This document shows positions 1 to 64,000 of a DNA stretch of 64,000 bases, one piece after another; within the stretch, counting starts at the first letter, position 1, and every line of letters starts with the position of its first letter. A program made the translations under genes and the position numbers. The notes beneath the pieces are model-generated. The model was given only the letters and a program-made list of their open reading frames with translations, was not told where the DNA came from and searched no databases. The stretch is taken from contig CALMVZ010000026.1 of the NCBI GenBank assembly GCA_937873155.1, positions 1-64,000 on the forward strand, given 5' to 3'. The stretch comes from an uncultured Bacteroidota bacterium. Its GTDB lineage: Bacteria > Bacteroidota > Bacteroidia > B-17B0 > Aurantibacillaceae.

Positions 1-465
1 TTTTCAGCTGCAAGTTTATCTGCCGCCGCTTTATCTGCTGCCGCCTTTTCAGCTGCAAGTTTATCTGCCGCCGCTTTATCTGCTGCCGCTTTCTCTGCCG
101 CTTTCTCAGCTGCAAGTTTATCTGCTGCCGCCTTTTCCGCTGCAGCTTTCTCCGCAGCTAATTTATCTGCTGCTGCCTTTTCCGCTGCAGCTTTATCTGC
201 CGCCGCTTTATCTGCTGCCGCCTTTTCAGCCGCCGCTTTTTCCGAGGCTAATTTATCCGCTGCTGCTTTATCTGCTGCCGCTTTATCAGCTGCTGCCTTT
301 TCCGCTGCCGCTTTCTCAGCTGCCGCCTTTTCCGCTGCAGCTTTCTCCGCAGCTAATTTATCTGCCGCCGCTTTATCTGCAGCAGCTTTATCTGCTGCCG
401 CCTTTTCCGCAGCAAGTTTATCAGCTGCTGTTTTGTCTGCTGCCGCTTTTTCTGCTGCTAATTTT
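1..465. repeat. Imperfect tandem repeat coding Ala/Lys helices
   Basis: The plus strand repeats units such as TTTATCTGCTGCCGCC and TTTTCCGCTGCAGC, with variants, over about 465 bases. In the minus-strand gene these encode AADK/AAEK heptad-like units. Third positions vary while the amino acids hold, which suggests selection on the protein. The array probably continues past the left edge. Confidence 0.85.
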
Positions 466-1169
466 GCTTCTTCTTCTTTTTTCTTTTCTTCTTCTTTAGC
501 TGAAGCACATTTTTCTGCCTTCGCTAATTGATCTTTCGGATATTGCTCATCCGGCAGGATAGCCGAAGCCTTATTGTAATTTTCTTTTGCTTTATTACAG
601 TCTGCTTTTTTTAATGCCTCATCTCCGGCTTTGTTCGCAGCTGCATACCGCTCTAAAATAATTTGTTCCTGGCTCCTGATCTTCCCTAAGATCCCTAGCA
701 TTTGATTTGTATAAGCGGCATCATCACTGAATTTTTTCCCGGATACCTGGTAGCTTGCTTTTAATAATGGTTCATTCAATGGGGAATAATCAACACCAGG
801 TAAAGGTTTCGACATGGTCACGCCTTCTAACCTTAGAACAGGTTTAAAGTTGTTCTTATCCATTCCTTCAGGGACGTTCTTTGTATTGATGTAAAACTTC
901 TTTGTATTATACCCTTCTTTTGAAATAACAAGCAGGAATTCGCTGTTTGCCGGAATATCTACCACAAAGTCACCCCCGCCGCTGGTAATGGATTGAGAGA
1001 TTTTTTTACCGGATTCATATAAAGTAATATCAACTCCGCCAAAACCCTGGCCATCTTTTTCCACTACACTGCTAAATTTCAACACCCAATTCGGAGGTGC
1101 GGGTGTTTGGCCATGTGCGATAAAGGCCATTAACATAGATCCCAGTAATATTTTTAAGCTAGTCTTCAT
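1..1169 (-). CDS. Secreted Ala/Lys-repeat protein (3' part outside window)
   Basis: Open reading frame on the minus strand from ATG at 1169 with no stop before the left edge, so the C-terminus is missing. Residues 1-20 are a signal peptide ending HGQ. Residues about 25-110 look like a carboxypeptidase-regulatory/CNA-B type beta-sandwich ([12 protein letters not shown], then [11 protein letters not shown]). Residues about 150-220 are helical and repeat-like, in the style of Bacteroidota TPR/OmpA-associated proteins. From about residue 230 to the edge the protein is a low-complexity tandem repeat of the type [14 protein letters not shown], 150 or more residues long. Such repeats usually form long helices, as in TolA, and could span the periplasm. 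Function is not recognised; a following OmpA-like or other domain may lie outside the window. Confidence 0.75.
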
Positions 1170-1345
1170 AGTATGGTTCAGGGCATTAAATATAATAAAT
1201 CTAAGGTATTTCCGGCCTATTTTACGGGAATAAATCACTAAAACTTATTATTAAGATGCAATAATCAGCCTTTTTTCATAAGCAGATGAATGACTTCAGG
1301 GTATTTAACTGCTTGATATTGGTAAAAACCATAAAGAATCGGCGT

Positions 1346-1366
1346 CACCCTGAGCTTGTCGAAGGG
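1346..1366. repeat. Dispersed short repeat (CCTGAGCTTGTCGAAGG type)
   Basis: The core CCTGAGCTTGTCGAAGG recurs in this window as an inverted pair at 17755-17796 and as a diverged copy at 19651-19668. All copies are intergenic. It resembles the short dispersed CTTCGACAAGCTCAG elements common in many bacterial genomes. It carries no coding capacity. Confidence 0.6.
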
Positions 1367-1370
1367 CAAA

Positions 1371-1402
1371 AACAAAAAAACCCATCCGCTAAAGCGAACA
1401 GG
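1371..1402. terminator. Bidirectional terminator, ancestral tRNA-Lys terminator
   Basis: CCCATCCGC (1381-1389), loop TAAA, GCGAACAGG (1394-1402) form a nine-pair stem with G-T pairs. The minus strand continues into a T-run (complement of 1371-1380) and the plus strand into TTTTCTTTT. It lies 14 bases beyond the left copy of the tRNA 3' end, so before the element inserted it would have terminated the tRNA-Lys transcript. Confidence 0.7.
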
Positions 1403-1415
1403 TTTTCTTTTACCC

Positions 1416-1430
1416 GTGATCCCGCTGGGA
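1416..1430. other. attL core, duplicated 3' end of tRNA-Lys
   Basis: GTGATCCCGCTGGGA is identical to 14696-14710, where it forms the acceptor and T-arm end of tRNA-Lys. No tRNA sequence follows it on the right here; the sequence diverges at once. This is the footprint expected at the tRNA-distal end of a tRNA-targeted element. Confidence 0.85.
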
Positions 1431-1548
1431 ACGCTAGATAACTCACTGATTATTACAGCATTTTCTGGCCTTTTACCACCCACCTGCACCTCTGTCAGGT
1501 TGTTAAAACAAGGGGTAGAAATTCCTATAAATTCTAATAAAAAAATTA

Positions 1549-1567
1549 CGACTCCCTCCGCGACTCC
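1549..1567. other. Left-end paired CGACTCC repeats (putative recombinase arm sites)
   Basis: CGACTCC occurs at 1549-1555 and 1561-1567, a period of 12 bp. The same pair with the same period occurs inside the right end (14621-14639). Symmetric placement near both att cores suggests binding sites for the integrase arm-binding domain or for the excisionase. The second copy also forms part of a terminator stem. The rest of 1170-1663 holds only the att core, terminators and the dispersed repeat. Confidence 0.45.
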
Positions 1568-1590
1568 GCTCCAAAAAGCGGAGTTTTTTC
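1563..1590 (+). terminator. Rho-independent terminator ahead of integrase
   Basis: ACTCCGCT (1563-1570), loop CCAAAA, AGCGGAGT (1577-1584), then TTTTTTC. This is a perfect eight-pair stem with a T-run on the plus strand. It would shield the integrase from chromosomal read-through. Confidence 0.7.
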
Positions 1591-1663
1591 TTTTTATCGG
1601 CAAGTATGTCTTGAAAAACACGCTTGGTACAGTCTGTGTTAACCATCAAACAAATATATCGCT

Positions 1664-2986
1664 ATGATCCACTGCAATTTTAACCTTAAGAGCGTTAAAC
1701 AAAAACCCCATCTAAAAGAGCGCCCCATAAATTTAATCGCCCGCTGGCACGGCAGAAAGTTAGCATACTCAACATTGGAAAAGATCGAACCAGAACACTT
1801 CGAAACCGATCCAAGCAAAAGAAACTTTCAAAGGGCTAAACACTCTCATATTGGTTATAGCGAATTGAATCGTCGTTTGGACTATTTAGAGAATGCCAGT
1901 AAAGACGTCTTTCATTCCTTTATTAACGACAATCATCGGATTCCAGAGCCCCATGAGTTAAAGAAGATCTTTGATGTTAAGTTGAGATTTATACCTGAGC
2001 AGAAAAGATTAACTTTTTTTCAATTTGTTGACCAGTTTATTAAAGAAGCGGAGAAAAGTGGGATTTCACTTGAAAACGGAAGAAAAAAATCAAAAGGAAC
2101 AATCCGTATTTACAAAAACACACAGCGAAGATTAAAGGAATTTGAACAGTACTATGGTAGAAAGATAGAATTTGAAACCGTGGATTTGGACTTCTATGAT
2201 AAGTGGATTGAATTTTTGAGTGAAGAACTACAGTTAGCACTTAATTCCATTGGACGCTACACGAAAACTGTTCGCGTTTTTATGCAAGCCGCAACCGAAA
2301 AAAATTTGAATACAAATATGGTTTTTAAAAGCAAGCGTTTTAAAATTTTAGGCGAGTCTGTCTACAAGATTTATCTTAATGAAAAAGAACTAACAGACAT
2401 GTTCAATTTGGACTTAACAAATAATAAAAAGTTAGAGCGCGTGAGAGATCTCTATATCTGCACTTCATATACGGGTTTGCGTTATGCGGATATAGTTTCT
2501 ATAAAAAAAGAAAATATTAAAGGAGACAAATTTCAAATAAAAACAAAAAAAACAGGCGAGGTTATTATGTTACCAATTCATCCCAGAATTAAAAGTATAA
2601 TGAAAAGATACACTGACTATCCAAACTCACTGCCGCCAGGAATCTCTAATGTGAAATTTAATCGTTATATAAAGCTTGTTGGGGCGTTGATTCCGTCACT
2701 TCAAAAAACAATACAAGTTAGTATAACGCGAGGGGGGAAGGTAATTACAGAAACTATTCCAAAGTTCAAAGCCATAACCATTCATACGGCTCGAAGATCT
2801 TTCATCTCAAATTTATATTTAGAGGGGATGGACTCTCTTCAGATTTCTAAGATGACAGGCCATCGCAACTTTAAGAGCTTTATGCTTTATATTAAGGTCA
2901 CAATGGAAGAAAATGCGGAATTGTTGGAGGCACACTGGAAGAAAAAAGAACTAACTAAAACAGAACAGATAAATGAACAACAATAG
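1664..2986 (+). CDS. Tyrosine recombinase / integrase of the element
   Basis: Site-specific recombinase of the Bacteroidota phage/mobile-element type, 440 aa, the usual length. The N-terminal part (about 1-90) is an arm-binding region, 105-215 the SAM-like core-binding domain (FFQFVDQFIKEAEK), and 230-420 the catalytic domain. Catalytic residues are visible: R273 in TGLRYAD, a Lys in the KTKKTGE beta hairpin, H374 and R377 in HTARR, H400 in GHRN, and nucleophile Y409 in LYIKV. It lies next to attL and reads into the element. Its stop overlaps the start of the next gene by 14 bases, so integrase and the HTH protein are probably translated together. It is expected to recombine the 15-bp tRNA-Lys core. 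Confidence 0.93.
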   Translation: MIHCNFNLKSVKQKPHLKERPINLIARWHGRKLAYSTLEKIEPEHFETDPSKRNFQRAKHSHIGYSELNRRLDYLENASKDVFHSFINDNHRIPEPHELKKIFDVKLRFIPEQKRLTFFQFVDQFIKEAEKSGISLENGRKKSKGTIRIYKNTQRRLKEFEQYYGRKIEFETVDLDFYDKWIEFLSEELQLALNSIGRYTKTVRVFMQAATEKNLNTNMVFKSKRFKILGESVYKIYLNEKELTDMFNLDLTNNKKLERVRDLYICTSYTGLRYADIVSIKKENIKGDKFQIKTKKTGEVIMLPIHPRIKSIMKRYTDYPNSLPPGISNVKFNRYIKLVGALIPSLQKTIQVSITRGGKVITETIPKFKAITIHTARRSFISNLYLEGMDSLQISKMTGHRNFKSFMLYIKVTMEENAELLEAHWKKKELTKTEQINEQQ

Positions 2987-3284
2987 ACAAAAAATAATTC
3001 TGTTTCCGATTTCTATCGAGGAATTAGAAACCTTAATCAGAGAATGCGTCAAGTCTGAATTTCATAAAATAATCCCTCCGCCTTCCGAAAAAGAAGAGGA
3101 CATAATCATATCACGTTCCGAAGCAGCGAAGTTGTTAGGTGTAAGCTTAAGTACCCTTGCTAAATTTTGCAAAAGCGGAGTTTTGATTTCATATAGAATT
3201 GGGCGTGGTGTAAAACTCAAGAAGGCAGAAGTTCTGAGAACATTAAAAGAAGTGAAGACTATAAAGTATTCAAGGCAACATTAA
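2973..3284 (+). CDS. Excisionase-like HTH protein 1
   Basis: 103-residue protein with a MerR/excisionase-type helix-turn-helix (HTH_17 like): SRSEAAKLLGVSLSTLAKF at about residues 46-64, then a wing with GRGVKLKKAEV. It starts inside the integrase gene (14-base overlap). This is the classic arrangement for a recombination directionality factor or regulator of the integrase. The N-terminal half (ISIEELETLIRECVKSEF) is a helix typical of Bacteroidota excisionase-like proteins. It is paralogous to the gene at 4286 and shares the C-terminal ending (KYSRQH versus KHSRRRE). The excisionase role is inferred from position and fold. Confidence 0.75.
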   Translation: MNNNRQKIILFPISIEELETLIRECVKSEFHKIIPPPSEKEEDIIISRSEAAKLLGVSLSTLAKFCKSGVLISYRIGRGVKLKKAEVLRTLKEVKTIKYSRQH

Positions 3285-3289
3285 TAAAA

Positions 3290-3484
3290 GTGGAAGCACA
3301 AGAGAATGATAAGGCATTAAGAAAAGTAAAAGTATATCCAAAGTTTGTACAACGATCGAGTGGATTTATTCAGGTAGCTGAGATAAGGTTGTCGGGCAAA
3401 TGGTTGTCTTCCCATGGTTTTGAAATAGGAAAAATGGTTGAAGTGAATTGTGAGAAAAACAGAATTATATTAACCGTAAGATGA
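3290..3484 (+). CDS. SymE-like toxin family protein
   Basis: 64 residues from a GTG start. The pattern KVKVYPKFVQRSSG, then IRLSGKWLSSHGF and a short beta strand pair ending NRIILTV is the SymE family signature (AbrB-like swapped-hairpin fold). E. coli SymE is an SOS-induced toxin controlled by an antisense RNA. Here the gene follows the HTH gene by 5 bases and overlaps the next gene at ATGA, so it sits in an operon rather than alone. An antisense RNA cannot be judged from sequence reading. In a mobile element it could act as an addiction module or a nucleoid-like DNA-binding protein. Confidence 0.65.
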   Translation: MEAQENDKALRKVKVYPKFVQRSSGFIQVAEIRLSGKWLSSHGFEIGKMVEVNCEKNRIILTVR

Positions 3485-4074
3485 CAGACCAATATGATAG
3501 TATAAGAATAAGTTTGGTTGGAGTTGGTTACATGATTCAAAAAAGCAAAGTGAACGAAGCTTTACTTGCTCGAATGTTTTCAGTTGCGGCCAAACTTAAA
3601 TCTTCGCTTAATGACGCACTTCTCGATGCTGAGTTTTTTCCTATGCTAGGTGTTCCCGAATTAAAGTCCATCTCCGATTTAGAAATCGAATATAGTTACT
3701 TTGGGCTTTTGGATGATCCGCGAAGCCGAATTGAGATTTGGAAAAATGGCAAAAGAAAAACCATACTCAAGCTGATGCAACTTTATAATAAAGAGTTACT
3801 TTTTCCTTTATATGATTTAAAACTAGAAGAAGTAAGTGCTTTAGCCATCAAAGAGTTTGAGATGATCGTAACAGAACTAAGTATAGGGACTGTTTTGGAT
3901 GTTACAGTTCGTATTCCTAATTTTTCGATTGATAATCTACAGTTTAAGATTTGCGAGGTAAGAGGTTTAGGAAATCAGAAATTGCTTTTCGATGTCCTAT
4001 ATGAAGAAAAGACATTATTCGTCAGAATTCCTGAAACACTCATAACAAATTTTAGTGTGTACTTCAAAGCATAG
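3481..4074 (+). CDS. Unknown protein translationally coupled to SymE-like gene
   Basis: 197 residues; not recognised. The ATG at 3481 overlaps the stop of the SymE-like gene (ATGA), so the two are co-translated. The first half is predicted helical (KVNEALLARMFSVAAKLKSSLNDALLDAEFF). The second half alternates beta strands ending FVRIPETLITNFSVYFKA. There is no signal peptide, membrane segment or clear catalytic motif. Position suggests an accessory or antitoxin partner of the SymE-like protein, or an element maintenance protein. This is inference from neighbourhood only. Confidence 0.6.
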   Translation: MTDQYDSIRISLVGVGYMIQKSKVNEALLARMFSVAAKLKSSLNDALLDAEFFPMLGVPELKSISDLEIEYSYFGLLDDPRSRIEIWKNGKRKTILKLMQLYNKELLFPLYDLKLEEVSALAIKEFEMIVTELSIGTVLDVTVRIPNFSIDNLQFKICEVRGLGNQKLLFDVLYEEKTLFVRIPETLITNFSVYFKA

Positions 4075-4130
4075 CGCCAGAATGGCGCACATAAAAATAT
4101 TTAACAATATTTTTATGTTAAATATTTTTT
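4074..4130 (+). terminator. Terminator after the integrase operon
   Basis: Two hairpins follow the stop of the 197-aa gene: GCGCCA/TGGCGC (4074-4079 and 4083-4088), then a perfect 13-pair AT-rich stem (4093-4105 with 4117-4129) ending in a T-run. They separate the integrase-SymE operon from the next transcription unit. Confidence 0.65.
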
Positions 4131-4238
4131 CTAAAAAAAATTCAAAAAGTTCGTAAGGGATTTGCTAGCATAGGTAAAATTCCTGAACGGGAACCGTACG
4201 AGAGTTAGCTAAAAGTATAGTTCAGTTCAGATTTTAAC

Positions 4239-4258
4239 ACAAACATGTACATGTTTGT
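4239..4258. promoter_or_regulatory. 20-bp perfect palindrome, putative operator
   Basis: ACAAACATGT followed directly by its reverse complement ACATGTTTGT. It lies 27 bases before the ATG of the second HTH gene, where a dimeric regulator could bind. It may be the target of that HTH protein or of the one at 2973. Confidence 0.5.
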
Positions 4259-4285
4259 TATTTCTTTTTGCATTTGATTTGCGAC

Positions 4286-4621
4286 ATGATTGTAAAAGTC
4301 ACAGATAAGCAAGTCACGATAACGATTACTCTAAATGGATTGCAGGAGGTAGTAGAACAATGCGTTTTCAGAGCAATGCGATCCGAAGCTATCGAAATTC
4401 CCAAAGAGGAGAAAGAATTTATCAAACGTGTAGAGGCTGCAAAGCTATTGAGAATATCATTGCCTACTCTCACCAAATTTTCCAAAACTAAAGAACAAGG
4501 AGGGCTTGGTTTGTTAACTGCACATCACTTAGGTAATGGAACGATCAGGTATTGTAAACAGGAAATTCTAAAAGCGCTTTCAGAAATCGACAAAACAAAA
4601 CATTCGAGAAGAAGAGAATAA
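4286..4621 (+). CDS. Excisionase-like HTH protein 2
   Basis: 111 residues from ATG at 4286; a TTG 18 bases upstream would add six residues but is less likely. The HTH_17-like helix-turn-helix is KRVEAAKLLRISLPTLTKF, at about residues 49-67, followed by a longer wing than in its paralogue at 2973 (insertion KTKEQGGLGLLTAHH). It heads a second transcription unit that runs into the 218-aa protein and the DUF3987-type ATPase. In Bacteroidota elements such proteins often regulate the replication or excision genes that follow. A palindrome just upstream may be its operator. Confidence 0.7.
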   Translation: MIVKVTDKQVTITITLNGLQEVVEQCVFRAMRSEAIEIPKEEKEFIKRVEAAKLLRISLPTLTKFSKTKEQGGLGLLTAHHLGNGTIRYCKQEILKALSEIDKTKHSRRRE

Positions 4622-4647
4622 AATTATAACCAATAAAAAACCAAAAC

Positions 4648-5304
4648 ATGAAAACAAACAATGAAGAAAAGTTAGAAAGTACAGGCGCAGAAACGCCAAT
4701 CTTAAGCATGAAAACAGCAATGTTGTACGGCACAAGAGCCGCTGGAAATCCACACAAGTTCTTGAACGATCCCGTCACGAACGACCCCGATCCCTATCTT
4801 ATTTTATTAGAACATTTGCCAAGCGTAGTCTTACCATACAGCTATTACTGCTATAAGAATTGGATCGACCAGAACAAGGCATACATTAAGCACTACGACA
4901 AAGAGAATGCCAAGATAAAACCTTGTAGCTCTTATGATTCTGCGGCGAGAGCAATTGATAGCTTGGGTATACGCGCTTCCGAGATCATTAAGCTTATGGA
5001 AGAACAGCAGCAACCCATTTTCTGTATTGATGAAGCTACTGTTATTCAAACATGCCTTTTGATTCATGCAAGGACGGTCACAATTCTAACAAACAAATAC
5101 TGGAGAGAACTACCATCAGGAGCCCAACTCAGAATGAATGCGGATTATCATTTCGAAGAGTTATGTGCAAGTTTGAAAATACCAAGACGAACTCGTGCTA
5201 TAATACAACGGAAGACGGCGCTCAAACAAATGGAGATCGAAAAATTAAATGCCTCTTTTACTAACCAAGATAAAATTTCGGAAAATGATAACGAGTCTGT
5301 ATAA
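4648..5304 (+). CDS. Unknown protein preceding the DUF3987-type ATPase
   Basis: 218 residues; not recognised. No signal peptide or membrane helix. Residues 45-110 are rich in Tyr, Lys and Asn (YSYYCYKNWIDQNKAYIKHY). The C-terminal third is basic and helical (IPRRTRAIIQRKTALKQMEIEKL). It overlaps the start of the following DUF3987-type gene by about 20 bases, so the two are translationally coupled. This favours a role with that ATPase in replication or maintenance of the excised element. No catalytic motif could be identified. Confidence 0.65.
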   Translation: MKTNNEEKLESTGAETPILSMKTAMLYGTRAAGNPHKFLNDPVTNDPDPYLILLEHLPSVVLPYSYYCYKNWIDQNKAYIKHYDKENAKIKPCSSYDSAARAIDSLGIRASEIIKLMEEQQQPIFCIDEATVIQTCLLIHARTVTILTNKYWRELPSGAQLRMNADYHFEELCASLKIPRRTRAIIQRKTALKQMEIEKLNASFTNQDKISENDNESV

Positions 5305-6616
5305 AAAAGAAGAGGCGGATGATATACCCTTTCCAAGTGAAGTTTTTCCACAGGCCGTGCGAAGTATTGGTGCTATCATGGCAGAGTCACTAAACTGCAA
5401 CGATCATTTTGTTTTCGCAAGCATGTTAGTGACTACTTCGATAGGAATTGGGAGCCGACATAAAATCAAAATCAAGGAGGGCTGGCTTGAAGGGCCAGTC
5501 CTTTATATGGTTATTGTAGGAAATCCAGGAACGCGAAAAACACCCGCCATAATAAAAGCGTTAAGTCCCGTTCTCGATAAACAGAAAAGTTATGCCGTAA
5601 AACCTAGTGAAGAAAACTCTCAGGAAAACAAGAAAGAAGAACCTAAAACTATTCTTACGACCGACGCAACACTTGAATCGCTTGCAGAACTACTTTCTAA
5701 AAATCCACATGGAATAGTTCTTTACATGGACGAGTTGATGGCTTTATTGAAAGGCTTTAATCAGTATAAAAGTGGAGGCAATGACCAAGAGAAATTTCTT
5801 TCGTTTTGGTCGCAAACCGTTTGTGTAATCACACGAAAGAAAAAAGCCAATATCCAAATCAACAATCCATTTGTTACTCTTATTGGTGGAATTCAAGAAG
5901 AAATACTTGTATCTCTTTCAGATATGAAAGGAAATGGTTTTGTTGATCGCTTATTGTTTGTTTATCCAAAACCCGTTCGCTCAAAGCACACAAACGTTGA
6001 GATTCCAAAAAAGCTAATGGATGATTACGCAAGAATGTTTAATGAGATTTTTGACGTTGCTGGCGTTATAGGTGTAGAAGAACGCGTTTGGCCATTCTCT
6101 ATCGAAGCACAAGAGTTATGGAACAGTTGGCACACGGACTACTGTGAGGCAATGAATGCAGACGATCTTCCTTACTACATTAAAGGTACACTTACCAAAT
6201 TGGAAGCATACACCGCGCGTTTCGCTCTCATTCTTGCTTTTTTACACTTCGGAGAAGGTTCAGGCGAACTTATAGAAGAAATTGGTAAGGAAAGGTTGGA
6301 AGGAGCAATAAAACTCACAGAATACTTTAAGTCTCAAGCCATGAAAGTTTATTCTTCTTTCGTCTCCAGTTCTCAGGAAAGGCAAATTGAAAAAACAATC
6401 GCGTGGTTTATGAAACAGCCAGAAGGGAAGGCTCCAATCCGCAGAGTCTATACGAACAAGGTTGGTGGTGTGAAGAATTTTTCAGAAGCCTATGATCTGC
6501 TTTGCGAGATGCGTAGCCGCGCATTAGGAAAGCTAATAGAAGTGAGTGAGAACGGAAAACAGTCTTATCAGTTCGTCCTCAATCCAACGCTTCTTAAAAA
6601 AACACCAAATAACTGA
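5285..6616 (+). CDS. DUF3987-type AAA ATPase (replication protein-like)
   Basis: 443 residues from ATG 5285; an in-frame ATG at 5249 would add 12. The fold matches the DUF3987/YfjI family of primase-helicase-like proteins found in mobile elements: PFPSEVFPQAVRSI near the start, Walker A GNPGTRKT (G79-T86), Walker B VLYMDEL (D149, E150), then NPFVTLIGGIQEE and a C-terminal winged-helix-like tail. Family members often carry an N-terminal primase domain; none is visible here, so any priming function must come from elsewhere. Probably helps replicate or maintain the excised circular element. Followed within 4 bases by the small RNase H1 N-terminal domain gene. Confidence 0.75.
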   Translation: MITSLYKKEEADDIPFPSEVFPQAVRSIGAIMAESLNCNDHFVFASMLVTTSIGIGSRHKIKIKEGWLEGPVLYMVIVGNPGTRKTPAIIKALSPVLDKQKSYAVKPSEENSQENKKEEPKTILTTDATLESLAELLSKNPHGIVLYMDELMALLKGFNQYKSGGNDQEKFLSFWSQTVCVITRKKKANIQINNPFVTLIGGIQEEILVSLSDMKGNGFVDRLLFVYPKPVRSKHTNVEIPKKLMDDYARMFNEIFDVAGVIGVEERVWPFSIEAQELWNSWHTDYCEAMNADDLPYYIKGTLTKLEAYTARFALILAFLHFGEGSGELIEEIGKERLEGAIKLTEYFKSQAMKVYSSFVSSSQERQIEKTIAWFMKQPEGKAPIRRVYTNKVGGVKNFSEAYDLLCEMRSRALGKLIEVSENGKQSYQFVLNPTLLKKTPNN

Positions 6617-6620
6617 AGTG

Positions 6621-6836
6621 ATGAAAAAACGTAGATATACTTACTATGTAGTTTGGCAAGGATTTCAAACTGGAGTTTTTGCGGACTCTCTCGATTTCTT
6701 TCTCGCTACCAAAGGTTACCACGCCGCAAAGTTCAAAGGATTCAACTCTATGATCGAAGCCGAAAAAGCGTACAGCATGGGGTATAGGGTATACTTCGAG
6801 CATACCCAAAACCTTCTGCGGTTTGTCGGCCCCTGA
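6621..6836 (+). CDS. Stand-alone viroplasmin / RNase H1 N-terminal domain protein A
   Basis: 71 residues from ATG 6621, four bases after the ATPase stop. The pattern YYVVWQGFQTGVFADS, then KFKGFNSMIEAEKAY is the caulimovirus viroplasmin / RNase H1 N-terminal (hybrid-binding) domain. In known RNase H1 proteins this domain binds RNA-DNA hybrids and precedes the nuclease. Here it stands alone, without the DEDD catalytic domain. The stop is followed at once by the GC-rich foldable block, and a second protein of this family lies beyond that block. A role in R-loop or primer handling during element replication is inference. Confidence 0.72.
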   Translation: MKKRRYTYYVVWQGFQTGVFADSLDFFLATKGYHAAKFKGFNSMIEAEKAYSMGYRVYFEHTQNLLRFVGP

Positions 6837-7029
6837 TTCAGCGTTCAGCACAGGGAGGTCCGATGGCACAGAGCTTTGCAAGAAGCACCCCAGAGGAACG
6901 CACGAACAGTTCGGCAGTAGTTCGGCAACCCCCAACCTACGCTGACACAAAGCTGGGTACTCCCTGTGTTCCTCTGGGGCCTGCTGTGTCCGGACTTGCA
7001 GCAGGTTTGCACGGGCGCTGAGTGCTGAG
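6837..7029 (+). ncRNA. GC-rich foldable non-coding block (candidate RNA, oriT or origin)
   Basis: About 190 bases clearly richer in GC than the AT-rich element, with no ORF. Closing stem: 6837-6851 with 7015-7029 (14 of 15 positions pair, counting G-U). Perfect nine-pair stem: 6849-6857 (CACAGGGAG) with 6960-6968. Perfect 12-pair stem: 6888-6899 (CCCCAGAGGAAC) with 6968-6979. These last two interlock as a pseudoknot. A perfect seven-pair hairpin lies at 6980-6986 with 6999-7005. AGTTCGGCA is directly repeated at 6908 and 6919. It lies between two hybrid-binding-domain genes. It could be a structured RNA, a transfer origin or a replication origin; which one is open. Confidence 0.5.
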
Positions 7030-7083
7030 TTGCGTTTTGAAAAGGTCTTTTAATAAAGTTGTTTAACTAAAAATTTAATAAAA

Positions 7084-7383
7084 ATGGAAATCAAAAGTTT
7101 TAATTCGATTGAAGCAATCAATAATAAGTTTTACGTTGTAAAAAAGGGAAGAGAGGTTGGAATCTATGCTACTTGGGAAGAGGCCAAAATCCAAACCGAC
7201 GGTTATCCTAACAACAGTCACTGTATAGTAGAAGGAAAGAGTCACGCGCTTGGAACTTTAAAAGAAGCCTTGGAGTTAAGATCTATAATAGAAGAACTTT
7301 CCGATCAAGAACTTGAAGTTTTAGATTTTTGTGTAAAACACTATAAAAAGGAAGACGATCTAAAGTTCCCATCTATTTTTTAA
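7084..7383 (+). CDS. Stand-alone viroplasmin / RNase H1 N-terminal domain protein B
   Basis: 99 residues. Residues 15-65 show the hybrid-binding domain pattern KFYVVKKGREVGIYATWEEA, then a Gly-Tyr-Pro turn and GTLKEALEL. A C-terminal helical extension follows (IIEELSDQELEVLDFCVKHYKK). No RNase H catalytic domain is present. It is diverged from the protein at 6621, so it is a second family member rather than a recent duplication. The upstream 50 bases are AT-rich after the foldable block, and a strong terminator follows at 7397. The gene could be expressed on its own or together with the structured block. Confidence 0.72.
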   Translation: MEIKSFNSIEAINNKFYVVKKGREVGIYATWEEAKIQTDGYPNNSHCIVEGKSHALGTLKEALELRSIIEELSDQELEVLDFCVKHYKKEDDLKFPSIF

Positions 7384-7396
7384 TATAGAATAGAGT

Positions 7397-7423
7397 AAAG
7401 GTAGGGAAAACCCTACCTTTTTT
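7397..7423 (+). terminator. Rho-independent terminator
   Basis: AAAGGTAGGG, loop AAAA, CCCTACCTTT, then TTT. This is a perfect ten-pair stem 14 bases after the stop codon. It isolates the maintenance module from the cargo operon. Confidence 0.85.
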
Positions 7424-7606
7424 GTTTATCTTTTCAGCACTCAGCATTTTTTCTCAATATCCTTGTGCTCTTCATAGAGATCATTTTGTTTTTTTCGACC
7501 CAATTCGGCGAACACTCAGCATAAAGGTTGCTTATACGGTAGGTTTTCAAATTTATAAGCTGATTTTCCAAAGAAACCCGATTATTTGGTTAAATTAGCA
7601 TTACTA

Positions 7607-8704
7607 ATGACTAGGAAGAATAAGAGCATTAATGCGGGGGTTCATACAGGAACTGGTATTGATTTCCAGAAGTATTGTGCTATTTATGTTTTATTAGATA
7701 ACTATCATAGCATTAAAGCAAAGCAATATTTCATTATTCTTGAACATCATGACGATCTTGTATTTGGTTATTTAACCCCAACTGGAAAGTTGGAATTAAT
7801 TGAGGCTTATCAGGCGAAAAAATCATCAAGTGAATGGGGCATTTCTAAATTGTATGAAATACTTAAGAAGATTGTTTGCAATGGTAATTCGTTAAGAGTT
7901 GACACAATACAAAAGGAGGAAAACTATAGTCACAATTTGCATTTTATAACTAACAATACTATTTCTCTTAAAGTTGTTAAAACTTTAAAACCAAAAAGGG
8001 AAGAGATAACTTGCTATATTAATGAAGAAGATCACACTGTTGGGTATCCTTCATTAGATGACATAATTAAAACTGATATTGAGACTAAACTTAAATCACT
8101 TTTAGATTCTGGAGAATTAGCGTTTCTTAAAGAATTAGATCATGTTTCCTTAAGGTATGTTGATTTAGCAAAAACAAGTAAGTCCCAACATCAACAGTTA
8201 GTAGGAATGTTTGGTGATGTCTTTGGTAAATCTGTTCATGATCATAAAGCTGCAATTGATCTGCTTTTGAAAGCATTTAAAGATAGTGAAAGTACTTTTA
8301 ACCAAGGAGGAGCGGCACGATTAGATGATTCCACGAAAAGAGTGGAAAGTGCAAAGATTAATGAAATTCTTAATGTCATAACAAGTAAAACCAAGGCTTA
8401 TGATTTATGGCGAAAGAAAGATGAAGGCATTTCTGACAAACTTGGGTTGAGTCTTGCGGATCAAAGTAATTTTAAAATTCACTTTGAAAATAGTTTTGAT
8501 GAATTCAAAGACCTTACCCAAACTGAACATCAAAAAATACTTTCTTTTGTTAATGCCAACGTTAATGAATTGAACAATTTTATTAAAGATGAAGATTGTA
8601 TTAAGCATATATATGACAAGTTTAAATCTTCACACAATAGTCAGCTTTCCGAGCTTCAAATAAAAGCAGCAATATTCGCAGCGTATATAGAAATAAAAGG
8701 ATAA
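7607..8704 (+). CDS. Cap4/DUF4297-like nuclease effector
   Basis: 365 residues from ATG 7607; the TTG at 7586 is less likely. The N-terminus matches the DUF4297/Cap4 PD-(D/E)XK nuclease fold: GTGIDFQKYCAIYVLL (residues 15-30), then E46-H-H-D-D50 at the end of a strand and Q69-A-K71 (QAKK) in the next, the variant active site seen in this family. Such domains cut double-stranded DNA in CBASS Cap4 and in Lamassu LmuA. The C-terminal 200 residues are helical and not recognised; they may contact the ATPase. First gene of the cargo operon, 2 bases from the Rad50-like gene. Probable effector that degrades DNA on infection. Confidence 0.65.
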   Translation: MTRKNKSINAGVHTGTGIDFQKYCAIYVLLDNYHSIKAKQYFIILEHHDDLVFGYLTPTGKLELIEAYQAKKSSSEWGISKLYEILKKIVCNGNSLRVDTIQKEENYSHNLHFITNNTISLKVVKTLKPKREEITCYINEEDHTVGYPSLDDIIKTDIETKLKSLLDSGELAFLKELDHVSLRYVDLAKTSKSQHQQLVGMFGDVFGKSVHDHKAAIDLLLKAFKDSESTFNQGGAARLDDSTKRVESAKINEILNVITSKTKAYDLWRKKDEGISDKLGLSLADQSNFKIHFENSFDEFKDLTQTEHQKILSFVNANVNELNNFIKDEDCIKHIYDKFKSSHNSQLSELQIKAAIFAAYIEIKG

Positions 8705-8706
8705 AA

Positions 8707-10440
8707 ATGAAATCAACTTTATATTATAATCAGTTTTTCGCTTATTCAGAGAATGGAAACAAATATTTTTATTCAAAATTTGAAGATGGATTTAACGTAA
8801 TCCATGGTCGAAACACATCTGGTAAGAGCACGTTGATTCAAGCTATTTTGTTTACTATGGGCATAAATGATGAGAAGCAAAAGCTAAGTTCGTTATTGTC
8901 TGAAGAAGTTATTTTCCGATTAGACACCACTCTAAAAATTGGTAATGCATCAAAAAAAATAATTTTTATCAGGGAAGATGAAATAATGACCATCAAAGCG
9001 GGCGATGAGCCCATTAGAAAGTTTAATGGAATCGGCGCAAATAATTCTGTTGAACATACAAAGTTGAAGGAGTACTTACATGGTTTGTTTGGATTTACCT
9101 TAAATCTTGAAAGCAAATCAGGCTATGGCCCAGCTCCGATAGAAACCATGTTTTTGCCTTATTATGTTTCCCAATCTGTTGGTTGGGTATATTTACGTAA
9201 ATCCTTTAGCAGTTTAGATTTCTATAAACACTTTAAGGAGGATTTTCTGGATTACTATTTGGGAATAGACAATTTTGTAGATCGTAAGAAAAAACAAGAG
9301 TTGGAAAAAGCATTGAAAGAAAAGCAAGATCAAATTAGTTTTTTCACTAAGCTCGAAAAAACCAATGATGACTTCCAAGTTGCAAAAATCTCGGATGAGA
9401 ACTTTACTCAACAATCAGTAACTTATATAAACGCTCATAAAGACAAACAGGATAAAGTAATCAAAAACGAGAAAGACTATGTTCTAAAATGCAATGAACT
9501 GAGTTATTTTACTCATAGGCTTGCAGTGCTTTCTAAAGTATCTAAAAACACAAAAGATCAAAATCCAGATAACGGAAATTGCCCCACCTGTTCTCAAAAT
9601 CTTCCTTCTTCGATAATGGCAACTTATAAATTTCTTCAGGAAGAAAATGATACTGAAAAAGAGAAAAAATATTGTAAGGAACAGATAAAAAAGCTACAGT
9701 CTTCGATTAACGCTTTGCAGTCTTCAATATCCGAAGATAAAGAAGCCATAGGCCAAGAATATAAGGTACTACAAAAATACACACAACAAGAAGTAACTTT
9801 CGATACATGGTTGAAGAATAAAGCAAATGTTAAACTTGTAGAAAATGTTACTGAACAGCTAGGTGAACTTACACGTGGAATCGAAAAGGATAAAAAAGAT
9901 TTAGAGGCATTTAAAACAGACGAGGATATTAAAAAAGAGCAAGCAATAAAATCCAAACTTTTTAAGGATATTTTTCTTGAATATACAAACGAATTAGTTT
10001 TAGTTAACCCGCTTGAGGAAAGACGATTCACGGAACTTTATGAAATCTCAAGTTTTCCAAGTCAGGGGGTTGAACTTCTAAAAACAGTGATGGCCTACCA
10101 TATTGCATTCAATAAGGTAATAGCAGATACGTCAAATATTCATCGTTTTCCTTTTATGTTAGATGCTATTTTAAAAGAGGATATTGACAAAGTGGAGCGA
10201 GGGAAAATATTGAAGTTTGTTTATAAACATCGCCCAACCGATACTCAACTTATAGTTTCCATTGCAGAGTTCAAGGATGAAGATAAGATTATAGAGTCTT
10301 ACAATAAAGATTATTTTGACTCAAAAGCTCATTTGATATGCATAGGGGACGGCACACAGCAAAGAGCATTCTTGCGAGAGTATAAGGAAGAGCATGAAGA
10401 ACTTTTGAAAGAAACACTTGAATTAAAAAACGAAGTATAA
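8707..10440 (+). CDS. Rad50/SMC-like ABC ATPase with CPTC hook
   Basis: 577 residues. Walker A is GRNTSGKST (G34-T42). Long Lys/Glu-rich coiled coils run at about 190-265 and 305-430, with a Rad50-type hook motif C292-P-T-C295 (followed by SQNLPSS) at the apex. The C-terminal lobe has the strand FPFMLDAI with D486 as likely Walker B. It is short for Rad50 but normal for the ABC ATPase of Lamassu or ABC-three-component conflict systems, which sense DNA ends or replication structures and license a nuclease. Spacing of 2 bases on each side puts it in one operon with the nuclease and the HEPN protein. The exact system type cannot be fixed by reading. Confidence 0.75.
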   Translation: MKSTLYYNQFFAYSENGNKYFYSKFEDGFNVIHGRNTSGKSTLIQAILFTMGINDEKQKLSSLLSEEVIFRLDTTLKIGNASKKIIFIREDEIMTIKAGDEPIRKFNGIGANNSVEHTKLKEYLHGLFGFTLNLESKSGYGPAPIETMFLPYYVSQSVGWVYLRKSFSSLDFYKHFKEDFLDYYLGIDNFVDRKKKQELEKALKEKQDQISFFTKLEKTNDDFQVAKISDENFTQQSVTYINAHKDKQDKVIKNEKDYVLKCNELSYFTHRLAVLSKVSKNTKDQNPDNGNCPTCSQNLPSSIMATYKFLQEENDTEKEKKYCKEQIKKLQSSINALQSSISEDKEAIGQEYKVLQKYTQQEVTFDTWLKNKANVKLVENVTEQLGELTRGIEKDKKDLEAFKTDEDIKKEQAIKSKLFKDIFLEYTNELVLVNPLEERRFTELYEISSFPSQGVELLKTVMAYHIAFNKVIADTSNIHRFPFMLDAILKEDIDKVERGKILKFVYKHRPTDTQLIVSIAEFKDEDKIIESYNKDYFDSKAHLICIGDGTQQRAFLREYKEEHEELLKETLELKNEV

Positions 10441-10442
10441 AA

Positions 10443-11153
10443 ATGCTAAAGCTATTAAAGGATAGAATTCAGGCACTCAACTCGGTTGGGCAGGATGCTT
10501 TTGAAGGATCGGATTTCACATTTGGTTTTGAGACTTGGAGAGGCGGAACAATCACTTTACTTAAAGAGATAGTTCCCAATCACAAAGATCTTATCGCTCA
10601 AATTGAAAATATTAAGCTTTATCGAGTAGACATGGATCGCATAGATGCTTTAGCCTATAATCTTGAAGCCTGTAAAAAACAAGCAAAGGAGATTCTGCAA
10701 ACCTATGTTGATGTAAAGGAGCAAATCGAACAAAGTAAACTCGATACCCCATTTTGGGGTTTGTTACATCCGAAAGTTCAAGAACTTGCAAGACCACGAT
10801 TTGAAAGTGGGTTTTACGCTGATTCAATTGTTCAATGTCTCCGCGAAGCTAATAGTATAATAAAGAAGTACGTCAAAACAAAAACAGGGGAAGAATTAGA
10901 CGGAGCCTCCCTAATGACAAAAGCTTTTTCCGTAAATAATCCAATTATACCGCTTGCTGATTTGTCAAATGAAAATGGTCGTAATATTCAACTTGGTTAC
11001 ATGAAGTTGTTTGAAGGGGCAATGATTGGTATAAGAAATCCGAAATCACACGAGAATATGACCCCGAATGAAAGAACAACGATCCATCTTTTGTTTAACG
11101 CCAGTTTTATTTTTGTAAAGCTAGAGGAAACTGGAGTTATAAAAAGTAAGTGA
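10443..11153 (+). CDS. TIGR02391/Hypoth_Ymh HEPN-type protein
   Basis: 236 residues. The C-terminal half matches the TIGR02391 (Hypoth_Ymh) pattern: LHPKVQELARPRFESGFYADSI, then DGASLMTKAF and GAMIGIRNPKSHE. It includes R198-N-x3-H203, the HEPN RNase motif. The N-terminal half (about 1-100) is helical and unrecognised, ending in a helix that could pair with the ATPase. HEPN proteins in defence loci cleave RNA or act as toxin partners. Here it is the third gene, 2 bases after the Rad50-like gene and 4 bases before the GHKL gene. It may be a second effector or the middle component of an ABC-three-component system. Confidence 0.7.
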   Translation: MLKLLKDRIQALNSVGQDAFEGSDFTFGFETWRGGTITLLKEIVPNHKDLIAQIENIKLYRVDMDRIDALAYNLEACKKQAKEILQTYVDVKEQIEQSKLDTPFWGLLHPKVQELARPRFESGFYADSIVQCLREANSIIKKYVKTKTGEELDGASLMTKAFSVNNPIIPLADLSNENGRNIQLGYMKLFEGAMIGIRNPKSHENMTPNERTTIHLLFNASFIFVKLEETGVIKSK

Positions 11154-11157
11154 GTAA

Positions 11158-12189
11158 ATGAAAAAGCTTACAAACGATAGTAAGAGGCATTTAGAAGCCT
11201 CCGCAAAAAAACAACTTCAGAACAGGGTTAAGAGGAAAAACAAAACCTACCATACTAAACCTGCCTCTAAACCAAGGTCTACTGGAATTCCTGTTGCAAC
11301 AAGGCAGCAAATTTTTTTCGAAGAGCTCAGGGCCCCCGTAAAATTCAATTTACAATATGAAAATTGCGATGAAGTTGTAAGCTATCTTGCAAGAATCAAA
11401 CAGATGGGTAATAACGGTAGGAATCTTAATATTAGAATGGACGACATTGACGAAATCGGCGAGGGGGCTATTGCAATGCTGTTGTCCGTAATGGACGAGC
11501 TTTCTAAACAGAATGTTCTTATAAAAGGAGCAAAGCCCAAGGATCCAGACGTAAAAGATGTTTTGGAGAGATCAGGTTTTTTTAAATATATGAGTGGATC
11601 AGTTGATGAGAAAAACAAAAATTCGAAGAACACGATTTTGAGAACTGGTGGCGTCAATGACTCTGTCATTAATTTACCTGAGGAAATTAGAAAAGCCAAC
11701 GACACCGTTTGGGGGTCGACAGGCCGCAATCCACCCATGCGCGGAAGCGTTTATGAGATGATGAGAAATAGTTGTGATCACGCATTTAAAGATGTCGATA
11801 ATATTATTTGGCATTTGGCCATTAGTCATGACGATTCAAATAACTTAGTAAAATTCTCTTTTGTGGATAACGGTAAAGGTATTATTCGTTCTTTTAGAAA
11901 TGGAATTCTCAAGGCAGTAAAACATCTTTTTACGGACAACGTGGATATTTTGAATACCGCTTTTCGAAACGGTATAGAATCAAGAACAGGTTTAAGTTGG
12001 AGGGGGAAAGGGTTACCCACTATTTTTGAAAACTACCAAGATGGGTATTTTAAGAATTTAGTTGTAATTTCGAATGATGTTTTTATCGACTTCGATAGAA
12101 GTCTAAGCAAGAAGTTAAGTGTTCCTTTCTCAGGAACTTATTATTTTTGGGTATTGAATAAGGATTGCGTAAAGGCATGTTATACATAA
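11158..12189 (+). CDS. STAS-like plus GHKL ATPase fusion protein
   Basis: 343 residues. The basic N-terminal tail (1-45) is followed at about 55-150 by a STAS-like fold (LNIRMDDIDEIGEGAIAML, then a helix and KDVLERSGFF). A GHKL ATPase then spans about 180-330: N box E200-MMR-N204 with DHA, G1 box VDNGKGI (D237, G239, G241), G2 box WRGKGLP (G283, G285). There is no His-phosphoacceptor domain, so it resembles anti-sigma/partner-switch kinases (SpoIIAB, RsbW) more than sensor kinases. It couples to the HEPN gene by a 4-base gap. The following DUF4325 protein is a STAS-like fold and could be its substrate. Substrate and signal are unknown. Confidence 0.72.
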   Translation: MKKLTNDSKRHLEASAKKQLQNRVKRKNKTYHTKPASKPRSTGIPVATRQQIFFEELRAPVKFNLQYENCDEVVSYLARIKQMGNNGRNLNIRMDDIDEIGEGAIAMLLSVMDELSKQNVLIKGAKPKDPDVKDVLERSGFFKYMSGSVDEKNKNSKNTILRTGGVNDSVINLPEEIRKANDTVWGSTGRNPPMRGSVYEMMRNSCDHAFKDVDNIIWHLAISHDDSNNLVKFSFVDNGKGIIRSFRNGILKAVKHLFTDNVDILNTAFRNGIESRTGLSWRGKGLPTIFENYQDGYFKNLVVISNDVFIDFDRSLSKKLSVPFSGTYYFWVLNKDCVKACYT

Positions 12190-12190
12190 A

Positions 12191-12238
12191 AAGGCATAAA
12201 CTATGTAACTAATATGCCTTAATGACAGACTATCTTTG
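12191..12238 (+). promoter_or_regulatory. Hairpin and internal -7 promoter box
   Basis: AAGGCATA/TATGCCTT (12191-12198 and 12213-12220) forms a perfect eight-pair hairpin without a T-run. It is followed by TATCTTTG (12231-12238), a match to the Bacteroidota -7 box TAnnTTTG, 37 bases before the DUF4325 start. No clear -33 TTTG is seen at the right distance. The hairpin may slow read-through or set transcript ratios while the box gives the last two genes their own promoter. Confidence 0.45.
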
Positions 12239-12275
12239 AGGGGCATGACTATTGATATAATAAATTAAACAGAAA

Positions 12276-12596
12276 ATGAAGGAAATTAATATAGCTGTAG
12301 AATTTACAACTGAGCCTGGAGCTCGTAATTATAGTGACGGGCCTTTTTCGGGTGAGGAATTTTTTGATAAACTTTTGAAGCCAAGATATGAGGAAGCGAA
12401 GAAGGAAGCCGTAAAGCTTAAGGTAATTCTCGATGGCACAGAAGGTTTTGCAAGTTCTTTTTTGAATGAGGCTTTCATAAGATTGGGTAATGAATTTGGC
12501 GCGGAAGAAGTTTGGGGGAATCTTATTCTGGTTTCTGAGGAAATGCCTAAATATATCCAAAAAGTGAAAGAATCTGTGTATGAAAAAAGGGTATAG
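12276..12596 (+). CDS. DUF4325 STAS-like protein
   Basis: 106 residues matching DUF4325 (PF14213, STAS-like): PGARNYSDGPFSGEEFFDKLL (residues about 14-34), then KLKVILDGTEGFASSFLNEAF and a C-terminal helix. STAS-like proteins in partner-switch systems are phosphorylated on Ser/Thr by GHKL kinases; the SS of FASSFL is a candidate site, by analogy only. It lies directly after a STAS+GHKL gene and overlaps the membrane-protein gene by 17 bases. GHKL-DUF4325 neighbours are common in bacterial accessory islands, but I know of no assigned role. Confidence 0.8.
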   Translation: MKEINIAVEFTTEPGARNYSDGPFSGEEFFDKLLKPRYEEAKKEAVKLKVILDGTEGFASSFLNEAFIRLGNEFGAEEVWGNLILVSEEMPKYIQKVKESVYEKRV

Positions 12597-13134
12597 TTGG
12601 TTACTCTACATAATTTGTTTTATCCTTGGAGCTTTAGTTTCCTACTTATTAACTCAATGGAAATTTCTTGAAATAGATCCAAAGATCAATGTCTCTACAA
12701 CTCTTATTGCCTTAATGACCGCTGTGATTGGCCTTTTCATTGCAACAACTTTAAAGAGGAATCAGAATAAATCATCAAACCTCCATAATTATTTGTTTCC
12801 AAAACTTAATGCCACTTGGGAAAAATTCATCGCGTTTTCTCATACTCTTGATTTGAATGATAAAATTAAAGTCAGTGATTTAGCAAAACACATTAAAGAG
12901 TTGAACCAAGGAACCATGTCACTTAAGCAAATGTTTTCATCCTTTGGATTAAACAATAGTAGCATTGATTCACTCGAAAAGGATTTTGAAAAGCTGGAGT
13001 CCCTAATGTCAACCTGTACAATTACAAAAAATGTGATTAAATACAGCTTGAAAAAAACTGAGCTGGGTAAGGTTGTTGAATCCACTAACAGTCACTTTGT
13101 AACAGCGTTAAAAGAGATCAATAAACTATCCTAA
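12580..13134 (+). CDS. Two-helix membrane protein of the GHKL/DUF4325 module
   Basis: 184 residues. TM1 is about 6-27 (LLYIICFILGALVSYLL) and TM2 about 39-58 (LIALMTAVIGLFIATTL). A charged, helical cytoplasmic region follows (60-184) with little resemblance to known enzymes. It overlaps the DUF4325 gene by 17 bases, so it is translationally coupled. In defence systems small two-helix proteins often act as membrane-perturbing effectors. Here the partner-switch pair upstream could control it. The effector role is inference; it could instead be the sensor. Confidence 0.65.
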   Translation: MKKGYSWLLYIICFILGALVSYLLTQWKFLEIDPKINVSTTLIALMTAVIGLFIATTLKRNQNKSSNLHNYLFPKLNATWEKFIAFSHTLDLNDKIKVSDLAKHIKELNQGTMSLKQMFSSFGLNNSSIDSLEKDFEKLESLMSTCTITKNVIKYSLKKTELGKVVESTNSHFVTALKEINKLS

Positions 13135-13135
13135 A

Positions 13136-13357
13136 TTAGAACAAATCTTTTACTGAAACTCCAAGCGCATTAGCGATTTTATGTAAAGTTAGACTAGTTA
13201 CATTGGCCCCCTTCGTCAAACGTACAACATTAGCTTTTTCCATCTCAGCTCTAAATGCGAGTTCGCCGAAAGATAATTTTTTCTCCTTTCTAATCTTGTC
13301 AACCTTTTGACCAAGCGCCTTTAGAAATCTGTCTTTTTCGGATTTAGTCATACTCAA
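13136..13357 (-). CDS. Xre-family transcriptional regulator
   Basis: 73-residue Cro/CI-type helix-turn-helix protein: KVDKIRKEKKLSFGELAFRA and then NVVRLTKGANVTSLTLHKIA, ending GVSVKDLF. It is the size of a minimal Xre DNA-binding domain. It is convergent with the defence-like operon, its stop lying 1 base from the end of the membrane-protein gene. Its promoter region contains an 11-bp inverted repeat and a second 7-bp one, probable operators for autoregulation. It could repress the downstream secreted-protein gene or, acting in trans, the cargo operon. Confidence 0.85.
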   Translation of the reverse strand: MSMTKSEKDRFLKALGQKVDKIRKEKKLSFGELAFRAEMEKANVVRLTKGANVTSLTLHKIANALGVSVKDLF

Positions 13358-13420
13358 AATACCCTCTTTTCTATTGGAAAATCGGTAGCTTATATGACAC
13401 CGATTAGAAATTTTGAGTAT
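13350..13420. promoter_or_regulatory. Inverted repeats at the Xre promoter (putative operators)
   Basis: ATACTCAAAAT (13350-13360) and ATTTTGAGTAT (13410-13420) are perfect inverted copies. Nested inside are AATCGGT (13380-13386) and ACCGATT (13399-13405). The left copy overlaps the Xre start codon. Symmetric sites upstream of an Xre gene are typical operators. Confidence 0.55.
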
Positions 13421-13450
13421 ATTTGATTGTTAAGGTTCTGAGTATTCTAA

Positions 13451-13492
13451 TATGACAAGGAGTCGTATGACGTCATACGACTCCTTGTCATA
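13451..13492. repeat. 42-bp perfect palindrome
   Basis: The 21 bases 13451-13471 (TATGACAAGG... ending TATGAC) are followed with no spacer by their exact reverse complement. The arms contain the CGACTCC motif found in pairs at both ends of the element. As a cruciform or dimer-of-dimers site it could serve the Xre protein, the integrase or an origin/transfer function. It lies 94 bp beyond the Xre start codon and 138 bp before the secreted-protein gene. Confidence 0.8.
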
Positions 13493-13629
13493 GCGAATTT
13501 AAAATTGATTTGATTTGTAAATCATCTGGATGCGAAATCAGAGCCTGGACTGATTTGTGAGGGAGTCAGAATATAACTTGTGATAGTACAAGAAAACTAG
13601 TGTACAGTCTAATATCAAATATAACCAAC

Positions 13630-14445
13630 ATGAAAACAACAAAAACACAAACAATCTTTTCCATGCTCTTGTTATGCGTTTGTTCTTATTCGCAAACAAG
13701 CACCGAAGAAAAAGAAAGCGAAGCACTGAGATCTAAACTCAAGGTGAAGTCGATAACCTTAATGCAAAGCGAATATGGTTATGTAAAAGGTGAGTGGGTA
13801 GCAAAATCAGCAAATAAAGTCGCAAAAACAATTTACAACAAGAAAGGAGGTGATATAGAGGAAATTTCCTATACACAGAGAGGTACGATAGAGAATTGGG
13901 CAGTTTACGAATATGACAGCAAGGGAAACTACTCAAAGATGACTTTCAAAAAATCAGACGGTACTACCGCATTTGTTGCAAAACACAGAAACGTTTATGA
14001 CAGCATTGGAAGATTAAAGGAGATTTTCATCTACCAAAAGGACACAGTTCCTGCGAACAAGATCGATTACTCATATGATTCTAAGGGCAACATGTATAAG
14101 TTCAGAAAATATAAGCCCGTATACTCATTTAAAGGCGCGTCTGACGAGAATGGAACTTACGAAGGTAAATTCTCCTTGATCGAGTCACAGGGCTATAAAT
14201 TCGACGATAAGGGCCGAACGATTCAAACAACATTCTATGCCGACGACTTTTTGAATGTTGACGATGGTTACACAGGGAAAATTGACTTTAAGTATGATGC
14301 GAAAGGGAAACTGGCTGAAAAAATTGGCGACTACCGATATGTGTACAAGTATGGTGCAAATGGCTTGGAGACTGAATACACAGCTTACGATAACAAGGAT
14401 CGGCCAGTAGTCACAGTAAAGTATGTTTATGAATTTAATCAGTAA
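13630..14445 (+). CDS. Secreted YD-repeat-like protein (last cargo gene)
   Basis: 271 residues from ATG 13630; the upstream GTG at 13600 is not preferred because the ATG gives a clean signal peptide (MLLLCVCSYSQ). The mature part repeats short motifs of the YDSKGN / YDSIGRLKE / FDDKGRTIQ / YDAKGKLAE type, the loose YD-repeat beta hairpins of RHS-like proteins, here in a small solenoid. No toxin domain follows. It is the outermost gene before attR and seems unrelated to the defence-like genes. It might be a surface or entry-exclusion protein; this is only a guess from its location. Confidence 0.75.
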   Translation: MKTTKTQTIFSMLLLCVCSYSQTSTEEKESEALRSKLKVKSITLMQSEYGYVKGEWVAKSANKVAKTIYNKKGGDIEEISYTQRGTIENWAVYEYDSKGNYSKMTFKKSDGTTAFVAKHRNVYDSIGRLKEIFIYQKDTVPANKIDYSYDSKGNMYKFRKYKPVYSFKGASDENGTYEGKFSLIESQGYKFDDKGRTIQTTFYADDFLNVDDGYTGKIDFKYDAKGKLAEKIGDYRYVYKYGANGLETEYTAYDNKDRPVVTVKYVYEFNQ

Positions 14446-14620
14446 AAAGCCAACTGTACGTAAAACAAAGCCCTTAGGCAAACTATTCGTTTGTGTGGAA
14501 GTTGCACTCAAAAAAATAAGAAAAGTGCTAAATACAAGTGCAGAAATCAAAAAGAGCCAATGTTTTTTGGGTAGAGATTGTTTAGTGCAAACTGGATTAT
14601 ATAGTCCGCATTGTACTAAC

Positions 14621-14639
14621 CGACTCCTAAGCCGACTCC
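14621..14639. other. Right-end paired CGACTCC repeats (putative recombinase arm sites)
   Basis: CGACTCC occurs at 14621-14627 and 14633-14639, a 12-bp period, mirroring the pair inside the left end. The stretch 14446-14620 holds no gene I can support. Confidence 0.45.
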
Positions 14640-14645
14640 TTGAAA

Positions 14646-14679
14646 CTAAAAACCCTCGGAGATTGTTGTCTTCCGAGGG
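14646..14679 (-). terminator. Terminator supplied by the element to tRNA-Lys
   Basis: CCCTCGGA (14653-14660) and TCCGAGGG (14672-14679) form a perfect eight-pair stem. On the minus strand it is followed by TTTTTAGTTT. It lies about 18 bases past the tRNA-Lys 3' end, replacing the ancestral terminator now stranded at 1371-1402. Confidence 0.8.
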
Positions 14680-14695
14680 CTTTGGCGCTCTTGTT

Positions 14696-14710
14696 GTGAT
14701 CCCGCTGGGA
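14696..14710. other. attR core within tRNA-Lys
   Basis: GTGATCCCGCTGGGA, identical to 1416-1430. It covers the 3' acceptor strand and T-arm end of the tRNA, so integration leaves the tRNA intact. Confidence 0.85.
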
Positions 14711-14769
14711 TTCGAACCCAGGACCCTTACATTAAAAGTGTAATGCTCTACCAGCTGAGCTACGGAATC
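14697..14769 (-). tRNA. tRNA-Lys (anticodon TTT)
   Basis: 73-nt cloverleaf. Acceptor GATTCCG pairs with CGGGATC (one T-G), discriminator A, CCA not encoded. The anticodon loop CTTTTAA gives TTT. T-arm CTGGG TTCGAAT CCCAG. It is the integration target of the element. Confidence 0.96.
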
Positions 14770-14919
14770 GAATTTCTTCGAAGTTTATGATGGTAAAGAA
14801 CTTTTTGGTACGGGGCTGCAAATATAAAAGGTTAATTCTCTAACGCAAAATTATTTTAAATAAATATTTTAACACATTTTTTCCATAAAAATTACATTTT
14901 CAATACATTTAACCCTGTA

Positions 14920-15381
14920 ATGTCTGTTACTCCCGAAATACACCTCCTGAAAGGCTTTTGCCGTCTGAAATTTGGCCAAAAACCAAGTGACGCGGAAGCG
15001 CTTTTCGGAGCTCCTGAGGAGACTCAATCGCTGAATGATGATATCCTTAATACTTCCTCGTTTGTAATGCATTATTGGGAGCTGGGATTTTCATTATTCT
15101 TTGATGCTAATAAAAATAACACCCTGAATATAGTTGAAGTTGATAACCATGAAACGATCATGTTCGGGAAGCAAATATTCAACCTGAAGGAGCCTGAACT
15201 GGTTGAACTGATAAAAGCTAACGGGTTCAAACTTAGTGATACCGAAAAACATGAATGGGGCGAAAAGCGACTGAGTTTTGATGATGCAGGACTGGACTGT
15301 TATTTCGAGAATGGTAAACTGACAACTTTGAGTTTTAGCGCCTCTGATGCGCCTGAAAATTTCCAATATTTCCCTAATTAA
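14920..15381 (+). CDS. Conserved hypothetical cytosolic protein
   Basis: 153 residues with no signal peptide; not recognised. The N-terminus LLKGFCRLKFGQKPSDAEALFGAPEE resembles SmpA/BamE-like small folds (a G-x-S/T-x-x-x-V/A-x-x-x-F/L-G-x-P pattern), and the rest alternates strands and short helices with repeated DNHET and FDDAGLDCYFENGKLTTLSF elements. It may be a fold-level relative of immunity or assembly proteins. It lies just upstream of the kdn pair but has its own spacing and a promoter box after it, so a shared function is uncertain. Confidence 0.6.
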   Translation: MSVTPEIHLLKGFCRLKFGQKPSDAEALFGAPEETQSLNDDILNTSSFVMHYWELGFSLFFDANKNNTLNIVEVDNHETIMFGKQIFNLKEPELVELIKANGFKLSDTEKHEWGEKRLSFDDAGLDCYFENGKLTTLSFSASDAPENFQYFPN

Positions 15382-15388
15382 ATCTGAC

Positions 15389-15396
15389 TATCTTTG
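15389..15396 (+). promoter_or_regulatory. -7 promoter box for kdnA
   Basis: TATCTTTG matches the Bacteroidota sigma-A -7 box TAnnTTTG and lies 15 bases before the kdnA start codon, so the leader would be very short. A -33 TTTG is not clear. Confidence 0.5.
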
Positions 15397-15411
15397 TAAA
15401 AACTAATTATC

Positions 15412-16620
15412 ATGCCAGGAAGAGAACTATTTGGCGCTGAAGAGCGTAAAGAAATAAACGATGTGATAGAAACCGGAATTTTGTTCCGTTATAACCACGA
15501 CGCACTTCGTAATAATCACTGGAAAGCAAAGGATTTTGAAGCCGAAGTGAAGAAGATCACTGGGGCTAAATATGCACACGCGATGAGCAGTGGTTCAACT
15601 GCTATTGCAACCGCATTAGCTGCAAGCGGAATCGGGACAGGTGATGAAGTTATTGTACCTCCGTTCACTTTCATGGCAACCATTGAAGCGGTTTTATTCA
15701 TCGGAGCGCTTCCTGTTTTTGCGGAGATTGATGAAACACTTTGCTTAAGCGCGGAAGGTATCAGAAAAGCATGCACGCCTAAAACAAAAGCAGTTTGTTT
15801 AGTTCACATGTGCGGTGGTATGGCTGAGATGGACAGCATTATGTCTGTTATAAAAGAAAAGAATTTAATTCTAGTAGAAGATGCCGGACAAGCATTTGCC
15901 TCTTCCTATAAAGGAACTTTCACGGGATTATTCGGAACTGCCGGTTCTTACTCGTTCGATTTTTTCAAAATCGCAACGGCAGGTGAAGGCGGAGTTTTAG
16001 TTACAAATAGCGAAGATGTTTACAAAAAAGCGGACGTATATAGCGATCATGGCCATGATCATATTGGTGCTGTCCGCGGCATGGAGAACCATCCGTATTT
16101 AGGATTTAATTATCGTATCTCTGAATTGCACGCCGGAATTGGTGTAGCTCAAACACGTAAAGTACCTTACATTAGACAAAAGAACCAAGAGCATAAAAAA
16201 TTCTTAACGGATCTTTTATCTAGAACCCCGGGAATTTCATTTGCGAAAATTGCTGATCCAAGTGGGGATTCTGCAACTTTCTTAAATATTCTTTTACCGG
16301 ATACTGAAGCAGCAAAACGTACTGTTGCAGAATTCAAAGCTGCAGGTGTTGCAGGTTTTGATTACTGGTTCCTGAATATGTATCACTTCATTAACCAATG
16401 GGATCATATCAAAGAATTAAAAACGGTAAGCAAATTACCAATTGAAATTTTAGGTGCGCCGCAGGATTATAAAAATCTTCACCTGCCAAAAACACAGGAA
16501 GTAGTTGGCCGTTTAATTTCATTTGGTGTGCGTTGTACATGGACAAAAGAAGAAATGGAAACATTGGCAAAACAAATTTCTGAGTGTGTAATTAAGGCAA
16601 CAAAACCCGTTAACGTTTAG
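15412..16620 (+). CDS. kdnA: 8-amino-3,8-dideoxy-octulosonate aminotransferase (DegT family)
   Basis: 402-residue PLP-dependent DegT/DnrJ/EryC1 aminotransferase. The N-terminal PGRELFGAEERKEINDV is followed by the cofactor-binding GSTAIATAL, the substrate region VEDAGQAFAS, and SYSFDFFK with Schiff-base K186 before TAGEGGVLVTN. It is immediately followed by an iron-type alcohol dehydrogenase matching KdnB. In Shewanella the KdnA/KdnB pair converts Kdo to 8-amino-Kdo (Kdo8N), KdnA adding the amino group from glutamate to the C8 aldehyde. That pairing is the main reason for the assignment; by itself the protein is a generic sugar aminotransferase. Acts in the cytosol in LPS core synthesis. Confidence 0.82.
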   Translation: MPGRELFGAEERKEINDVIETGILFRYNHDALRNNHWKAKDFEAEVKKITGAKYAHAMSSGSTAIATALAASGIGTGDEVIVPPFTFMATIEAVLFIGALPVFAEIDETLCLSAEGIRKACTPKTKAVCLVHMCGGMAEMDSIMSVIKEKNLILVEDAGQAFASSYKGTFTGLFGTAGSYSFDFFKIATAGEGGVLVTNSEDVYKKADVYSDHGHDHIGAVRGMENHPYLGFNYRISELHAGIGVAQTRKVPYIRQKNQEHKKFLTDLLSRTPGISFAKIADPSGDSATFLNILLPDTEAAKRTVAEFKAAGVAGFDYWFLNMYHFINQWDHIKELKTVSKLPIEILGAPQDYKNLHLPKTQEVVGRLISFGVRCTWTKEEMETLAKQISECVIKATKPVNV

Positions 16621-16661
16621 GCCTCTCCCCAGCCCTCTTCAAAAGAGAGGGAGAAAATATT

Positions 16662-17744
16662 ATGATGCATAAGAATTTCAAGAACATCGATAAAGTAACT
16701 TATGGCCGCGGTGCTTTTGCTCAATTAGCGGAAACTGTTGAACCTGTAAGAAAAGAGAACAAGAATTATTTTGTTTACGTTATAGATAATTATTTCAAAG
16801 GAAAAGATCTTTCGAAAAAACTACAGAACAAACCTGAGGATCTCGTTTATTTTATTGATGTTGATCCTTACGAACCAACTACTGAACAGATCGATAAACT
16901 CCGTGATGAAATTTTAAAAACAAAAGGTTTACCAAGTGGTGTTATTGGAATCGGAGGCGGAAGCATCATGGATATCGCGAAAGCATTATCGTTGATGTTA
17001 ACCAACGAAGGTTCTTCCACTTTATATCAAGGATTAAATTTAATTAAGAAGCCGGGCATTTATCATTTAGGCGTTCCTACAATTTCAGGAACAGGCGCTG
17101 AGGTAAGTATGACAGCAGTATTGACCGGTCCTGAAAAAAAATTAGGATTGAAATGTGATTGGACAGTTTTCAACCAGGTGATCTTAGATCCTGAATTAAT
17201 TGCTTCTGTTCCGCGCGATTGGTGGTTCTATACAGGAATGGATACATATATCCATTGTATCGAAAGCGAAAGTGGAATCCGTAATAATGCATTCAGTTTA
17301 GCTTACGGAGAACAAGCTTTAAAATTGTGCAGGGAAGTTTATCTCGGAAAAAACTCCGGGCAAACTCCTGAGAATGATGATAAATTAATGGTGGCTTCTT
17401 TGATGGGCGGTTTAAGTTTAACTTATAGTGAAGTAGGAGTATGTCACGCTTTGAGTTATGGTCTTTCAAAAATTCACGGAACTCGCCATTGTTATGCAAA
17501 TTGCCTCATCTTCCAACATCTAGATGATATCTATAAAAAAGGTCATTCTGAATTCATGGAGATGATCGAAACACATCAAATTAAATTACCGCAAGGTTTA
17601 AGTAAAGAATGGGATGAAGCCACTTTAGATAAGATGGCACAAGTCTCCTATAATTTACCTTTCATGTGGAACCACGCTTTTGGTGATAATTACAAAGAGA
17701 TCGCTACTCTGGATTATATTAAAGATCTATTTAGAAGGATGTAG
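16662..17744 (+). CDS. kdnB: 3-deoxy-manno-octulosonate 8-oxidase (Fe-dependent alcohol dehydrogenase)
   Basis: 360-residue iron-containing alcohol dehydrogenase. Features: KVTYGRGAF near the start, nucleotide-binding GIGGGSIMDIAKA, PTISGTGAEVS, and metal-binding residues in the DTYIHCIES and VCHALSYGL segments. The pattern and length match KdnB, which oxidises the C8 hydroxyl of Kdo to an aldehyde for KdnA. It follows kdnA by 41 bases, and a small hairpin with a purine-rich ribosome site lies in the gap. Together they modify the Kdo residue anchoring the LPS, which changes surface charge and polymyxin sensitivity in Shewanella. Confidence 0.82.
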   Translation: MMHKNFKNIDKVTYGRGAFAQLAETVEPVRKENKNYFVYVIDNYFKGKDLSKKLQNKPEDLVYFIDVDPYEPTTEQIDKLRDEILKTKGLPSGVIGIGGGSIMDIAKALSLMLTNEGSSTLYQGLNLIKKPGIYHLGVPTISGTGAEVSMTAVLTGPEKKLGLKCDWTVFNQVILDPELIASVPRDWWFYTGMDTYIHCIESESGIRNNAFSLAYGEQALKLCREVYLGKNSGQTPENDDKLMVASLMGGLSLTYSEVGVCHALSYGLSKIHGTRHCYANCLIFQHLDDIYKKGHSEFMEMIETHQIKLPQGLSKEWDEATLDKMAQVSYNLPFMWNHAFGDNYKEIATLDYIKDLFRRM

Positions 17745-17754
17745 ATGTGACTTC

Positions 17755-17796
17755 GACAAGCTCAGTCACCGATAGAATTCGGTGGTTGAGCTTGTC
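17755..17796. repeat. Inverted pair of the dispersed CTTCGACAAGCTCAG repeat
   Basis: GACAAGCTCA (17755-17764) and CACCG (17767-17771) pair with CGGTG (17780-17784) and TGAGCTTGTC (17787-17796) across an 8-base loop. It sits between two convergent genes and may act as a bidirectional transcription stop, although no T-run is present. Confidence 0.65.
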
Positions 17797-17815
17797 AAAA
17801 CCACTTTACTTGATC

Positions 17816-19579
17816 TTACTTCGAATAAACCAACTTATTCACCACCTTTTGCCCTTCAGAATTTATCTCGATAAAATAAACTCCTGAATTTAAATTCAGG
17901 TTCGTCAGATCAATTGTTTTTTCACGCCCCTGATAAACTAATTCGCCAATGGAATTAAAGATCTGAATTGTCGAAATATCATTTGAAGTTCTGATCTCAA
18001 AACTTCCATTGCTTGGATTTGGGAAGATAGAAAGAAGATCATCATTCCAAATTTCATGGATGCCGGTTGCTGAAACGCAATTGTAAATTATTTTAAAACC
18101 ACTTCCTACAATTCCTACATCGGATTTAAATCTTAAAGTAATAACCGTACCTGTTGAGGTCACGTTTGCGGGAGTTGTGGATCCGGAATAAGCGCCTAAT
18201 AGCGGAGAGGCTGTTGTAGGTCCGTTATATACGTATAGCGAATCGTATCCTGATTCAGTAGTAAAACTTTTAAATTGTAATTGTACTTTATCAATTCCGT
18301 TCGGTGAGATGCTATAAGTGTATTTCTCGTTGTCGTAATAATTTCTCAGAGGCCCGCCCATATCGAATAAACTGTCTGTGCATGGCACCACTTCACAATC
18401 AGAGAATTTATCTTTTATTAGTTGCCAGAAATCGTTGTAACCATTGTCATAACCTAAAGCCCAGATACCAATTCCACCAATGCCGCGTTGTTTTACAAGA
18501 TCAAACCTGCGGCCCATACTATAAACATCATCGATCCAGCACTGACGTTGTTGTCCGGAGACAGAAAATGAATAATACGGACTGAAACAAGTCATCTCCC
18601 ATTTTTTATTGGCAGCAGAATAGGTTGCAGGTGTATTTTTCACATAAGCATAAGTACGTGATGATGTAAAAGCTCCTGTAGTTGCTGATGGTGCGTTTGG
18701 CCCGGCTGTTGACCATTCTCTTCCGTAATAAGGTAAGCCCAACAGTAATTTAGAGGGAGTCACGCCAAGGTTTAAATAGTAGGTAATTGATTTTGCTAAA
18801 GTGTAATTGTAAGTTGTTTGAAAATTATATAATGGGGATTCAGGTCCTGCTGTTGTACTTCCTGAATAATAATAATCGTAGCCCATGATAATAAAATCAT
18901 CAACAACAGGATTTAAACCGGGAATATCAAATGTACCGCTCCAATCAACTGCATACAATGCCATACTCAATTCGTAATTAGGATTTGCAGCTACCAAAGC
19001 AGCTTTCAAATTCACCATGAAATTTTTAAACGGTGTTTTATCAGCTGAGCCCATTCCTTCAAAGTCAATATTCACGCCATTTCCGCCACGGCTGTTCAAT
19101 AGCGAAACCATATTGTTGATGAATGCGGTTTGTGCAGAAGGTGTTGCCCAGAATGTAGAATGGCTCGAAAATAAAGTAGCGCAAATGTGGATTTTCGCAC
19201 CGTTTGCTTTTGCAGCAGTTACCGCTGCACTTGTACTCCATGCAAAAGATGAATTGGTGTTTTGTCCTGTAGTTGGTGATACAGCATAATCAAAATAAGA
19301 AAAGTCGCTTAACATGGTCCAGTCGTATGAAGTGTAAACTGTGCCGCTCCAGTAAGGATGCCAGCCATACACTTTCTTTTTTAAAGAACAGGCTAAAGAG
19401 TTTTTAGAAGAAGAGTTTTGGGAGCTAACTATATTATTCAAGCTGTCCCACGATCGATCATTGGTTAACTTATATTGCTTATAAAATTCAGATTGTTCCT
19501 GCATAATGGATCTAAACGGAGTTTGAGAAACTGCCGGTAAACCCAATGCTAATAAAATTAAGAAGTATAGTTTTTTCAT
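17816..19579 (-). CDS. Secreted GH18 glycoside hydrolase with CUB and T9SS domains
   Basis: 587 residues. Signal peptide 1-19. GH18 barrel about 68-400: KVYGWHPYW, then GNGVNIDFEGM with catalytic E174 and D172 (N170 replaces the first Asp of DxxDxDxE, as is common). MGYDYYYSG and the chitinase-like LLLGLPYYGREW follow. Residues about 405-510 form a CUB domain (YDSLYVYNGP). The last 75 residues are a T9SS type A sorting domain (FPNPSNGSFEI ... LVYSK). Probably exported to the surface and acts on chitin, peptidoglycan or another beta-1,4-GlcNAc glycan. Convergent with kdnB. Confidence 0.88.
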   Translation of the reverse strand: MKKLYFLILLALGLPAVSQTPFRSIMQEQSEFYKQYKLTNDRSWDSLNNIVSSQNSSSKNSLACSLKKKVYGWHPYWSGTVYTSYDWTMLSDFSYFDYAVSPTTGQNTNSSFAWSTSAAVTAAKANGAKIHICATLFSSHSTFWATPSAQTAFINNMVSLLNSRGGNGVNIDFEGMGSADKTPFKNFMVNLKAALVAANPNYELSMALYAVDWSGTFDIPGLNPVVDDFIIMGYDYYYSGSTTAGPESPLYNFQTTYNYTLAKSITYYLNLGVTPSKLLLGLPYYGREWSTAGPNAPSATTGAFTSSRTYAYVKNTPATYSAANKKWEMTCFSPYYSFSVSGQQRQCWIDDVYSMGRRFDLVKQRGIGGIGIWALGYDNGYNDFWQLIKDKFSDCEVVPCTDSLFDMGGPLRNYYDNEKYTYSISPNGIDKVQLQFKSFTTESGYDSLYVYNGPTTASPLLGAYSGSTTPANVTSTGTVITLRFKSDVGIVGSGFKIIYNCVSATGIHEIWNDDLLSIFPNPSNGSFEIRTSNDISTIQIFNSIGELVYQGREKTIDLTNLNLNSGVYFIEINSEGQKVVNKLVYSK

Positions 19580-19650
19580 GCCTCACGAATTTAATCATTT
19601 AAGCATTACTTCTGTTATCTGATTCCTATTAAAACAATTTAGTCCTTCGT

Positions 19651-19668
19651 CCTGAACTTGTCGAATGG
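19651..19668. repeat. Diverged copy of dispersed repeat
   Basis: CCTGAACTTGTCGAATGG is two substitutions away from the copy at 1349-1366. It lies just past the stop codon of the beta-barrel gene at 19678. Confidence 0.5.
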
Positions 19669-19677
19669 AGGTTTTCG

Positions 19678-22101
19678 TTAGCCGGCACGCTTTTTCTCAT
19701 CGTCAGCACCTGTATTACGGCGCATTTTTGCCTGCCCTTTCCCAAAGCGATAATTAAAAGTGATATTCAGAACGCGCGTGTCTCTTACCGCCATCCAGTT
19801 TTCATTCACATTTCCAAAATCAGTAACACCGCTTGGCCATGCTTTCCACAATATATCAGAGAAATTGATAGTGATCGATCCGCGCTTTTTCAAAATGGAT
19901 TGTTGCACCCCGAGTGTCAGGTTATAGTTCGGGTTGATAAGTGTTACCCCATATAATGATGCATGATTGTAAATAAAACTTAATTCTGCTGATAACCCTT
20001 TTGCTAATGGAAAACTATTTGACGTATTGAATGTGAACGAAGGCCAGCCTTGGTTAAACGAATAATTGTTCACAGTTCCTGTGTACAAACTATAATAGCT
20101 GAATAAGCTTGTATTGGTTGTCCACCATTTGGTTAATTTTTTGGTAAAGACAAGATTTATATTGTAAGAATGTACTTCAGCTAAGTTAGCAACCGTTTGT
20201 ACTGTTACTCTTTTTACGCCGTCCTGTACTAAAACATCAGTAATGTTGTCAGTTGTGTAACTATATCCTAAAGTCAGGAATACAGTATTGAAATATGAAT
20301 AAGTGAATTCCGAATTATAACTGATCTGTGGCAACAGGTAAGGGTTTCCTTCGGCATAAGTTGTCGCATCAATTAATTTCCGGAAGGGATTCATTTGTTG
20401 GTAAGCCGGCCTGTCGATGCGGCGGCTCAGGCTTAAATTCAAGCCATGTTTCTCGGTGAGTTTATAGTCAAAGAAAACTGAAGGGAACAATTGCGCATAA
20501 TTCCGGTGAAAGGTTTGACCTGTGAGAATCTGTTTTCCATTAGCGTTAGTATGTTCTGCACGTAAGCCTAACTGAATACTTAGTTTTTTAAGATCTTTAC
20601 TGTAATTGACATAAGCGGCATTTATATTCTCCGAATAAATGAAATGATTACTGCGGGTACTGTCAAAGATCAGGTCTTCATTGAATTTATTATAGAATTT
20701 CACATCATTGTTCGCTTCTACATAACTCGATTTTAATCCAGCTTCGAATTTTGCGTTGTTCTTTAAAGGATTTGAATAATCTGCTTTTGCAGAGTAGATC
20801 ACTAAAGAACCATCCTGGTCGCCAACTAAAAAACTCCGGCTTAAAAAATCGCCATTCGCGTCATTTAAAGTTGTGGTGAATTTTTGATCAGTTTTATTTC
20901 CATATCCGGCATAATCCAGGTCAACTGTTAATTCTTTACCTGTTGAATCGAATTGATGTTTTATTTCTGTGTTCACTGAATAATTATGCCATTTGTCAAC
21001 GGAGCGGTTGGCAAAATCATAACTGTTCACAATATTATTATTACCATCAAGAATATCCGTATGATTATCGGCAGTTGGATTGAATTGATTCAATACACCT
21101 GAAGCTAAAACAGAAAGTGTTGTTCTCTGGCTTAAATAAAAATCAGAACCTAAGCGGAGATTATGGGTATTGAAAGGAAAAATAATGTAATTATCCGTAT
21201 CAAAAACAGTTTGTAAAGTATCGCCCGAATAAAATTTTCTAACGAGCATTAAATTATTGAAACCTTTTCGGTGAGAAAAATTGTAGTTCATGAAGAGATT
21301 ATATTTTTTATTCTTGAAAGCAAGATTAAAACCGGCATTCGCTTTCTCATAGCGGCCCTGACCGTAGCTCATGTTCACGCCACCTGATAAACCTTCCCGG
21401 CGGTTCTTTTTCATTATAATGTTAATGATTCCTGCATTTCCTTGCGCGTCGTACTTAGCGGAAGGGTTTGTGATGATCTCAATTTTCTGAACATTTGCAG
21501 CCGACATTCCTTTTAACATGTTTGCGAGATCCTGACCTGACATGCCGGTGATCTTGCCATCAATCATAATAATGAGACCTTGTTTTCCTTTTAAACTTAT
21601 TTGTCCATCCTGGTTCACCTGGACAGCAGGTAATTTTTCCATCACATCTAAGATCGATGAGCCCTGGTGGATCAAACTATTTTCAATATTCACAACAGTA
21701 CGATCAACCTGGCGCTCTATGAAAGGTTTATCAGTTGTTACAGTTATTGCGTTTAAATTTTGAGCGTTTGACTTTAAACTTAATGTTCCCAGATCTGTTA
21801 AAGGGTCTTGTTCTGAAATGGAAATGAGCGCGCTTCTGAATTTTTCGAAACCGATCGTTTTTATTTCGAGAAAGTAGTTTCCTTCTTTCAGGTTTTCGAA
21901 AGTAAAAATTCCGTTCTCGTTGGTCAGTTCACCTTTGTACAAGGAAGAATCTGCAGCAGATTTCAACATTAAAGTGGCAAACGGAACCGGTTGGTTCTTT
22001 TCGTCATTAAGAATTCCTTTAACGATACCGCTATTGAAATTTTTAGAACTGAATCCAAAAAAAGGTAGAGAAATAACTATGAGAATAAGTACACGTTTCA
22101 T
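19678..22101 (-). CDS. TonB-receptor-like outer-membrane beta-barrel protein
   Basis: 807 residues. Signal peptide 1-17, then a carboxypeptidase-regulatory-like domain (about 25-110: VKGILNDEKNQPVPFATLML). A plug domain follows (about 125-235: QVDRTVVNIEN ... SILDVMEKLPAVQV). The C-terminal 550 residues are a 22-strand barrel of the OMP_b-brl_3 family (RIDRPAYQQMNPF, YRFGKG). It lacks a clear TonB box, and the family is often not tied to a defined ligand. There is no SusD partner beside it, so it is probably not a glycan importer. Monocistronic; the next gene upstream is the DUF885 peptidase, 160 bases away. Confidence 0.85.
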   Translation of the reverse strand: MKRVLILIVISLPFFGFSSKNFNSGIVKGILNDEKNQPVPFATLMLKSAADSSLYKGELTNENGIFTFENLKEGNYFLEIKTIGFEKFRSALISISEQDPLTDLGTLSLKSNAQNLNAITVTTDKPFIERQVDRTVVNIENSLIHQGSSILDVMEKLPAVQVNQDGQISLKGKQGLIIMIDGKITGMSGQDLANMLKGMSAANVQKIEIITNPSAKYDAQGNAGIINIIMKKNRREGLSGGVNMSYGQGRYEKANAGFNLAFKNKKYNLFMNYNFSHRKGFNNLMLVRKFYSGDTLQTVFDTDNYIIFPFNTHNLRLGSDFYLSQRTTLSVLASGVLNQFNPTADNHTDILDGNNNIVNSYDFANRSVDKWHNYSVNTEIKHQFDSTGKELTVDLDYAGYGNKTDQKFTTTLNDANGDFLSRSFLVGDQDGSLVIYSAKADYSNPLKNNAKFEAGLKSSYVEANNDVKFYNKFNEDLIFDSTRSNHFIYSENINAAYVNYSKDLKKLSIQLGLRAEHTNANGKQILTGQTFHRNYAQLFPSVFFDYKLTEKHGLNLSLSRRIDRPAYQQMNPFRKLIDATTYAEGNPYLLPQISYNSEFTYSYFNTVFLTLGYSYTTDNITDVLVQDGVKRVTVQTVANLAEVHSYNINLVFTKKLTKWWTTNTSLFSYYSLYTGTVNNYSFNQGWPSFTFNTSNSFPLAKGLSAELSFIYNHASLYGVTLINPNYNLTLGVQQSILKKRGSITINFSDILWKAWPSGVTDFGNVNENWMAVRDTRVLNITFNYRFGKGQAKMRRNTGADDEKKRAG

Positions 22102-22264
22102 ATATTGTAAAGTTAGATTGAAGCCGTTTTTTGCTTTACACCCCGAATGGGGGATTGTGATGAGTGGTAGGTTTTACCAATGAAAATCCCGAAGAATGGG
22201 GGAGTAACACTTCACTCGCCAGTCACGCGAGTGTGATTTTGGCGTTTTCTCCTCAAGGAGAGAA

Positions 22265-23572
22265 TTATTTTTCTCCGCGGGAGCAGTTTAATAAGCACTG
22301 CAAAGGCACATCGCCGTGATTTAAAATGTAAGCGTGCGCATTTTTAATATCAACGCCATCAGTTTTTTCCTGCGCGATGATCTCTTTGATGACTTTCGCA
22401 CCAATCTTATAGCAAAGTGCTTGCCCGGCCCAGTTTGTTATGCGGTTTATTTCACGGGCCGCGATCTCATCCTGACCTTTGATGTTGTCTTTCCAGTATT
22501 GCATTGCTTTATCAAAACTCCAGCCGTAGTAATGAATGCCGACTTCCATCACCAAACGTGAAGAGCGCACAAGATCCCATTCTAATTTTCCTAAGTAAGA
22601 GTAAGGATTCTTATAAAGACCGATTTCTTTGCCCAGGTCTTCAATATAACAGGCCCAGCCTTCAGCGTTGCCAAAATAGAAAAGATGATTTTTTAATGGC
22701 TCGTTCTTTAAGCCTGCCTTCGCGGTGAATTGAAAATGATGTCCCGGAATAGCTTCGTGCATATAAAGCCATTCCATACACCTTGCGTTGTGTTTTGAAC
22801 CGTAAAAATTAAATTGGAATACATCTTTTCCGAATGGGTTATTACTTTTATTCAGGTAAATTCCTGGAGGTGTATTGACGCCTGCATCGGGCCATTCCAT
22901 ACAGCCGATCTCAGCAATTTTGTATTCAGGAAACAATATTTTATAATTCTTACGGACAGTGCTGTCAATCGAACCATACCTTTTCAGGATCTTTGTTTTG
23001 TCAGTAAAGAAGAAAGTATCCTTTTTCAGATAGGTGTAAAAATCTTCTTCACTTTTAAACCCAAGTTGAGCTTTTGTCAGTAGAATTTCTTTTTTGATCT
23101 TATCAACTTCGCTTTGCCCATACTCTAACACTTTTTCAGGCGTGATATTTACTGAAGTGAAAAATTTTACGAGATAAGAATACCATTCTTTATAATTCTC
23201 CATCGTATGTAAACCGCCTTCAGGAATTTTCCGTCCTGAATCGTTCCATTTTTTTTCAAGGGTGATACGTTCCAGATTAAGATCGCATTCGTATTTGAGT
23301 TGGGATAAACGGATCAACTCGTGGAGATTTAATTTTTCTTTTATAACAGGTTTTATCTTTTCTGAAAAGTTCTTATAGAATGTTTCCTGTTTAGCTAACT
23401 CGTAATTATCCCTGATGTTTTGAAAATTGATCTTGTAATCCAGGCCCGTTTCAACACGATCTAAATGTCCTTGTTCCTTTACAAATTCTTTGCACAGATC
23501 ATCGAAAACCGCGTTTTGTGCAAATGCGGTAACGCAAAAGAATAAAAGAATATTTAAGGTCCGTAGGCGCAA
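22265..23572 (-). CDS. DUF885 family secreted peptidase-like protein
   Basis: 435 residues starting at TTG 23572, chosen because it yields a signal peptide (ILLFFCVTAFAQ) and the frame has no ATG near it. DUF885 features: MHEAIPGHHFQF, with the HExxPGHH zinc-binding motif, EGWACYIEDLGKEIG, and the C-terminal ALCYKIGAKVI. These proteins are about 550-600 residues in other bacteria, so this is a shorter member. Probably a periplasmic zinc metallopeptidase. It sits 2 bases after the PDZ-hydrolase stop, indicating an operon. Confidence 0.75.
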   Translation of the reverse strand: MRLRTLNILLFFCVTAFAQNAVFDDLCKEFVKEQGHLDRVETGLDYKINFQNIRDNYELAKQETFYKNFSEKIKPVIKEKLNLHELIRLSQLKYECDLNLERITLEKKWNDSGRKIPEGGLHTMENYKEWYSYLVKFFTSVNITPEKVLEYGQSEVDKIKKEILLTKAQLGFKSEEDFYTYLKKDTFFFTDKTKILKRYGSIDSTVRKNYKILFPEYKIAEIGCMEWPDAGVNTPPGIYLNKSNNPFGKDVFQFNFYGSKHNARCMEWLYMHEAIPGHHFQFTAKAGLKNEPLKNHLFYFGNAEGWACYIEDLGKEIGLYKNPYSYLGKLEWDLVRSSRLVMEVGIHYYGWSFDKAMQYWKDNIKGQDEIAAREINRITNWAGQALCYKIGAKVIKEIIAQEKTDGVDIKNAHAYILNHGDVPLQCLLNCSRGEK

Positions 23573-23574
23573 AT

Positions 23575-24876
23575 TTAAGTGTTAAGCCATTTAAGTATTT
23601 CAGAAACTACATCCCTGTTAAAAGAACCGGGGTTTTTTAGCGCTTCCTGGAATGAAGGTGCGTACTCCATTCCATGGGTACAATTATCCATTACTTTAAA
23701 GGTAGCATTTCCTGAATGATAATGATTAACCGTTTGTGTTAAAATCTCATGGTCTTCTTTTGATGCGATGTAGTCACTCTTCCCCCAAAGTAAAAGTGCT
23801 TTGCCGTTGAAATCTTTCCACAAGCCCGGAAAATTGAAACTATATAATTCGTCATTGTAAGCTCTCGAACGGTAATCGAATACGGGAAGATATTCCTTAC
23901 ATACTTCCTTCTTTTTTGTAGCTTGCTCTGTTGTTAATTTGTCAACGAAATAATAAGAGGCGCACTCACAGGATTCTTTAATATAATCATCCGTTTCAAC
24001 CGGATTCCAGCCATAAGCTTCGGCTATTGTCCGGCGTGTTTTATTTAAATACTCTATGAAGTTAGAACCAATTGTTCCGTAAGCAATAATGCCTTTGATA
24101 GTCGTTTGAGATGCAACTAAGGGGGCAAATACTCCGCCCATGCTATGCCCAATGATGTAGATCCGGTTCGAATCAACATAACTGTACTGTTTCACACTTT
24201 TCACAGCATTTACGTAACCGTCTAATTCTTCTTTAAAGGATACTTCGGAACAAGGTTTGCATTTTATATTATCACCCATTCCTGGTTTTTCAGCGCGTAC
24301 GCAAACAAATCCTGAGCGGGTCAACCCATTCAATAATTGTGTTTCACTTCTTGAAGTATCTAAAGCATTATCCAAAGAATAACAACCAATACCACCAATA
24401 AAAATGATTGCCGGACTCTTTTTATTTGTTTTAGGTTTACTTACAATTAAACGTTGCACACCGGCTACTGACTTTGTAGCAGTGTACTCCATATCAATGT
24501 TAGTGTATTGTTCTTTCATCATTTCTTTAAATACCGACTTGCCGGTTATTTTCTTTTTACCGCGCAGTATTTCATAAGTGAATTCATCACCCCCACGATA
24601 AGTACTCACGAGTTCAACTGCTTCGGCTGGAACATTAGTTTCGATCCCGTTAAGTTTTAAAAGCACATCGCCTTTTAGAAAACCTGTTTTTTCAGCGGTA
24701 GAATTTGCTATAACTTCTGAAATTAAAACACCTTTTTCATTGGGTAATTCCATGATGCGCTTCACATCATCAGTGATCTTATCCAGTTTTGTACCTAAGA
24801 ACGGCCGGCGTTTTAATTCCTGTGAAAAGGAAAAGAAACTTAGAACAGAAAGCAGTGTGATCAATAAATTCTTCAT
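23575..24876 (-). CDS. PDZ domain plus alpha/beta hydrolase, secreted
   Basis: 433 residues. Signal peptide 1-19. A PDZ domain at about 25-110 (GVLISEVIANSTAEKTGFLKGD). An alpha/beta hydrolase at about 135-433 with oxyanion region FIGGIGCYSLD, nucleophile S245 in GHSMGG, an acid in WGKSDYIAS and a His in CTHGMEY. The fold and size fit a peptidase or esterase of the S9/dienelactone-hydrolase type. Transcribed with the DUF885 gene downstream (2-base gap), so both may act on the same extracytoplasmic peptide or ester. Confidence 0.78.
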   Translation of the reverse strand: MKNLLITLLSVLSFFSFSQELKRRPFLGTKLDKITDDVKRIMELPNEKGVLISEVIANSTAEKTGFLKGDVLLKLNGIETNVPAEAVELVSTYRGGDEFTYEILRGKKKITGKSVFKEMMKEQYTNIDMEYTATKSVAGVQRLIVSKPKTNKKSPAIIFIGGIGCYSLDNALDTSRSETQLLNGLTRSGFVCVRAEKPGMGDNIKCKPCSEVSFKEELDGYVNAVKSVKQYSYVDSNRIYIIGHSMGGVFAPLVASQTTIKGIIAYGTIGSNFIEYLNKTRRTIAEAYGWNPVETDDYIKESCECASYYFVDKLTTEQATKKKEVCKEYLPVFDYRSRAYNDELYSFNFPGLWKDFNGKALLLWGKSDYIASKEDHEILTQTVNHYHSGNATFKVMDNCTHGMEYAPSFQEALKNPGSFNRDVVSEILKWLNT

Positions 24877-24910
24877 GATTGAAATAGTTTTTGATCAAAG
24901 TTATTTCAAT

Positions 24911-24946
24911 AAAAAAGAAAACGCCTCCCGCTAAATGGGGGAGAGA
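24911..24946 (-). terminator. Terminator after the two-component operon
   Basis: On the minus strand CTCCC...GGGAG with a short loop, followed by a T-rich run (complement of 24911-24922). It lies after the response regulator stop at 24979. Confidence 0.6.
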
Positions 24947-24978
24947 GGTTGAACGGAAAAATAGAAAGGGTGAGCGGG

Positions 24979-25611
24979 TCAGATATATTTACTCTTCTTC
25001 GCTTTTTCGATCGCTTCCGCTTTCGAATGTACTTCCAGTTTCAGATAAATATTCTTAATGTGGGATTTAACAGTTTCCTTATCTACAAATAGCTGGTCAG
25101 CTATAGTTGAATAACTTTTTCCTGATGATAATAATTCCAATACTTCCAATTCACGCGCTGTTAAAGGGCTTTGCCTGTTCTTATGAAATGAAGAAACCAC
25201 CATACGGGCAATGTTAGTACTCATTGGGGCTCCGCCGTTCTCTAATTCTTTTAACGAATCAATTAATTTTTGCGGCGGCATGTTCTTGGTCAAATACCCG
25301 CTGGCACCTTCGCATAACGCTTTAAATACAAGGTCATCATTTTCGTAAACGGTAACAACAACAACTTGTGTATTCGGAGACAGAACTTTTATTTTGGGAA
25401 TAGCTTCAATGCCATTCATACCGGGTAATTCAATATCCATTAAACAAATATCCGGCGCATCGTCTTTTACGTTCTTAATAGCAGCTTCTGCATTCGAATA
25501 AGCATTGGCTACGGTATAATCACCGCTCTGTTGGATAAGTGTTACAAATGCGTTGCGGATGATGTTATCATCTTCAACGATGATTATTCTTTTTGGAGAC
25601 TGATGTTTCAT
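24979..25611 (-). CDS. NarL/FixJ-type response regulator
   Basis: 210 residues. Receiver domain 1-125 with acidic pocket EDDN and phosphoacceptor D59 (LMDIELPGMNG), the TVYENDD switch and the K of LTKNM. A LuxR-type HTH follows (about 145-205: LTARELEVLELLSSGKSYSTIA, then VKSHIKNIYLKL). Its ATG overlaps the stop of the propeller kinase gene by 4 bases (ATGA), so the pair forms one two-component system. Target genes are not visible; neighbours on either side are separate units. Confidence 0.92.
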   Translation of the reverse strand: MKHQSPKRIIIVEDDNIIRNAFVTLIQQSGDYTVANAYSNAEAAIKNVKDDAPDICLMDIELPGMNGIEAIPKIKVLSPNTQVVVVTVYENDDLVFKALCEGASGYLTKNMPPQKLIDSLKELENGGAPMSTNIARMVVSSFHKNRQSPLTARELEVLELLSSGKSYSTIADQLFVDKETVKSHIKNIYLKLEVHSKAEAIEKAKKSKYI

Positions 25612-28600
25612 GGTACCGGGTTTTGAATGTTCTTATTTATTTTCAGGATTATTTCTGTCCCTGTTTTTTCGGATTGTATTTGTAATGTAGCTCCTGCTTT
25701 TGAAGCACGTTGTTGCATGTTAGATAAGCCAAAGCTGTTCTTGTCGTTCTTCATTTCGAAGCCTGAACCGTTGTCTTTTAATTTCACAGCTATCGCAACG
25801 CCATTAGGTTCAATGCTCAATTTTACTTTGTTGGCTTTAGAATGTTTAATGGTATTTGATAAAGCTTCCTTAAAGATCATCGCGATATTCCTTCCGGAGC
25901 TTGGATGTTGTTTTATATTCCTGAATTCATCCTGTAATCCGCTCACTTCAAATTCGCATCCTGTACCATAGAATAATTCATCTCCGAAATCTTTGATGCG
26001 GATAATGATCTCGTATAAATTGTCATTACCGGGATTGATCGACCAAATGAAATCTTTCGTTCCATGATATAAACGTGACGTGTTTTGAGAGATCACATCG
26101 AGAATTCCATTTGCTTCTTTGTTTTCTTTTGGGACGTGGATCCTGGCCATTTCAACTAACATCGAGATACGTGTTAGTCCATTACCAAATTCGTCATGCA
26201 GATCAAGCGCAGCGGCTTTTCTCACTTTTTCATTTTCTTCTTTACGGATCTCTTCTACTTCTTTTAAGTGCGCGATCTTATTCCGCAAACGGATCCGGTA
26301 AACAGCCCAGCTCGCAAGAATTACAATAACGATAATGAGTAAAAAGAACCAGCCTGTATTCCAGAACGGCGGAGAGATCACAAATGCGAACGAGAAGGGT
26401 TTTGATTCTACACCTTCTGTATTTACAGCTTTTACTTCTAAATTATAATTTCCGGGAGCAAGGTTCGCGAAAGCTAAAGAAAAGATCTGTGAAGGATTCA
26501 CTTTCGTCCACACATTTGAAGATTGCTGCAAACGGTAAAATAAATTGATGTTGTCAGCACCGGAAAAATCAGGAACTGAAAAAACAAAATATAACTTATT
26601 CTGATCGTGATCTAAATTCAATGGAGTAGTAGAGGCGGTTGAAATTGTATCCCGGAAATTATCGATCCGAAGTGATTTTAAGAATATATCAGGTGTATTT
26701 TTATTGATGATCTGTTTATCAGGATAAATGCTTACTAAACCACCGATACCGCCAAATAATAATTCGCCATCGTAAGCTTTATGGAAACCTGCCGAGTTGA
26801 ACTCATTGATACAAACACCATCAGAGGCGCTGTAACTTTTGAATTCCTGTTTCTCCGGATCAAATACAGTGATGCCAAAGTTTGTGGTCATCCAGAACGA
26901 ACCTTTGTTATCGCGGAGTAATCCGTAAATAAAACTGTTCGACAAACCTTTCACGAAATAAAAATTCTTAAATGTTCCCTTTCCTTCCGGATTTTTTAAA
27001 ACACTTAACCCTTTTGTTGTCGCAACAATGATCTCTCCTTTTGTAGTTTCATTCACATCCATCACACGGTTAAATACTAAACTGGTAGTATCGGAAACAT
27101 TATTGCTATAAAATTTATTGATATTGGTTATGATGTTGATGCAGAACAGTCCTTTCGATGTTCCGATCCACCAATTATTCTTCGTATCGATATAAAAGCA
27201 ACTGGGCGATTCAAATTTTAATTTCTCGCCATTAATTTCTGCCTCACTTATTGTCCTGGTTTTTCCAGTGGTAGTATTGTAAACAACAATTCCCTGCCAT
27301 GTACATAAGATCAATTCCTCTTTGGTGTATTTTACAATACGAACTACATGATTTCTTTTGTTTGGCGAAAGCGGCTCTAATACAGTTTGTAAAGTATTCG
27401 ACTTTTTGTCAATTTTATACAAAGCATTTCCGAAGGCGGTCCAGATCGTATTATCGTCATCACAATATAAAGCCTCAACGAAGCGGTTAGTTTTTAATAA
27501 TTGTGAATTCGGACCGATAACATTATAAGTTTTGTTCTTGCGGTCTAATTTAACTAATCCGTAATTTAACCCGGCCCAAAGGACGCCGTCTTTATCTTTA
27601 ACTGTCGCAAAAAAGTTAAGATCATTGTTACTCAATAAAGATGAAGCCATCGAAAATGAGTTCTTCGAATAACTGTAATTGAATGCACCGGCATCACGCG
27701 TACCTATCCAAACAATATCATCTTTTGAATTCGGGTTTTGATAGAGAGCTGTAATGTCGTTACTCTGTAATCCGAAGCGGTTGTTCGGGTTCTTGTAAAA
27801 ATTTTTGTCGATGTATAACGAATCACAATCTGTTGTACAAACCCTGTAAAGGCCGCTATTGGTTCCCAGCCAGATCTTATTCTGGTTATCGATCAATGCA
27901 TGCGCAATAGTTGCGGTTTGTGTTTTGCCGAGAGAAACATTTTTTATTGTTTTATCTGATGTGTTATAGGTATAGAATAAATTACCTATAGAAAAGTAAA
28001 CGAGGTTATTCCTGCAGAGGACAGTATTGCATTCGATCGGTGTTCCGCTTTCTGTTTTAGTTAACAGGTAAAAATCCAGTAATGGCTGAAATGAATTATT
28101 AACAGCATTTAAAACAAAAACCCCTTTATTAGTTGCGGCGTATAAATTATTTTTTTTGTCGTTACAAATAGAATACGTGACAGTACGCAATTCATTTTTT
28201 TGTGATTCTTCAAACACAAACGGTTTAAGAGTAAAATTATTTTTGTTGATCTCTGCAATTGCCAGGCCTTTTCCTGTATAAAGAATAAGTTTATTATTGA
28301 GGAACCAGATCCTGTAAAGGGCAGTAGGTTTTTCGTCTTTCTTTAATTCTTCTTTTAAATGTGTTACTGCAGAAGTGTTGAGATCCATTTTATCTAATCC
28401 ACCAGCACTCAGGGTCCATAAATTAGTATTATCGCTGCAGAATGAATAGATATCATCACCTGAAATTGTTTTGGAATCGAAAGGTTTGAAGTTGTAGTGA
28501 TCGATGATCCTTCCGTCGTAGCGGTTCAATCCGTCCTGTGTTCCGAGCCAGATAAAGCCTTTGCTGTCCTGTAAAATGGAACTGATACTACTTTGTGATA

Positions 28601-28709
28601 AGCCCTGCTCCAGCCACACCTGGTTAAAAAAACCGTGATCCTGCGATTTAACAGGAAAAGACAGTAAAATTGCAAAAACAACAAGATATTTACCTATCAC
28701 CTTGAACAT
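25608..28709 (-). CDS. Propeller-type sensor histidine kinase
   Basis: 1033 residues. Signal peptide, then two seven-bladed regulator propellers (about 25-650) built of repeats such as KGFIWLGTQDGLNRYDG. A Y_Y_Y domain follows (about 690-755: NLEVKAVNTEGVESKP). One transmembrane helix lies at about 765-790. A HisKA_3 region has H838 in DLHDEFGNGL, and the HATPase has NTIKHSKA (N box) and FGLSNM. The topology places the propellers in the periplasm, as in hybrid sensors of Bacteroidota glycan utilisation, but this is not a hybrid kinase and no Sus genes are adjacent. Signals the LuxR-type regulator beside it. Confidence 0.9.
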   Translation of the reverse strand: MFKVIGKYLVVFAILLSFPVKSQDHGFFNQVWLEQGLSQSSISSILQDSKGFIWLGTQDGLNRYDGRIIDHYNFKPFDSKTISGDDIYSFCSDNTNLWTLSAGGLDKMDLNTSAVTHLKEELKKDEKPTALYRIWFLNNKLILYTGKGLAIAEINKNNFTLKPFVFEESQKNELRTVTYSICNDKKNNLYAATNKGVFVLNAVNNSFQPLLDFYLLTKTESGTPIECNTVLCRNNLVYFSIGNLFYTYNTSDKTIKNVSLGKTQTATIAHALIDNQNKIWLGTNSGLYRVCTTDCDSLYIDKNFYKNPNNRFGLQSNDITALYQNPNSKDDIVWIGTRDAGAFNYSYSKNSFSMASSLLSNNDLNFFATVKDKDGVLWAGLNYGLVKLDRKNKTYNVIGPNSQLLKTNRFVEALYCDDDNTIWTAFGNALYKIDKKSNTLQTVLEPLSPNKRNHVVRIVKYTKEELILCTWQGIVVYNTTTGKTRTISEAEINGEKLKFESPSCFYIDTKNNWWIGTSKGLFCINIITNINKFYSNNVSDTTSLVFNRVMDVNETTKGEIIVATTKGLSVLKNPEGKGTFKNFYFVKGLSNSFIYGLLRDNKGSFWMTTNFGITVFDPEKQEFKSYSASDGVCINEFNSAGFHKAYDGELLFGGIGGLVSIYPDKQIINKNTPDIFLKSLRIDNFRDTISTASTTPLNLDHDQNKLYFVFSVPDFSGADNINLFYRLQQSSNVWTKVNPSQIFSLAFANLAPGNYNLEVKAVNTEGVESKPFSFAFVISPPFWNTGWFFLLIIVIVILASWAVYRIRLRNKIAHLKEVEEIRKEENEKVRKAAALDLHDEFGNGLTRISMLVEMARIHVPKENKEANGILDVISQNTSRLYHGTKDFIWSINPGNDNLYEIIIRIKDFGDELFYGTGCEFEVSGLQDEFRNIKQHPSSGRNIAMIFKEALSNTIKHSKANKVKLSIEPNGVAIAVKLKDNGSGFEMKNDKNSFGLSNMQQRASKAGATLQIQSEKTGTEIILKINKNIQNPVP

Positions 28710-28770
28710 ATATGCAAATTACGGGTTTTTAAGCTTAGAATGCTCACCCTTTTTGGGGGTAAATTAAAAT

Positions 28771-28797
28771 GAAAAAGCCCCACATTTCTGTGAGGCT
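28771..28797 (-). terminator. Terminator of tRNA-Val
   Basis: Minus strand: AGCCTCACA, loop GAAA, TGTGGGGCT (nine pairs, one T-G), then TTTTTCATTTT. It starts three bases after the encoded CCA. Confidence 0.8.
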
Positions 28798-28799
28798 GT

Positions 28800-28877
28800 T
28801 GGTGGGGAGTACTGGGTTCGAACCAGTGACCCCCTGCTTGTAAGGCAGGTGCTCTGAACCAGCTGAGCTAACCCCCC
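28800..28877 (-). tRNA. tRNA-Val (anticodon TAC)
   Basis: Acceptor GGGGGGT pairs with ACTCCCC, discriminator A, CCA encoded (28800-28802). Anticodon stem CCTGC/GCAGG with loop CTTACAA, giving TAC. T-arm CTGGTTCGAACCCAG. Confidence 0.96.
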
Positions 28878-28982
28878 AAAAAGAACTAATTAGGGGTGCA
28901 AATGTAATAGCTACATTTTAATTATGCAAATATTTAATGGGACATTTAGCCATAAAAACATGGCTTTGAGAGCACGAAAGAT

Positions 28983-29327
28983 CTAGTTTAAAACCTCAGG
29001 ATTCAGCACTTTCGGTTCACATCCTTTATAGTGTCTTATTTCTACGGTGATCTCGTTGCCTTCGTGTACGCCGCTTGCTTTCAGGTCGATCTCAATATGC
29101 TCAGAGGCGATCTCATCGCTTGTGCGGTTGCCATTGATCAGAATCTCATTCACGCAAAAACCTAAACCATCGGGGCCTACCGGATTCTTAACGTATAAAT
29201 TATTACCGTTGTAATGTCCTTTTAAAATAATTGAAGTACCGGTGCTGGTGGTTGTAGCTTTCCCACCGCAAGCCGTTTGCAGGATAATAAATAATAAAGC
29301 CGCAAGTTTTAGTACCGGGTTTTTCAT
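28983..29327 (-). CDS. Small lipoprotein, function unknown
   Basis: 114 residues. A signal peptide ends in lipobox LQTAC (C20). The mature part has a beta-sandwich-like pattern (TSIILKGHYNGNNLYVKNP) followed by FCVNEILINGN and a Cys-containing C-terminus. The same layout occurs in small Bacteroidota envelope proteins of unknown role. Faces tRNA-Val and is divergent from the secreted protein at 29418. Not recognised further. Confidence 0.65.
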   Translation of the reverse strand: MKNPVLKLAALLFIILQTACGGKATTTSTGTSIILKGHYNGNNLYVKNPVGPDGLGFCVNEILINGNRTSDEIASEHIEIDLKASGVHEGNEITVEIRHYKGCEPKVLNPEVLN

Positions 29328-29395
29328 GATTGCGATTTTGGTGGAATAAAAGTATTAAAAAAACCATTATTTCCAAGCAATCTCCCTAATATTCT

Positions 29396-29403
29396 TATTT
29401 TTG
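29396..29403 (+). promoter_or_regulatory. -7 promoter box
   Basis: TATTTTTG matches TAnnTTTG, 14 bases before the start codon at 29418. A -33 element is not clear. Confidence 0.45.
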
Positions 29404-29417
29404 TATAGAGCCATTTT

Positions 29418-29924
29418 ATGAAAAACCTGATAATTCTCATAGCTGTTCTTTCTGCAATAACATGCCATTCCCAAAAGGATACCATGAAGACAATTTACAA
29501 GAGCCTGCCGGTTTTGAAATTCTATACTATTACAACTGAAACTGTAACAGAAAATGGCACCGTGGTTTATAAAGCCGGAGGGAAAGTTGTAGATAAAGCG
29601 ACCTATGATACTTACACAAGTTCAACCAAAAGCATGGCACAATGCAAGCCTTGCATTATGGAAACTTACGATAACAACAATAAATTAGCCAGCCGCGCTG
29701 TTAAATACCTGGATTGTCCTGTAGGTTACTGGATCAATTATTACCCTTCCGGAAAGATAAGAACCATCGGCCATTACCGCGAAAATGAATCGGATGTCTG
29801 GGATCCGTTATGGGACGCAGGTTATTGCATGAAACACGGTACCTGGACAGAATACGATGAGAAGGGAAAAGTGATTAAACGCGAGATCTACGATTTTGGC
29901 AACCTGAAAGAGAACAAGAAATAA
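29418..29924 (+). CDS. Secreted MORN/YwqK-like repeat protein
   Basis: 168 residues. Signal peptide 1-18. Residues 90-165 carry MORN-like strands (GYWINYYPSGKIRTIGHYREN, HGTWTEYDEKGKVIKREIYDFGNL), as in YwqK-family antitoxin-like proteins. A CKPC motif lies at about residue 76 (AQCKPCIM). There is no toxin neighbour. The next gene, 45 bases on, is a response regulator with its own start, so a shared transcript is possible but not shown. Confidence 0.65.
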   Translation: MKNLIILIAVLSAITCHSQKDTMKTIYKSLPVLKFYTITTETVTENGTVVYKAGGKVVDKATYDTYTSSTKSMAQCKPCIMETYDNNNKLASRAVKYLDCPVGYWINYYPSGKIRTIGHYRENESDVWDPLWDAGYCMKHGTWTEYDEKGKVIKREIYDFGNLKENKK

Positions 29925-29969
29925 GCTTCTTCAGTTTCACTACAGAATTTGATCTTAAATTTACATTAG

Positions 29970-30659
29970 ATGAAAGTACTGGTGATAGAAGATGAAGCCG
30001 AATTACGCAGATCTATTAAAGAATATTTGCATAATGAGGGTTATTTAGTTGAATCAGCCAACGATTTTAATAAAGCTTCAGAAAAAACCAATGTTTATGA
30101 ATACGATTGCATCCTGGTGGATATTACTTTACCACATGGCAACGGACTTGATATAGTAAAGCAATTAAAGAAAGCAGGTTCAGAAGCAGGCGTCATCATT
30201 ATATCCGCAAAAAATTCATTGGATGATAAAATTACAGGATTGGAGTATGGCGCTGATGATTACATTACAAAACCTTTTCATTTACCGGAACTCAACGCGA
30301 GAATAAAATCGCTGTTACGCCGTAAAAGATTTGATGGCAATAACAGGATCACTTTAAATGAAATTTCAATCGAACCCGAGAAACGTCTTGTCACTGTAAA
30401 GAACACAGAACTTATCCTGACAGGAAAAGAGTATGATCTGCTATTGTATTTTGTTGCTAACAAGAACAGGGTGCTGTCGAAGAATGCTATTGCCGAACAT
30501 TTGTGGGGAGATGATGCGGACCGTGTTGACGGGCATGACTTTATTTATACACATATAAAGAATCTTCGGAAAAAATTAATTGAGAAAGGCTGCACAGATT
30601 ATTTGCAGACTATTTATGGGATCGGTTATAATTTTAAGGTGAATGAAACTAATAACTAA
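29970..30659 (+). CDS. OmpR-family response regulator
   Basis: 229 residues. Receiver domain 1-115: EDEAELR, phosphoacceptor D51 in LVDITLPHG, and the Lys of YITKPF. A winged-helix domain runs at about 130-225 (LTGKEYDLLLYF, then DVHDFIYTHIKNLRKKL-like DNA-recognition segment). The stop lies inside the following histidine kinase gene (17-base overlap). With the PepSY-like secreted protein further downstream it forms a typical Bacteroidota sensing cassette. Confidence 0.92.
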   Translation: MKVLVIEDEAELRRSIKEYLHNEGYLVESANDFNKASEKTNVYEYDCILVDITLPHGNGLDIVKQLKKAGSEAGVIIISAKNSLDDKITGLEYGADDYITKPFHLPELNARIKSLLRRKRFDGNNRITLNEISIEPEKRLVTVKNTELILTGKEYDLLLYFVANKNRVLSKNAIAEHLWGDDADRVDGHDFIYTHIKNLRKKLIEKGCTDYLQTIYGIGYNFKVNETNN

Positions 30660-31899
30660 AACCATATTTTATTATTTGTTGATGTGCGTGCCATTAATTT
30701 TAATTGCGTTTTCAGCATCATACTTTTTAATAAAAAGAGCAGTTAATGAAAACCTGAACGAGGAAATATGGAATAAAAAAAGAAAGGCAGAAACATTGAT
30801 AGATTCATTTAAGGAACCAAAAGAAGTGTTTTTCAGTATTGATAATTTATCTTCCATTAAGATAGATTCCACTAATGGAACAGGATATAAATACAAATAC
30901 CTGTTCAAAATGGATCCGGAAGAGGGCGAACAGATCTGGTATTGGCAGCTCAAAAGTTATTATAAGTCAAAAGGTGTGAATTACCTGGTCACGATCACTG
31001 AGCCGAAATTCGAAAATGATGATCTTATTGAGAGTCTTTCGCAAATGCTGTTGTTAACGATCGCTTTTTTGATCTTCTCTTTTTTTATTTTGAACTGGAT
31101 CATTTCCAGGACCCTTTGGAGACCTTTTTACAAAACCATACATGCTTTAAATATATACGATGTTAAAAGGGGCGAGGCCCTTCAACTCGATAAGGTTAAG
31201 ATCAAAGAATTCAGGCAACTCAATGAAACACTTGAGGAGGTTACTGCCAAGATCAGAAATGATTATAAAAACATAAAGGAATTTACCGAAAACGCTTCTC
31301 ATGAAACGCAGACTCCTTTAGCGGTTATCAAAGCCAGGCTGGATCTGTTATTGCAATCTCCGAACTTAAAGGAGAATGACATGAAGCAGCTTGAAGTTAT
31401 TGAACAGTCCGTTGCAAAATTATCATCTTTAAATAAAGCACTTTTATTACTGGCGAAGATCGAGAATAACCAGTTCAAAGAGGTTGAGGAAGTTGACCTA
31501 GAAGCGGTAATAAACAAAACCTTGTTGGTTTATGAAGATATGATCAGCTTAAAAAACATCAAGGTGAAAAGAATTAATAAAGGATCGGCCTGTATGAAAA
31601 TCAATTCTTTGTTAGCAGACATTCTCATAAGCAATCTGGTACAAAATGCAGTTCGTCATAATGAAGCAAACGGGAGCATTAATATCGAGATCTATCCACA
31701 CAGTTTAGTTATAGCTAATACAGGTGATCCCCTTACGGTTGATAAAGAGAAAATATTTGAGAGATTCAGAAAGAACGATGGTTCAAAAGAATCATTAGGT
31801 TTAGGCCTGGCTATTGTAAAAAGTATTTTGAATGCGTATAATTATAAATGTAATTATGAGTACTTAAATGGCTTTCATACGTTTGTACTGGAATTTTAA
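30643..31899 (+). CDS. HisKA-type sensor histidine kinase
   Basis: 418 residues. TM1 about 9-30; periplasmic sensor about 31-132; TM2 about 133-155. A HAMP-like linker precedes the HisKA helix with H220 (ASHETQTPL). The catalytic domain has N box NLVQNAVRHN and G box SLGLGLAIV. The ATPase end is slightly short but intact. It overlaps the OmpR regulator and is followed after 60 bases by a PepSY-like protein. That arrangement suggests the system senses or controls that periplasmic protein. Confidence 0.92.
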   Translation: MKLITKTIFYYLLMCVPLILIAFSASYFLIKRAVNENLNEEIWNKKRKAETLIDSFKEPKEVFFSIDNLSSIKIDSTNGTGYKYKYLFKMDPEEGEQIWYWQLKSYYKSKGVNYLVTITEPKFENDDLIESLSQMLLLTIAFLIFSFFILNWIISRTLWRPFYKTIHALNIYDVKRGEALQLDKVKIKEFRQLNETLEEVTAKIRNDYKNIKEFTENASHETQTPLAVIKARLDLLLQSPNLKENDMKQLEVIEQSVAKLSSLNKALLLLAKIENNQFKEVEEVDLEAVINKTLLVYEDMISLKNIKVKRINKGSACMKINSLLADILISNLVQNAVRHNEANGSINIEIYPHSLVIANTGDPLTVDKEKIFERFRKNDGSKESLGLGLAIVKSILNAYNYKCNYEYLNGFHTFVLEF

Positions 31900-31926
31900 G
31901 AACAGAATTGCTTTAGAATCGTCTCC

Positions 31927-31934
31927 TATATTTG
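31927..31934 (+). promoter_or_regulatory. -7 promoter box for the PepSY-like gene
   Basis: TATATTTG matches TAnnTTTG. An ATTG at 31907-31910 could be the -33 element, although the spacing is a little short. Confidence 0.5.
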
Positions 31935-31959
31935 AATTATAATTTTAAACCAAAGTAAA

Positions 31960-32451
31960 ATGAAAAAGATAACCTTAATTGTAGCGTTGTGTTTAGGTAT
32001 AACCGCAAGCTATGGGCAAGATGTAAAAGAAGCCGATGTTCCCGCGCCCGTTAAAGATGCATTTGCAAAAAAATATCCCGGATTAAAGGCCGAATGGGAA
32101 AAGGAGGATGGGAATTATGAGGCTGAATTTGAAGGAAAGCGTATAAAAACAAATATGGAAACAGGAAGTACATCTAAAGTGAGAGTGGAAGGGACAGTTT
32201 TAATCTCACCAACGGGGTCAATCCTGGAAACGGAAGAAGAAAGTGAAACAAAGTCTTTGCCAAACGGAATTAGTGACTATGTTACAAAAAACCTTGGTGG
32301 TAAAAAAATAAAAGAAGCATATAAGATCACTGATAATACAGGCGTGATCAGTTATGAGATAGAGATCGGTAAAGACGAATATCTTTTTGATAGTAATGGG
32401 GGATTTTTAAAGAAAGCGGAAGAGAAAGATGAGAAGGACGATGATAAGTAA
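31960..32451 (+). CDS. Periplasmic PepSY-like (BLIP-like) protein
   Basis: 163 residues. Signal peptide 1-19 (GITASYGQ). Two PepSY-like repeats follow (about 25-85 and 100-155: APVKDAFAKKYPGLKAEWEK and LPNGISDYVTKNLGGKKIKEA, each with an IxYEIE/YEAEF strand). It is the PF11396 type, common beside OmpR/HisKA pairs in Bacteroidota. These small proteins are thought to bind or inhibit periplasmic partners. It carries its own promoter box and sits directly downstream of the kinase. Confidence 0.82.
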   Translation: MKKITLIVALCLGITASYGQDVKEADVPAPVKDAFAKKYPGLKAEWEKEDGNYEAEFEGKRIKTNMETGSTSKVRVEGTVLISPTGSILETEEESETKSLPNGISDYVTKNLGGKKIKEAYKITDNTGVISYEIEIGKDEYLFDSNGGFLKKAEEKDEKDDDK

Positions 32452-32473
32452 TATAAAACTGAATTAAAAGAAA

Positions 32474-32510
32474 CCCCTGAAACGTACTTGTTCTGCTTCA
32501 GGGGTTTTTT
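32474..32510. terminator. Bidirectional terminator
   Basis: CCCCTGAA (32474-32481) and TTCAGGGG (32497-32504), then TTTTTT; the other strand also has T's beyond the stem. It separates two convergent genes. Confidence 0.82.
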
Positions 32511-32874
32511 ATTTAAATCCAAGTGTCCAACGCTGCAATTCAATTTGCTTACCTGACGCATCGATCACATTTATATTCTCGATCACCATTGCTGAGCCCG
32601 GCTTTGCATATTGGTTTAAAAATTTTGAATCATAACGGTTGCCTTTACCGGGAAGGTCGCCATAGAATGGCGCATTGATCGGGTAAGAAACATGAAAGCT
32701 AACAACCTTTTTTGCTTCGGGCGGACAGATCTTGCAAAGCTTCTTAAAATCAGACATCGTTATAATGCCGCCTGACATGATACAAGAATCTTTCAGATTT
32801 AATTTGGCCATTTTTTGACCGAATGTTTTGCTGCTAATTAAAACGACACAAAATGTGATCAGGAATTTTTTCAT
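32509..32874 (-). CDS. Secreted protein of unknown function (GldM-tail-like)
   Basis: 121 residues. Signal peptide 1-19 (SSKTFGQ). The mature part SCIMSGGIITMSDFKKL, then VSFHVSYPINAPFYGDLPGKGN and VIENINVIDASGKQIEL resembles the C-terminal beta domain found in GldM-like proteins, but the match is weak. It includes two nearby Cys (KKLCKICPPE). It stands 17 bases before the small TonB gene in the direction of transcription, with which it may be co-transcribed. Confidence 0.55.
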   Translation of the reverse strand: MKKFLITFCVVLISSKTFGQKMAKLNLKDSCIMSGGIITMSDFKKLCKICPPEAKKVVSFHVSYPINAPFYGDLPGKGNRYDSKFLNQYAKPGSAMVIENINVIDASGKQIELQRWTLGFK

Positions 32875-32891
32875 GAGAACAATAAAAAAAA

Positions 32892-33320
32892 TTATTTATC
32901 TTTTTGCGGTAATTTAAAATTGATCGGAATATTATATAACAGAGGAACTGTTTTGCCTGCTACTTTTCCCGGTTTCCATTTCGGCATCGTTTTTATCACG
33001 CGGATCGCTTCTTCATCGCATTCAGGACAACCGGAAATGTTTTTTATGACAGTGATCTCTGTCAGCGATCCATCTTCCATTACAGTAACTTTGATCATGC
33101 CTTTTCCGCTTTTATTTCCATCGATCGCACTTTTCGGGTATTTGATATTTGCGTACATGAATTTCATCATCTCGACAAAACCACCCGGATATTCAGGGAG
33201 CGCATCAACAGGTTCTGACATACCATTGCCATTGGTTTCTTCAGGCAGGGCCTGTGCTTTAAGAGAACTATAGTTCACAGTAAGGACAAATAAAGAAAAA
33301 AAGAGGGCTTTTAGTTTCAT
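32892..33320 (-). CDS. TonB C-terminal domain protein (soluble)
   Basis: 142 residues. A signal peptide (1-22) precedes a TonB C-terminal domain: YPGGFVEMMKFMYANIKYP, then GMIKVTVMEDGSLTEI and WKPGKVAGKTVPLLYNIPINF. It lacks the N-terminal membrane anchor and Pro-rich spacer of a classic TonB, as is common for accessory TonB-domain proteins in Bacteroidota. It is probably periplasmic rather than energising transport by itself. Co-directional with the following secreted protein, 17 bases apart. Confidence 0.82.
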   Translation of the reverse strand: MKLKALFFSLFVLTVNYSSLKAQALPEETNGNGMSEPVDALPEYPGGFVEMMKFMYANIKYPKSAIDGNKSGKGMIKVTVMEDGSLTEITVIKNISGCPECDEEAIRVIKTMPKWKPGKVAGKTVPLLYNIPINFKLPQKDK

Positions 33321-33370
33321 ACTATAAATATAGAGAATTTAAATTTTAAAGCAAAAGGAGGAGCGGTTTT

Positions 33371-34726
33371 TTAGCTTTTTAATTTATTAATACTCTTCTC
33401 GATATATTTATCGGTAGGCAAGTGGGCCCGTTGGATACGTTTGGCGTAATTGATCGAATCAAGGATCTCTCTTTGTTTTTGTTCAATGATGATATTCTTA
33501 TTTTCAATTATACTCTTTTGCTTTTGTGTTACTTTAAAGCGGTTATAAATGAACAAAGTCAATAATAAAACAAATATTAATCCTCCGTATAATACATACT
33601 GTTCGTTACGTTTTACTTTTAATTCGGCTTTTTGTAATGCGATCTCCGTTTCCTTCAATTCTTTTTCTTTAGCGTAGGCTACACTATCCTCCGCTGCCTT
33701 TTTTTCAAATTCATATTTTAATTGCTGCCTCGCAGTTGCCTTGCGGGTACTCTCATTACTTACACTATCTTTCATGGAAATAAATATGTCATACATCTCA
33801 ATTGCTTTTTTCAGATCATTAAGTTTAAGATATACGTTCTTAAGAAGTTCACTACTGCTTTTTATCAATTCAGGGTAACGCATACTTGTAGCAATATTAT
33901 AATTCTCTAAGCCAACGGTTAGCGCATCTTTATATTTATTTTGCTTTAATAGAATATTTCCGATACGGTTAAGCGAATATGCTGTCCCGCGTTTATCACC
34001 AATTAATTTCCGGATCTTCAGCGAACGGTTAAAATAATTTAATGCAGAATCATTTAACCTCTTAAGGATAAAATAGTCTCCCATGAACTGGTAAGAGTAT
34101 GCCAACCCGTTCTTGTCACCATTATTTTCACGTATGCTAATACTTTTTGAATAGTATGATCGCGCAGAATCCGGTTGCCCGGAAAACATATATAGAGAGC
34201 CCACATTTGTTAAGGATTGTGCTTCTCCGGCAAGGTCGCGCGAATCACGGCGTATCTTTAAACTTTTTTCGAGATAGATCTTAGCATTTTTCAGGTCGCC
34301 CTGGTTGCGGTAAACAATTCCAAGATTGTTATAAGCATATCCAAGGCCCAGGCTGTCCTTTAGTTCTTCTAATATTCTTAAGCTGGCATTATAATGATCA
34401 AGCGCAAAAGCTATATTCCCTTTATTATCGTAAATGTACGCAATGTTATTCAGGGTATTTGCCCTCAGGTTTTTCATTTTCCGGACTACAGTTTTACACG
34501 GAGAATTTTTACTTATAAAATCTTTGCTTAGTTTATCAGCTTTTATCCAATAAGCCAAAGCGGAATCCGGTTGATTGGTATACATGGACTCGCCGATCGC
34601 CAGAAGCAAATTGCAGCGTGTGGTATCGTGTTTCGCATTCCTTAATAAAAGCCGCAGCGAATCAGTTTGTGCAATTGCATCAAATGAAATTAAAGCAAGA
34701 GCGACCGCTGTGATGAGTTTTTTCAC
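33371..34726 (-). CDS. TPR sensor-like membrane protein 1
   Basis: 451 residues. Signal peptide, then seven or so TPR repeats (about 30-330) such as LGLGYAYNNLGIVYRNQGDLKNAKIYLEK. One transmembrane helix lies at about 378-397, then a coiled coil. It ends ILDSINYAKRIQRAHLPT shortly before the stop. In larger Bacteroidota proteins that signature leads into a SpoIIE-type PP2C phosphatase, which is missing here. It is paralogous to the gene at 35144 and lies 62 bases past a small unrelated gene. Possibly a signalling adaptor lacking an output domain. Confidence 0.75.
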   Translation of the reverse strand: MKKLITAVALALISFDAIAQTDSLRLLLRNAKHDTTRCNLLLAIGESMYTNQPDSALAYWIKADKLSKDFISKNSPCKTVVRKMKNLRANTLNNIAYIYDNKGNIAFALDHYNASLRILEELKDSLGLGYAYNNLGIVYRNQGDLKNAKIYLEKSLKIRRDSRDLAGEAQSLTNVGSLYMFSGQPDSARSYYSKSISIRENNGDKNGLAYSYQFMGDYFILKRLNDSALNYFNRSLKIRKLIGDKRGTAYSLNRIGNILLKQNKYKDALTVGLENYNIATSMRYPELIKSSSELLKNVYLKLNDLKKAIEMYDIFISMKDSVSNESTRKATARQQLKYEFEKKAAEDSVAYAKEKELKETEIALQKAELKVKRNEQYVLYGGLIFVLLLTLFIYNRFKVTQKQKSIIENKNIIIEQKQREILDSINYAKRIQRAHLPTDKYIEKSINKLKS

Positions 34727-34788
34727 GTATTAAAATTAGTGATTTTTGTATTGGTTTTACATTTCAGGAAAATAAATCGCTGCGTGAT

Positions 34789-35142
34789 TTAAAACTTTAC
34801 ATGATAAACATCCGTATTGTTCCTCTGAATATTGAACACCTCAAAACCTCCTGCCTGCGGGATCATTTCTATAAGGTCAAACGACTTGCATCCTTTACTT
34901 AATCCTTCAAAGATCAAAGTAAAACCACGGCCATCATTGAGTGTCCACTGCGGCGCGAAGGAAATATTATATGCTGTCAATAATTTAGCACGTTTATCGC
35001 TGCCATGTTCAATTAAATAAGTAGAAGGCCATATACGGTATGCTTCACTGCCATCACTGGTGCACTGACAATGTACGATGGTTTGCCGCTCTTCACTCTC
35101 GAGCGTTTTGATTTCTACCTTTTCTTCTACTTCAACTTCCAT
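34789..35142 (-). CDS. Conserved hypothetical between two TPR sensors
   Basis: 117 residues, no signal peptide, not recognised. Starts 1 base after the upstream TPR gene ends. The acidic N-terminus (MEVEVEEKVEIKTLE) is followed by alternating strands (TIVHCQCTSDGSEAYRIWPSTYLIEHGS, FTLIFEGLSKGCKSFDLIEM). The two TPR genes around it suggest that it works with them, perhaps as a cytosolic partner of their membrane-anchored tails. Confidence 0.6.
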   Translation of the reverse strand: MEVEVEEKVEIKTLESEERQTIVHCQCTSDGSEAYRIWPSTYLIEHGSDKRAKLLTAYNISFAPQWTLNDGRGFTLIFEGLSKGCKSFDLIEMIPQAGGFEVFNIQRNNTDVYHVKF

Positions 35143-35143
35143 T

Positions 35144-36586
35144 TTAGTTCTTTCTGTACTTATCCATTGTTTTCTCTATGTATTTTTCTGTAGGGAGATG
35201 AGCACGCTGGATCCGTGTTGCATATTTTATAGAATCAAGTATTTCTTTTTGTTTTTCTTCCAAAAGTTCCTTTTGATGTTCCACTTCTTCTTTTTGCGCT
35301 TCAATTATTTTATTCGCCTTTTGCTTTAACCTGTAGCTTCTGAATATGAATCCTGATAATACAAATACTACAATAAAACCAATGATGAAATAATTACGTT
35401 GAGTTGCCTGTCGTTCAGCTTTTGCTGACTGCTCAACTATTTCTTTATCCTTTGTAAGTAACTCTTTATCTTTTTTTTCAGTTTCATATTTTGTATTCAT
35501 ATCTGCAATGATCTTATTATTTTCATCGTTTCGCAGCGAATCTTTCAGGTCAGAGTAAAGCACATGATATTTATACGCTGATTTATGATCGTTCATTGCG
35601 AAATAAGTATCTGCAAGCCCATGATAAGCTTCCTGCAATCTGAAATCCTCTTTCAGTTCTTTGGCCATTTCCATCGACTGTAATTGGAACCCGAGCGCTT
35701 TTGAATGTTGGCCAAGAGCGTTATACACATCTGCAAGATTAAAAAGTGTTATCAGGAGCCCGTCAGCATCGCCGATTTTTTCCTGCAGCTTCATTGCATC
35801 CGAATAATAGGATTCTGCTTTTACATTATCGCCTGTGTCGGAATAAATATTAGCGAGGATGATGTAGGAATTTGCAATTTCTTTTTCAATATTTAATTTT
35901 TTCGCAAGGATGAGAGCTTGCTGCGCGCTTTTAAGGCCTTCCTCGTATTTTTTTAATTCGTATAGTAAGCCGGCGAGATTATTAAGCCCTGTAGAAAGCG
36001 AAGGGCCATCGTTCATTTCCGCTAATATTGTATTATTACGGCTATAGCATTCTATCGCTTTAATGATATTTCCCTGGTAATAATAAACACTGGCAATTCC
36101 GCTCAGGCATAGGGAAGCATACTTTTTATTCTGCGACTGTTCTGACAATTTTAAACCTTTTAAATACGCAGCCAAAGCTTTTGAATAATCTCCTTTTTTG
36201 GTCCATACATTGCCAATATTCTTATAGCAGGAAATGACCCATGTCGTGTCCTTTAGTTTTTGAAAGATCCCGAGCGCCTCGTCGTGGAATTTGATAGCGT
36301 TCTCTAACTCACTCTTGATGTTGTAAGCAGAACCCATTTTGCTTTTGGATTGCGCGAGGCAACGGTCGTGTTTCAATTTTTCTGAAACCGTAATAGCTTT
36401 TTCAAAACAATTTATTGCGGCACTGATATCTTTGTTCCTTAATGTCCAGCCAAAACGGAGTAGTTTACCAATCTTAGCTGTATCGTCGGGACCGGTATTA
36501 ATTTTTGCTAAAGCAGAATCAATATTTTGAGTATAGCCTGCGAAGGAAAACATATACAATAGAACCAGGATGAGGCAGGATTTCAT
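35144..36586 (-). CDS. TPR sensor-like membrane protein 2
   Basis: 480 residues. Signal peptide 1-19, then about nine TPR repeats (30-370), e.g. ALGIFQKLKDTTWVISCYKNIGNVW. One TM helix (about 398-418), then a coiled coil and the ending ILDSIKYATRIQRAHLPTEK. Close paralogue of the gene at 33371, and it stops at the same point in the SpoIIE-linker signature. The pair with the small protein between them forms one minus-strand operon. Confidence 0.75.
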   Translation of the reverse strand: MKSCLILVLLYMFSFAGYTQNIDSALAKINTGPDDTAKIGKLLRFGWTLRNKDISAAINCFEKAITVSEKLKHDRCLAQSKSKMGSAYNIKSELENAIKFHDEALGIFQKLKDTTWVISCYKNIGNVWTKKGDYSKALAAYLKGLKLSEQSQNKKYASLCLSGIASVYYYQGNIIKAIECYSRNNTILAEMNDGPSLSTGLNNLAGLLYELKKYEEGLKSAQQALILAKKLNIEKEIANSYIILANIYSDTGDNVKAESYYSDAMKLQEKIGDADGLLITLFNLADVYNALGQHSKALGFQLQSMEMAKELKEDFRLQEAYHGLADTYFAMNDHKSAYKYHVLYSDLKDSLRNDENNKIIADMNTKYETEKKDKELLTKDKEIVEQSAKAERQATQRNYFIIGFIVVFVLSGFIFRSYRLKQKANKIIEAQKEEVEHQKELLEEKQKEILDSIKYATRIQRAHLPTEKYIEKTMDKYRKN

Positions 36587-36626
36587 GAAATAAATATACA
36601 GAAATTATTACGTTGGCGTAGTATAA

Positions 36627-37763
36627 TTAATGAATAGCTATCTTGGTCATGTAAGCCTTTTCTTTATCACGGAACAGGATCAGTTGGTATAAGCCTTTTT
36701 TAAGATCTATGGTATTTATTTCATTGATGCCTTTCTGAACAGGTTGTTTAAAAACTTCGCGGCCTACCGGATCGAATAAAATAATTTCAGCATGCTCCAC
36801 TTCATCAGCAATATCAACTTTGAATGATCCATCACTCGGGTTCGGATATACATTCAGATTTATTTCCGATGCAGAATTCAAATACACTAATTGTGAATAG
36901 GTGAAGCTGCCTCCCTTATCAGTTTGCTTTAAGCGGTAGTAACTGATCCCTTCCAATGGTTCGTGATCGATCATTGAATAATGCAATTCGGAATGGCTTG
37001 TGCCTGCTCCGGGAATTGTTTTTAGTTCTGTGAACTCATAACCATTCGCAGATCTTTCAACTGTAAAATAAGCATTGTTGGTTTCTGAAGCCGTTGTCCA
37101 CTTTATTCCTGCAACACCGTTCTTCTGGTGAACATCGAAATCAATGAGCTCGATAGGCAATGTAGTACAAACGTTTATTGTAAAATCATCATTCCATATC
37201 GAGTATTGGGCGGCTCCACCCGACATCACCGAAAAATTATGATTTCCTGCTGTTAATGCCGCACTTAAAATACAATATTGCGTCCATCCTGTATTTACAG
37301 GAACCAGAATGGCAGGTGAAATGGCAACGCCATCTACGCCAATTTGAAAATAACTGTTAGCGGTATTTTGTCCGGACGCACCTGAACCTTGTGGCCCCGC
37401 ATACCAAACACAGATACAAGCTCTTTGTCCTGCCGTAAATGCCGCATTCGCAGTTGTTATGCGATCAAGTCCTGCGTAAAAATAAACGCAACATGAACCG
37501 GTTCGTGCGCCAAACGGAGGAAAATAATTTTGTCCGCCAATACAACCCTGATTTCCTACAACGAAATTCGGGTGAAAGCCCTGGATAACACGGCCGGCAT
37601 CGTTAGCACAAATATAACCTGTCGGGCAATTGCAATTGGCTGTAGTTCCTGTTTCGTAACTGCTGTTCGCGAACATGGATTGGGAAAATGCATCACCGGA
37701 ATAAAGAACACTGCATGCAAATACAAAGCAGATGAACTGTTGAATATATTTTCGGGATGACAT
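36627..37763 (-). CDS. Secreted T9SS sorting-domain protein
   Basis: 378 residues. Signal peptide about 1-28. Residues 30-205 are Cys-, Gly- and Asn-rich (TANCNCPTGYICANDAG, CVYFYAGLDRI), with a carbohydrate-binding-like jelly-roll pattern. An Ig-like domain follows (about 210-290: LIDFDVHQKNGVAGIKWTTASE). The T9SS type A domain (NVYPNPSDGSFKVDI ... MTKIAIH) is at the end. Displayed on or released from the surface. Substrate unknown. Confidence 0.8.
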   Translation of the reverse strand: MSSRKYIQQFICFVFACSVLYSGDAFSQSMFANSSYETGTTANCNCPTGYICANDAGRVIQGFHPNFVVGNQGCIGGQNYFPPFGARTGSCCVYFYAGLDRITTANAAFTAGQRACICVWYAGPQGSGASGQNTANSYFQIGVDGVAISPAILVPVNTGWTQYCILSAALTAGNHNFSVMSGGAAQYSIWNDDFTINVCTTLPIELIDFDVHQKNGVAGIKWTTASETNNAYFTVERSANGYEFTELKTIPGAGTSHSELHYSMIDHEPLEGISYYRLKQTDKGGSFTYSQLVYLNSASEINLNVYPNPSDGSFKVDIADEVEHAEIILFDPVGREVFKQPVQKGINEINTIDLKKGLYQLILFRDKEKAYMTKIAIH

Positions 37764-37870
37764 TAAATTGTGATATTAGCTTATACCAAATGTATAAAAT
37801 TCAGGTAGAAAAGCAAGATAAATTTAACGAACGCAGGGATTTATGTAATGTAAGAAGGGTCTAACCGGAT

Positions 37871-38272
37871 TTAGTCATGCTCGGACTCAGCCATAGCGTC
37901 CCATAATTCCTTTTTCTTTTGATCTTCCTCTTCTTCCCGGAGATCGATATTAGAGGCAAATGCAGCTTCTTTTTTAGAGAGGAAAAAATGGATCGCAAAA
38001 CCGATCAATAAAATAATTACCAAATAGAGGATAGGATTTGTTTTCCGTGAAGAAACGATCTCAACCGATTGCGGTAATTTAGCTACAAATTCATTTTTCG
38101 GACGGGAGATAACATCAAACGGACACATCACAGGTTCGTTCATTGTAATGCTTTTACTCTCACCTTTAGTTTCTGATAAAAATTCACCGCCGGCTGTCAG
38201 TGCAACTTTGTCTTTGTCTTGTGCATTCAGCTGAAGACAAATAAACGCTACTAAAAATAAAGCTATTCTCAT
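37871..38272 (-). CDS. Small single-pass membrane protein
   Basis: 133 residues. Signal peptide 1-17, short periplasmic part, one TM helix at about 82-98 (ILYLVIILLIGFAIHFF), then a Glu/Lys-rich cytoplasmic tail (REEEEDQKKKELWDA). Not recognised. Divergent from the M48 peptidase gene at 38381. Confidence 0.6.
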   Translation of the reverse strand: MRIALFLVAFICLQLNAQDKDKVALTAGGEFLSETKGESKSITMNEPVMCPFDVISRPKNEFVAKLPQSVEIVSSRKTNPILYLVIILLIGFAIHFFLSKKEAAFASNIDLREEEEDQKKKELWDAMAESEHD

Positions 38273-38380
38273 GGCTTTCTGATTTGTAATACAAGTTACA
38301 ATTTAAAAATGAAGTCTGCAAATTAATAGATTTGGAAAGAAGTAATTAAATTCTACATTTATAGTTATAAAATCCATGCT

Positions 38381-40330
38381 ATGAAAAGAGTCTTGATAAA
38401 TAATACCCTGTTTTTGCTTCTATATTTAAGTTTTCTCAATGTGCCAGGTCAAACACGTGATTCTATCAAAGAAAATAAACTTCAGTCAGAGTTATATACT
38501 ATTGATCCTTCTTTAGTACAGATCTTTGCTGAGGGTACTAAAGCAATGGATGGAGCTAATTTTCACTTAGCAGACAGTTTATATTCCATTGTAGTTAATA
38601 AGGCACCGACTTTTGTTCCTGCTCTTAGAAGAGCGGGTGGGGTAAAAGTAGAAATGGGAGATGTAACAAGTGGTTTGGCATTATGTGAAAAGGCAGTGGA
38701 GATCTCACGAAGTTCAGATAACTTAATTAGTCTTGCATCCGCTTTAGTTAATGCAGCTTCAAAAAATCCAAACGGAGATAATTCGGTGTGGTTAGGACAT
38801 GCTCTTGAAATTTTGCGTGAAGGAAGAGGATTACCGAGTGATGATGATTACGAGTATAACGCTTTAATGTGCCAGGTGGCACTTCAGTTAGATGCTATCC
38901 CTGATTTTAAGACCGCAACAAATTATTTACTTAAAAATCATTCGGATAAAATGGCCACGCATTATTTCGGAGCCTTGTTAGCAGCTTATGATGAAGACTG
39001 GATTCAGGCAGAGAAAGAAATTATAGCTGCTAAAGAAATGGGACTGGAAGAGGGTACCTTTAACCAATTTATGGATTCCGGCATTAAAAGTAAATTAGCT
39101 ATAGCAAAGTATAAAAAATTCTTTATCTGGCTTTTGATCATTTGGGCTTTGGGTTTTGTTGTCCTGTATATCACAGGGATCATACTTTCAAATTACACAC
39201 TTAAGTCAATTGAAAAAGAATTCAAGGCGACAGCATCAACCAAATTGGCTATCACACTTAGAAGCATCTATAAAAAACTGATCAGTTTCGCCGGGGTATA
39301 TTATTATTTTTCTCTTCCTATAGTTCTTGTTCTTGTGATCGTGGTTGTTGGTGGGCTTACATATATGTTCTTTGCATTGGGCCATATCCCAATTAAACTT
39401 GTTCTGTTATTAGTAATTGGCGGTGGAGTTTCTATCTACGCAATGATCAGATCTTTATTACTAAAAGTTGATTACAGTGATCCAGGCCGTGAATTAAAAG
39501 AATCAGAAGCGCCCGCTTTATTTGCATTGGCTAAAGAAGTTGCCGGTACAATGAATACACGCGCTATTGATGAGATACGGATCACGCCTGAAACCGACCT
39601 GGCGGTTTACGAAAAAGGAACAAAAAGAGAAAAAATACAGGATAAGGGAAGAAGGATTTTAATACTCGGAACAGGTGTATTGAAAGATTTTAAACTGGAT
39701 GCTTTTAAAGCTGTGTTAGCACATGAATATGGACATTTTTCTCATCGTGATACTGCCGGCGGCGATGTTGCGTTGAGAGTAAGAAACGACATGAACAAAT
39801 ATATTCAAACGCTTTATTTTGCCGGCCAAACGGTGTGGTGGAATTTAGCTTACCAGTTCCTGCGACTTTATCATTTCATTTTTTACAGGATAAGTAATGG
39901 TGCAACACGTTTACAGGAAATTTTAGCTGACAGGGTTGCCGCGCAAACTTACGGTGCGAACGCTTTTGAAAATGGCTTAACATATGTAATTAAGAGCAAT
40001 ATTGAATTTGTTAAACTGGCAAAGCACGAGATAGAAGACGCAAAAAAAGTAAAGCGTTCATTCAGTAATCTATATTCTTTGCCCGGAAACTTTGAAAATG
40101 AAATAGAAATTGAATTAAAACAAGCATTGAACCGCGAAACAACCAATGATGATACGCATCCAAGTCCTGTTGATCGTTTCAGGTTTATCCAGGGATTAGG
40201 TTCCGGAAGGTCAAATTTAGATTCACGAACTGTAAAAGATCTTTTTTTGAATTGGGATGCGCTGACGGCTGAAATGACAAAGCTGATTGAAGACAGTTGG
40301 AAGAATAGTGGTAAGCTGGATAATACCTGA
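38381..40330 (+). CDS. M48 family zinc metallopeptidase with TPR-like N-terminus
   Basis: 649 residues. Signal sequence 1-24, then TPR-like helices (about 55-220). Three or so transmembrane segments lie at about 247-270, 310-335 and 339-360. The M48 peptidase domain runs at about 380-640 with zinc motif H448-E-Y-G-H452 and a later Glu in the EILADRVAA segment as third ligand. Resembles HtpX/Ste24-type membrane proteases that remove damaged proteins, with a TPR region for substrates or partners. Likely monocistronic. Confidence 0.88.
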   Translation: MKRVLINNTLFLLLYLSFLNVPGQTRDSIKENKLQSELYTIDPSLVQIFAEGTKAMDGANFHLADSLYSIVVNKAPTFVPALRRAGGVKVEMGDVTSGLALCEKAVEISRSSDNLISLASALVNAASKNPNGDNSVWLGHALEILREGRGLPSDDDYEYNALMCQVALQLDAIPDFKTATNYLLKNHSDKMATHYFGALLAAYDEDWIQAEKEIIAAKEMGLEEGTFNQFMDSGIKSKLAIAKYKKFFIWLLIIWALGFVVLYITGIILSNYTLKSIEKEFKATASTKLAITLRSIYKKLISFAGVYYYFSLPIVLVLVIVVVGGLTYMFFALGHIPIKLVLLLVIGGGVSIYAMIRSLLLKVDYSDPGRELKESEAPALFALAKEVAGTMNTRAIDEIRITPETDLAVYEKGTKREKIQDKGRRILILGTGVLKDFKLDAFKAVLAHEYGHFSHRDTAGGDVALRVRNDMNKYIQTLYFAGQTVWWNLAYQFLRLYHFIFYRISNGATRLQEILADRVAAQTYGANAFENGLTYVIKSNIEFVKLAKHEIEDAKKVKRSFSNLYSLPGNFENEIEIELKQALNRETTNDDTHPSPVDRFRFIQGLGSGRSNLDSRTVKDLFLNWDALTAEMTKLIEDSWKNSGKLDNT

Positions 40331-40345
40331 TCTTGGGGTAACACG

Positions 40346-41173
40346 TTATTCCTTAATGAACTTATTCCTGTAACGACTTCCTGAAGGAGTAATGATCGTT
40401 AAAAAATAGTACCCGTTCTGTAAAGCATTCAGATCAATAGTATTTTCAAATCCTTTTTTTGTAATAGTTTCACCGAGTACGTTTGTAATTTCAAGTTGTG
40501 AGCCGTTCGGAATATTTTGTTCCGTTGAAATATGTAATACAGATGATACCGGATTCGGATAAATTTTAAAAGCAAAATTACCTATCAGTTCTTCTATGCC
40601 AACACAGGCGTTCACTGTAATTGTCGTTGAATCTGATACAGTGCAGGTTCGTGTACCCGTTGTAAATAACCCCCCTAAGGTATAAGTTGTAGTTATTGTA
40701 GGACTGACACTAATTGGCGTAATTGTTTGTGTGGTACTCCAACTGAAAGGATTGATGGTGTAACCGGAAGTAACAGGTGTAAATGATAAGGATGACGTTT
40801 CTCCTGAACAAATGGTACCGGCAGAAACGGTAATAGTTGGATTAAATACAGTAGACATTGCAACGGTGTAATGAATAACTCCCAGTACAGTTGAAGCTCC
40901 ATCATAACCGGTTATCGTATAAACACCGGCAGCTGCTGTAAATACGTGCCCTATACTGGCTGATGTAGCCAGCGTGGTTGTTCCACCCGTAGGGGGTTGT
41001 AAGGTGATAGTGTAAAGACCGGAGGCACTTGAATTGATGTTATAAAAAACAGATGTTGTTGTGGAGTTGCAGGCAACAATAGTTGAATTACCGGCACTCA
41101 GGTAAAAAAAATTCTGCGCGTCAGCTGTATACACGCAAATGAAAATATTTAAAATTAAAAGGAGTCGTATCAT
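40346..41173 (-). CDS. Secreted T9SS protein with Ig-like repeats
   Basis: 275 residues. Signal peptide 1-19. Thr/Ser-rich Ig-like repeats (about 25-190) such as ITLQPPTGGTTTLATSASIG and PTITVSAGTICSGETSSLSF (PKD/gliding-motility style). Ends in a T9SS type A domain (KIYPNPVSSVLHIS ... RNKFIKE). Convergent with the M48 gene; the stops are 15 bases apart. Surface protein of unknown role. Confidence 0.75.
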   Translation of the reverse strand: MIRLLLILNIFICVYTADAQNFFYLSAGNSTIVACNSTTTSVFYNINSSASGLYTITLQPPTGGTTTLATSASIGHVFTAAAGVYTITGYDGASTVLGVIHYTVAMSTVFNPTITVSAGTICSGETSSLSFTPVTSGYTINPFSWSTTQTITPISVSPTITTTYTLGGLFTTGTRTCTVSDSTTITVNACVGIEELIGNFAFKIYPNPVSSVLHISTEQNIPNGSQLEITNVLGETITKKGFENTIDLNALQNGYYFLTIITPSGSRYRNKFIKE

Positions 41174-41277
41174 ATGGGATGAAATTAAACTAAATAATCA
41201 GGGAATAATAGCAGAATGGTATAAAAGCTTGATTTTTTGTAATTAACGGATAAAGCGGGTTTTTAGTATAATGCCTG

Positions 41278-41724
41278 TTAATTATACACTTTGATCACTT
41301 TATTAGAGCGTTGCAGACTTATAGCCATAAAGTGGGTCATGGGTTCAATCACCTGGCAAGAAGTATAATGTAGCCTTGTAACATTGAGAGCAGGACGGTT
41401 CATATGTATAGAGATCTGGTCGTTCGTTTCATAAATATTTTCGATCTCAATATCGCTTCTTGTATCTGAAACAAAAAAAACAGCCATCATGTTTTTGGTA
41501 AAATCAAAATCCGTATAGCCCGGATAAGCCCCATAATAGTTGAGATAAAAATCAGTGTAATCGTTGAGGTCTTTTATAAGAATCGGGTTGTAATTTTTAT
41601 ATACATCGTCAGCGCGTCCGCTTCCAAGGACATTGTATGGGACCTGTTCAATAGAGCCATCCTCTATCCGGCATTCGGAGCAGACCAGGTAAAGTAGTAT
41701 AGATAAAAAGACCTTCATGCGCAC
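41278..41724 (-). CDS. Small secreted protein or lipoprotein, unknown
   Basis: 148 residues. The N-terminus (MKVFLSILLYLVCSEC from residue 3) is a signal sequence with Cys at 15 and 18, possibly a non-canonical lipobox. The mature part contains NYYGAYPGYTDFDFTKNMMAVFFVSDTRSDIEI and looks like a small alpha/beta domain. Not recognised. It stands alone between the T9SS protein and the ORF6N remnant. Confidence 0.5.
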   Translation of the reverse strand: MRMKVFLSILLYLVCSECRIEDGSIEQVPYNVLGSGRADDVYKNYNPILIKDLNDYTDFYLNYYGAYPGYTDFDFTKNMMAVFFVSDTRSDIEIENIYETNDQISIHMNRPALNVTRLHYTSCQVIEPMTHFMAISLQRSNKVIKVYN

Positions 41725-41850
41725 TAATTTTACATGAAGTTAGCCAGCAATTGAGAATTAAAAAGCCTGAACTAATACGTGGTATGGTTTGCTTTATAAG
41801 TGGAAATCTGGGTGGATTTAGGAACTGATCTTTGAGGTGCAAATGGCACC

Positions 41851-42222
41851 TCAAGATTCTTTTGAAATTTTAAAGCCGATTTTTTGTATTAGTGTTGGAT
41901 TTTCTTTTTTCTCCAGTAGTTCATCAATATAGCTGAAAACAATTTCAATGTTTTTAGAATTGTTATTGGTTTTATTCCTGATCTCTTCAATGGCAAGACG
42001 CAGTTCAGTAACGTCCATCAACGTTTGTTTTATTTTTGTGAAAATGCGCATGATCTGAATATTGACTTCAATTGCTCGCTCACTATTAAGAACGCTCGAA
42101 AGCATGGCTACACCTTGTTCAGTAAATGCCATTGGCAAATACCTTGATCCGCCCCAACCTCTTGGATTGTCTAATCTTGAGGTCACATTTTGTGACCTCA
42201 ATAAACTGCCGTAACTATCCAT
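41851..42222 (-). pseudogene. ORF6N domain protein, 5' truncated
   Basis: The C-terminal two thirds of an ORF6N/KilA-N-type DNA-binding protein: LRSQNVTS, GGSRYLPMAFTEQGVAML and then NSERAIEVNIQIMRIFTKI. Full-length relatives begin with about 60 more residues (IRGQKVMLDRDLAELYG-type segment), and these are absent here; the upstream 500 bases hold only AT-rich sequence. The ATG at 42222 may start a short remnant. The family is phage- and mobile-element-associated, so this is probably a relic of an old insertion. Confidence 0.65.
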
Positions 42223-42415
42223 TTTTCAGAGGTATGAAAAAGGATTAAGTAAGCTGAAGTAACAAATAGGTAACAAAAACTACTTACCTGTTACTTTAGA
42301 TCCCTTTAGGAAGCATTTGGGTTTTTAGTTACCCTTCTGTTTCCGGCAGTATTTCAAAGAATTGTAATGCTAATATAACAAGATTTTTTGAATATGCAAA
42401 ATAGCCTAAATGCCT

Positions 42416-42571
42416 ATGAAAATGAAAGGTATAGAAAGTAAAAAAGTATTCGGGAATTTTATGATTTATTTTTTATTGGCTTTATTATTATTTACCAACC
42501 CTTTAAATCCTCTTTTTTTGAGCGGAAATCGAACTGTATTAAGTTTTCAGGTTGATGTAAAGAGTAACTAA
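42416..42571 (+). CDS. Putative small membrane protein (51 aa)
   Basis: ATG at 42416, stop TAA at 42569-42571. The product has one hydrophobic helix (NFMIYFLLALLLFTNPL) after a charged N-terminus (MKMKGIESKKV). It has the form of many small membrane peptides of mobile-element remnants. A purine-rich ribosome site is not obvious, so translation is unproven. Confidence 0.3.
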   Translation: MKMKGIESKKVFGNFMIYFLLALLLFTNPLNPLFLSGNRTVLSFQVDVKSN

Positions 42572-42620
42572 ATTACCAAATTCAACGGAGTTAATTATTA
42601 CTAAAATAAAAATTAAATGA

Positions 42621-42722
42621 ATGGAAGAAAAAGTATTAATACGCATTAGTACTGACAGAAGTGAAAAAGAAATATCAGAACTTTTAAGTATCTCAATAAT
42701 AAAAAGGCTGTACTCTAAATGA
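42621..42722 (+). CDS. Putative 33-aa micro-ORF
   Basis: ATG at 42621, stop at 42720-42722. The product MEEKVLIRISTDRSEKEISE... is short, charged and soluble. It follows the 51-aa ORF by about 50 bases. Could be noise in AT-rich DNA. Confidence 0.2.
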   Translation: MEEKVLIRISTDRSEKEISELLSISIIKRLYSK

Positions 42723-42751
42723 ACCTTTTTACCTTTTGTTCAAAATAATAC

Positions 42752-43408
42752 TTATTCCCTTTTCTCTAAACATAAAATAACATACGTAAACAAGTAATTT
42801 CTTTTGACAAAAAATACATCTTTAGTTATATAACCATTCTCATAGGCAATACGTCTATAAATTGTTTCGAAATGTAAAAAGGAAATTGAAATTCCACTTT
42901 CATGAGCATAAAATAATTTTCGCTTTTCTATGTGCTTTGAAATTATTAAGGGTGGTGTAACATATTTACTTACTGAGATATCGGGAATAACATGGGTAAT
43001 TAGTACTGATCTATCGGCCAATTTATGAAAGCAATCTTTTATTATTTCAAAGTGTTCGCACTTTTTTTCGTCTGCAAAAATTCCCCTGGGATTATCAATA
43101 ATTATTGTATCGAATATTTTATCTGTACTGCGGATTTCAGAATAGGCGTCTGTAATTTTCACGTTTGCACGCGGTAAGTTATTTTTAAGATGAATTTCAT
43201 GCGCGGAATCAATTTCCCAAATGTCTAATTGATTTACGTACTTCACATAATCCAATGTATGATATTCTCCTGTATAACCAAACACCTCAAGAACGCTATC
43301 CATAAGTAAATAATTATTCTGTTTTAATAAACGAATAACCTTATGAATTGGGCGCATTTCCAGCAGTCTTAATGTTTTTCTCCGGAATATTTTTAATTTT
43401 TCCAACAT
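42752..43408 (-). CDS. SAM-dependent methyltransferase-like protein
   Basis: 218 residues. A class I Rossmann-like core is suggested by DSVLEVFGYTGEYHTLDYV, WEIDSAHEI (acidic end of strand 2) and FDTIIIDNPRGIF (motif IV-like). The glycine-rich loop is degenerate (EVFGYTG), and no substrate domain is recognised. The gene is AT-rich compared with its neighbours and lies beside an ORF6N remnant. This suggests it is part of a decayed horizontally acquired patch. A role as orphan methyltransferase or modified pseudo-enzyme is possible. Confidence 0.5.
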   Translation of the reverse strand: MLEKLKIFRRKTLRLLEMRPIHKVIRLLKQNNYLLMDSVLEVFGYTGEYHTLDYVKYVNQLDIWEIDSAHEIHLKNNLPRANVKITDAYSEIRSTDKIFDTIIIDNPRGIFADEKKCEHFEIIKDCFHKLADRSVLITHVIPDISVSKYVTPPLIISKHIEKRKLFYAHESGISISFLHFETIYRRIAYENGYITKDVFFVKRNYLFTYVILCLEKRE

Positions 43409-43745
43409 AATTTAATCACTCCTTTGCAAAAAAATATAAATAATTCTTTTCCACTATACTTAATTCATTTTAAAATATTAGCTACCAAGGGAACTTTTCA
43501 GCGAAAAAACAATTACTAGTTAATTTAACTCTAAAAAGCCCCCGGTAGCTAAATTCACTCTGGTTTATTCATGTTTAATCACTTAATGTATCAGAAAAAT
43601 ATAATACAGATAGTTTTTTAATTTAAGCAGGAGGCGCAACATTTAAAACCTTTATTCTTTCATAAAGTAAAGAACAATTATGCCTCCTGCTATCTTTTAC
43701 ATATTTTTTATTTTAAGAAATGTCCATTAAATGAATATAAAAAAA
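43409..43745. other. AT-rich intergenic region
   Basis: 337 bases without a gene. The only structure seen is the long-loop inverted repeat at 43626-43691. Confidence 0.6.
43626..43691. repeat. Long-loop inverted repeat AGCAGGAGGC
   Basis: AGCAGGAGGC (43626-43635) and GCCTCCTGCT (43682-43691) are perfect ten-base inverted copies separated by 46 bases of AT-rich sequence. The arms stand out in GC content from the surroundings. It may be a regulatory hairpin, a weak terminator for the metalloprotease gene (whose stop is at 43746), or an element end. Confidence 0.55.
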
Positions 43746-45866
43746 TTATTTTTCTTTATTCAGTATCAACTTAGATGTAGTTATTCCAGATTCATTCTGA
43801 CCGTTCAAAAAGTAAAACCCGTCCGACAGATCTGATAAATCCAACTGGTTGGATCCAAACTCTAAAACAAATTCCTTCACCCTTTCGCCTAATGAATTGA
43901 TGACAACTATTTTTTGAGCCTTGACACTATTACTATACAGGTTAACATTTCCGGTTGAGGGATTTGGATAAACAATTAATGTTTCCGTTTTACCTATATT
44001 TTTTATACCGGTTGAAGCCATAATATTTATATCATCTATATACAAATTATTCTCGTAATCGGAAACAGTTCTAAATTTCAAAATTGCATTAGCGCTTGTC
44101 GCATAAGGCGCCAAATTAATTGTCTCTAAACGCCAATCAGGTGCTGTTGGTACAAATGGTGTTGTAGAAAATGCAGGAATGATAGTTGTAAGCGCTGAGG
44201 AAAATTTATTATATATCTGATTCCATGTTATACCACAATCAGTCGAAATTAAAACTCTTAAAGTATCCGACCAGGCTGTTGGTTGTGTTGGGTCACTTAG
44301 TAATCTGTAAGCAACCTGAAAAGTCATTAATGGCGAACTCATGGTTGTTAAATCAAGATTCGGTAAAGTAATTTCATCAATGCAACCATTACAAGTATAA
44401 TTAATACTATTAAACCACATAGATGCTACGCCTGTTTTTGCTGCCCCGGTTGTTCTGGCTAACGTAACTGCTGCGTCCGGATTATATAATGTCCACCCTG
44501 TTGGAGGAAATGTAGTTGGTTCAAAACCATAACTAAAAGGAAGCGGTTGCCCTAATGGAATTACATTGAAACTACTGTACGCCGTATCGTTTGCATTATT
44601 TGGATCGGTAGTTGAGTTAGGTATCGTAGTATAACATTTAAAAGTATGACTTCCGGCAGTTGTAGTCATTGTAGGAAGCGTTACGTTTATTATAGTTAAC
44701 GAGCCAACACTTCCTGTCCAACTAAATGTTGTTATTGGATTACTATCAATTTTGTAATTTATATTTACTGTTGTAAGTGTGTTTGTTCCCCAGTTTCTTA
44801 ATTGTACAACAGGTGTAAAACTCGTTGAACAAACTAATCCGTTTGGTCTGATAATACTTGGGTTTCCGGCATCATTAGCCATTAAAACCACAGGCATACA
44901 TCCACTAGAGGTTGCCAATGAAATGTAGGGTGCTGAACCTAATACTGCATTGATCCGTGCTGATTGTCCGTTCGTGAGCATATTTTTACAGCTGTTTCCG
45001 CCATAATCCATATAGTTCATGAACATAATACCGGGTGCAACTGTAGTACATGCATCCAATGCAGGATAAGTTGGACAAGTTCCCGGAGAATTATTCGCTT
45101 GATTAGGTGTATCAGCAACTAAATCACTACCGGTGCAAGCGCCTGAATCATCACCCCAAATGTGACGGAGATTAAAACAATGTCCGCACTCGTGTGTACA
45201 AACCCACTGACCGGTACCAACAACTGCGTAATCTGAAACCTGGCCGTATGTGTTGCTCAAAGATCCTGTTGGAAATTCTCCATAACCGCCTAATCCCGGA
45301 GTTAAATCACAAATCCATATATTAAAATATCTTGAAACATCCCACGCATCTAAACCGCCTTGCGCAAAAAACTTTACTTTATCATCAGTAGTAAAATTTG
45401 CAATAGTTGTTGATCTTCTTTCGATACCGGTTGTTGGAGCTCCGCTAGGATCGCGTTGAGCTAAACAAAATTGTACTCCGGTGTTAGCAGAAATTGATTT
45501 CCATACAGCAGGCGTTTGATTGGTATCAGAATTAGTTCTGCCATAATCCTGATTTAAAACAGTAATTATTTGGTTACATATGGTTGTTGAAATGTTTTCT
45601 GTAGCATTTTTATAGACTATATGTAATACCACAGGAACAGTAATGGTTGGACTTTGGCTAGTTCTAAGATTAGGGTGATTAGCTATCCATTCCTGAATTT
45701 GAACTTCATAGTCAGCCATTTTTTGCTCCAGCTTAGGATCTAGAGTTTTTAATCGTTTTAAATTCTCATCAGTTCCACAATGGTCTTCTGACTGACCAAT
45801 TAAGTTGTTTATACCTAAAATGAGAATCAGTAATCCCAAAATAAACTTTTTTTGATTTGCTTTCAT
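43746..45866 (-). CDS. Secreted M43 family metalloprotease with T9SS sorting
   Basis: 706 residues. Signal peptide about 1-25, then a propeptide. The M43/pappalysin domain lies at about 75-315 with H225-E-C-G-H229 and H235 (the three metzincin ligands) in VCTHECGHCFNLRHIWG, and a Met-turn in MNYMDYGG. A CARDB-like/Ig domain (about 340-440) and a jelly-roll (about 445-620) follow, then the T9SS type A domain (VYPNPSTGNVNLYS ... LILNK). Surface-exposed protein degradation is the likely role. It heads a run of minus-strand secreted proteins. Confidence 0.9.
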   Translation of the reverse strand: MKANQKKFILGLLILILGINNLIGQSEDHCGTDENLKRLKTLDPKLEQKMADYEVQIQEWIANHPNLRTSQSPTITVPVVLHIVYKNATENISTTICNQIITVLNQDYGRTNSDTNQTPAVWKSISANTGVQFCLAQRDPSGAPTTGIERRSTTIANFTTDDKVKFFAQGGLDAWDVSRYFNIWICDLTPGLGGYGEFPTGSLSNTYGQVSDYAVVGTGQWVCTHECGHCFNLRHIWGDDSGACTGSDLVADTPNQANNSPGTCPTYPALDACTTVAPGIMFMNYMDYGGNSCKNMLTNGQSARINAVLGSAPYISLATSSGCMPVVLMANDAGNPSIIRPNGLVCSTSFTPVVQLRNWGTNTLTTVNINYKIDSNPITTFSWTGSVGSLTIINVTLPTMTTTAGSHTFKCYTTIPNSTTDPNNANDTAYSSFNVIPLGQPLPFSYGFEPTTFPPTGWTLYNPDAAVTLARTTGAAKTGVASMWFNSINYTCNGCIDEITLPNLDLTTMSSPLMTFQVAYRLLSDPTQPTAWSDTLRVLISTDCGITWNQIYNKFSSALTTIIPAFSTTPFVPTAPDWRLETINLAPYATSANAILKFRTVSDYENNLYIDDINIMASTGIKNIGKTETLIVYPNPSTGNVNLYSNSVKAQKIVVINSLGERVKEFVLEFGSNQLDLSDLSDGFYFLNGQNESGITTSKLILNKEK

Positions 45867-45931
45867 ATTTCTGTTTTTTTATATTATTATATTCGGTTAG
45901 TTAATTTCTTTTTTGCTTCGTAACAACTCTT

Positions 45932-46762
45932 TTAAGGTAAAACAATTTTTTTGTTCATTAAACTTGTTCCTTGCTTTACATTTACATAGTATATTCCTTT
46001 ACACCAATCGAAAATATCAACATTCAGTTTATCATCATCTGTTTGTGAATAATAAATCTTCCTACCACTGATATCATAAATAGTGATCTCGAACTTCTCA
46101 ACTTTATTTACTGAAGTAAAATTAATATATAGATTCTCGGTAACAGGATTTGGATAAACTGCGAGTGAAAAGTTTATTTTTTCTTCACTAATGCCTGACA
46201 TTGCCTGATATGTGAGTAGTTTGCTTGAAGTATAACTAAAATCCCCAGCGGTAGAATGGCTGTGATTAGCAGCTAACATGCCGATATACAAAGTAACATT
46301 CCCAACATTTGTGGGAGGAGCAGTCCAAGTAAATATCCAACTGTTTGCACTTGCTGAATCAGCCCCGCAAGGTGTATGGCTCACATATTTTCTTGGACCG
46401 TCAGTGTATGTCCTCGTCCTCACTGTCTCAATTAAATTAAAAGCGCCAATTGTTGAATTATTACTATCCTTTAAAGCGAGTCCTGAGAAACCGAACTTTA
46501 ACATTGCAGCCTGGCTTATTCTTACTGTGCCTGTATAGGTTTGCCCGGCAGCATAAGTGCTTGTTCCCAAATCAAAAGTAAATGTGCCTGTTCCTGAATT
46601 CAGAGTTCCTGCATGGCATCCGTTGCATGCGGTTTCGCCCGGTGCTCCGGTGTGACCTCCAACTAAAGGCGCATCACAGCCCGGCATTGGTTGTTTAGTT
46701 GCATTAATAAAAATAATACAGCAAGAAAGGCATAAAAGAACAATTGGTATTTTTCTTGTCAT
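45932..46762 (-). CDS. Choice-of-anchor V / Reeler-like secreted protein with heme motif
   Basis: 276 residues. Signal peptide about 1-21. A c-type heme motif C46-N-G-C49-H50 opens the mature domain, followed by a Reeler-like beta-sandwich (about 55-190: YTGTVRISQAAMLKFGFSGLALK, then NSWIFTWTAPP). The T9SS domain (VYPNPVTENLYINF ... NKKIVLP) is at the end. It overlaps the next gene by 4 bases. In Bacteroidota this architecture is known as choice-of-anchor V; heme attachment is plausible but not proven. Confidence 0.78.
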   Translation of the reverse strand: MTRKIPIVLLCLSCCIIFINATKQPMPGCDAPLVGGHTGAPGETACNGCHAGTLNSGTGTFTFDLGTSTYAAGQTYTGTVRISQAAMLKFGFSGLALKDSNNSTIGAFNLIETVRTRTYTDGPRKYVSHTPCGADSASANSWIFTWTAPPTNVGNVTLYIGMLAANHSHSTAGDFSYTSSKLLTYQAMSGISEEKINFSLAVYPNPVTENLYINFTSVNKVEKFEITIYDISGRKIYYSQTDDDKLNVDIFDWCKGIYYVNVKQGTSLMNKKIVLP

Positions 46763-47649
46763 TTGATTATTTTTTTTGTGACTTGATGATTACCGTATCT
46801 GAAAACTACAAAATAAATTCCCGGAACCCATTGCGAAGTATTGACAGACAAAGGAAAGCTCTGAATTTTTTGTATATACTTTTGAAGCTGCCCCAAGCAA
46901 TTATAAACAAACAGATCAGTGTCCTCAACAGGGAACTCAATATTAAGCTTTAACTCATCTGTAAAGGGATTTGGAAATGCAGAAACTGCGACCTCTGACT
47001 TTTGATACTCCTCAACACCAATAACACTTCCATTAAATTTTAAATTATCAATCCAAACATAGCTGTTTTGCAATGGGGCATAACGACTTGAAGAGATTAC
47101 GATACAAGCGCTGTCTGGATTATCTCCATTTAAATAATTTAAATAGGTCGAATAAGTGGTCCACTGATGCATCATTGAATTATATGAACTGTTTCCATAG
47201 GCAATAGTATCTCTTCTCAACAGTGAAGAGTTCCATTTAGTAAGCAAAACCGAAACATAAGCGGTATCGCTGGGCGAGGCAACCATATATTGCATTTCAT
47301 AAGAAAGATAGGCAGGTCGCAATGCAAATGAAAAACCGGATAAAGGTTTGTAAGTAACCGTATCAATCTTGCCGGACACAATCCTTCCGGGTACTAATCC
47401 TTTGCCAGTTATACTTACTGTACGAACGGATAAATAGTAGCTTCCGATGCTACCAGGACTGAACCTATCACAAGTGAATACTGAATAAGGTTTGGTATAT
47501 TCGTTTAAGGTTCCCCAATCGGTAGGATCGAAGTATCCGTTAATATTGTTCCACTGTTCGAAACTGTTATTGGGAATTTGCGCATGGATAGAAACAGAAA
47601 TTAAAAATATAAGGAATGTAAGTTTTGGTTTTGATACCTCACATTCCAT
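46759..47649 (-). CDS. Secreted PCMD/T9SS-domain protein
   Basis: 296 residues. Signal peptide about 8-24 (ISVSIHAQ). A carbohydrate-binding jelly-roll of the PCMD type covers about 25-205 (FEQWNNINGYFDPTDWGTL ... YVWIDNLKFNGS), then a T9SS type A domain (AFPNPFTDELKLNIEF ... VTKKIIK). The stop overlaps the start of the heme-motif protein by 4 bases (ATGA), so the pair is one operon. Role unknown. Confidence 0.75.
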   Translation of the reverse strand: MECEVSKPKLTFLIFLISVSIHAQIPNNSFEQWNNINGYFDPTDWGTLNEYTKPYSVFTCDRFSPGSIGSYYLSVRTVSITGKGLVPGRIVSGKIDTVTYKPLSGFSFALRPAYLSYEMQYMVASPSDTAYVSVLLTKWNSSLLRRDTIAYGNSSYNSMMHQWTTYSTYLNYLNGDNPDSACIVISSSRYAPLQNSYVWIDNLKFNGSVIGVEEYQKSEVAVSAFPNPFTDELKLNIEFPVEDTDLFVYNCLGQLQKYIQKIQSFPLSVNTSQWVPGIYFVVFRYGNHQVTKKIIK

Positions 47650-47933
47650 ATTGTTAAAGCAACCAGAACATAAATTAATGAATATTTTTACCGCATTGTT
47701 CAGTGTTGTGAGAATTGTAAGTTTAATATGAAGCTATATAAAGTTACGAAAAAGCTAAAGAATATTGTTATACAAGCTAAACACTTGAGGCTCACATAAA
47801 ATACACCAAAATCTTACTGATATTACAAATATAAGTATTTTTTAATCAGGTAGTTAAGAGAATCTTTCCTTTATCAGTCTGAAAATCAGTAAACATCATG
47901 TTCTTAAAAGAAAAATTAACATATCGGCAGTAT

Positions 47934-50168
47934 TTATTGAATAATTAATTTTCTATATATTATTCTTGATTTTGATTTACTAAAACAATTGCTTCGTAAT
48001 AAGTAAATTCCAGGGGAAATAGCCTCGCAATTCAAAGTAACAGCACCAAGATTTGACGATGTAAACAGAATTTCTTTACCTATCATGTCCAGTAATGTTA
48101 TCTCCATTTTTTCCATTTGACCTTTAAAGTTTATGTGAATTAAGTCTTTAGAAGGATTCGGATATATTACTAATTCAGAATCCAATTCGCCATCAATCTC
48201 GTTTATTCCGATTATACTTTTCTTAGAAGAATAAAAAGCAAGGCCTCCACCAAAATTACCGATAATCAGATCCTTTTCATTGTCACCGTCAATGTCTGAG
48301 TATTGGGGTGCGGCATTAGGGCCTGTATTTATTTTATTGACCAATGAATCCGCTAAATTAAAATTTCCTCCAAGGTTCCCGTCTATATTATCGTAGAGGT
48401 AAATGTACCCACTCGTTGAACCACACAATAATTTATAGCTTCCGTTATCGTCAAAAAGAAAAGGGGCGCAATGTCCCTCTGAAGGATACAAAGAGGCATT
48501 ACGCTTCACATTTACATTCCCAAAGGCATTAGTAATTAAAGCAAATACTGGTGAAGTTGCTGTTCCATTATTTCTAAAGTATGAAAGTCTGCCATTTCTT
48601 AATCCGATCAGCAGGTCGAGGTCTCCGTCTTTATCCACATCAATTAACTGAGGGTGCGCTGCCGGAAAGGTTGTGGAAATTCCAAAATAATTAAGTTTGA
48701 AAATACTAAAATTGCAAGGGTTTCCTGCCCCTGCTGTATTTTCAACCCAATGAATTTTTCCATAATAATCTGCTAAGAGCATATCCTTATCTCCATCGCC
48801 GTCTATATCACCAAAAGTTGGAATAAGAGTTGTTAAAGTGTTTGATGGAGAGGTGCTCGAAAGATTAGCAAAATCCCTTGTTATTAGAGAGAAACTAGGC
48901 TGAGTTAAGGTTCCGATATTCCTATAATACGCCAGTTTTGTTTTATTAGTTGTTATAGTATAATAGCCCGTGTTCCCAACTATGAGATCTTGCAGACCAT
49001 CGTTATCCACATCAAATATTGCAGGATAAGAACCGTCTCCGTGCTCCATCATTTCATCCTGAAGAAAATTACCTTTGATAAACTGAAAATCTGCTACTAA
49101 ACCTGAAGCATTATTTTTAAATAGCCAAACGCTCGAAGTATTTTCACTATTTGGAGCATTCGGACTTGCTATCATATCTTTTTTACCGTCGTTATCTACA
49201 TCAATATTATAAGCGCAAGGGAAATTATTGAATCTAATGATCTGAGTACTTGCTTTGGCAGGATAATTCGGATATAACTTGGTGGTATCAATCATATTTG
49301 CGTTTAAAGGTGTTCCACCGTTTTCACAGTAGTTTACTCTGTTGCATGAAATATCTCCCATTAACAGATCTTTATCTCCGTCACCATCGCGGTCGAAAAC
49401 CATTAACCCTGACCCCGCATGATAAATTTTATTTGGATCTGGTCCGCCCGGAGTAGTGGTAATGGATTGATTTAAGACAACCGAACAATTGCTTTCCGTT
49501 ATGTTTCCCCATGTGCTTTCTTCGAGATCAAAAACTAAACTATCAGCTATGCTATACATCTCCATGCTTTTATTTTTATGGTACTCGATTTCGATACCTG
49601 AAGAGCTAAAGGTTAAAATATCCATATCTCCATCGTTATCAATATCTGAAACGCCTGGGAATGAAACCGGACTCACAAAAATATTTGCACTGATCGTTGG
49701 CGTGAAATTGGACCTAAGTGTAAACTTTTCCAGTTGAAAAGATAGATTGCCCGGCACCGAGGTGTTTTTATAAACCTTTATGCCAAATGATTCACTTGTG
49801 AAAAGATCAGCTTTGCCATCGTTGTTGTAATCGTAAAATAAAGCCCATTGTTGTACTGCTGGAAATTTATCTTCATAATCAGCGCCGTGACTATATTTAA
49901 TTTCACCGACCCCGCCATAGTTAATAAAACATCTTAATTTTCCGTAAGCCATATAATTAACCTTATCAAACGCAACAATATCTTGTTTGCCATCAAGATT
50001 CAGATCTATATGTGAAAACATACAATAATTTAAACCCCCTGCCCAAGGTAGTTTTAATACTTTCCCATTTTCATAAACAGTGGCAGTATCACGGCCAACG
50101 GGTAGTTGAGAATAAACTCTGATAAAACCAAAGCTTATTAAAACGATCAATAAATTTTTATACTTCAT
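47934..50168 (-). CDS. FG-GAP / VCBS repeat surface protein with T9SS sorting
   Basis: 744 residues. Signal peptide 1-20. The body is an integrin-like propeller of Ca-binding repeats (DLNLDGKQDIVAF, DIDNDGDMDILTFSS, DRDGDGDKDLLMGD and others, each DxDxDGxxD). T9SS type A domain at the end (VIYPNPSKDLIHINF ... RIIYRKLIIQ). Probably a surface adhesin. It is in line with the genes at 50187 and 50613, which may be co-transcribed. Confidence 0.85.
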   Translation of the reverse strand: MKYKNLLIVLISFGFIRVYSQLPVGRDTATVYENGKVLKLPWAGGLNYCMFSHIDLNLDGKQDIVAFDKVNYMAYGKLRCFINYGGVGEIKYSHGADYEDKFPAVQQWALFYDYNNDGKADLFTSESFGIKVYKNTSVPGNLSFQLEKFTLRSNFTPTISANIFVSPVSFPGVSDIDNDGDMDILTFSSSGIEIEYHKNKSMEMYSIADSLVFDLEESTWGNITESNCSVVLNQSITTTPGGPDPNKIYHAGSGLMVFDRDGDGDKDLLMGDISCNRVNYCENGGTPLNANMIDTTKLYPNYPAKASTQIIRFNNFPCAYNIDVDNDGKKDMIASPNAPNSENTSSVWLFKNNASGLVADFQFIKGNFLQDEMMEHGDGSYPAIFDVDNDGLQDLIVGNTGYYTITTNKTKLAYYRNIGTLTQPSFSLITRDFANLSSTSPSNTLTTLIPTFGDIDGDGDKDMLLADYYGKIHWVENTAGAGNPCNFSIFKLNYFGISTTFPAAHPQLIDVDKDGDLDLLIGLRNGRLSYFRNNGTATSPVFALITNAFGNVNVKRNASLYPSEGHCAPFLFDDNGSYKLLCGSTSGYIYLYDNIDGNLGGNFNLADSLVNKINTGPNAAPQYSDIDGDNEKDLIIGNFGGGLAFYSSKKSIIGINEIDGELDSELVIYPNPSKDLIHINFKGQMEKMEITLLDMIGKEILFTSSNLGAVTLNCEAISPGIYLLRSNCFSKSKSRIIYRKLIIQ

Positions 50169-50186
50169 GCATTTATTATTTAATTT

Positions 50187-50609
50187 TTATTTGCCTAATC
50201 CCTTATAATAATAGACTCCGTTGTAAGTTCTATTTTTAATACTTAGAAGTATCAAAGCGTTGAAAGGAACAGTGAGATCAGGGATATTGCAATGGAACCT
50301 ATCCGCGGCATTCACCATACTCTGCTCGATTACTTTACCGTCCTTATAATTGAATTTAATAGTTACAATTCCTTTCTCAGGATGTCTTGCTTTAAATTTA
50401 GAGTTTAAGATCCACAATGTTAGTTTTTCGTCTCCTGCCAATGGATCAAGATGTAACTCTATTTGGTATTTACCTGCGTCAAGAATTATTCCTCCATGTG
50501 GCGGATCAACTTGCTTGTGTTCACTTTCTCCTGAATGATCGTGACCGTCATGTTGAGCAAATACTCCCAGGTGTAAGAAAAACAATATTATCGAAAAAGA
50601 TGTTCTCAT
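50187..50609 (-). CDS. Small secreted His-rich protein
   Basis: 140 residues. Signal peptide 1-18, followed by a His/Asp-rich stretch (QHDGHDHSGESEHKQVDPPHG) typical of metal-binding segments. The rest alternates beta strands (YQIELHLDPLAGDEKLTLWIL). Its location near a metal-efflux cluster supports a metal-related role, but it stands with the T9SS/propeller genes and has no recognised domain. Confidence 0.6.
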   Translation of the reverse strand: MRTSFSIILFFLHLGVFAQHDGHDHSGESEHKQVDPPHGGIILDAGKYQIELHLDPLAGDEKLTLWILNSKFKARHPEKGIVTIKFNYKDGKVIEQSMVNAADRFHCNIPDLTVPFNALILLSIKNRTYNGVYYYKGLGK

Positions 50610-50612
50610 TTA

Positions 50613-52073
50613 TTAATTTGTTATAGAATATCCATATGGATCTACAGAAACTTCAGCCTTAAATCCGGAAACCAATTCTAATGTATTTAAATCAATAGCT
50701 GTTACATATCCATTCCTCCCGTTGCATGATGCGGCATGATGTGGTGCCGGTCCTCCGGAAATTACATTTCTATTTGTAACATAAACTCTGCCATTTGTTT
50801 CATCAACCATAATACCGTGAGGCTGATGACCTGTATAAACCTTTGCGACCACAGAATTAGTTAAGTAGTTAATAACATAAATAGAACCACGTTTTGAGGC
50901 ACCAAATGTCGTTACATCTTCCATACATGAAACAAACAAATATTTTTTTGACGTGGATATTGCCATTTCCTGTGGATAATCCCCAACGGGAATGGTTGCA
51001 GTAACCTGGCTCGTTATTTTATTCACCACTTTAATTTCGTTTGACTTTTGACAAGTAACATAATAAACGGGAAGTTCAGGGTTCATAAAGATCTCGTGCG
51101 GATCTAAACTTGAGGTATTATTAGGAATAGTAGTTCCATCTAAAACAACTTCATAAACATTGGAAAAATCGGTCGGCATTTTAAAAAGATAATTGCCAAA
51201 TTGTGATGTCACATACAAAGTGTCATTCGTAACATTGAGTACCGAACCATGAGGCCACTGTAAAGCACCGATCGTATTTTTAATTAGCATACTGTCAGTT
51301 TTAACCTGCTTAACTTTTCCATTACTTGACCAATCTACTAAATAAGCATATTTACCATCAGAGGAAAGAGCAAATGTATTCCAGCTGCCAAGTCCAATAT
51401 TTGCCTCACCCATAAACGCATTATCAGAAACTCTGTATTTTTGAAAAACACCCGCTCCTAAAAAGGATACATACCAGAATTGATTATCGGGAGAAATTTT
51501 AATAAAGTGTGGAGCCTCAACGTAACTAGTGATTTTTCCAACACTTTGCATACGCATTGCTAACATCGTTTGCGCGTCAAAGACTGTTACTTCATCGCAA
51601 CCTTGGTTTGAAACATAGAATTTCTTTTGACTATCAGAAAACTTTATTTGCCCATCTGCGTTCGGAGCACCACTTTTTATCCAGTCATAAAGAGTTTTTA
51701 CCTCATCATAAGTTAATGGCACATTACCAACAGGCATTTTAGGAGAAAGCTGAATGGTTCCGAATTCATTATAGGAATTAGTATAAAAAATCAGTGTACT
51801 GAAATCAGGACGATAAGGTATCACAACAGAACCGGCACGACTACCTTCAAACAACTTATCCCATGAAACAAGCGATAAGCCAGCGGCCGCATCCTTACTA
51901 ACTTCGTCATGACATCCGCTTGTTGCACACTTTCTCACCATAATTCTTGCAACATCCTGAGGATATCCTGTAGCAGAATAATCAATCAATCCCTTATCCT
52001 TTATACAGGAATACGGAACAAGAACTGCCACGACCGCCACGAAACTTAAAATTAATAAAACTCTTTTACTCAT
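50613..52073 (-). CDS. Cytochrome-like plus YVTN beta-propeller protein
   Basis: 486 residues. Signal sequence with Cys23 (possible lipoprotein). Residues 40-135 form a planctomycete-type cytochrome domain with C49-x4-C54-H55 (CATSGCH), a CX4CH variant of the c-heme motif, and LSPKMPVGNVPLTYDEV. Residues 140-470 are a seven-bladed YncE/YVTN propeller (DAQTMLAMRMQSVGKIT, YVTNRNVISGGP). It may carry electrons or bind a ligand at the surface. Adjacent to a His-rich and a lipoprotein gene. Confidence 0.7.
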   Translation of the reverse strand: MSKRVLLILSFVAVVAVLVPYSCIKDKGLIDYSATGYPQDVARIMVRKCATSGCHDEVSKDAAAGLSLVSWDKLFEGSRAGSVVIPYRPDFSTLIFYTNSYNEFGTIQLSPKMPVGNVPLTYDEVKTLYDWIKSGAPNADGQIKFSDSQKKFYVSNQGCDEVTVFDAQTMLAMRMQSVGKITSYVEAPHFIKISPDNQFWYVSFLGAGVFQKYRVSDNAFMGEANIGLGSWNTFALSSDGKYAYLVDWSSNGKVKQVKTDSMLIKNTIGALQWPHGSVLNVTNDTLYVTSQFGNYLFKMPTDFSNVYEVVLDGTTIPNNTSSLDPHEIFMNPELPVYYVTCQKSNEIKVVNKITSQVTATIPVGDYPQEMAISTSKKYLFVSCMEDVTTFGASKRGSIYVINYLTNSVVAKVYTGHQPHGIMVDETNGRVYVTNRNVISGGPAPHHAASCNGRNGYVTAIDLNTLELVSGFKAEVSVDPYGYSITN

Positions 52074-52081
52074 AATCCAGT

Positions 52082-52456
52082 TTATTCAGTAACGGAAACA
52101 AATAATTCATGTTTTTCTTTACGTTTTTTGCGACTTATTTTATAAGCAACGCCACCCTTAACAATAGCTGCCGAAGCGCTATCGTATCCAATGGCATAAA
52201 AATAATAATCCCCTTTTTGGAGGCCTTCAAAATGCGTATGACCTTCTATATCTGTTTTTTGATTAGCGTCATATTTACTTACATCCTCTCCCGGGAAATC
52301 TTTTGCATTGTATTTTATATATACAGTAGAAAACGGAATATTCTTACCATGATGCTGAATAATAGTAGCAACTGTGGCATCTCCGCCTGTTCCTTCTTTT
52401 TTGCAGGAAGTAATTACTATAACTGCTAATAACGCTGCGATGATTTTTGTTTTCAT
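52082..52456 (-). CDS. Small lipoprotein
   Basis: 124 residues with lipobox VITSC (C18). The mature part is a carboxypeptidase-regulatory-like beta-sandwich (PFSTVYIKYNAKDFPGEDV ... THFEGLQKGDYYFYAIGYDS) with a basic C-terminus. Likely binds a partner protein. It precedes the outer-membrane protein gene in the same strand. Confidence 0.65.
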   Translation of the reverse strand: MKTKIIAALLAVIVITSCKKEGTGGDATVATIIQHHGKNIPFSTVYIKYNAKDFPGEDVSKYDANQKTDIEGHTHFEGLQKGDYYFYAIGYDSASAAIVKGGVAYKISRKKRKEKHELFVSVTE

Positions 52457-52485
52457 TTTTATATAATTTATTGATTAATATAAAT

Positions 52486-53310
52486 TTACAATTTTAATTG
52501 GTAACCAAGAATTAAAATCGCCTCAAAAGCCCAAAATTTGTGACTAGCTTTCCCATAACCTTTTCCTTGTGTGATAGCGTTTATATAATTAGCATAAGCA
52601 GCTTTCCCTGTAAATTCAATAAATCCATTTTTAAGAAACTCTGCGCGAATGCCTGCTTCAACCCCTCCAATGATCCCCGAAATTTTCCACTCGTTATTAA
52701 TTCTATTTCCGAATATCGTAACATCCGTGCGCGGATAAACAATACCAAATCCCGGCTTCAATATTAATCCGATATTATTTTTTTTATTTTCAGTTTCGAT
52801 CAATTTCCAGCGTTTTATAAAATTTATCATCCAAAAATTAGCACCGTCAGTATGCTCAAAATGCAGAAATGTATCTGGATCGAGGATTGTGTCCTTATCA
52901 AAATATTCACCATTAATTTGTCCTTTCACTCTCACTTTTTGATAATCGGTAACTACATATTTTGCATGATCATAGTTTAACTCAATACCAATATTTTTTT
53001 TACGTTTAAAATAATATCCGATCCTGAAACCGAATTGAGGTATTGTGATATTAATCACATCTTTGATCCGGTCAAAATCCGGCCTGTCTTTTGCTGTGGC
53101 ATCATACACTGTAAAATCGTAGGTGTACACTTTACCATTGATAGTTTGAGGATTATTATTTTGTAAACGAATATCGCTTTTGCTATACCAATCTCTGTTG
53201 TAGCCCCAGCCAAAATAGAAACTGCCTTTTTCATTGTCTTGAGAAAAGCAAAGGTTAAATAGGGCAAGAAGAAAAAATATCAATGAATAACTTTTTTGCA
53301 TAATTTTCAA
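52486..53310 (-). CDS. Outer-membrane beta-barrel protein
   Basis: 274 residues. Signal peptide 4-23. Alternating amphipathic strands with aromatic ends (GSFYFGWGYNRDWYS, FGFRIGYYFKRKKNIGIELNYDHA, IEFTGKAAYANYI, LILGYQLKL) fit an 8-12-stranded barrel. Function unknown. It is not a TolC/CusC-type outer-membrane factor, so it does not supply the exit duct for the RND pump further on. Confidence 0.65.
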   Translation of the reverse strand: MKIMQKSYSLIFFLLALFNLCFSQDNEKGSFYFGWGYNRDWYSKSDIRLQNNNPQTINGKVYTYDFTVYDATAKDRPDFDRIKDVINITIPQFGFRIGYYFKRKKNIGIELNYDHAKYVVTDYQKVRVKGQINGEYFDKDTILDPDTFLHFEHTDGANFWMINFIKRWKLIETENKKNNIGLILKPGFGIVYPRTDVTIFGNRINNEWKISGIIGGVEAGIRAEFLKNGFIEFTGKAAYANYINAITQGKGYGKASHKFWAFEAILILGYQLKL

Positions 53311-53362
53311 TTAAATACAAGTTTTTAATATTGAATCTCTATTTTGCTTTCTCATTTGTCAT

Positions 53363-56300
53363 TCAATTAGTTTTTGCATCACCCGGAATTTCTTCAGGTA
53401 GTTTTGACCCTTTTCCAAGTGATATTTTTGGGTTATCATAGGTTCCGGAGACGTTAAATGGAACTTTTAATTTTTCAATCGGCAACAATTCTACTTTGAT
53501 CTGATAACTAATAGGACCGTGAATATCGGTTACCCCTTCAATTTCGGTATGAAAACCTGAAACCTTAACTGAAAAGGGTTTTAAATAAAGTCTGTTGTTT
53601 TTTATTTCGGTTATTAAGGTAAACTCTTTTAAATGGGGATCTTTCATTTCCTTTTTATGTGCGGCTTTTCCTAATTCGTCAAACAGTTTCATGCCGTTTA
53701 TTTTTGCATCGGCAATTTTTAGTTCGCCACCACCTACAATGGTTTCAACCTTTGGATTCATTTTGTTATCCAGTTCGCCACTGATCTTATAGTTGATCGA
53801 AAATATACCCTCGGTTTCAGCGGCAGCGGGGGCGAGTTCTCTTATTAATTTTAGTCCTTTATATGCCTTCTGAATATCCAACTTTTGAATATCGAGATCA
53901 AAATCAAAAAGCGGATGATTAATATCACGCGTATCGTATTTACCACCTACGTAAAAGAGCGCGTTCAAAGTATTAAAACCTGTTTGTGTAAGTGACAAAA
54001 CTCCATCTTTTATTCGTAACTCCCCTTTCATGTTCTTTATCTCCATATCTTCATACCTCACGAACTTTAAATCTGAATCAAAATCAAAATCTATTGTCGT
54101 TGGCACCTTCCATATTTCCGATGATTTTGCTGGCTCCTTGGCGGTGCCGGTGAATAATTCTTTCCACTCATTTAAATCAAGAGTATCGGCATCAAGCTTA
54201 AGGTTTGCTTCAACAAGGTCGCCATCATCTTTAAAGAAACAGAAATAATCTTTCAACTGCCCACTGACCTGAAAGCAACTTTTTCCGCAGTCCATATCCA
54301 CATTTTTCAAAATGATTGCCTGTGGCGTTAAAGCTATAATGCCGCTCTTAATTTCTATTGATTTAGGAAGGTAATCTGTTTTTATAAAAAGGTTTTTTAA
54401 AGAAAGGGTACCATTGGCTTTGGTTTTTTCATAATTACCTTTTTCAAGGTCGCTAAGAGTGCCTTTAACACTTAAGTCGCTTTCAACCGATCCTGTTAAG
54501 GTGGTTTTTTCCAACGGATAGATTTTAGTGAGTTTTCCTAAATCCAGAAGCCCCTCAATTTTCAAATCATAAGCGAAGTCTTTGAAGTCTTTTATTATTC
54601 CGGTCATTTTAAATTGATCCCCTTCCAGTTCAAACTTAAAATCATCTAATAAAAGTTTTGAATCCGCTATCAATCCGGTTGTGTTTGTAAACTTAATGCC
54701 GAGGTTCACGTTTTCTAAGGGTTTCGGATAATTAGAAGTTTTAATCATGGCTTTTTTTACAATTATCGTTGCTTCCGTTTTCGGAAAAATTCCTGTCGTG
54801 GAATTATACATGCCTTTTAATACTGCATCTATTGTTAACGCGCCTTTCATATCTAACCCATCTATAGGATAAAATTTCTTTATATCTTCCAAGTGCATTT
54901 CTGCTTTAACATATCCATCAATTATTGGGTTTACCAGACCTTTGATTTTTATACCGCCTTTCACTGGGTCGTCGCCCATTAAAAGTGATAATTTACTTAT
55001 AGCTATTTCTGCATCTTCTAAGTGCCCCTGTGTTGTGTGGCCAATGCTATGGAAATTGATCTGAGAGATTGCTTCCGGCAATGAATCATATTTAAAATAA
55101 CCATTTGCAATGTCAATGTCAAAATGCATGCGGGGCAGATTCATTTTGCCGCCAATAGAGTTATACTTTCCTTCTGCTTTTATATCGAAAGTAATTTCAC
55201 CATTGGCATCAATACCCATTATCGGATAAACTTTCAAAACTTCATCAATATGAATAGAACCTTTTAATGAAGCATCAATTTCAGAATTTTTTAATCCGTG
55301 AATGTGAGCGTGTCCTTGAATAATATGTTCTTTCAATTGGCAGTACAAAGTATCGAGTTTAATTTGTGTAGAATCAATCAAGCCTTTTGTGTTAAGCACG
55401 GCTAAATCGAGATGAATATTTTTAATAGCGTCGGGAATAGTATCAACTTTAAAGGAACCGTCGCTGATCTCAAGGCTTGCAAGAAATTGAGGGGTCGTAT
55501 CTGTTCCGGGCACATAATATCCGACTGCGAAGCCATCCAGTTTAACTTGACCTTCTGTTTCGATTCCGGCCATATCTTTTCTGAAAAATGATGCCAGTGA
55601 AAGAATGTCCTTAAGTTCGCTTTTAGGAGAGCTAAATTTGAAATCAACTCTCACGCGATCTTCCTTTGGTTCTATTTCACCTTTAGCGGCAAAGGATAAA
55701 CTATTAATTGTGATTTCGCTTTCTTTAAGGGTGTATTTATTTTGTTTTGAATTAACGGTAAGCAGAGTAGTAATTCCAATCTTTTTATCTTTAAAATAAT
55801 TCTTACCATCAAGTTTTAATGATGAGTTGGTTATTGTCATGCGTACATCCATATCAAATGTTTCCGGACCAATTTCTCCTTTGCCCTTAAAATTAAAGTC
55901 ATCCAATACAAATGTGGAATTGTTTTGATGATCAGTATAGGATACGTATGCCTTATTTATTTCGATGTCCCTAACATGCACGCTCAGCGAAGAGGAATCG
56001 GCTGTTGTAACTGTGTCGCATTTTAGTGTAAGAAAATTAGTTTGTCCGGCTTCGCTAACCCACGCATTGATCACCGGTTTATTGAATTGAAGTTTAATGA
56101 TATTGATGTGGCTATCCCGCAAATATTCAAGGGCATCGATTACCACGATGACTTCCTTTCCCTTTATAAGTGTATCTTTTTTGGTTTCTTTATCGGTTAT
56201 AAGCACATCATCTAACAAGATCGTGAAATCCGGAAAGTTTCGCCAGATTGAAATGTCGAGATGCGCGAAAGACACGTCGCTGACTATCTGGGCCTTAATT

Positions 56301-56410
56301 TCTTTTAAAGTAATTTCTTCGATCTTTTCATGGAATAGTTGCGGAGCAAAAGAAATAAAAATCACCAGTAGAATTAAAACCGACACAAATAATTTTAGAA
56401 ACCTTTTCAT
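53363..56410 (-). CDS. AsmA-like / TamB-related outer-membrane biogenesis protein
   Basis: 1015 residues. N-terminal TM helix (about 5-22). The remainder is a repetitive beta-rich AsmA/DUF3971-type structure with repeats such as LIDSTQIKLDTLYCQL and FHTEIEGVTDIHGPI (near the C-terminus). These proteins form long hydrophobic-groove bridges across the periplasm that carry lipids or assist membrane protein insertion. It is placed 92 bases downstream of the RND adaptor on the same strand. Confidence 0.75.
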   Translation of the reverse strand: MKRFLKLFVSVLILLVIFISFAPQLFHEKIEEITLKEIKAQIVSDVSFAHLDISIWRNFPDFTILLDDVLITDKETKKDTLIKGKEVIVVIDALEYLRDSHINIIKLQFNKPVINAWVSEAGQTNFLTLKCDTVTTADSSSLSVHVRDIEINKAYVSYTDHQNNSTFVLDDFNFKGKGEIGPETFDMDVRMTITNSSLKLDGKNYFKDKKIGITTLLTVNSKQNKYTLKESEITINSLSFAAKGEIEPKEDRVRVDFKFSSPKSELKDILSLASFFRKDMAGIETEGQVKLDGFAVGYYVPGTDTTPQFLASLEISDGSFKVDTIPDAIKNIHLDLAVLNTKGLIDSTQIKLDTLYCQLKEHIIQGHAHIHGLKNSEIDASLKGSIHIDEVLKVYPIMGIDANGEITFDIKAEGKYNSIGGKMNLPRMHFDIDIANGYFKYDSLPEAISQINFHSIGHTTQGHLEDAEIAISKLSLLMGDDPVKGGIKIKGLVNPIIDGYVKAEMHLEDIKKFYPIDGLDMKGALTIDAVLKGMYNSTTGIFPKTEATIIVKKAMIKTSNYPKPLENVNLGIKFTNTTGLIADSKLLLDDFKFELEGDQFKMTGIIKDFKDFAYDLKIEGLLDLGKLTKIYPLEKTTLTGSVESDLSVKGTLSDLEKGNYEKTKANGTLSLKNLFIKTDYLPKSIEIKSGIIALTPQAIILKNVDMDCGKSCFQVSGQLKDYFCFFKDDGDLVEANLKLDADTLDLNEWKELFTGTAKEPAKSSEIWKVPTTIDFDFDSDLKFVRYEDMEIKNMKGELRIKDGVLSLTQTGFNTLNALFYVGGKYDTRDINHPLFDFDLDIQKLDIQKAYKGLKLIRELAPAAAETEGIFSINYKISGELDNKMNPKVETIVGGGELKIADAKINGMKLFDELGKAAHKKEMKDPHLKEFTLITEIKNNRLYLKPFSVKVSGFHTEIEGVTDIHGPISYQIKVELLPIEKLKVPFNVSGTYDNPKISLGKGSKLPEEIPGDAKTN

Positions 56411-56502
56411 TATCTATTTCAAATTTTTTATTTTAATATCCTTTTTGTAAATGTAAGAAAAGCTTTTAATGGTTAAGGCATTATAATAATTTGAGTTAAT
56501 AA

Positions 56503-57783
56503 TTATTTTTTTGCTTCTTCTCCCTCTCCACAGCAGCCCACGGTTTCACCGCTTTTTAACTGTGACATCAAAAAATATGCACCCTTTACAACTACTATAT
56601 TCGAATTTGATATTTCTTCAAGAGGTATGATACCTACATAACCGTTAGCTGAAGCGGTTGTTTTCACTTCAACCATTTTGTAAGAAAGCGATATGCTGTC
56701 CCGACTCATTTCAGTTTTAGGAACGGTTTCCCTTGCAGCTTTTATGGTTGCGTTAGGATTAGTACACCATTCATCAGTAGCCATAAAAACGTATTGCTTT
56801 TGCCCGGTGCGAATAACGGCATCAACAGGAATGGATTTTGAATCGTTATCGGCTATACTGATACTGGCATTCACAAACATCCCGGGTATGAGGTTGTGTT
56901 TTTGGTTGTCTTTAATTTCCGCTCTTACAGAAATCGTTTTAGTTTCATTGTCAACACTTTTCCCCATAGTGAAAATCTCACCTTCAATTTCCTGAGTGCT
57001 TTGGTTGGGCAAGCTTATATATATTTTTTGACCGTTATGCACCTTAATAATATCTTTTTCAAAAATTTTCAAATGAACAATGAGATGGCCGATATCCGTT
57101 ACATCAAATAATTCTTTATTAGGTTCGGCATAAGCGCCCAAGCTGATGTTAAGATGGCTGATATATCCTTCTATTGGAGCTTTTAATGCTATTGTTCTTA
57201 TAATTTGGCCTTTATCAAGATCATCTGTTGAGATGGAAAGCATGGATAGTTGATTTTCAAGTGAAGCTACATTACCCTTTTCTGTTTTATACTTGGATTC
57301 CGTTTCTTGAAATATTTTTCCTGAAGCGGCATTGTGCTCAAATAATTCTTTTTGTCGCTGGTATTCTTTTTCAAGAAATAAAAAATTGTTTTTACCCGCA
57401 ATGTATTCTTGTTGTAATTTGATAAAATCCGGATGCTCAAGTGTTATTACCGTTTGACCTTTTTTTACGAAATCACCTTCCTGCACCTGCACAGATTTTA
57501 CAACGCCACCGATATAAGTGGAAACTTCGGCAAAGTTTTGAGGAGGCACTTCAATATAGCCCGATGCCTTAATAGTTTCAGGAAGTTTTTTAGTTTCCAT
57601 ATAGCCTAACTTTATCCCTGCATTTTTAAACTGCGCCTCAGTGATTGTAACTGCTGTAACAACAGAATCTGTTTCTGGTTTCGGATTTTCTGCTGCTTTA
57701 TTAGTTTCTTTTTCTCCACAGCTTACCAATGTTATAGCTGCAATAAAAAGTAAAGCATTTAGTTTGATTATGAAAGTTTTCAT
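56503..57783 (-). CDS. RND efflux periplasmic adaptor (HlyD family)
   Basis: 426 residues. Lipoprotein signal with LVSC (Cys22). Beta-barrel and lipoyl domains (YIEVPPQNFAEVSTYIGGVVKSVQVQEGDFVKKG), a coiled-coil hairpin (about 130-190) and the return lipoyl half with IALKAPIEGYISHL. The C-terminal membrane-proximal domain contains GMFVNASISI. A Cys pair with acid residues ends the protein (VGCCGEGEEAKK) and may bind metal. It forms the pump with the gene at 57808; there are 24 bases between them. No outer-membrane factor gene lies beside it. Confidence 0.86.
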   Translation of the reverse strand: MKTFIIKLNALLFIAAITLVSCGEKETNKAAENPKPETDSVVTAVTITEAQFKNAGIKLGYMETKKLPETIKASGYIEVPPQNFAEVSTYIGGVVKSVQVQEGDFVKKGQTVITLEHPDFIKLQQEYIAGKNNFLFLEKEYQRQKELFEHNAASGKIFQETESKYKTEKGNVASLENQLSMLSISTDDLDKGQIIRTIALKAPIEGYISHLNISLGAYAEPNKELFDVTDIGHLIVHLKIFEKDIIKVHNGQKIYISLPNQSTQEIEGEIFTMGKSVDNETKTISVRAEIKDNQKHNLIPGMFVNASISIADNDSKSIPVDAVIRTGQKQYVFMATDEWCTNPNATIKAARETVPKTEMSRDSISLSYKMVEVKTTASANGYVGIIPLEEISNSNIVVVKGAYFLMSQLKSGETVGCCGEGEEAKK

Positions 57784-57807
57784 TTTTTTAATTTTAATTT
57801 GTTACCA

Positions 57808-60800
57808 TTAAATAGTTTCAACATTAGTGGGTGTATTTCTTTTTTCCTTTCCTGAAAACAAAGCATAAAGCACCGGTAATACAATAAGCGTTAATAATGT
57901 TGCAGTAATTAATCCGCCAATAACTACCGTAGCCAGTGGTTTTTGTACTTCAGCCCCTGCACCGTTTGAAAAAGCCATTGGGATAAACCCTAGCGATGCA
58001 ACTGCTGCTGTCATTATAACAGGCCGTAGCCGATGTTTCGTTCCCTGCCGTACCCGTTCGTAAACATCTATCATGCCTTCTTTTTTCAGGCGGTTAAATT
58101 CGGCTATTAAAACAATTCCGTTTAGAACTGCTACACCAAACAAAGCAATAAATCCTACACCCGCTGAAATACTGAATGGCATATCACGCCACCATAATGC
58201 AAGCACACCACCAATGGCAGAAAGAGGAACAGCGGTAAATATCATCAGAGTTTGACTAAAGGATGTAAACGTAAAATACAGAAGTGTAAGAATAAGAAGC
58301 AGAGCTATTGGAACAGTAATGCTTAACCGCTTATTGGCTTCAATCAAATTTTTAAACTGACCTCCGTATGTAGTATAGTAACCCGCCGGAAGCACAAGTT
58401 GCCCATCTAATTTTTCCTGTATTTCTTTTACCACTGATAAAACATCCCGGTTACGAACGTTAAGTCCAAGTGTTACTCTTCGTCTTCCATCATCTCTTGA
58501 AATCTGCATGGGACCTTCTTCATATTGGATATCAGCTAATTCATTTAATGGAATTTGTCCTCCTGAAGGAAGCTGTACAAGCAATGATTGCACATTTTTA
58601 ATATCGCTGCGCAATTCTTTTTCAAGACGAACTACCATATCAAATCTACGGTCACCTTCAAATACCACGCCTGCCACTTCTCCGGCAAAAGCCGTTTTGA
58701 GCACGCGATTAATATCTTTTATATTAAGCCCAAACTGTGAGATCTTAGCCCTGTTATAATTTACACTAATTTGCGGTAAGCCCGTTACCTGTTCAGCCCT
58801 TAAGTCAGCCACGCCTTCAATGTTTTCAATTAGGCGCAGGGCTTCTTTAGCTTCTTCTGAAAGCAGGTTCAGATCTTCGCCATATATTTTTATAGCTACA
58901 TCCGAACGTACCCCCGTCATCAGCTCATTAAAACGTAACTGTACAGGTTGTGATATTTCCATGCTTATCCCTGGCATTGTTTTTAATTCACTTTTTATCA
59001 TGTCTGCCATCTCCTCTCTTGTTTTAGCAGTTGTCCATTCGCTCTTATCCTTCAGCACTACAATTATATCTGCTACTTCAACTGACATAGGATCTGTTGG
59101 TATTTCAGCAGCACCGATTCTTGAAACTACTTCTATTACTTCAGGAAAATTCTTTTTAAGTTTTTTTTCAAGTTGAGTTAGAATATTAATATTCTGAGAG
59201 AGGGAACTGCCCGCCATTATTCTTGTGTTGATGGCAAGATCTCCTTCTTCAAGAGTAGGTATGAATTCACCACCAAGCTGTTTAAATACAAACATACTTG
59301 CTATAAAAAGTAAAACAGCGGTAATAATAATGCCATATTTTCTTTTGAGTGCAAAATTAATAACAGGGGTATATATCCATTGGCAGGCATCTATTATGCG
59401 GTCTGAAATATTTCGTTTGTGTGTGGTGCGCTTGCTGAGAAAAAGTGCAGACATCATTGGCACATAGGTTAAAGAAAGGAGGAAGGCTCCGAAGATAGCA
59501 AAGCCTACCGTTTGTGCCATTGGTGTGAACATCTTGCCTTCAATGCCTGTAAGAGTTAAAATTGGTAAATACACAATAAGAATAATGAGTTCACCAAATG
59601 ATGCTGATGTACGAATGCGTGAAGATGCCTGGTATACCTCATTATTCATCTGATCTTGTGATAATTTTTTTATTCCGTTATGGTGATGTGTGCTCATACT
59701 TATTCGATGCACAATGCTTTCGACAATAATCACTGCTCCATCCACAATTAACCCAAAATCAATAGCGCCTAAACTCATGAGGTTTCCGCTTACCCCGAAA
59801 AGGTTCATCATACAAATGGCAAAAAGCATACACAGAGGAATCATAGAAGCCACCACTATGCCTGCCCTGAAATTACCCAACAGCAAAACAAGAATAAATA
59901 TTACAATAAGCGCTCCTTCAATTAAATTAGTCGTAACAGTATTTATTGCCCGATTTACCAGCTTGCTTCTGTCAAGAAATGGTTCAATGACTACTCCTTC
60001 GGGAAGCGATTTTTGAATAAGCTCAACTTTTTCTTTCACCCGTTCGGTTACCTCTGCCGAGTTCTGGCCCTTCAACATCATTACAACTCCTACAACTACT
60101 TCTCCCTCGCTATTTCGGGTAGCAGCTCCATAACGTATAGCACTTCCGTATTGCACTTTCGCAATATCCTTAATTAGAACCGGGGTTCCACTATTGTTTT
60201 TTACAACAATATCTGTTATTTCTTCAAGGCTTTTCACCATTCCAACACCACGAATGAAATACGAGCTGGTGCTTTTCTCAATATAACTCCCTCCTGTATT
60301 TTCATTATTATTTTCAAGTGCTTCAAACACTTCTTGAACGGTTACATTCATTGATTTAAGCCTGTCGGTATTAATAGCCACTTCGTATTGTTTCAAATGT
60401 CCGCCAAGCGTATTTATTTCTGCAACTCCCGGCACTCCAAGCAAAGCCCGTCTGATAATCCAATCTTGAATAGTACGTAATTCCATATCGGAATAAGCGG
60501 AATCATATCCGGGTTTGGTATGTACGACATACTGATAAATATCACTCAGGCCGGTTGATACCGGAGCCAGTTCTGGTGTTCCAACGCCTTTTGGAATATT
60601 TTCTTCCGCCTGCTTTAGCCGTTCATTAATCATCTGCCGTGCTTTGTAAATATCCACTTCATCTTTAAAAACGATTGTAATAACGGATAGACCCAATCGG
60701 GATATCGAACGGAATTCGATCATGTCAGGCAAGTTTAAGCAGGCAAACTCAATTGGAGCTGTAACATATTGCTCAACTTCCTGTCCGGCAAGAGTGGGGG

Positions 60801-60957
60801 CCACAGTAATAACCTGCACCTGATTATTAGTTATATCAGGAACAGCGTCGATACGTAGCTGCGAGAGCGAATATACTCCCCATACTGCCATTGCAATAAC
60901 AAATATGCCTATAACGAATTTGTTATAAATTGAAAATCGAATGATTTTATCTAACAT
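57808..60957 (-). CDS. czcA: Heavy-metal efflux RND transporter (CzcA-type)
   Basis: 1049 residues, standard for HME-RND pumps: 12 TM helices with two large periplasmic loops, N-terminus MLDKIIRFSIYNKFVIGIF. TM4 has the triad D400, D406, E413 (DFGLIVDGAVIIVES), the DFG...DGA...E type known for Zn/Co/Cd (HME1/HME2) pumps. Copper pumps (CusA) have A-I-G and DAA here. The exporter moves cations from the periplasm out, driven by protons. It is paired with the adaptor at 56503; the third partner (TolC-type) is absent from the visible operon and may lie elsewhere. Confidence 0.88.
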   Translation of the reverse strand: MLDKIIRFSIYNKFVIGIFVIAMAVWGVYSLSQLRIDAVPDITNNQVQVITVAPTLAGQEVEQYVTAPIEFACLNLPDMIEFRSISRLGLSVITIVFKDEVDIYKARQMINERLKQAEENIPKGVGTPELAPVSTGLSDIYQYVVHTKPGYDSAYSDMELRTIQDWIIRRALLGVPGVAEINTLGGHLKQYEVAINTDRLKSMNVTVQEVFEALENNNENTGGSYIEKSTSSYFIRGVGMVKSLEEITDIVVKNNSGTPVLIKDIAKVQYGSAIRYGAATRNSEGEVVVGVVMMLKGQNSAEVTERVKEKVELIQKSLPEGVVIEPFLDRSKLVNRAINTVTTNLIEGALIVIFILVLLLGNFRAGIVVASMIPLCMLFAICMMNLFGVSGNLMSLGAIDFGLIVDGAVIIVESIVHRISMSTHHHNGIKKLSQDQMNNEVYQASSRIRTSASFGELIILIVYLPILTLTGIEGKMFTPMAQTVGFAIFGAFLLSLTYVPMMSALFLSKRTTHKRNISDRIIDACQWIYTPVINFALKRKYGIIITAVLLFIASMFVFKQLGGEFIPTLEEGDLAINTRIMAGSSLSQNINILTQLEKKLKKNFPEVIEVVSRIGAAEIPTDPMSVEVADIIVVLKDKSEWTTAKTREEMADMIKSELKTMPGISMEISQPVQLRFNELMTGVRSDVAIKIYGEDLNLLSEEAKEALRLIENIEGVADLRAEQVTGLPQISVNYNRAKISQFGLNIKDINRVLKTAFAGEVAGVVFEGDRRFDMVVRLEKELRSDIKNVQSLLVQLPSGGQIPLNELADIQYEEGPMQISRDDGRRRVTLGLNVRNRDVLSVVKEIQEKLDGQLVLPAGYYTTYGGQFKNLIEANKRLSITVPIALLLILTLLYFTFTSFSQTLMIFTAVPLSAIGGVLALWWRDMPFSISAGVGFIALFGVAVLNGIVLIAEFNRLKKEGMIDVYERVRQGTKHRLRPVIMTAAVASLGFIPMAFSNGAGAEVQKPLATVVIGGLITATLLTLIVLPVLYALFSGKEKRNTPTNVETI

Positions 60958-61145
60958 TTTTTGTCTTTAAATTATTGTATGTGTTTTCCTGAAGATAAAA
61001 TGGAGAATATTCCATAAGGGAATGTACCAAATCCAATATAGATGATTCGATCTTTAACAAACCAAACCACCCATACAGAATTAAGATTTATTTCTCTGCT
61101 TGTGTTCAGAGCAAAGATGCCTTATAGAATAGCCCCACTTTTTAG

Positions 61146-61364
61146 TTAGCGATGTTCAAATGCTTCGCAGTCAGGATGCTCTTTACAATCCATATCCTTA
61201 GCGCATTTTTCGTGCGCTTCGCATATAGGATGTTCAGGACAATCTTCGGAGATAGGACAATTTTTTAAATGAGCCTCACAGATTTCAAAACGTTTTGAAT
61301 CATTTTTGCAGGCAGAAAAGGTGATTACACCCAGAATTATAACAGAAAGAAATATTGTTTTCAT
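61146..61364 (-). CDS. Lipoprotein with six-residue Cys repeats
   Basis: 72 residues. Signal peptide with lipobox FSAC (C19). The mature part has Cys at 29, then exactly every six residues at 36, 42, 48, 54, 60 and 66, mostly in C-x-x-H (CEAH, CPEH, CKEH) settings rich in Glu and Asp. This looks like a metal-binding repeat. The gene sits just upstream of the CzcA-type pump, so the protein may sequester metal at the membrane. The family is not recognised. Confidence 0.6.
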   Translation of the reverse strand: MKTIFLSVIILGVITFSACKNDSKRFEICEAHLKNCPISEDCPEHPICEAHEKCAKDMDCKEHPDCEAFEHR

Positions 61365-61453
61365 TTTTTATTTTTTTTGAGATTAAATAATTTTTTAATT
61401 TGTTAAAGTATAACTTAGAACTCGTTTAGCTAACGATTATGTTGGCCAAAATA

Positions 61454-61759
61454 TCAGGAAATTTTAGGCGGTTGCCAAACAGAAATAATTACCGAAGGCA
61501 GGATAGATACAGAATAATCAATGTTCTGTATTCTGCTTTCAAAAAGGTAAGTCAGGTAAGACGATTGTGGATGAGTGGCGAATATCGAACAACAATCACA
61601 AGAGTTTAATGGGTTGCATCCGCTACAATCATCATGAGAGGGTTTATCACCTGCCGGAGTACAGCATGAATTTTTCTTAGTTTCAATGAATTGCTTTGTA
61701 CATGGGGTCACGCACAAAAAAAGGAAATAGAATAAAATTAAAAGACTCAAAAATCTCAT
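61454..61759 (-). CDS. Cys-rich small protein (DUF6660-like)
   Basis: 101 residues. A signal-like N-terminus (LLILFYFLFLCVTPC). A Cys cluster at about 32-60: CCTPAGDKPSHDDCSGCNPLNSCDCC. The C-terminal tail ends WQPPKIS. This matches the DUF6660 pattern that accompanies metal-efflux genes in Bacteroidota. Probably a periplasmic metal binder or sensor. Confidence 0.6.
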   Translation of the reverse strand: MRFLSLLILFYFLFLCVTPCTKQFIETKKNSCCTPAGDKPSHDDCSGCNPLNSCDCCSIFATHPQSSYLTYLFESRIQNIDYSVSILPSVIISVWQPPKIS

Positions 61760-61849
61760 ACTACGAATATAAGCATTAAAATTTCATTCTTTGTATTCTC
61801 ATGGCTATAGTGTACCCCATAATTCAAAATTGTTTTCATGTTTTATTTA

Positions 61850-62218
61850 TTATTGAACTATAATAGTACCTTGTTCTTGTTGATTTGAATGGTATCTACA
61901 ATAGAAACTATAGGTTCCGGCATCATTAAATGTATGCAGAAAAGAGTCCTCGTTTTTTATCTTCCCACTATCGAATAAACCTGTGCTTGAAGTTATAGAA
62001 TGGTTTGCATTATCTTTATTGGTAAACGTAATTGTTGTTCCTTTTTTTACAGCTAGCGATGTGGGACTAAAAGTTTTGTAAAGAAGGAAAATTTCGTTTT
62101 CACCGGGCGTTCCGATATTTTGCTTTTTACAAGAAATAGCTGTTATCAAAATGAGACCAACACAAGCTGAGATAAATGTTGATACTGTTATTCGGTACAT
62201 ATTTTTTTTAAGTGTCAT
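61850..62218 (-). CDS. Cupredoxin-like lipoprotein
   Basis: 122 residues. Signal with lipobox AISC (C30). Plastocyanin/azurin fold: ANHSITSSTG carries ligand H73, and GTYSFYCRYH carries C107 and H110. The usual axial Met, five residues after the second His, is E115; Q113, Q114 and Q116 flank it, as in stellacyanin-like sites where Gln is axial. It may bind copper, or may not bind it well. Neighbours are metal-efflux genes. Confidence 0.75.
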   Translation of the reverse strand: MTLKKNMYRITVSTFISACVGLILITAISCKKQNIGTPGENEIFLLYKTFSPTSLAVKKGTTITFTNKDNANHSITSSTGLFDSGKIKNEDSFLHTFNDAGTYSFYCRYHSNQQEQGTIIVQ

Positions 62219-62257
62219 AATTTTTTGAATTTTAATTAGGTGTTTAACGTTATTTAT

Positions 62258-62884
62258 TTATCCTTTCAAGCCTGCAAGAGTGTTAATAGTTAATGCTACT
62301 ATAATTGTATTGAATGCGAAAGAAATTAAGCTGTGCATCAGAACAAACCTTCTTATAGCACGTGAGCTAACCGTTACGTCTGAAACTTGAAAGGTCATAC
62401 CGATAACAAAGGAAAAATATGCGAAGTCAAGATAGTCGGGAGCCTCGTCAGTTGGAAATTCAATACCTCCCACTTCGCTACCCGTATTTAATTTATTGTG
62501 ATCATGGTATAAATGTGCATACCGTACTGTAAACATGGTATGGAGAAGAAACCATGAAAGTATAACAGGTGATAAGGAAATAATGGTATGCAAAATTTTA
62601 TTTGCAACTGTTTCATTTTTTTCGGCCAGTAGCGCCAATGTGCCAAATATGCTAAATGATATTGCTACGAGAATAATGGTAAAAATAATTTTAAGGCCAT
62701 CGTCCTGCTTTTCGACTACACCACATAGATCATCTGAATTAGTTGTAATAAATAATATCCAACTAAACAGAATCATTAAAACACAAAACATATCCCACGC
62801 AAAAATGAGCCGGTTGCTTGCATGGCCTTTAAACAAACAACTTATTGTATAAACAGAAGCTGCTACTATCAAACTAATAATCAT
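62258..62884 (-). CDS. DUF1345 membrane protein
   Basis: 208 residues, five hydrophobic segments. The DUF1345 signature is present: RYAHLYHD, then GGIEFPTDEAPDYLDFAYFSFVIGMTFQVSDV (with PTDEAPDYLDF) and IRRFVLMHSLISFAFNTIIVAL. Family members are inner-membrane proteins of unknown function often near metal or stress genes. Confidence 0.8.
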   Translation of the reverse strand: MIISLIVAASVYTISCLFKGHASNRLIFAWDMFCVLMILFSWILFITTNSDDLCGVVEKQDDGLKIIFTIILVAISFSIFGTLALLAEKNETVANKILHTIISLSPVILSWFLLHTMFTVRYAHLYHDHNKLNTGSEVGGIEFPTDEAPDYLDFAYFSFVIGMTFQVSDVTVSSRAIRRFVLMHSLISFAFNTIIVALTINTLAGLKG

Positions 62885-63008
62885 TTTTTTTCGGGCCGGA
62901 TACTTTTTCTGACCAATGATGCGTATGTTTTTTAGATGCTGACATAGGGTTAATTTTTTATATGAATGAAAAATATCGTTAAATAATATATAAGTTTTAT
63001 CTCGCGAA

Positions 63009-64000
63009 TTAGAATTTCATTTTCTGTATTCTCACTGCATTTAATATTGCCAGCAAAGCAACTCCAACATCTGCAAACACTGCTTCCCACATAGTAGCCA
63101 ATCCTCCCGCACCTAAAGCCAGTACAATCACTTTAACACCAAAAGCTAATATTATATTCTGCCATACAATCCTTTGAGTAACTCTGCTGATATTAATAGC
63201 TGTAATAATTTTAGAAGGTTGGTCGGTTTGTATGACCACATCCGCAGTTTCAATGGCAGCATCAGAACCGAGAGCACCCATTGCAATACCAACATCGCTC
63301 AATGCAAGAACAGGAGCATCATTGATACCATCTCCGACAAAAGCAATAATACGATTCGGTTCCTTTTTTAAGTCTTCCACTTTCTGTACCTTATGTTCGG
63401 GTAATAAACTTCCGTAAGCATTAACAATATTCAACTCTTTTGCAACCTTATCTACAACACTTTGTTTGTCACCTGAAAGCATTACAATTTTTGTAATCGT
63501 TTGGTGCATCTGTGAAACCGCCTCTTTTGCATCTTCCTTTAGTTCATCAGCTATGGTAATATAACCGGCATATTCATTGTTAATAGCAGCGACAACAATG
63601 GTATCAGTTATTACATCTACTTCTGCCGGATAAGGGATATTGAATTTTTTAAGCAGTTTGGTATTTCCCGCTAATACTACGGAGCCTTTATAGGTCGCTT
63701 TTAAACCATGCCCGGAGATTTCTTCTGCATTACTTACAGAAAAACCTTTCTCCTTCCCGTTTGCGTATTCCACAATCGCTTTTGCAATGGGATGAGTTGA
63801 TTGGGATTCAACGGCTGCCACTATTGCCACAAATTCATCCTTAGAATTATGTATAGTATTTACCTCCTGGACTTTAAACACACCTTTGGTTAACGTACCT
63901 GTTTTGTCCATTACAATAGTATTTATCTTTGTCATCAGGTCAAGATAATTGGAGCCTTTAAACAAGATCCCATTCCTTGATGCAGCTCCGATACCTCCAA
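63009..64000 (-). CDS. Heavy-metal P1B-type ATPase (5' part outside window)
   Basis: C-terminal 330 residues of a heavy-metal P-type ATPase, open at the right edge. The first visible residues read GGIGAASRNGILFKGS, then the phosphorylation motif DKTGTLTKG, the ATP-binding SHG-type region, GDGINDAPVLA and the last two TM helices. The C-terminal ADVGVALLAILNAVRIQ is the TM8 motif of the P1B-2 (Zn/Cd/Pb, ZntA/CadA) group rather than copper CopA. The CPC/CPx motif and N-terminal metal-binding domain are outside the window, so ion choice is tentative. It probably exports divalent metals from the cytoplasm, upstream of the periplasmic RND pump. Confidence 0.88.
   Translation of the reverse strand, partial: GGIGAASRNGILFKGSNYLDLMTKINTIVMDKTGTLTKGVFKVQEVNTIHNSKDEFVAIVAAVESQSTHPIAKAIVEYANGKEKGFSVSNAEEISGHGLKATYKGSVVLAGNTKLLKKFNIPYPAEVDVITDTIVVAAINNEYAGYITIADELKEDAKEAVSQMHQTITKIVMLSGDKQSVVDKVAKELNIVNAYGSLLPEHKVQKVEDLKKEPNRIIAFVGDGINDAPVLALSDVGIAMGALGSDAAIETADVVIQTDQPSKIITAINISRVTQRIVWQNIILAFGVKVIVLALGAGGLATMWEAVFADVGVALLAILNAVRIQKMKF

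Follow-up and report, generated by a model that had tools for sequence, protein, structure and literature searches.

In SaPIs and PICIs, the phage-inducible islands of staphylococci and Gram-negative bacteria, the origin of replication is formed by iterons located directly 3' of the gene for the helicase-initiator (PMC6092414, PMC7581432). The rep-ori module, a helicase-initiator gene followed by two sets of short iterons, is carried by a small, site-specifically integrated island, and the iterons are read by the C-terminal domain of the initiator (PMC7581432). The putative origin of SCCmec cch2 has the same order, with a helicase gene of the Primase_Cterm/D5 type followed by repeats that are bound by the C-terminal domain of its product, here just three 5-nt iterons (PMC7581432). 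For the DUF3987 ATPase domain, an earlier study predicted the role of a replicative helicase in mobile elements, and the domain is found in the integrated PrimPol-PV1 primase elements, often in tRNA genes; the primases of that study are fused to the domain, and its passages on them describe no origins (PMC5862659). NBU-type integrative mobilizable elements of Bacteroides show the order integrase, HTH protein, DUF3987 (in plasmid-borne copies), and DUF6371 and a relaxase are also present in them. A 2017 review described it as unexplored how mobilizable elements are maintained once excised (PMC5704250). In the literature searched, mostly outside the subscription journals, neither a described origin of the DUF3987 helicase family nor DUF3987 in combination with iterons was found.

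The locus discussed here lies in an uncultured Bacteroidota bacterium (GCA_937873155.1). The window, i.e. the whole stretch of DNA that was analysed, comprises 64,000 nt (contig CALMVZ010000026.1, positions 1-64,000, forward strand). A GC-rich non-coding block within it is probably part of an iteron-type replication origin of an integrative element and tied to the upstream DUF3987 gene. Similar to SaPIs and PICIs, a helicase gene on a small, site-specifically integrated island is followed by sets of short repeats, with opposed sets at 6837-6927 and 7016-7029 and a further set at 7433-7521, and a C-terminal winged helix is predicted for the DUF3987 protein where the known initiator has its iteron-reading domain. 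In contrast to these islands, the helicase is of the DUF3987 and not the SaPI Rep type, the host belongs to the Bacteroidota, a Cauli_VI gene separates the helicase gene from the repeats, and the interior between the repeats is GC-rich while the middle of the PICI origin is AT-rich. Packaging (terS), capsid, capsid-interference and primase genes were not recognised in the main ORFs of the element with Pfam, PHROGs and NCBIfam. The DUF3987 protein stands alone, unlike that of the PrimPol-PV1 elements, and the element has neither the DUF6371 gene nor the relaxase of the NBU kind.

The integrative element and its genes

The computed boundaries of the element are two direct repeats (Table 1), the right copy of which lies at the 3' end of a tRNA-Lys gene (14696-14769, - strand). 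Between them lie genes for an integrase, an excisionase, a SymE-like protein, DUF3987, two Cauli_VI proteins, the Lamassu proteins LmuA and LmuB, and other cargo; no relaxase was found among the scanned ORFs. The ORF at 2973-3284 has a weak HTH-type profile match as a terminase small subunit, but an excisionase explains it better.

Table 1. Features of the integrative element and of the repeat region behind its DUF3987 gene
Feature	Coordinates	Strand	Remarks
Integrative element, 13.3 kb	1416-14710		15-bp direct repeat GTGATCCCGCTGGGA at 1416-1430 and 14696-14710
Tyrosine integrase	1664-2986	+	Pfam Phage_integrase 6.3e-11; PHROG 1
Excisionase-family HTH protein	2973-3284	+	TIGR01764 1.9e-9; HTH_17
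DUF3987 helicase, candidate initiator	5249-6616	+	Pfam DUF3987 4.7e-52; PHROG 2373 DNA helicase 1e-39; model, structure comparison
Cauli_VI protein 1, 71 aa	6621-6836	+	Pfam; position kept in sister elements L036, L037, L040
GC-rich block	6837-7029		putative iteron sub-array A: opposed heptamers enclosing GC-rich imperfect inverted repeat
Putative iteron pair TTCAGCG TTCAGCA	6837-6850	+	7 bp apart
Inner inverted repeat CCCCAGAGGAACGCA / TGTGTTCCTCTGGGG	6888-6979		arms 6888-6902 and 6965-6979
Putative iteron pair TTCGGCA N4 TTCGGCA	6910-6927	+	11 bp apart
Putative inverted iteron pair CGCTGAG TGCTGAG	7016-7029	-	7 bp apart
AT-rich tract, 80% AT	7031-7110		adjoins block; candidate melting region; also leader of next gene
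Cauli_VI protein 2, 99 aa	7084-7383	+	between putative iteron sub-arrays A and B
Intrinsic terminator-like hairpin	7397-7425	+	10-bp stem, T run
Putative iteron sub-array B	7433-7521	+	heptamers at 7433, 7440, 7504, 7515
Cargo: Lamassu LmuA and LmuB	7604-10440	+	PADLOC LmuA 1.2e-131, LmuB 8e-233

Several features outside the repeat region were noted as well. The SymE-toxin-like small ORF (3290-3484; Pfam SymE_toxin 5.3e-9) is found near the integrase gene. The cargo behind Lamassu (10443-13134) encodes a Hypoth_Ymh protein with weak HEPN-type PADLOC matches, a STAS/ATPase-like protein, DUF4325 and one membrane-like protein, and is possibly a further defence or sensing operon. A perfect, spacerless 42-bp palindrome (TATGACAAGGAGTCGTATGAC/GTCATACGACTCCTTGTCATA, 13451-13492) between a Cro/C1-type gene (13136-13357, - strand) and the right end of the element forms, on either strand, a much stronger fold than its shuffles, and a perfect 14-bp inverted repeat (AAAAATATTTAACA / TGTTAAATATTTTT, 4093-4129) behind the ORF at 3481-4074 folds strongly for its composition. 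Just outside the element, positions 1-460 of the window hold about 30 copies of a 15-bp tandem repeat (TTTATCTGCTGCCGC) which looks coding on the - strand.

Repeats in the GC-rich block

The block abuts the stop codon of the first Cauli_VI ORF and ends 54 nt upstream of the second. All the pieces named in the preliminary description, which was made from the sequence alone, agree with the computed features: the block is non-coding and GC-rich (59% GC compared with about 37% in its surroundings), and it contains the 15-position outer stem (6837-6851/7015-7029, with 11 Watson-Crick and 3 G-T pairs), the seven-pair hairpin CCTGCTG/CAGCAGG (6980-6986/6999-7005) and the tandem direct repeats (AGTTCGGCA at 6908 and 6919). 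The assignment of both flanking small proteins to the viroplasmin/RNase H1 N-terminal family is likewise borne out by Pfam Cauli_VI matches, covering positions 2-43 of 44 in protein 1 (6.1e-10) and 1-31 of 44 in protein 2 (2.1e-11).

A single heptamer, YTCRGCR, present in opposed orientation, makes up both the outer stem and the direct repeats. The stem is the pairing of the opposed heptamer pairs at 6837-6850 and 7016-7029, while the direct repeats represent the variant TTCGGCA. Ten of the 47 YTCRGCR sites in the window fall in 6837-7521, where 0.5 would be expected per 700 bp. The heptamers are spaced 7-66-11 in sub-array A and 7-64-11 in sub-array B, a similarity that random sets reach in 1e-4 of draws. 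The pentamer TCAGC/GCTGA occurs nine times in the non-coding slot and was matched in none of 1000 shuffles when the maximum over all 5-mers was taken; the slot for this test (6837-7083 plus 7384-7604) was picked as a whole after looking at the sequence. Counts of TTCAGCA with one mismatch in the slot are not unique within the window. The first repeat is located 221 nt past the DUF3987 stop, with the 71-aa gene in between; the interior of the block (6851-7015) is GC-rich, and the AT-rich tract sits between the two sub-arrays.

The sequence of the block itself has no copy or homologue in its own genome, in 87 genomes of the family, in plasmids or in phages. An 18-mer match in the viral contig L104, an unrelated phage, is due to chance, and almost every viral contig carrying TCAGCRYTCAGCRNNTTCAGC is GC-rich, coding-like and unrelated. 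A MITE or dispersed repeat was rejected because the motif (TCAGCRYTCAGC) has only five sites genome-wide, three of them in this region, and integrase arm-type sites are unlikely because the block is 5.4 kb away from attL.

Sister elements

Homologous elements with the integrase, the HTH protein, DUF3987 and Cauli_VI are present in three other Bacteroidota genomes (L036/L039, L040 and L037/L041), each with different cargo. Their DUF3987 proteins are 47% (L036 and L040) and 35% identical to that of the window. In L036 and L040, the slot behind Cauli_VI is filled by an array of about 600 nt made of three units of about 215 nt, whose identity is about 65-69% inside one element and 85% across the two. 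TTCAGCA and its complement abound in these units, the forward copies preceding the inverse ones. They cannot be aligned with the slot of the window, yet the motif is common to both. The slot of L037 contains another heptamer, GCAGGGT, in tandem and in opposed orientation. The case for an origin in the window is built on a shared motif, position, spacing and orientation and not on whole-sequence similarity.

Folding of the block

A transcript of the DUF3987 and Cauli_VI genes with a folded intercistronic RNA, or a small RNA processed from it, could also account for the block, with the Cauli_VI proteins as its binding partners. The block has the lowest fold energy of any 200-nt stretch in the element, and the RNA fold of its + strand (-88.9 kcal/mol, z -2.6, equalled by 3 of 200 shuffles) is stronger than that of the - strand (z -1.0). 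The Cauli_VI genes on both sides are co-directional and the second is followed by the terminator-like hairpin. By z, however, the block ranks only about tenth among 584 scanned stretches, and with DNA folding parameters both strands are equal in energy. The six units of L036 and L040 fold little or no better than shuffles on the + strand (mean z about -0.55) and slightly better on the - strand. A search of the whole window with Rfam 15 at gathering thresholds returned two tRNAs only. Changes on both sides were seen in 2 of the 29 consensus pairs of these six units, which are sister-element units and not homologues of the block, and the covariation term was unfavourable. The structured RNA of the preliminary description is therefore weakened, lacking an Rfam match and a + strand fold that is kept in the sister units, and we regard it as unlikely.

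Of the pseudoknot in the same description, the parts are real but not the whole. The nine-pair set (6849-6857/6960-6968) and the 12-pair set (6888-6899/6968-6979) are both perfect and interlock, but as both use position 6968, they form either a pseudoknot or mutually exclusive pairings. In the minimum-energy fold, the outer stem and a 15-nt inner stem (93% complementary) are formed but the nine-pair set is not, so that the pseudoknot itself is not supported. The perfect 12-bp inverted repeat was equalled in 2 of 400 shuffles; an iteron origin does not require a role for this strong inner inverted repeat.

Repeat clusters behind DUF3987 genes

Repeats behind DUF3987 genes are not restricted to the window. 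In Bacteroidota and related groups, exact 6-mers were counted in a fixed stretch of 450 nt downstream of the gene and a cluster was called at p<=0.01 by shuffling. Such clusters follow 12 of 36 distinct DUF3987 loci, compared with 4 of 90 general controls and with 4 of 113 matched controls whose gap was 150 nt or more (Fisher p 7e-6, which is only a guide since the DUF3987 loci were not corrected for relatedness). No cluster was found within 450 nt at the other 24 loci, among which are distant copies, copies in phages and copies on Bacteroides plasmids. The degenerate repeats of the window themselves do not score with exact 6-mers in the fixed stretch (3 copies, 176 of 200 shuffles). One positive among the controls comes from a phage contig of IMG/VR (L043), where the region of a - strand ORF with its end at 11783 has 11 copies of GTGACA in 450 nt.

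The clusters mostly begin 2-35 nt past the stop codon and are opposed in orientation, and their sequence varies by element (GGCGGA, TCGCCA, GTCACA, TGCCA, TGGCA, GGACCA, GTGCCA, AAGTGC). L101 and L102 have the framework of this region in common, but practically all of their iterons differ together, with GGACCA in one and GTGCCA in the other, as would be expected for sites that are read by one protein. The gene that follows the repeats is of the primase type in L085, L088 and L093 (PriCT_1, or BT4734 with PriCT_2) and encodes DUF6371 with a zinc ribbon in L095 and L101, with L102 and L080 assigned to the DUF6371 group by sequence likeness.

This arrangement bears on an origin of transfer, which the preliminary description had also proposed. 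Inverted repeats are common at oriTs, and the block has them. In an element of the iOriT type, they would be the nicking site for the relaxase of a conjugative helper; as iOriT elements exist (PMC11389934), a relaxase gene in the element itself would not be needed. Bacteroides DUF3987 elements of similar gene order do have MobC/relaxase or MobV genes further downstream. In these plasmid-borne relatives, however, the mob genes lie beyond DUF6371, whereas the repeat clusters of DUF3987 loci precede DUF6371 or primase-type genes and do not adjoin mob genes. Together with the lack of a relaxase among the scanned ORFs and of a similar site in the genome itself, in plasmids or in phages, this leaves an oriT with little probability.

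An operator array, in which the repeats bind an HTH protein of the element and control the downstream genes, is about equally improbable. The element does encode HTH proteins of the excisionase and Cro/C1 types, and the repeats flank the start region of the second Cauli_VI gene and precede the cargo, but the clusters are found directly past the DUF3987 stop whichever gene follows (primase-type, DUF6371 or Cauli_VI), and the array extends over about 600 nt in the sister elements. Least probable are functionless recombination relics of cargo exchange: the slot does border the common core and the differing cargo in the window, L036, L037 and L040, but both the spacing and the orientation of the repeats are kept, inside single elements and from one element to another, the iterons change together in L101 and L102, and in many loci a replication-type gene and not cargo follows.

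The DUF3987 and Cauli_VI proteins

An origin of the iteron type would need a protein to read it. The AlphaFold2 model of the DUF3987 protein is of poor overall quality (mean pLDDT 58.6) but fair at residues 380-450 (about 80). A structure comparison, which does not exclude families absent from its result, places residues 31-369 with MCM helicases (Z about 9) and residues 374-455 with DNA-binding proteins of the winged-helix type (Z up to 10); with Foldseek, no match fell below 0.001. The protein thus models as an MCM-like AAA+ core with a C-terminal winged helix, and it likely belongs with the iteron-reading proteins of SaPIs and SCCmec (PMC7581432).

Of the two Cauli_VI proteins, protein 1 has a diverged domain, protein 2 can be aligned with RNase H1 structures for no more than about 30 residues, and searches with both proteins as queries gave no close relatives. 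As the domain is incomplete in protein 2, hybrid binding is a candidate role at most. The origin producing an RNA-DNA hybrid of the preliminary description survives in part: an origin is the best-supported reading, as a DNA iteron origin, whereas the argument for a hybrid comes solely from the Cauli_VI domain. A contribution of these proteins to handling RNA primers or hybrids is a guess.

A model for replication of the excised element

If the block is part of an origin, the element would excise from tRNA-Lys as a circle, and its opposed YTCRGCR iterons in 6837-7029 and 7433-7521 would be the binding sites of the DUF3987 protein, the predicted MCM-like helicase with its winged helix at the C-terminus. 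This protein would then melt the adjacent DNA, perhaps the AT-rich tract at 7031-7110 and with help from the inverted repeat, and load as a helicase to copy the circle. The boundaries and genes of the element, the repeat clusters with their enrichment behind DUF3987 genes and the helicase-like model were all obtained by computation, and binding, melting and replication are inferred. Several observations speak against an origin: the GC-rich interior between the opposed pairs, the lack of a recognised primase gene in the element, the strong inner inverted repeat for which an iteron origin has no need, the degeneracy of the window's own repeats, the 24 DUF3987 loci with no cluster and the poor overall quality of the protein model.

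A broader and rather doubtful proposal is that DUF3987 proteins form a widespread family of MCM-like initiators that load themselves and read the origins of integrative elements, every member having its own opposed iteron array directly behind its gene. The element of the window would then be a derived form in which the Cauli_VI hybrid-binding proteins and the GC-rich hairpin replace the usual primase-type gene, leading to RNA-primed or hybrid-assisted initiation.

Cryptic integrative elements carry many defence genes, and their replication after excision is mostly unexplained. If the origin reading is true, the helicase-iteron module would be a defined replicon for this class of elements, and origins would become predictable from sequence. 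The rep-ori layout, which has been called unique to PICIs (PMC6092414), would then also occur with another helicase family in the Bacteroidota.
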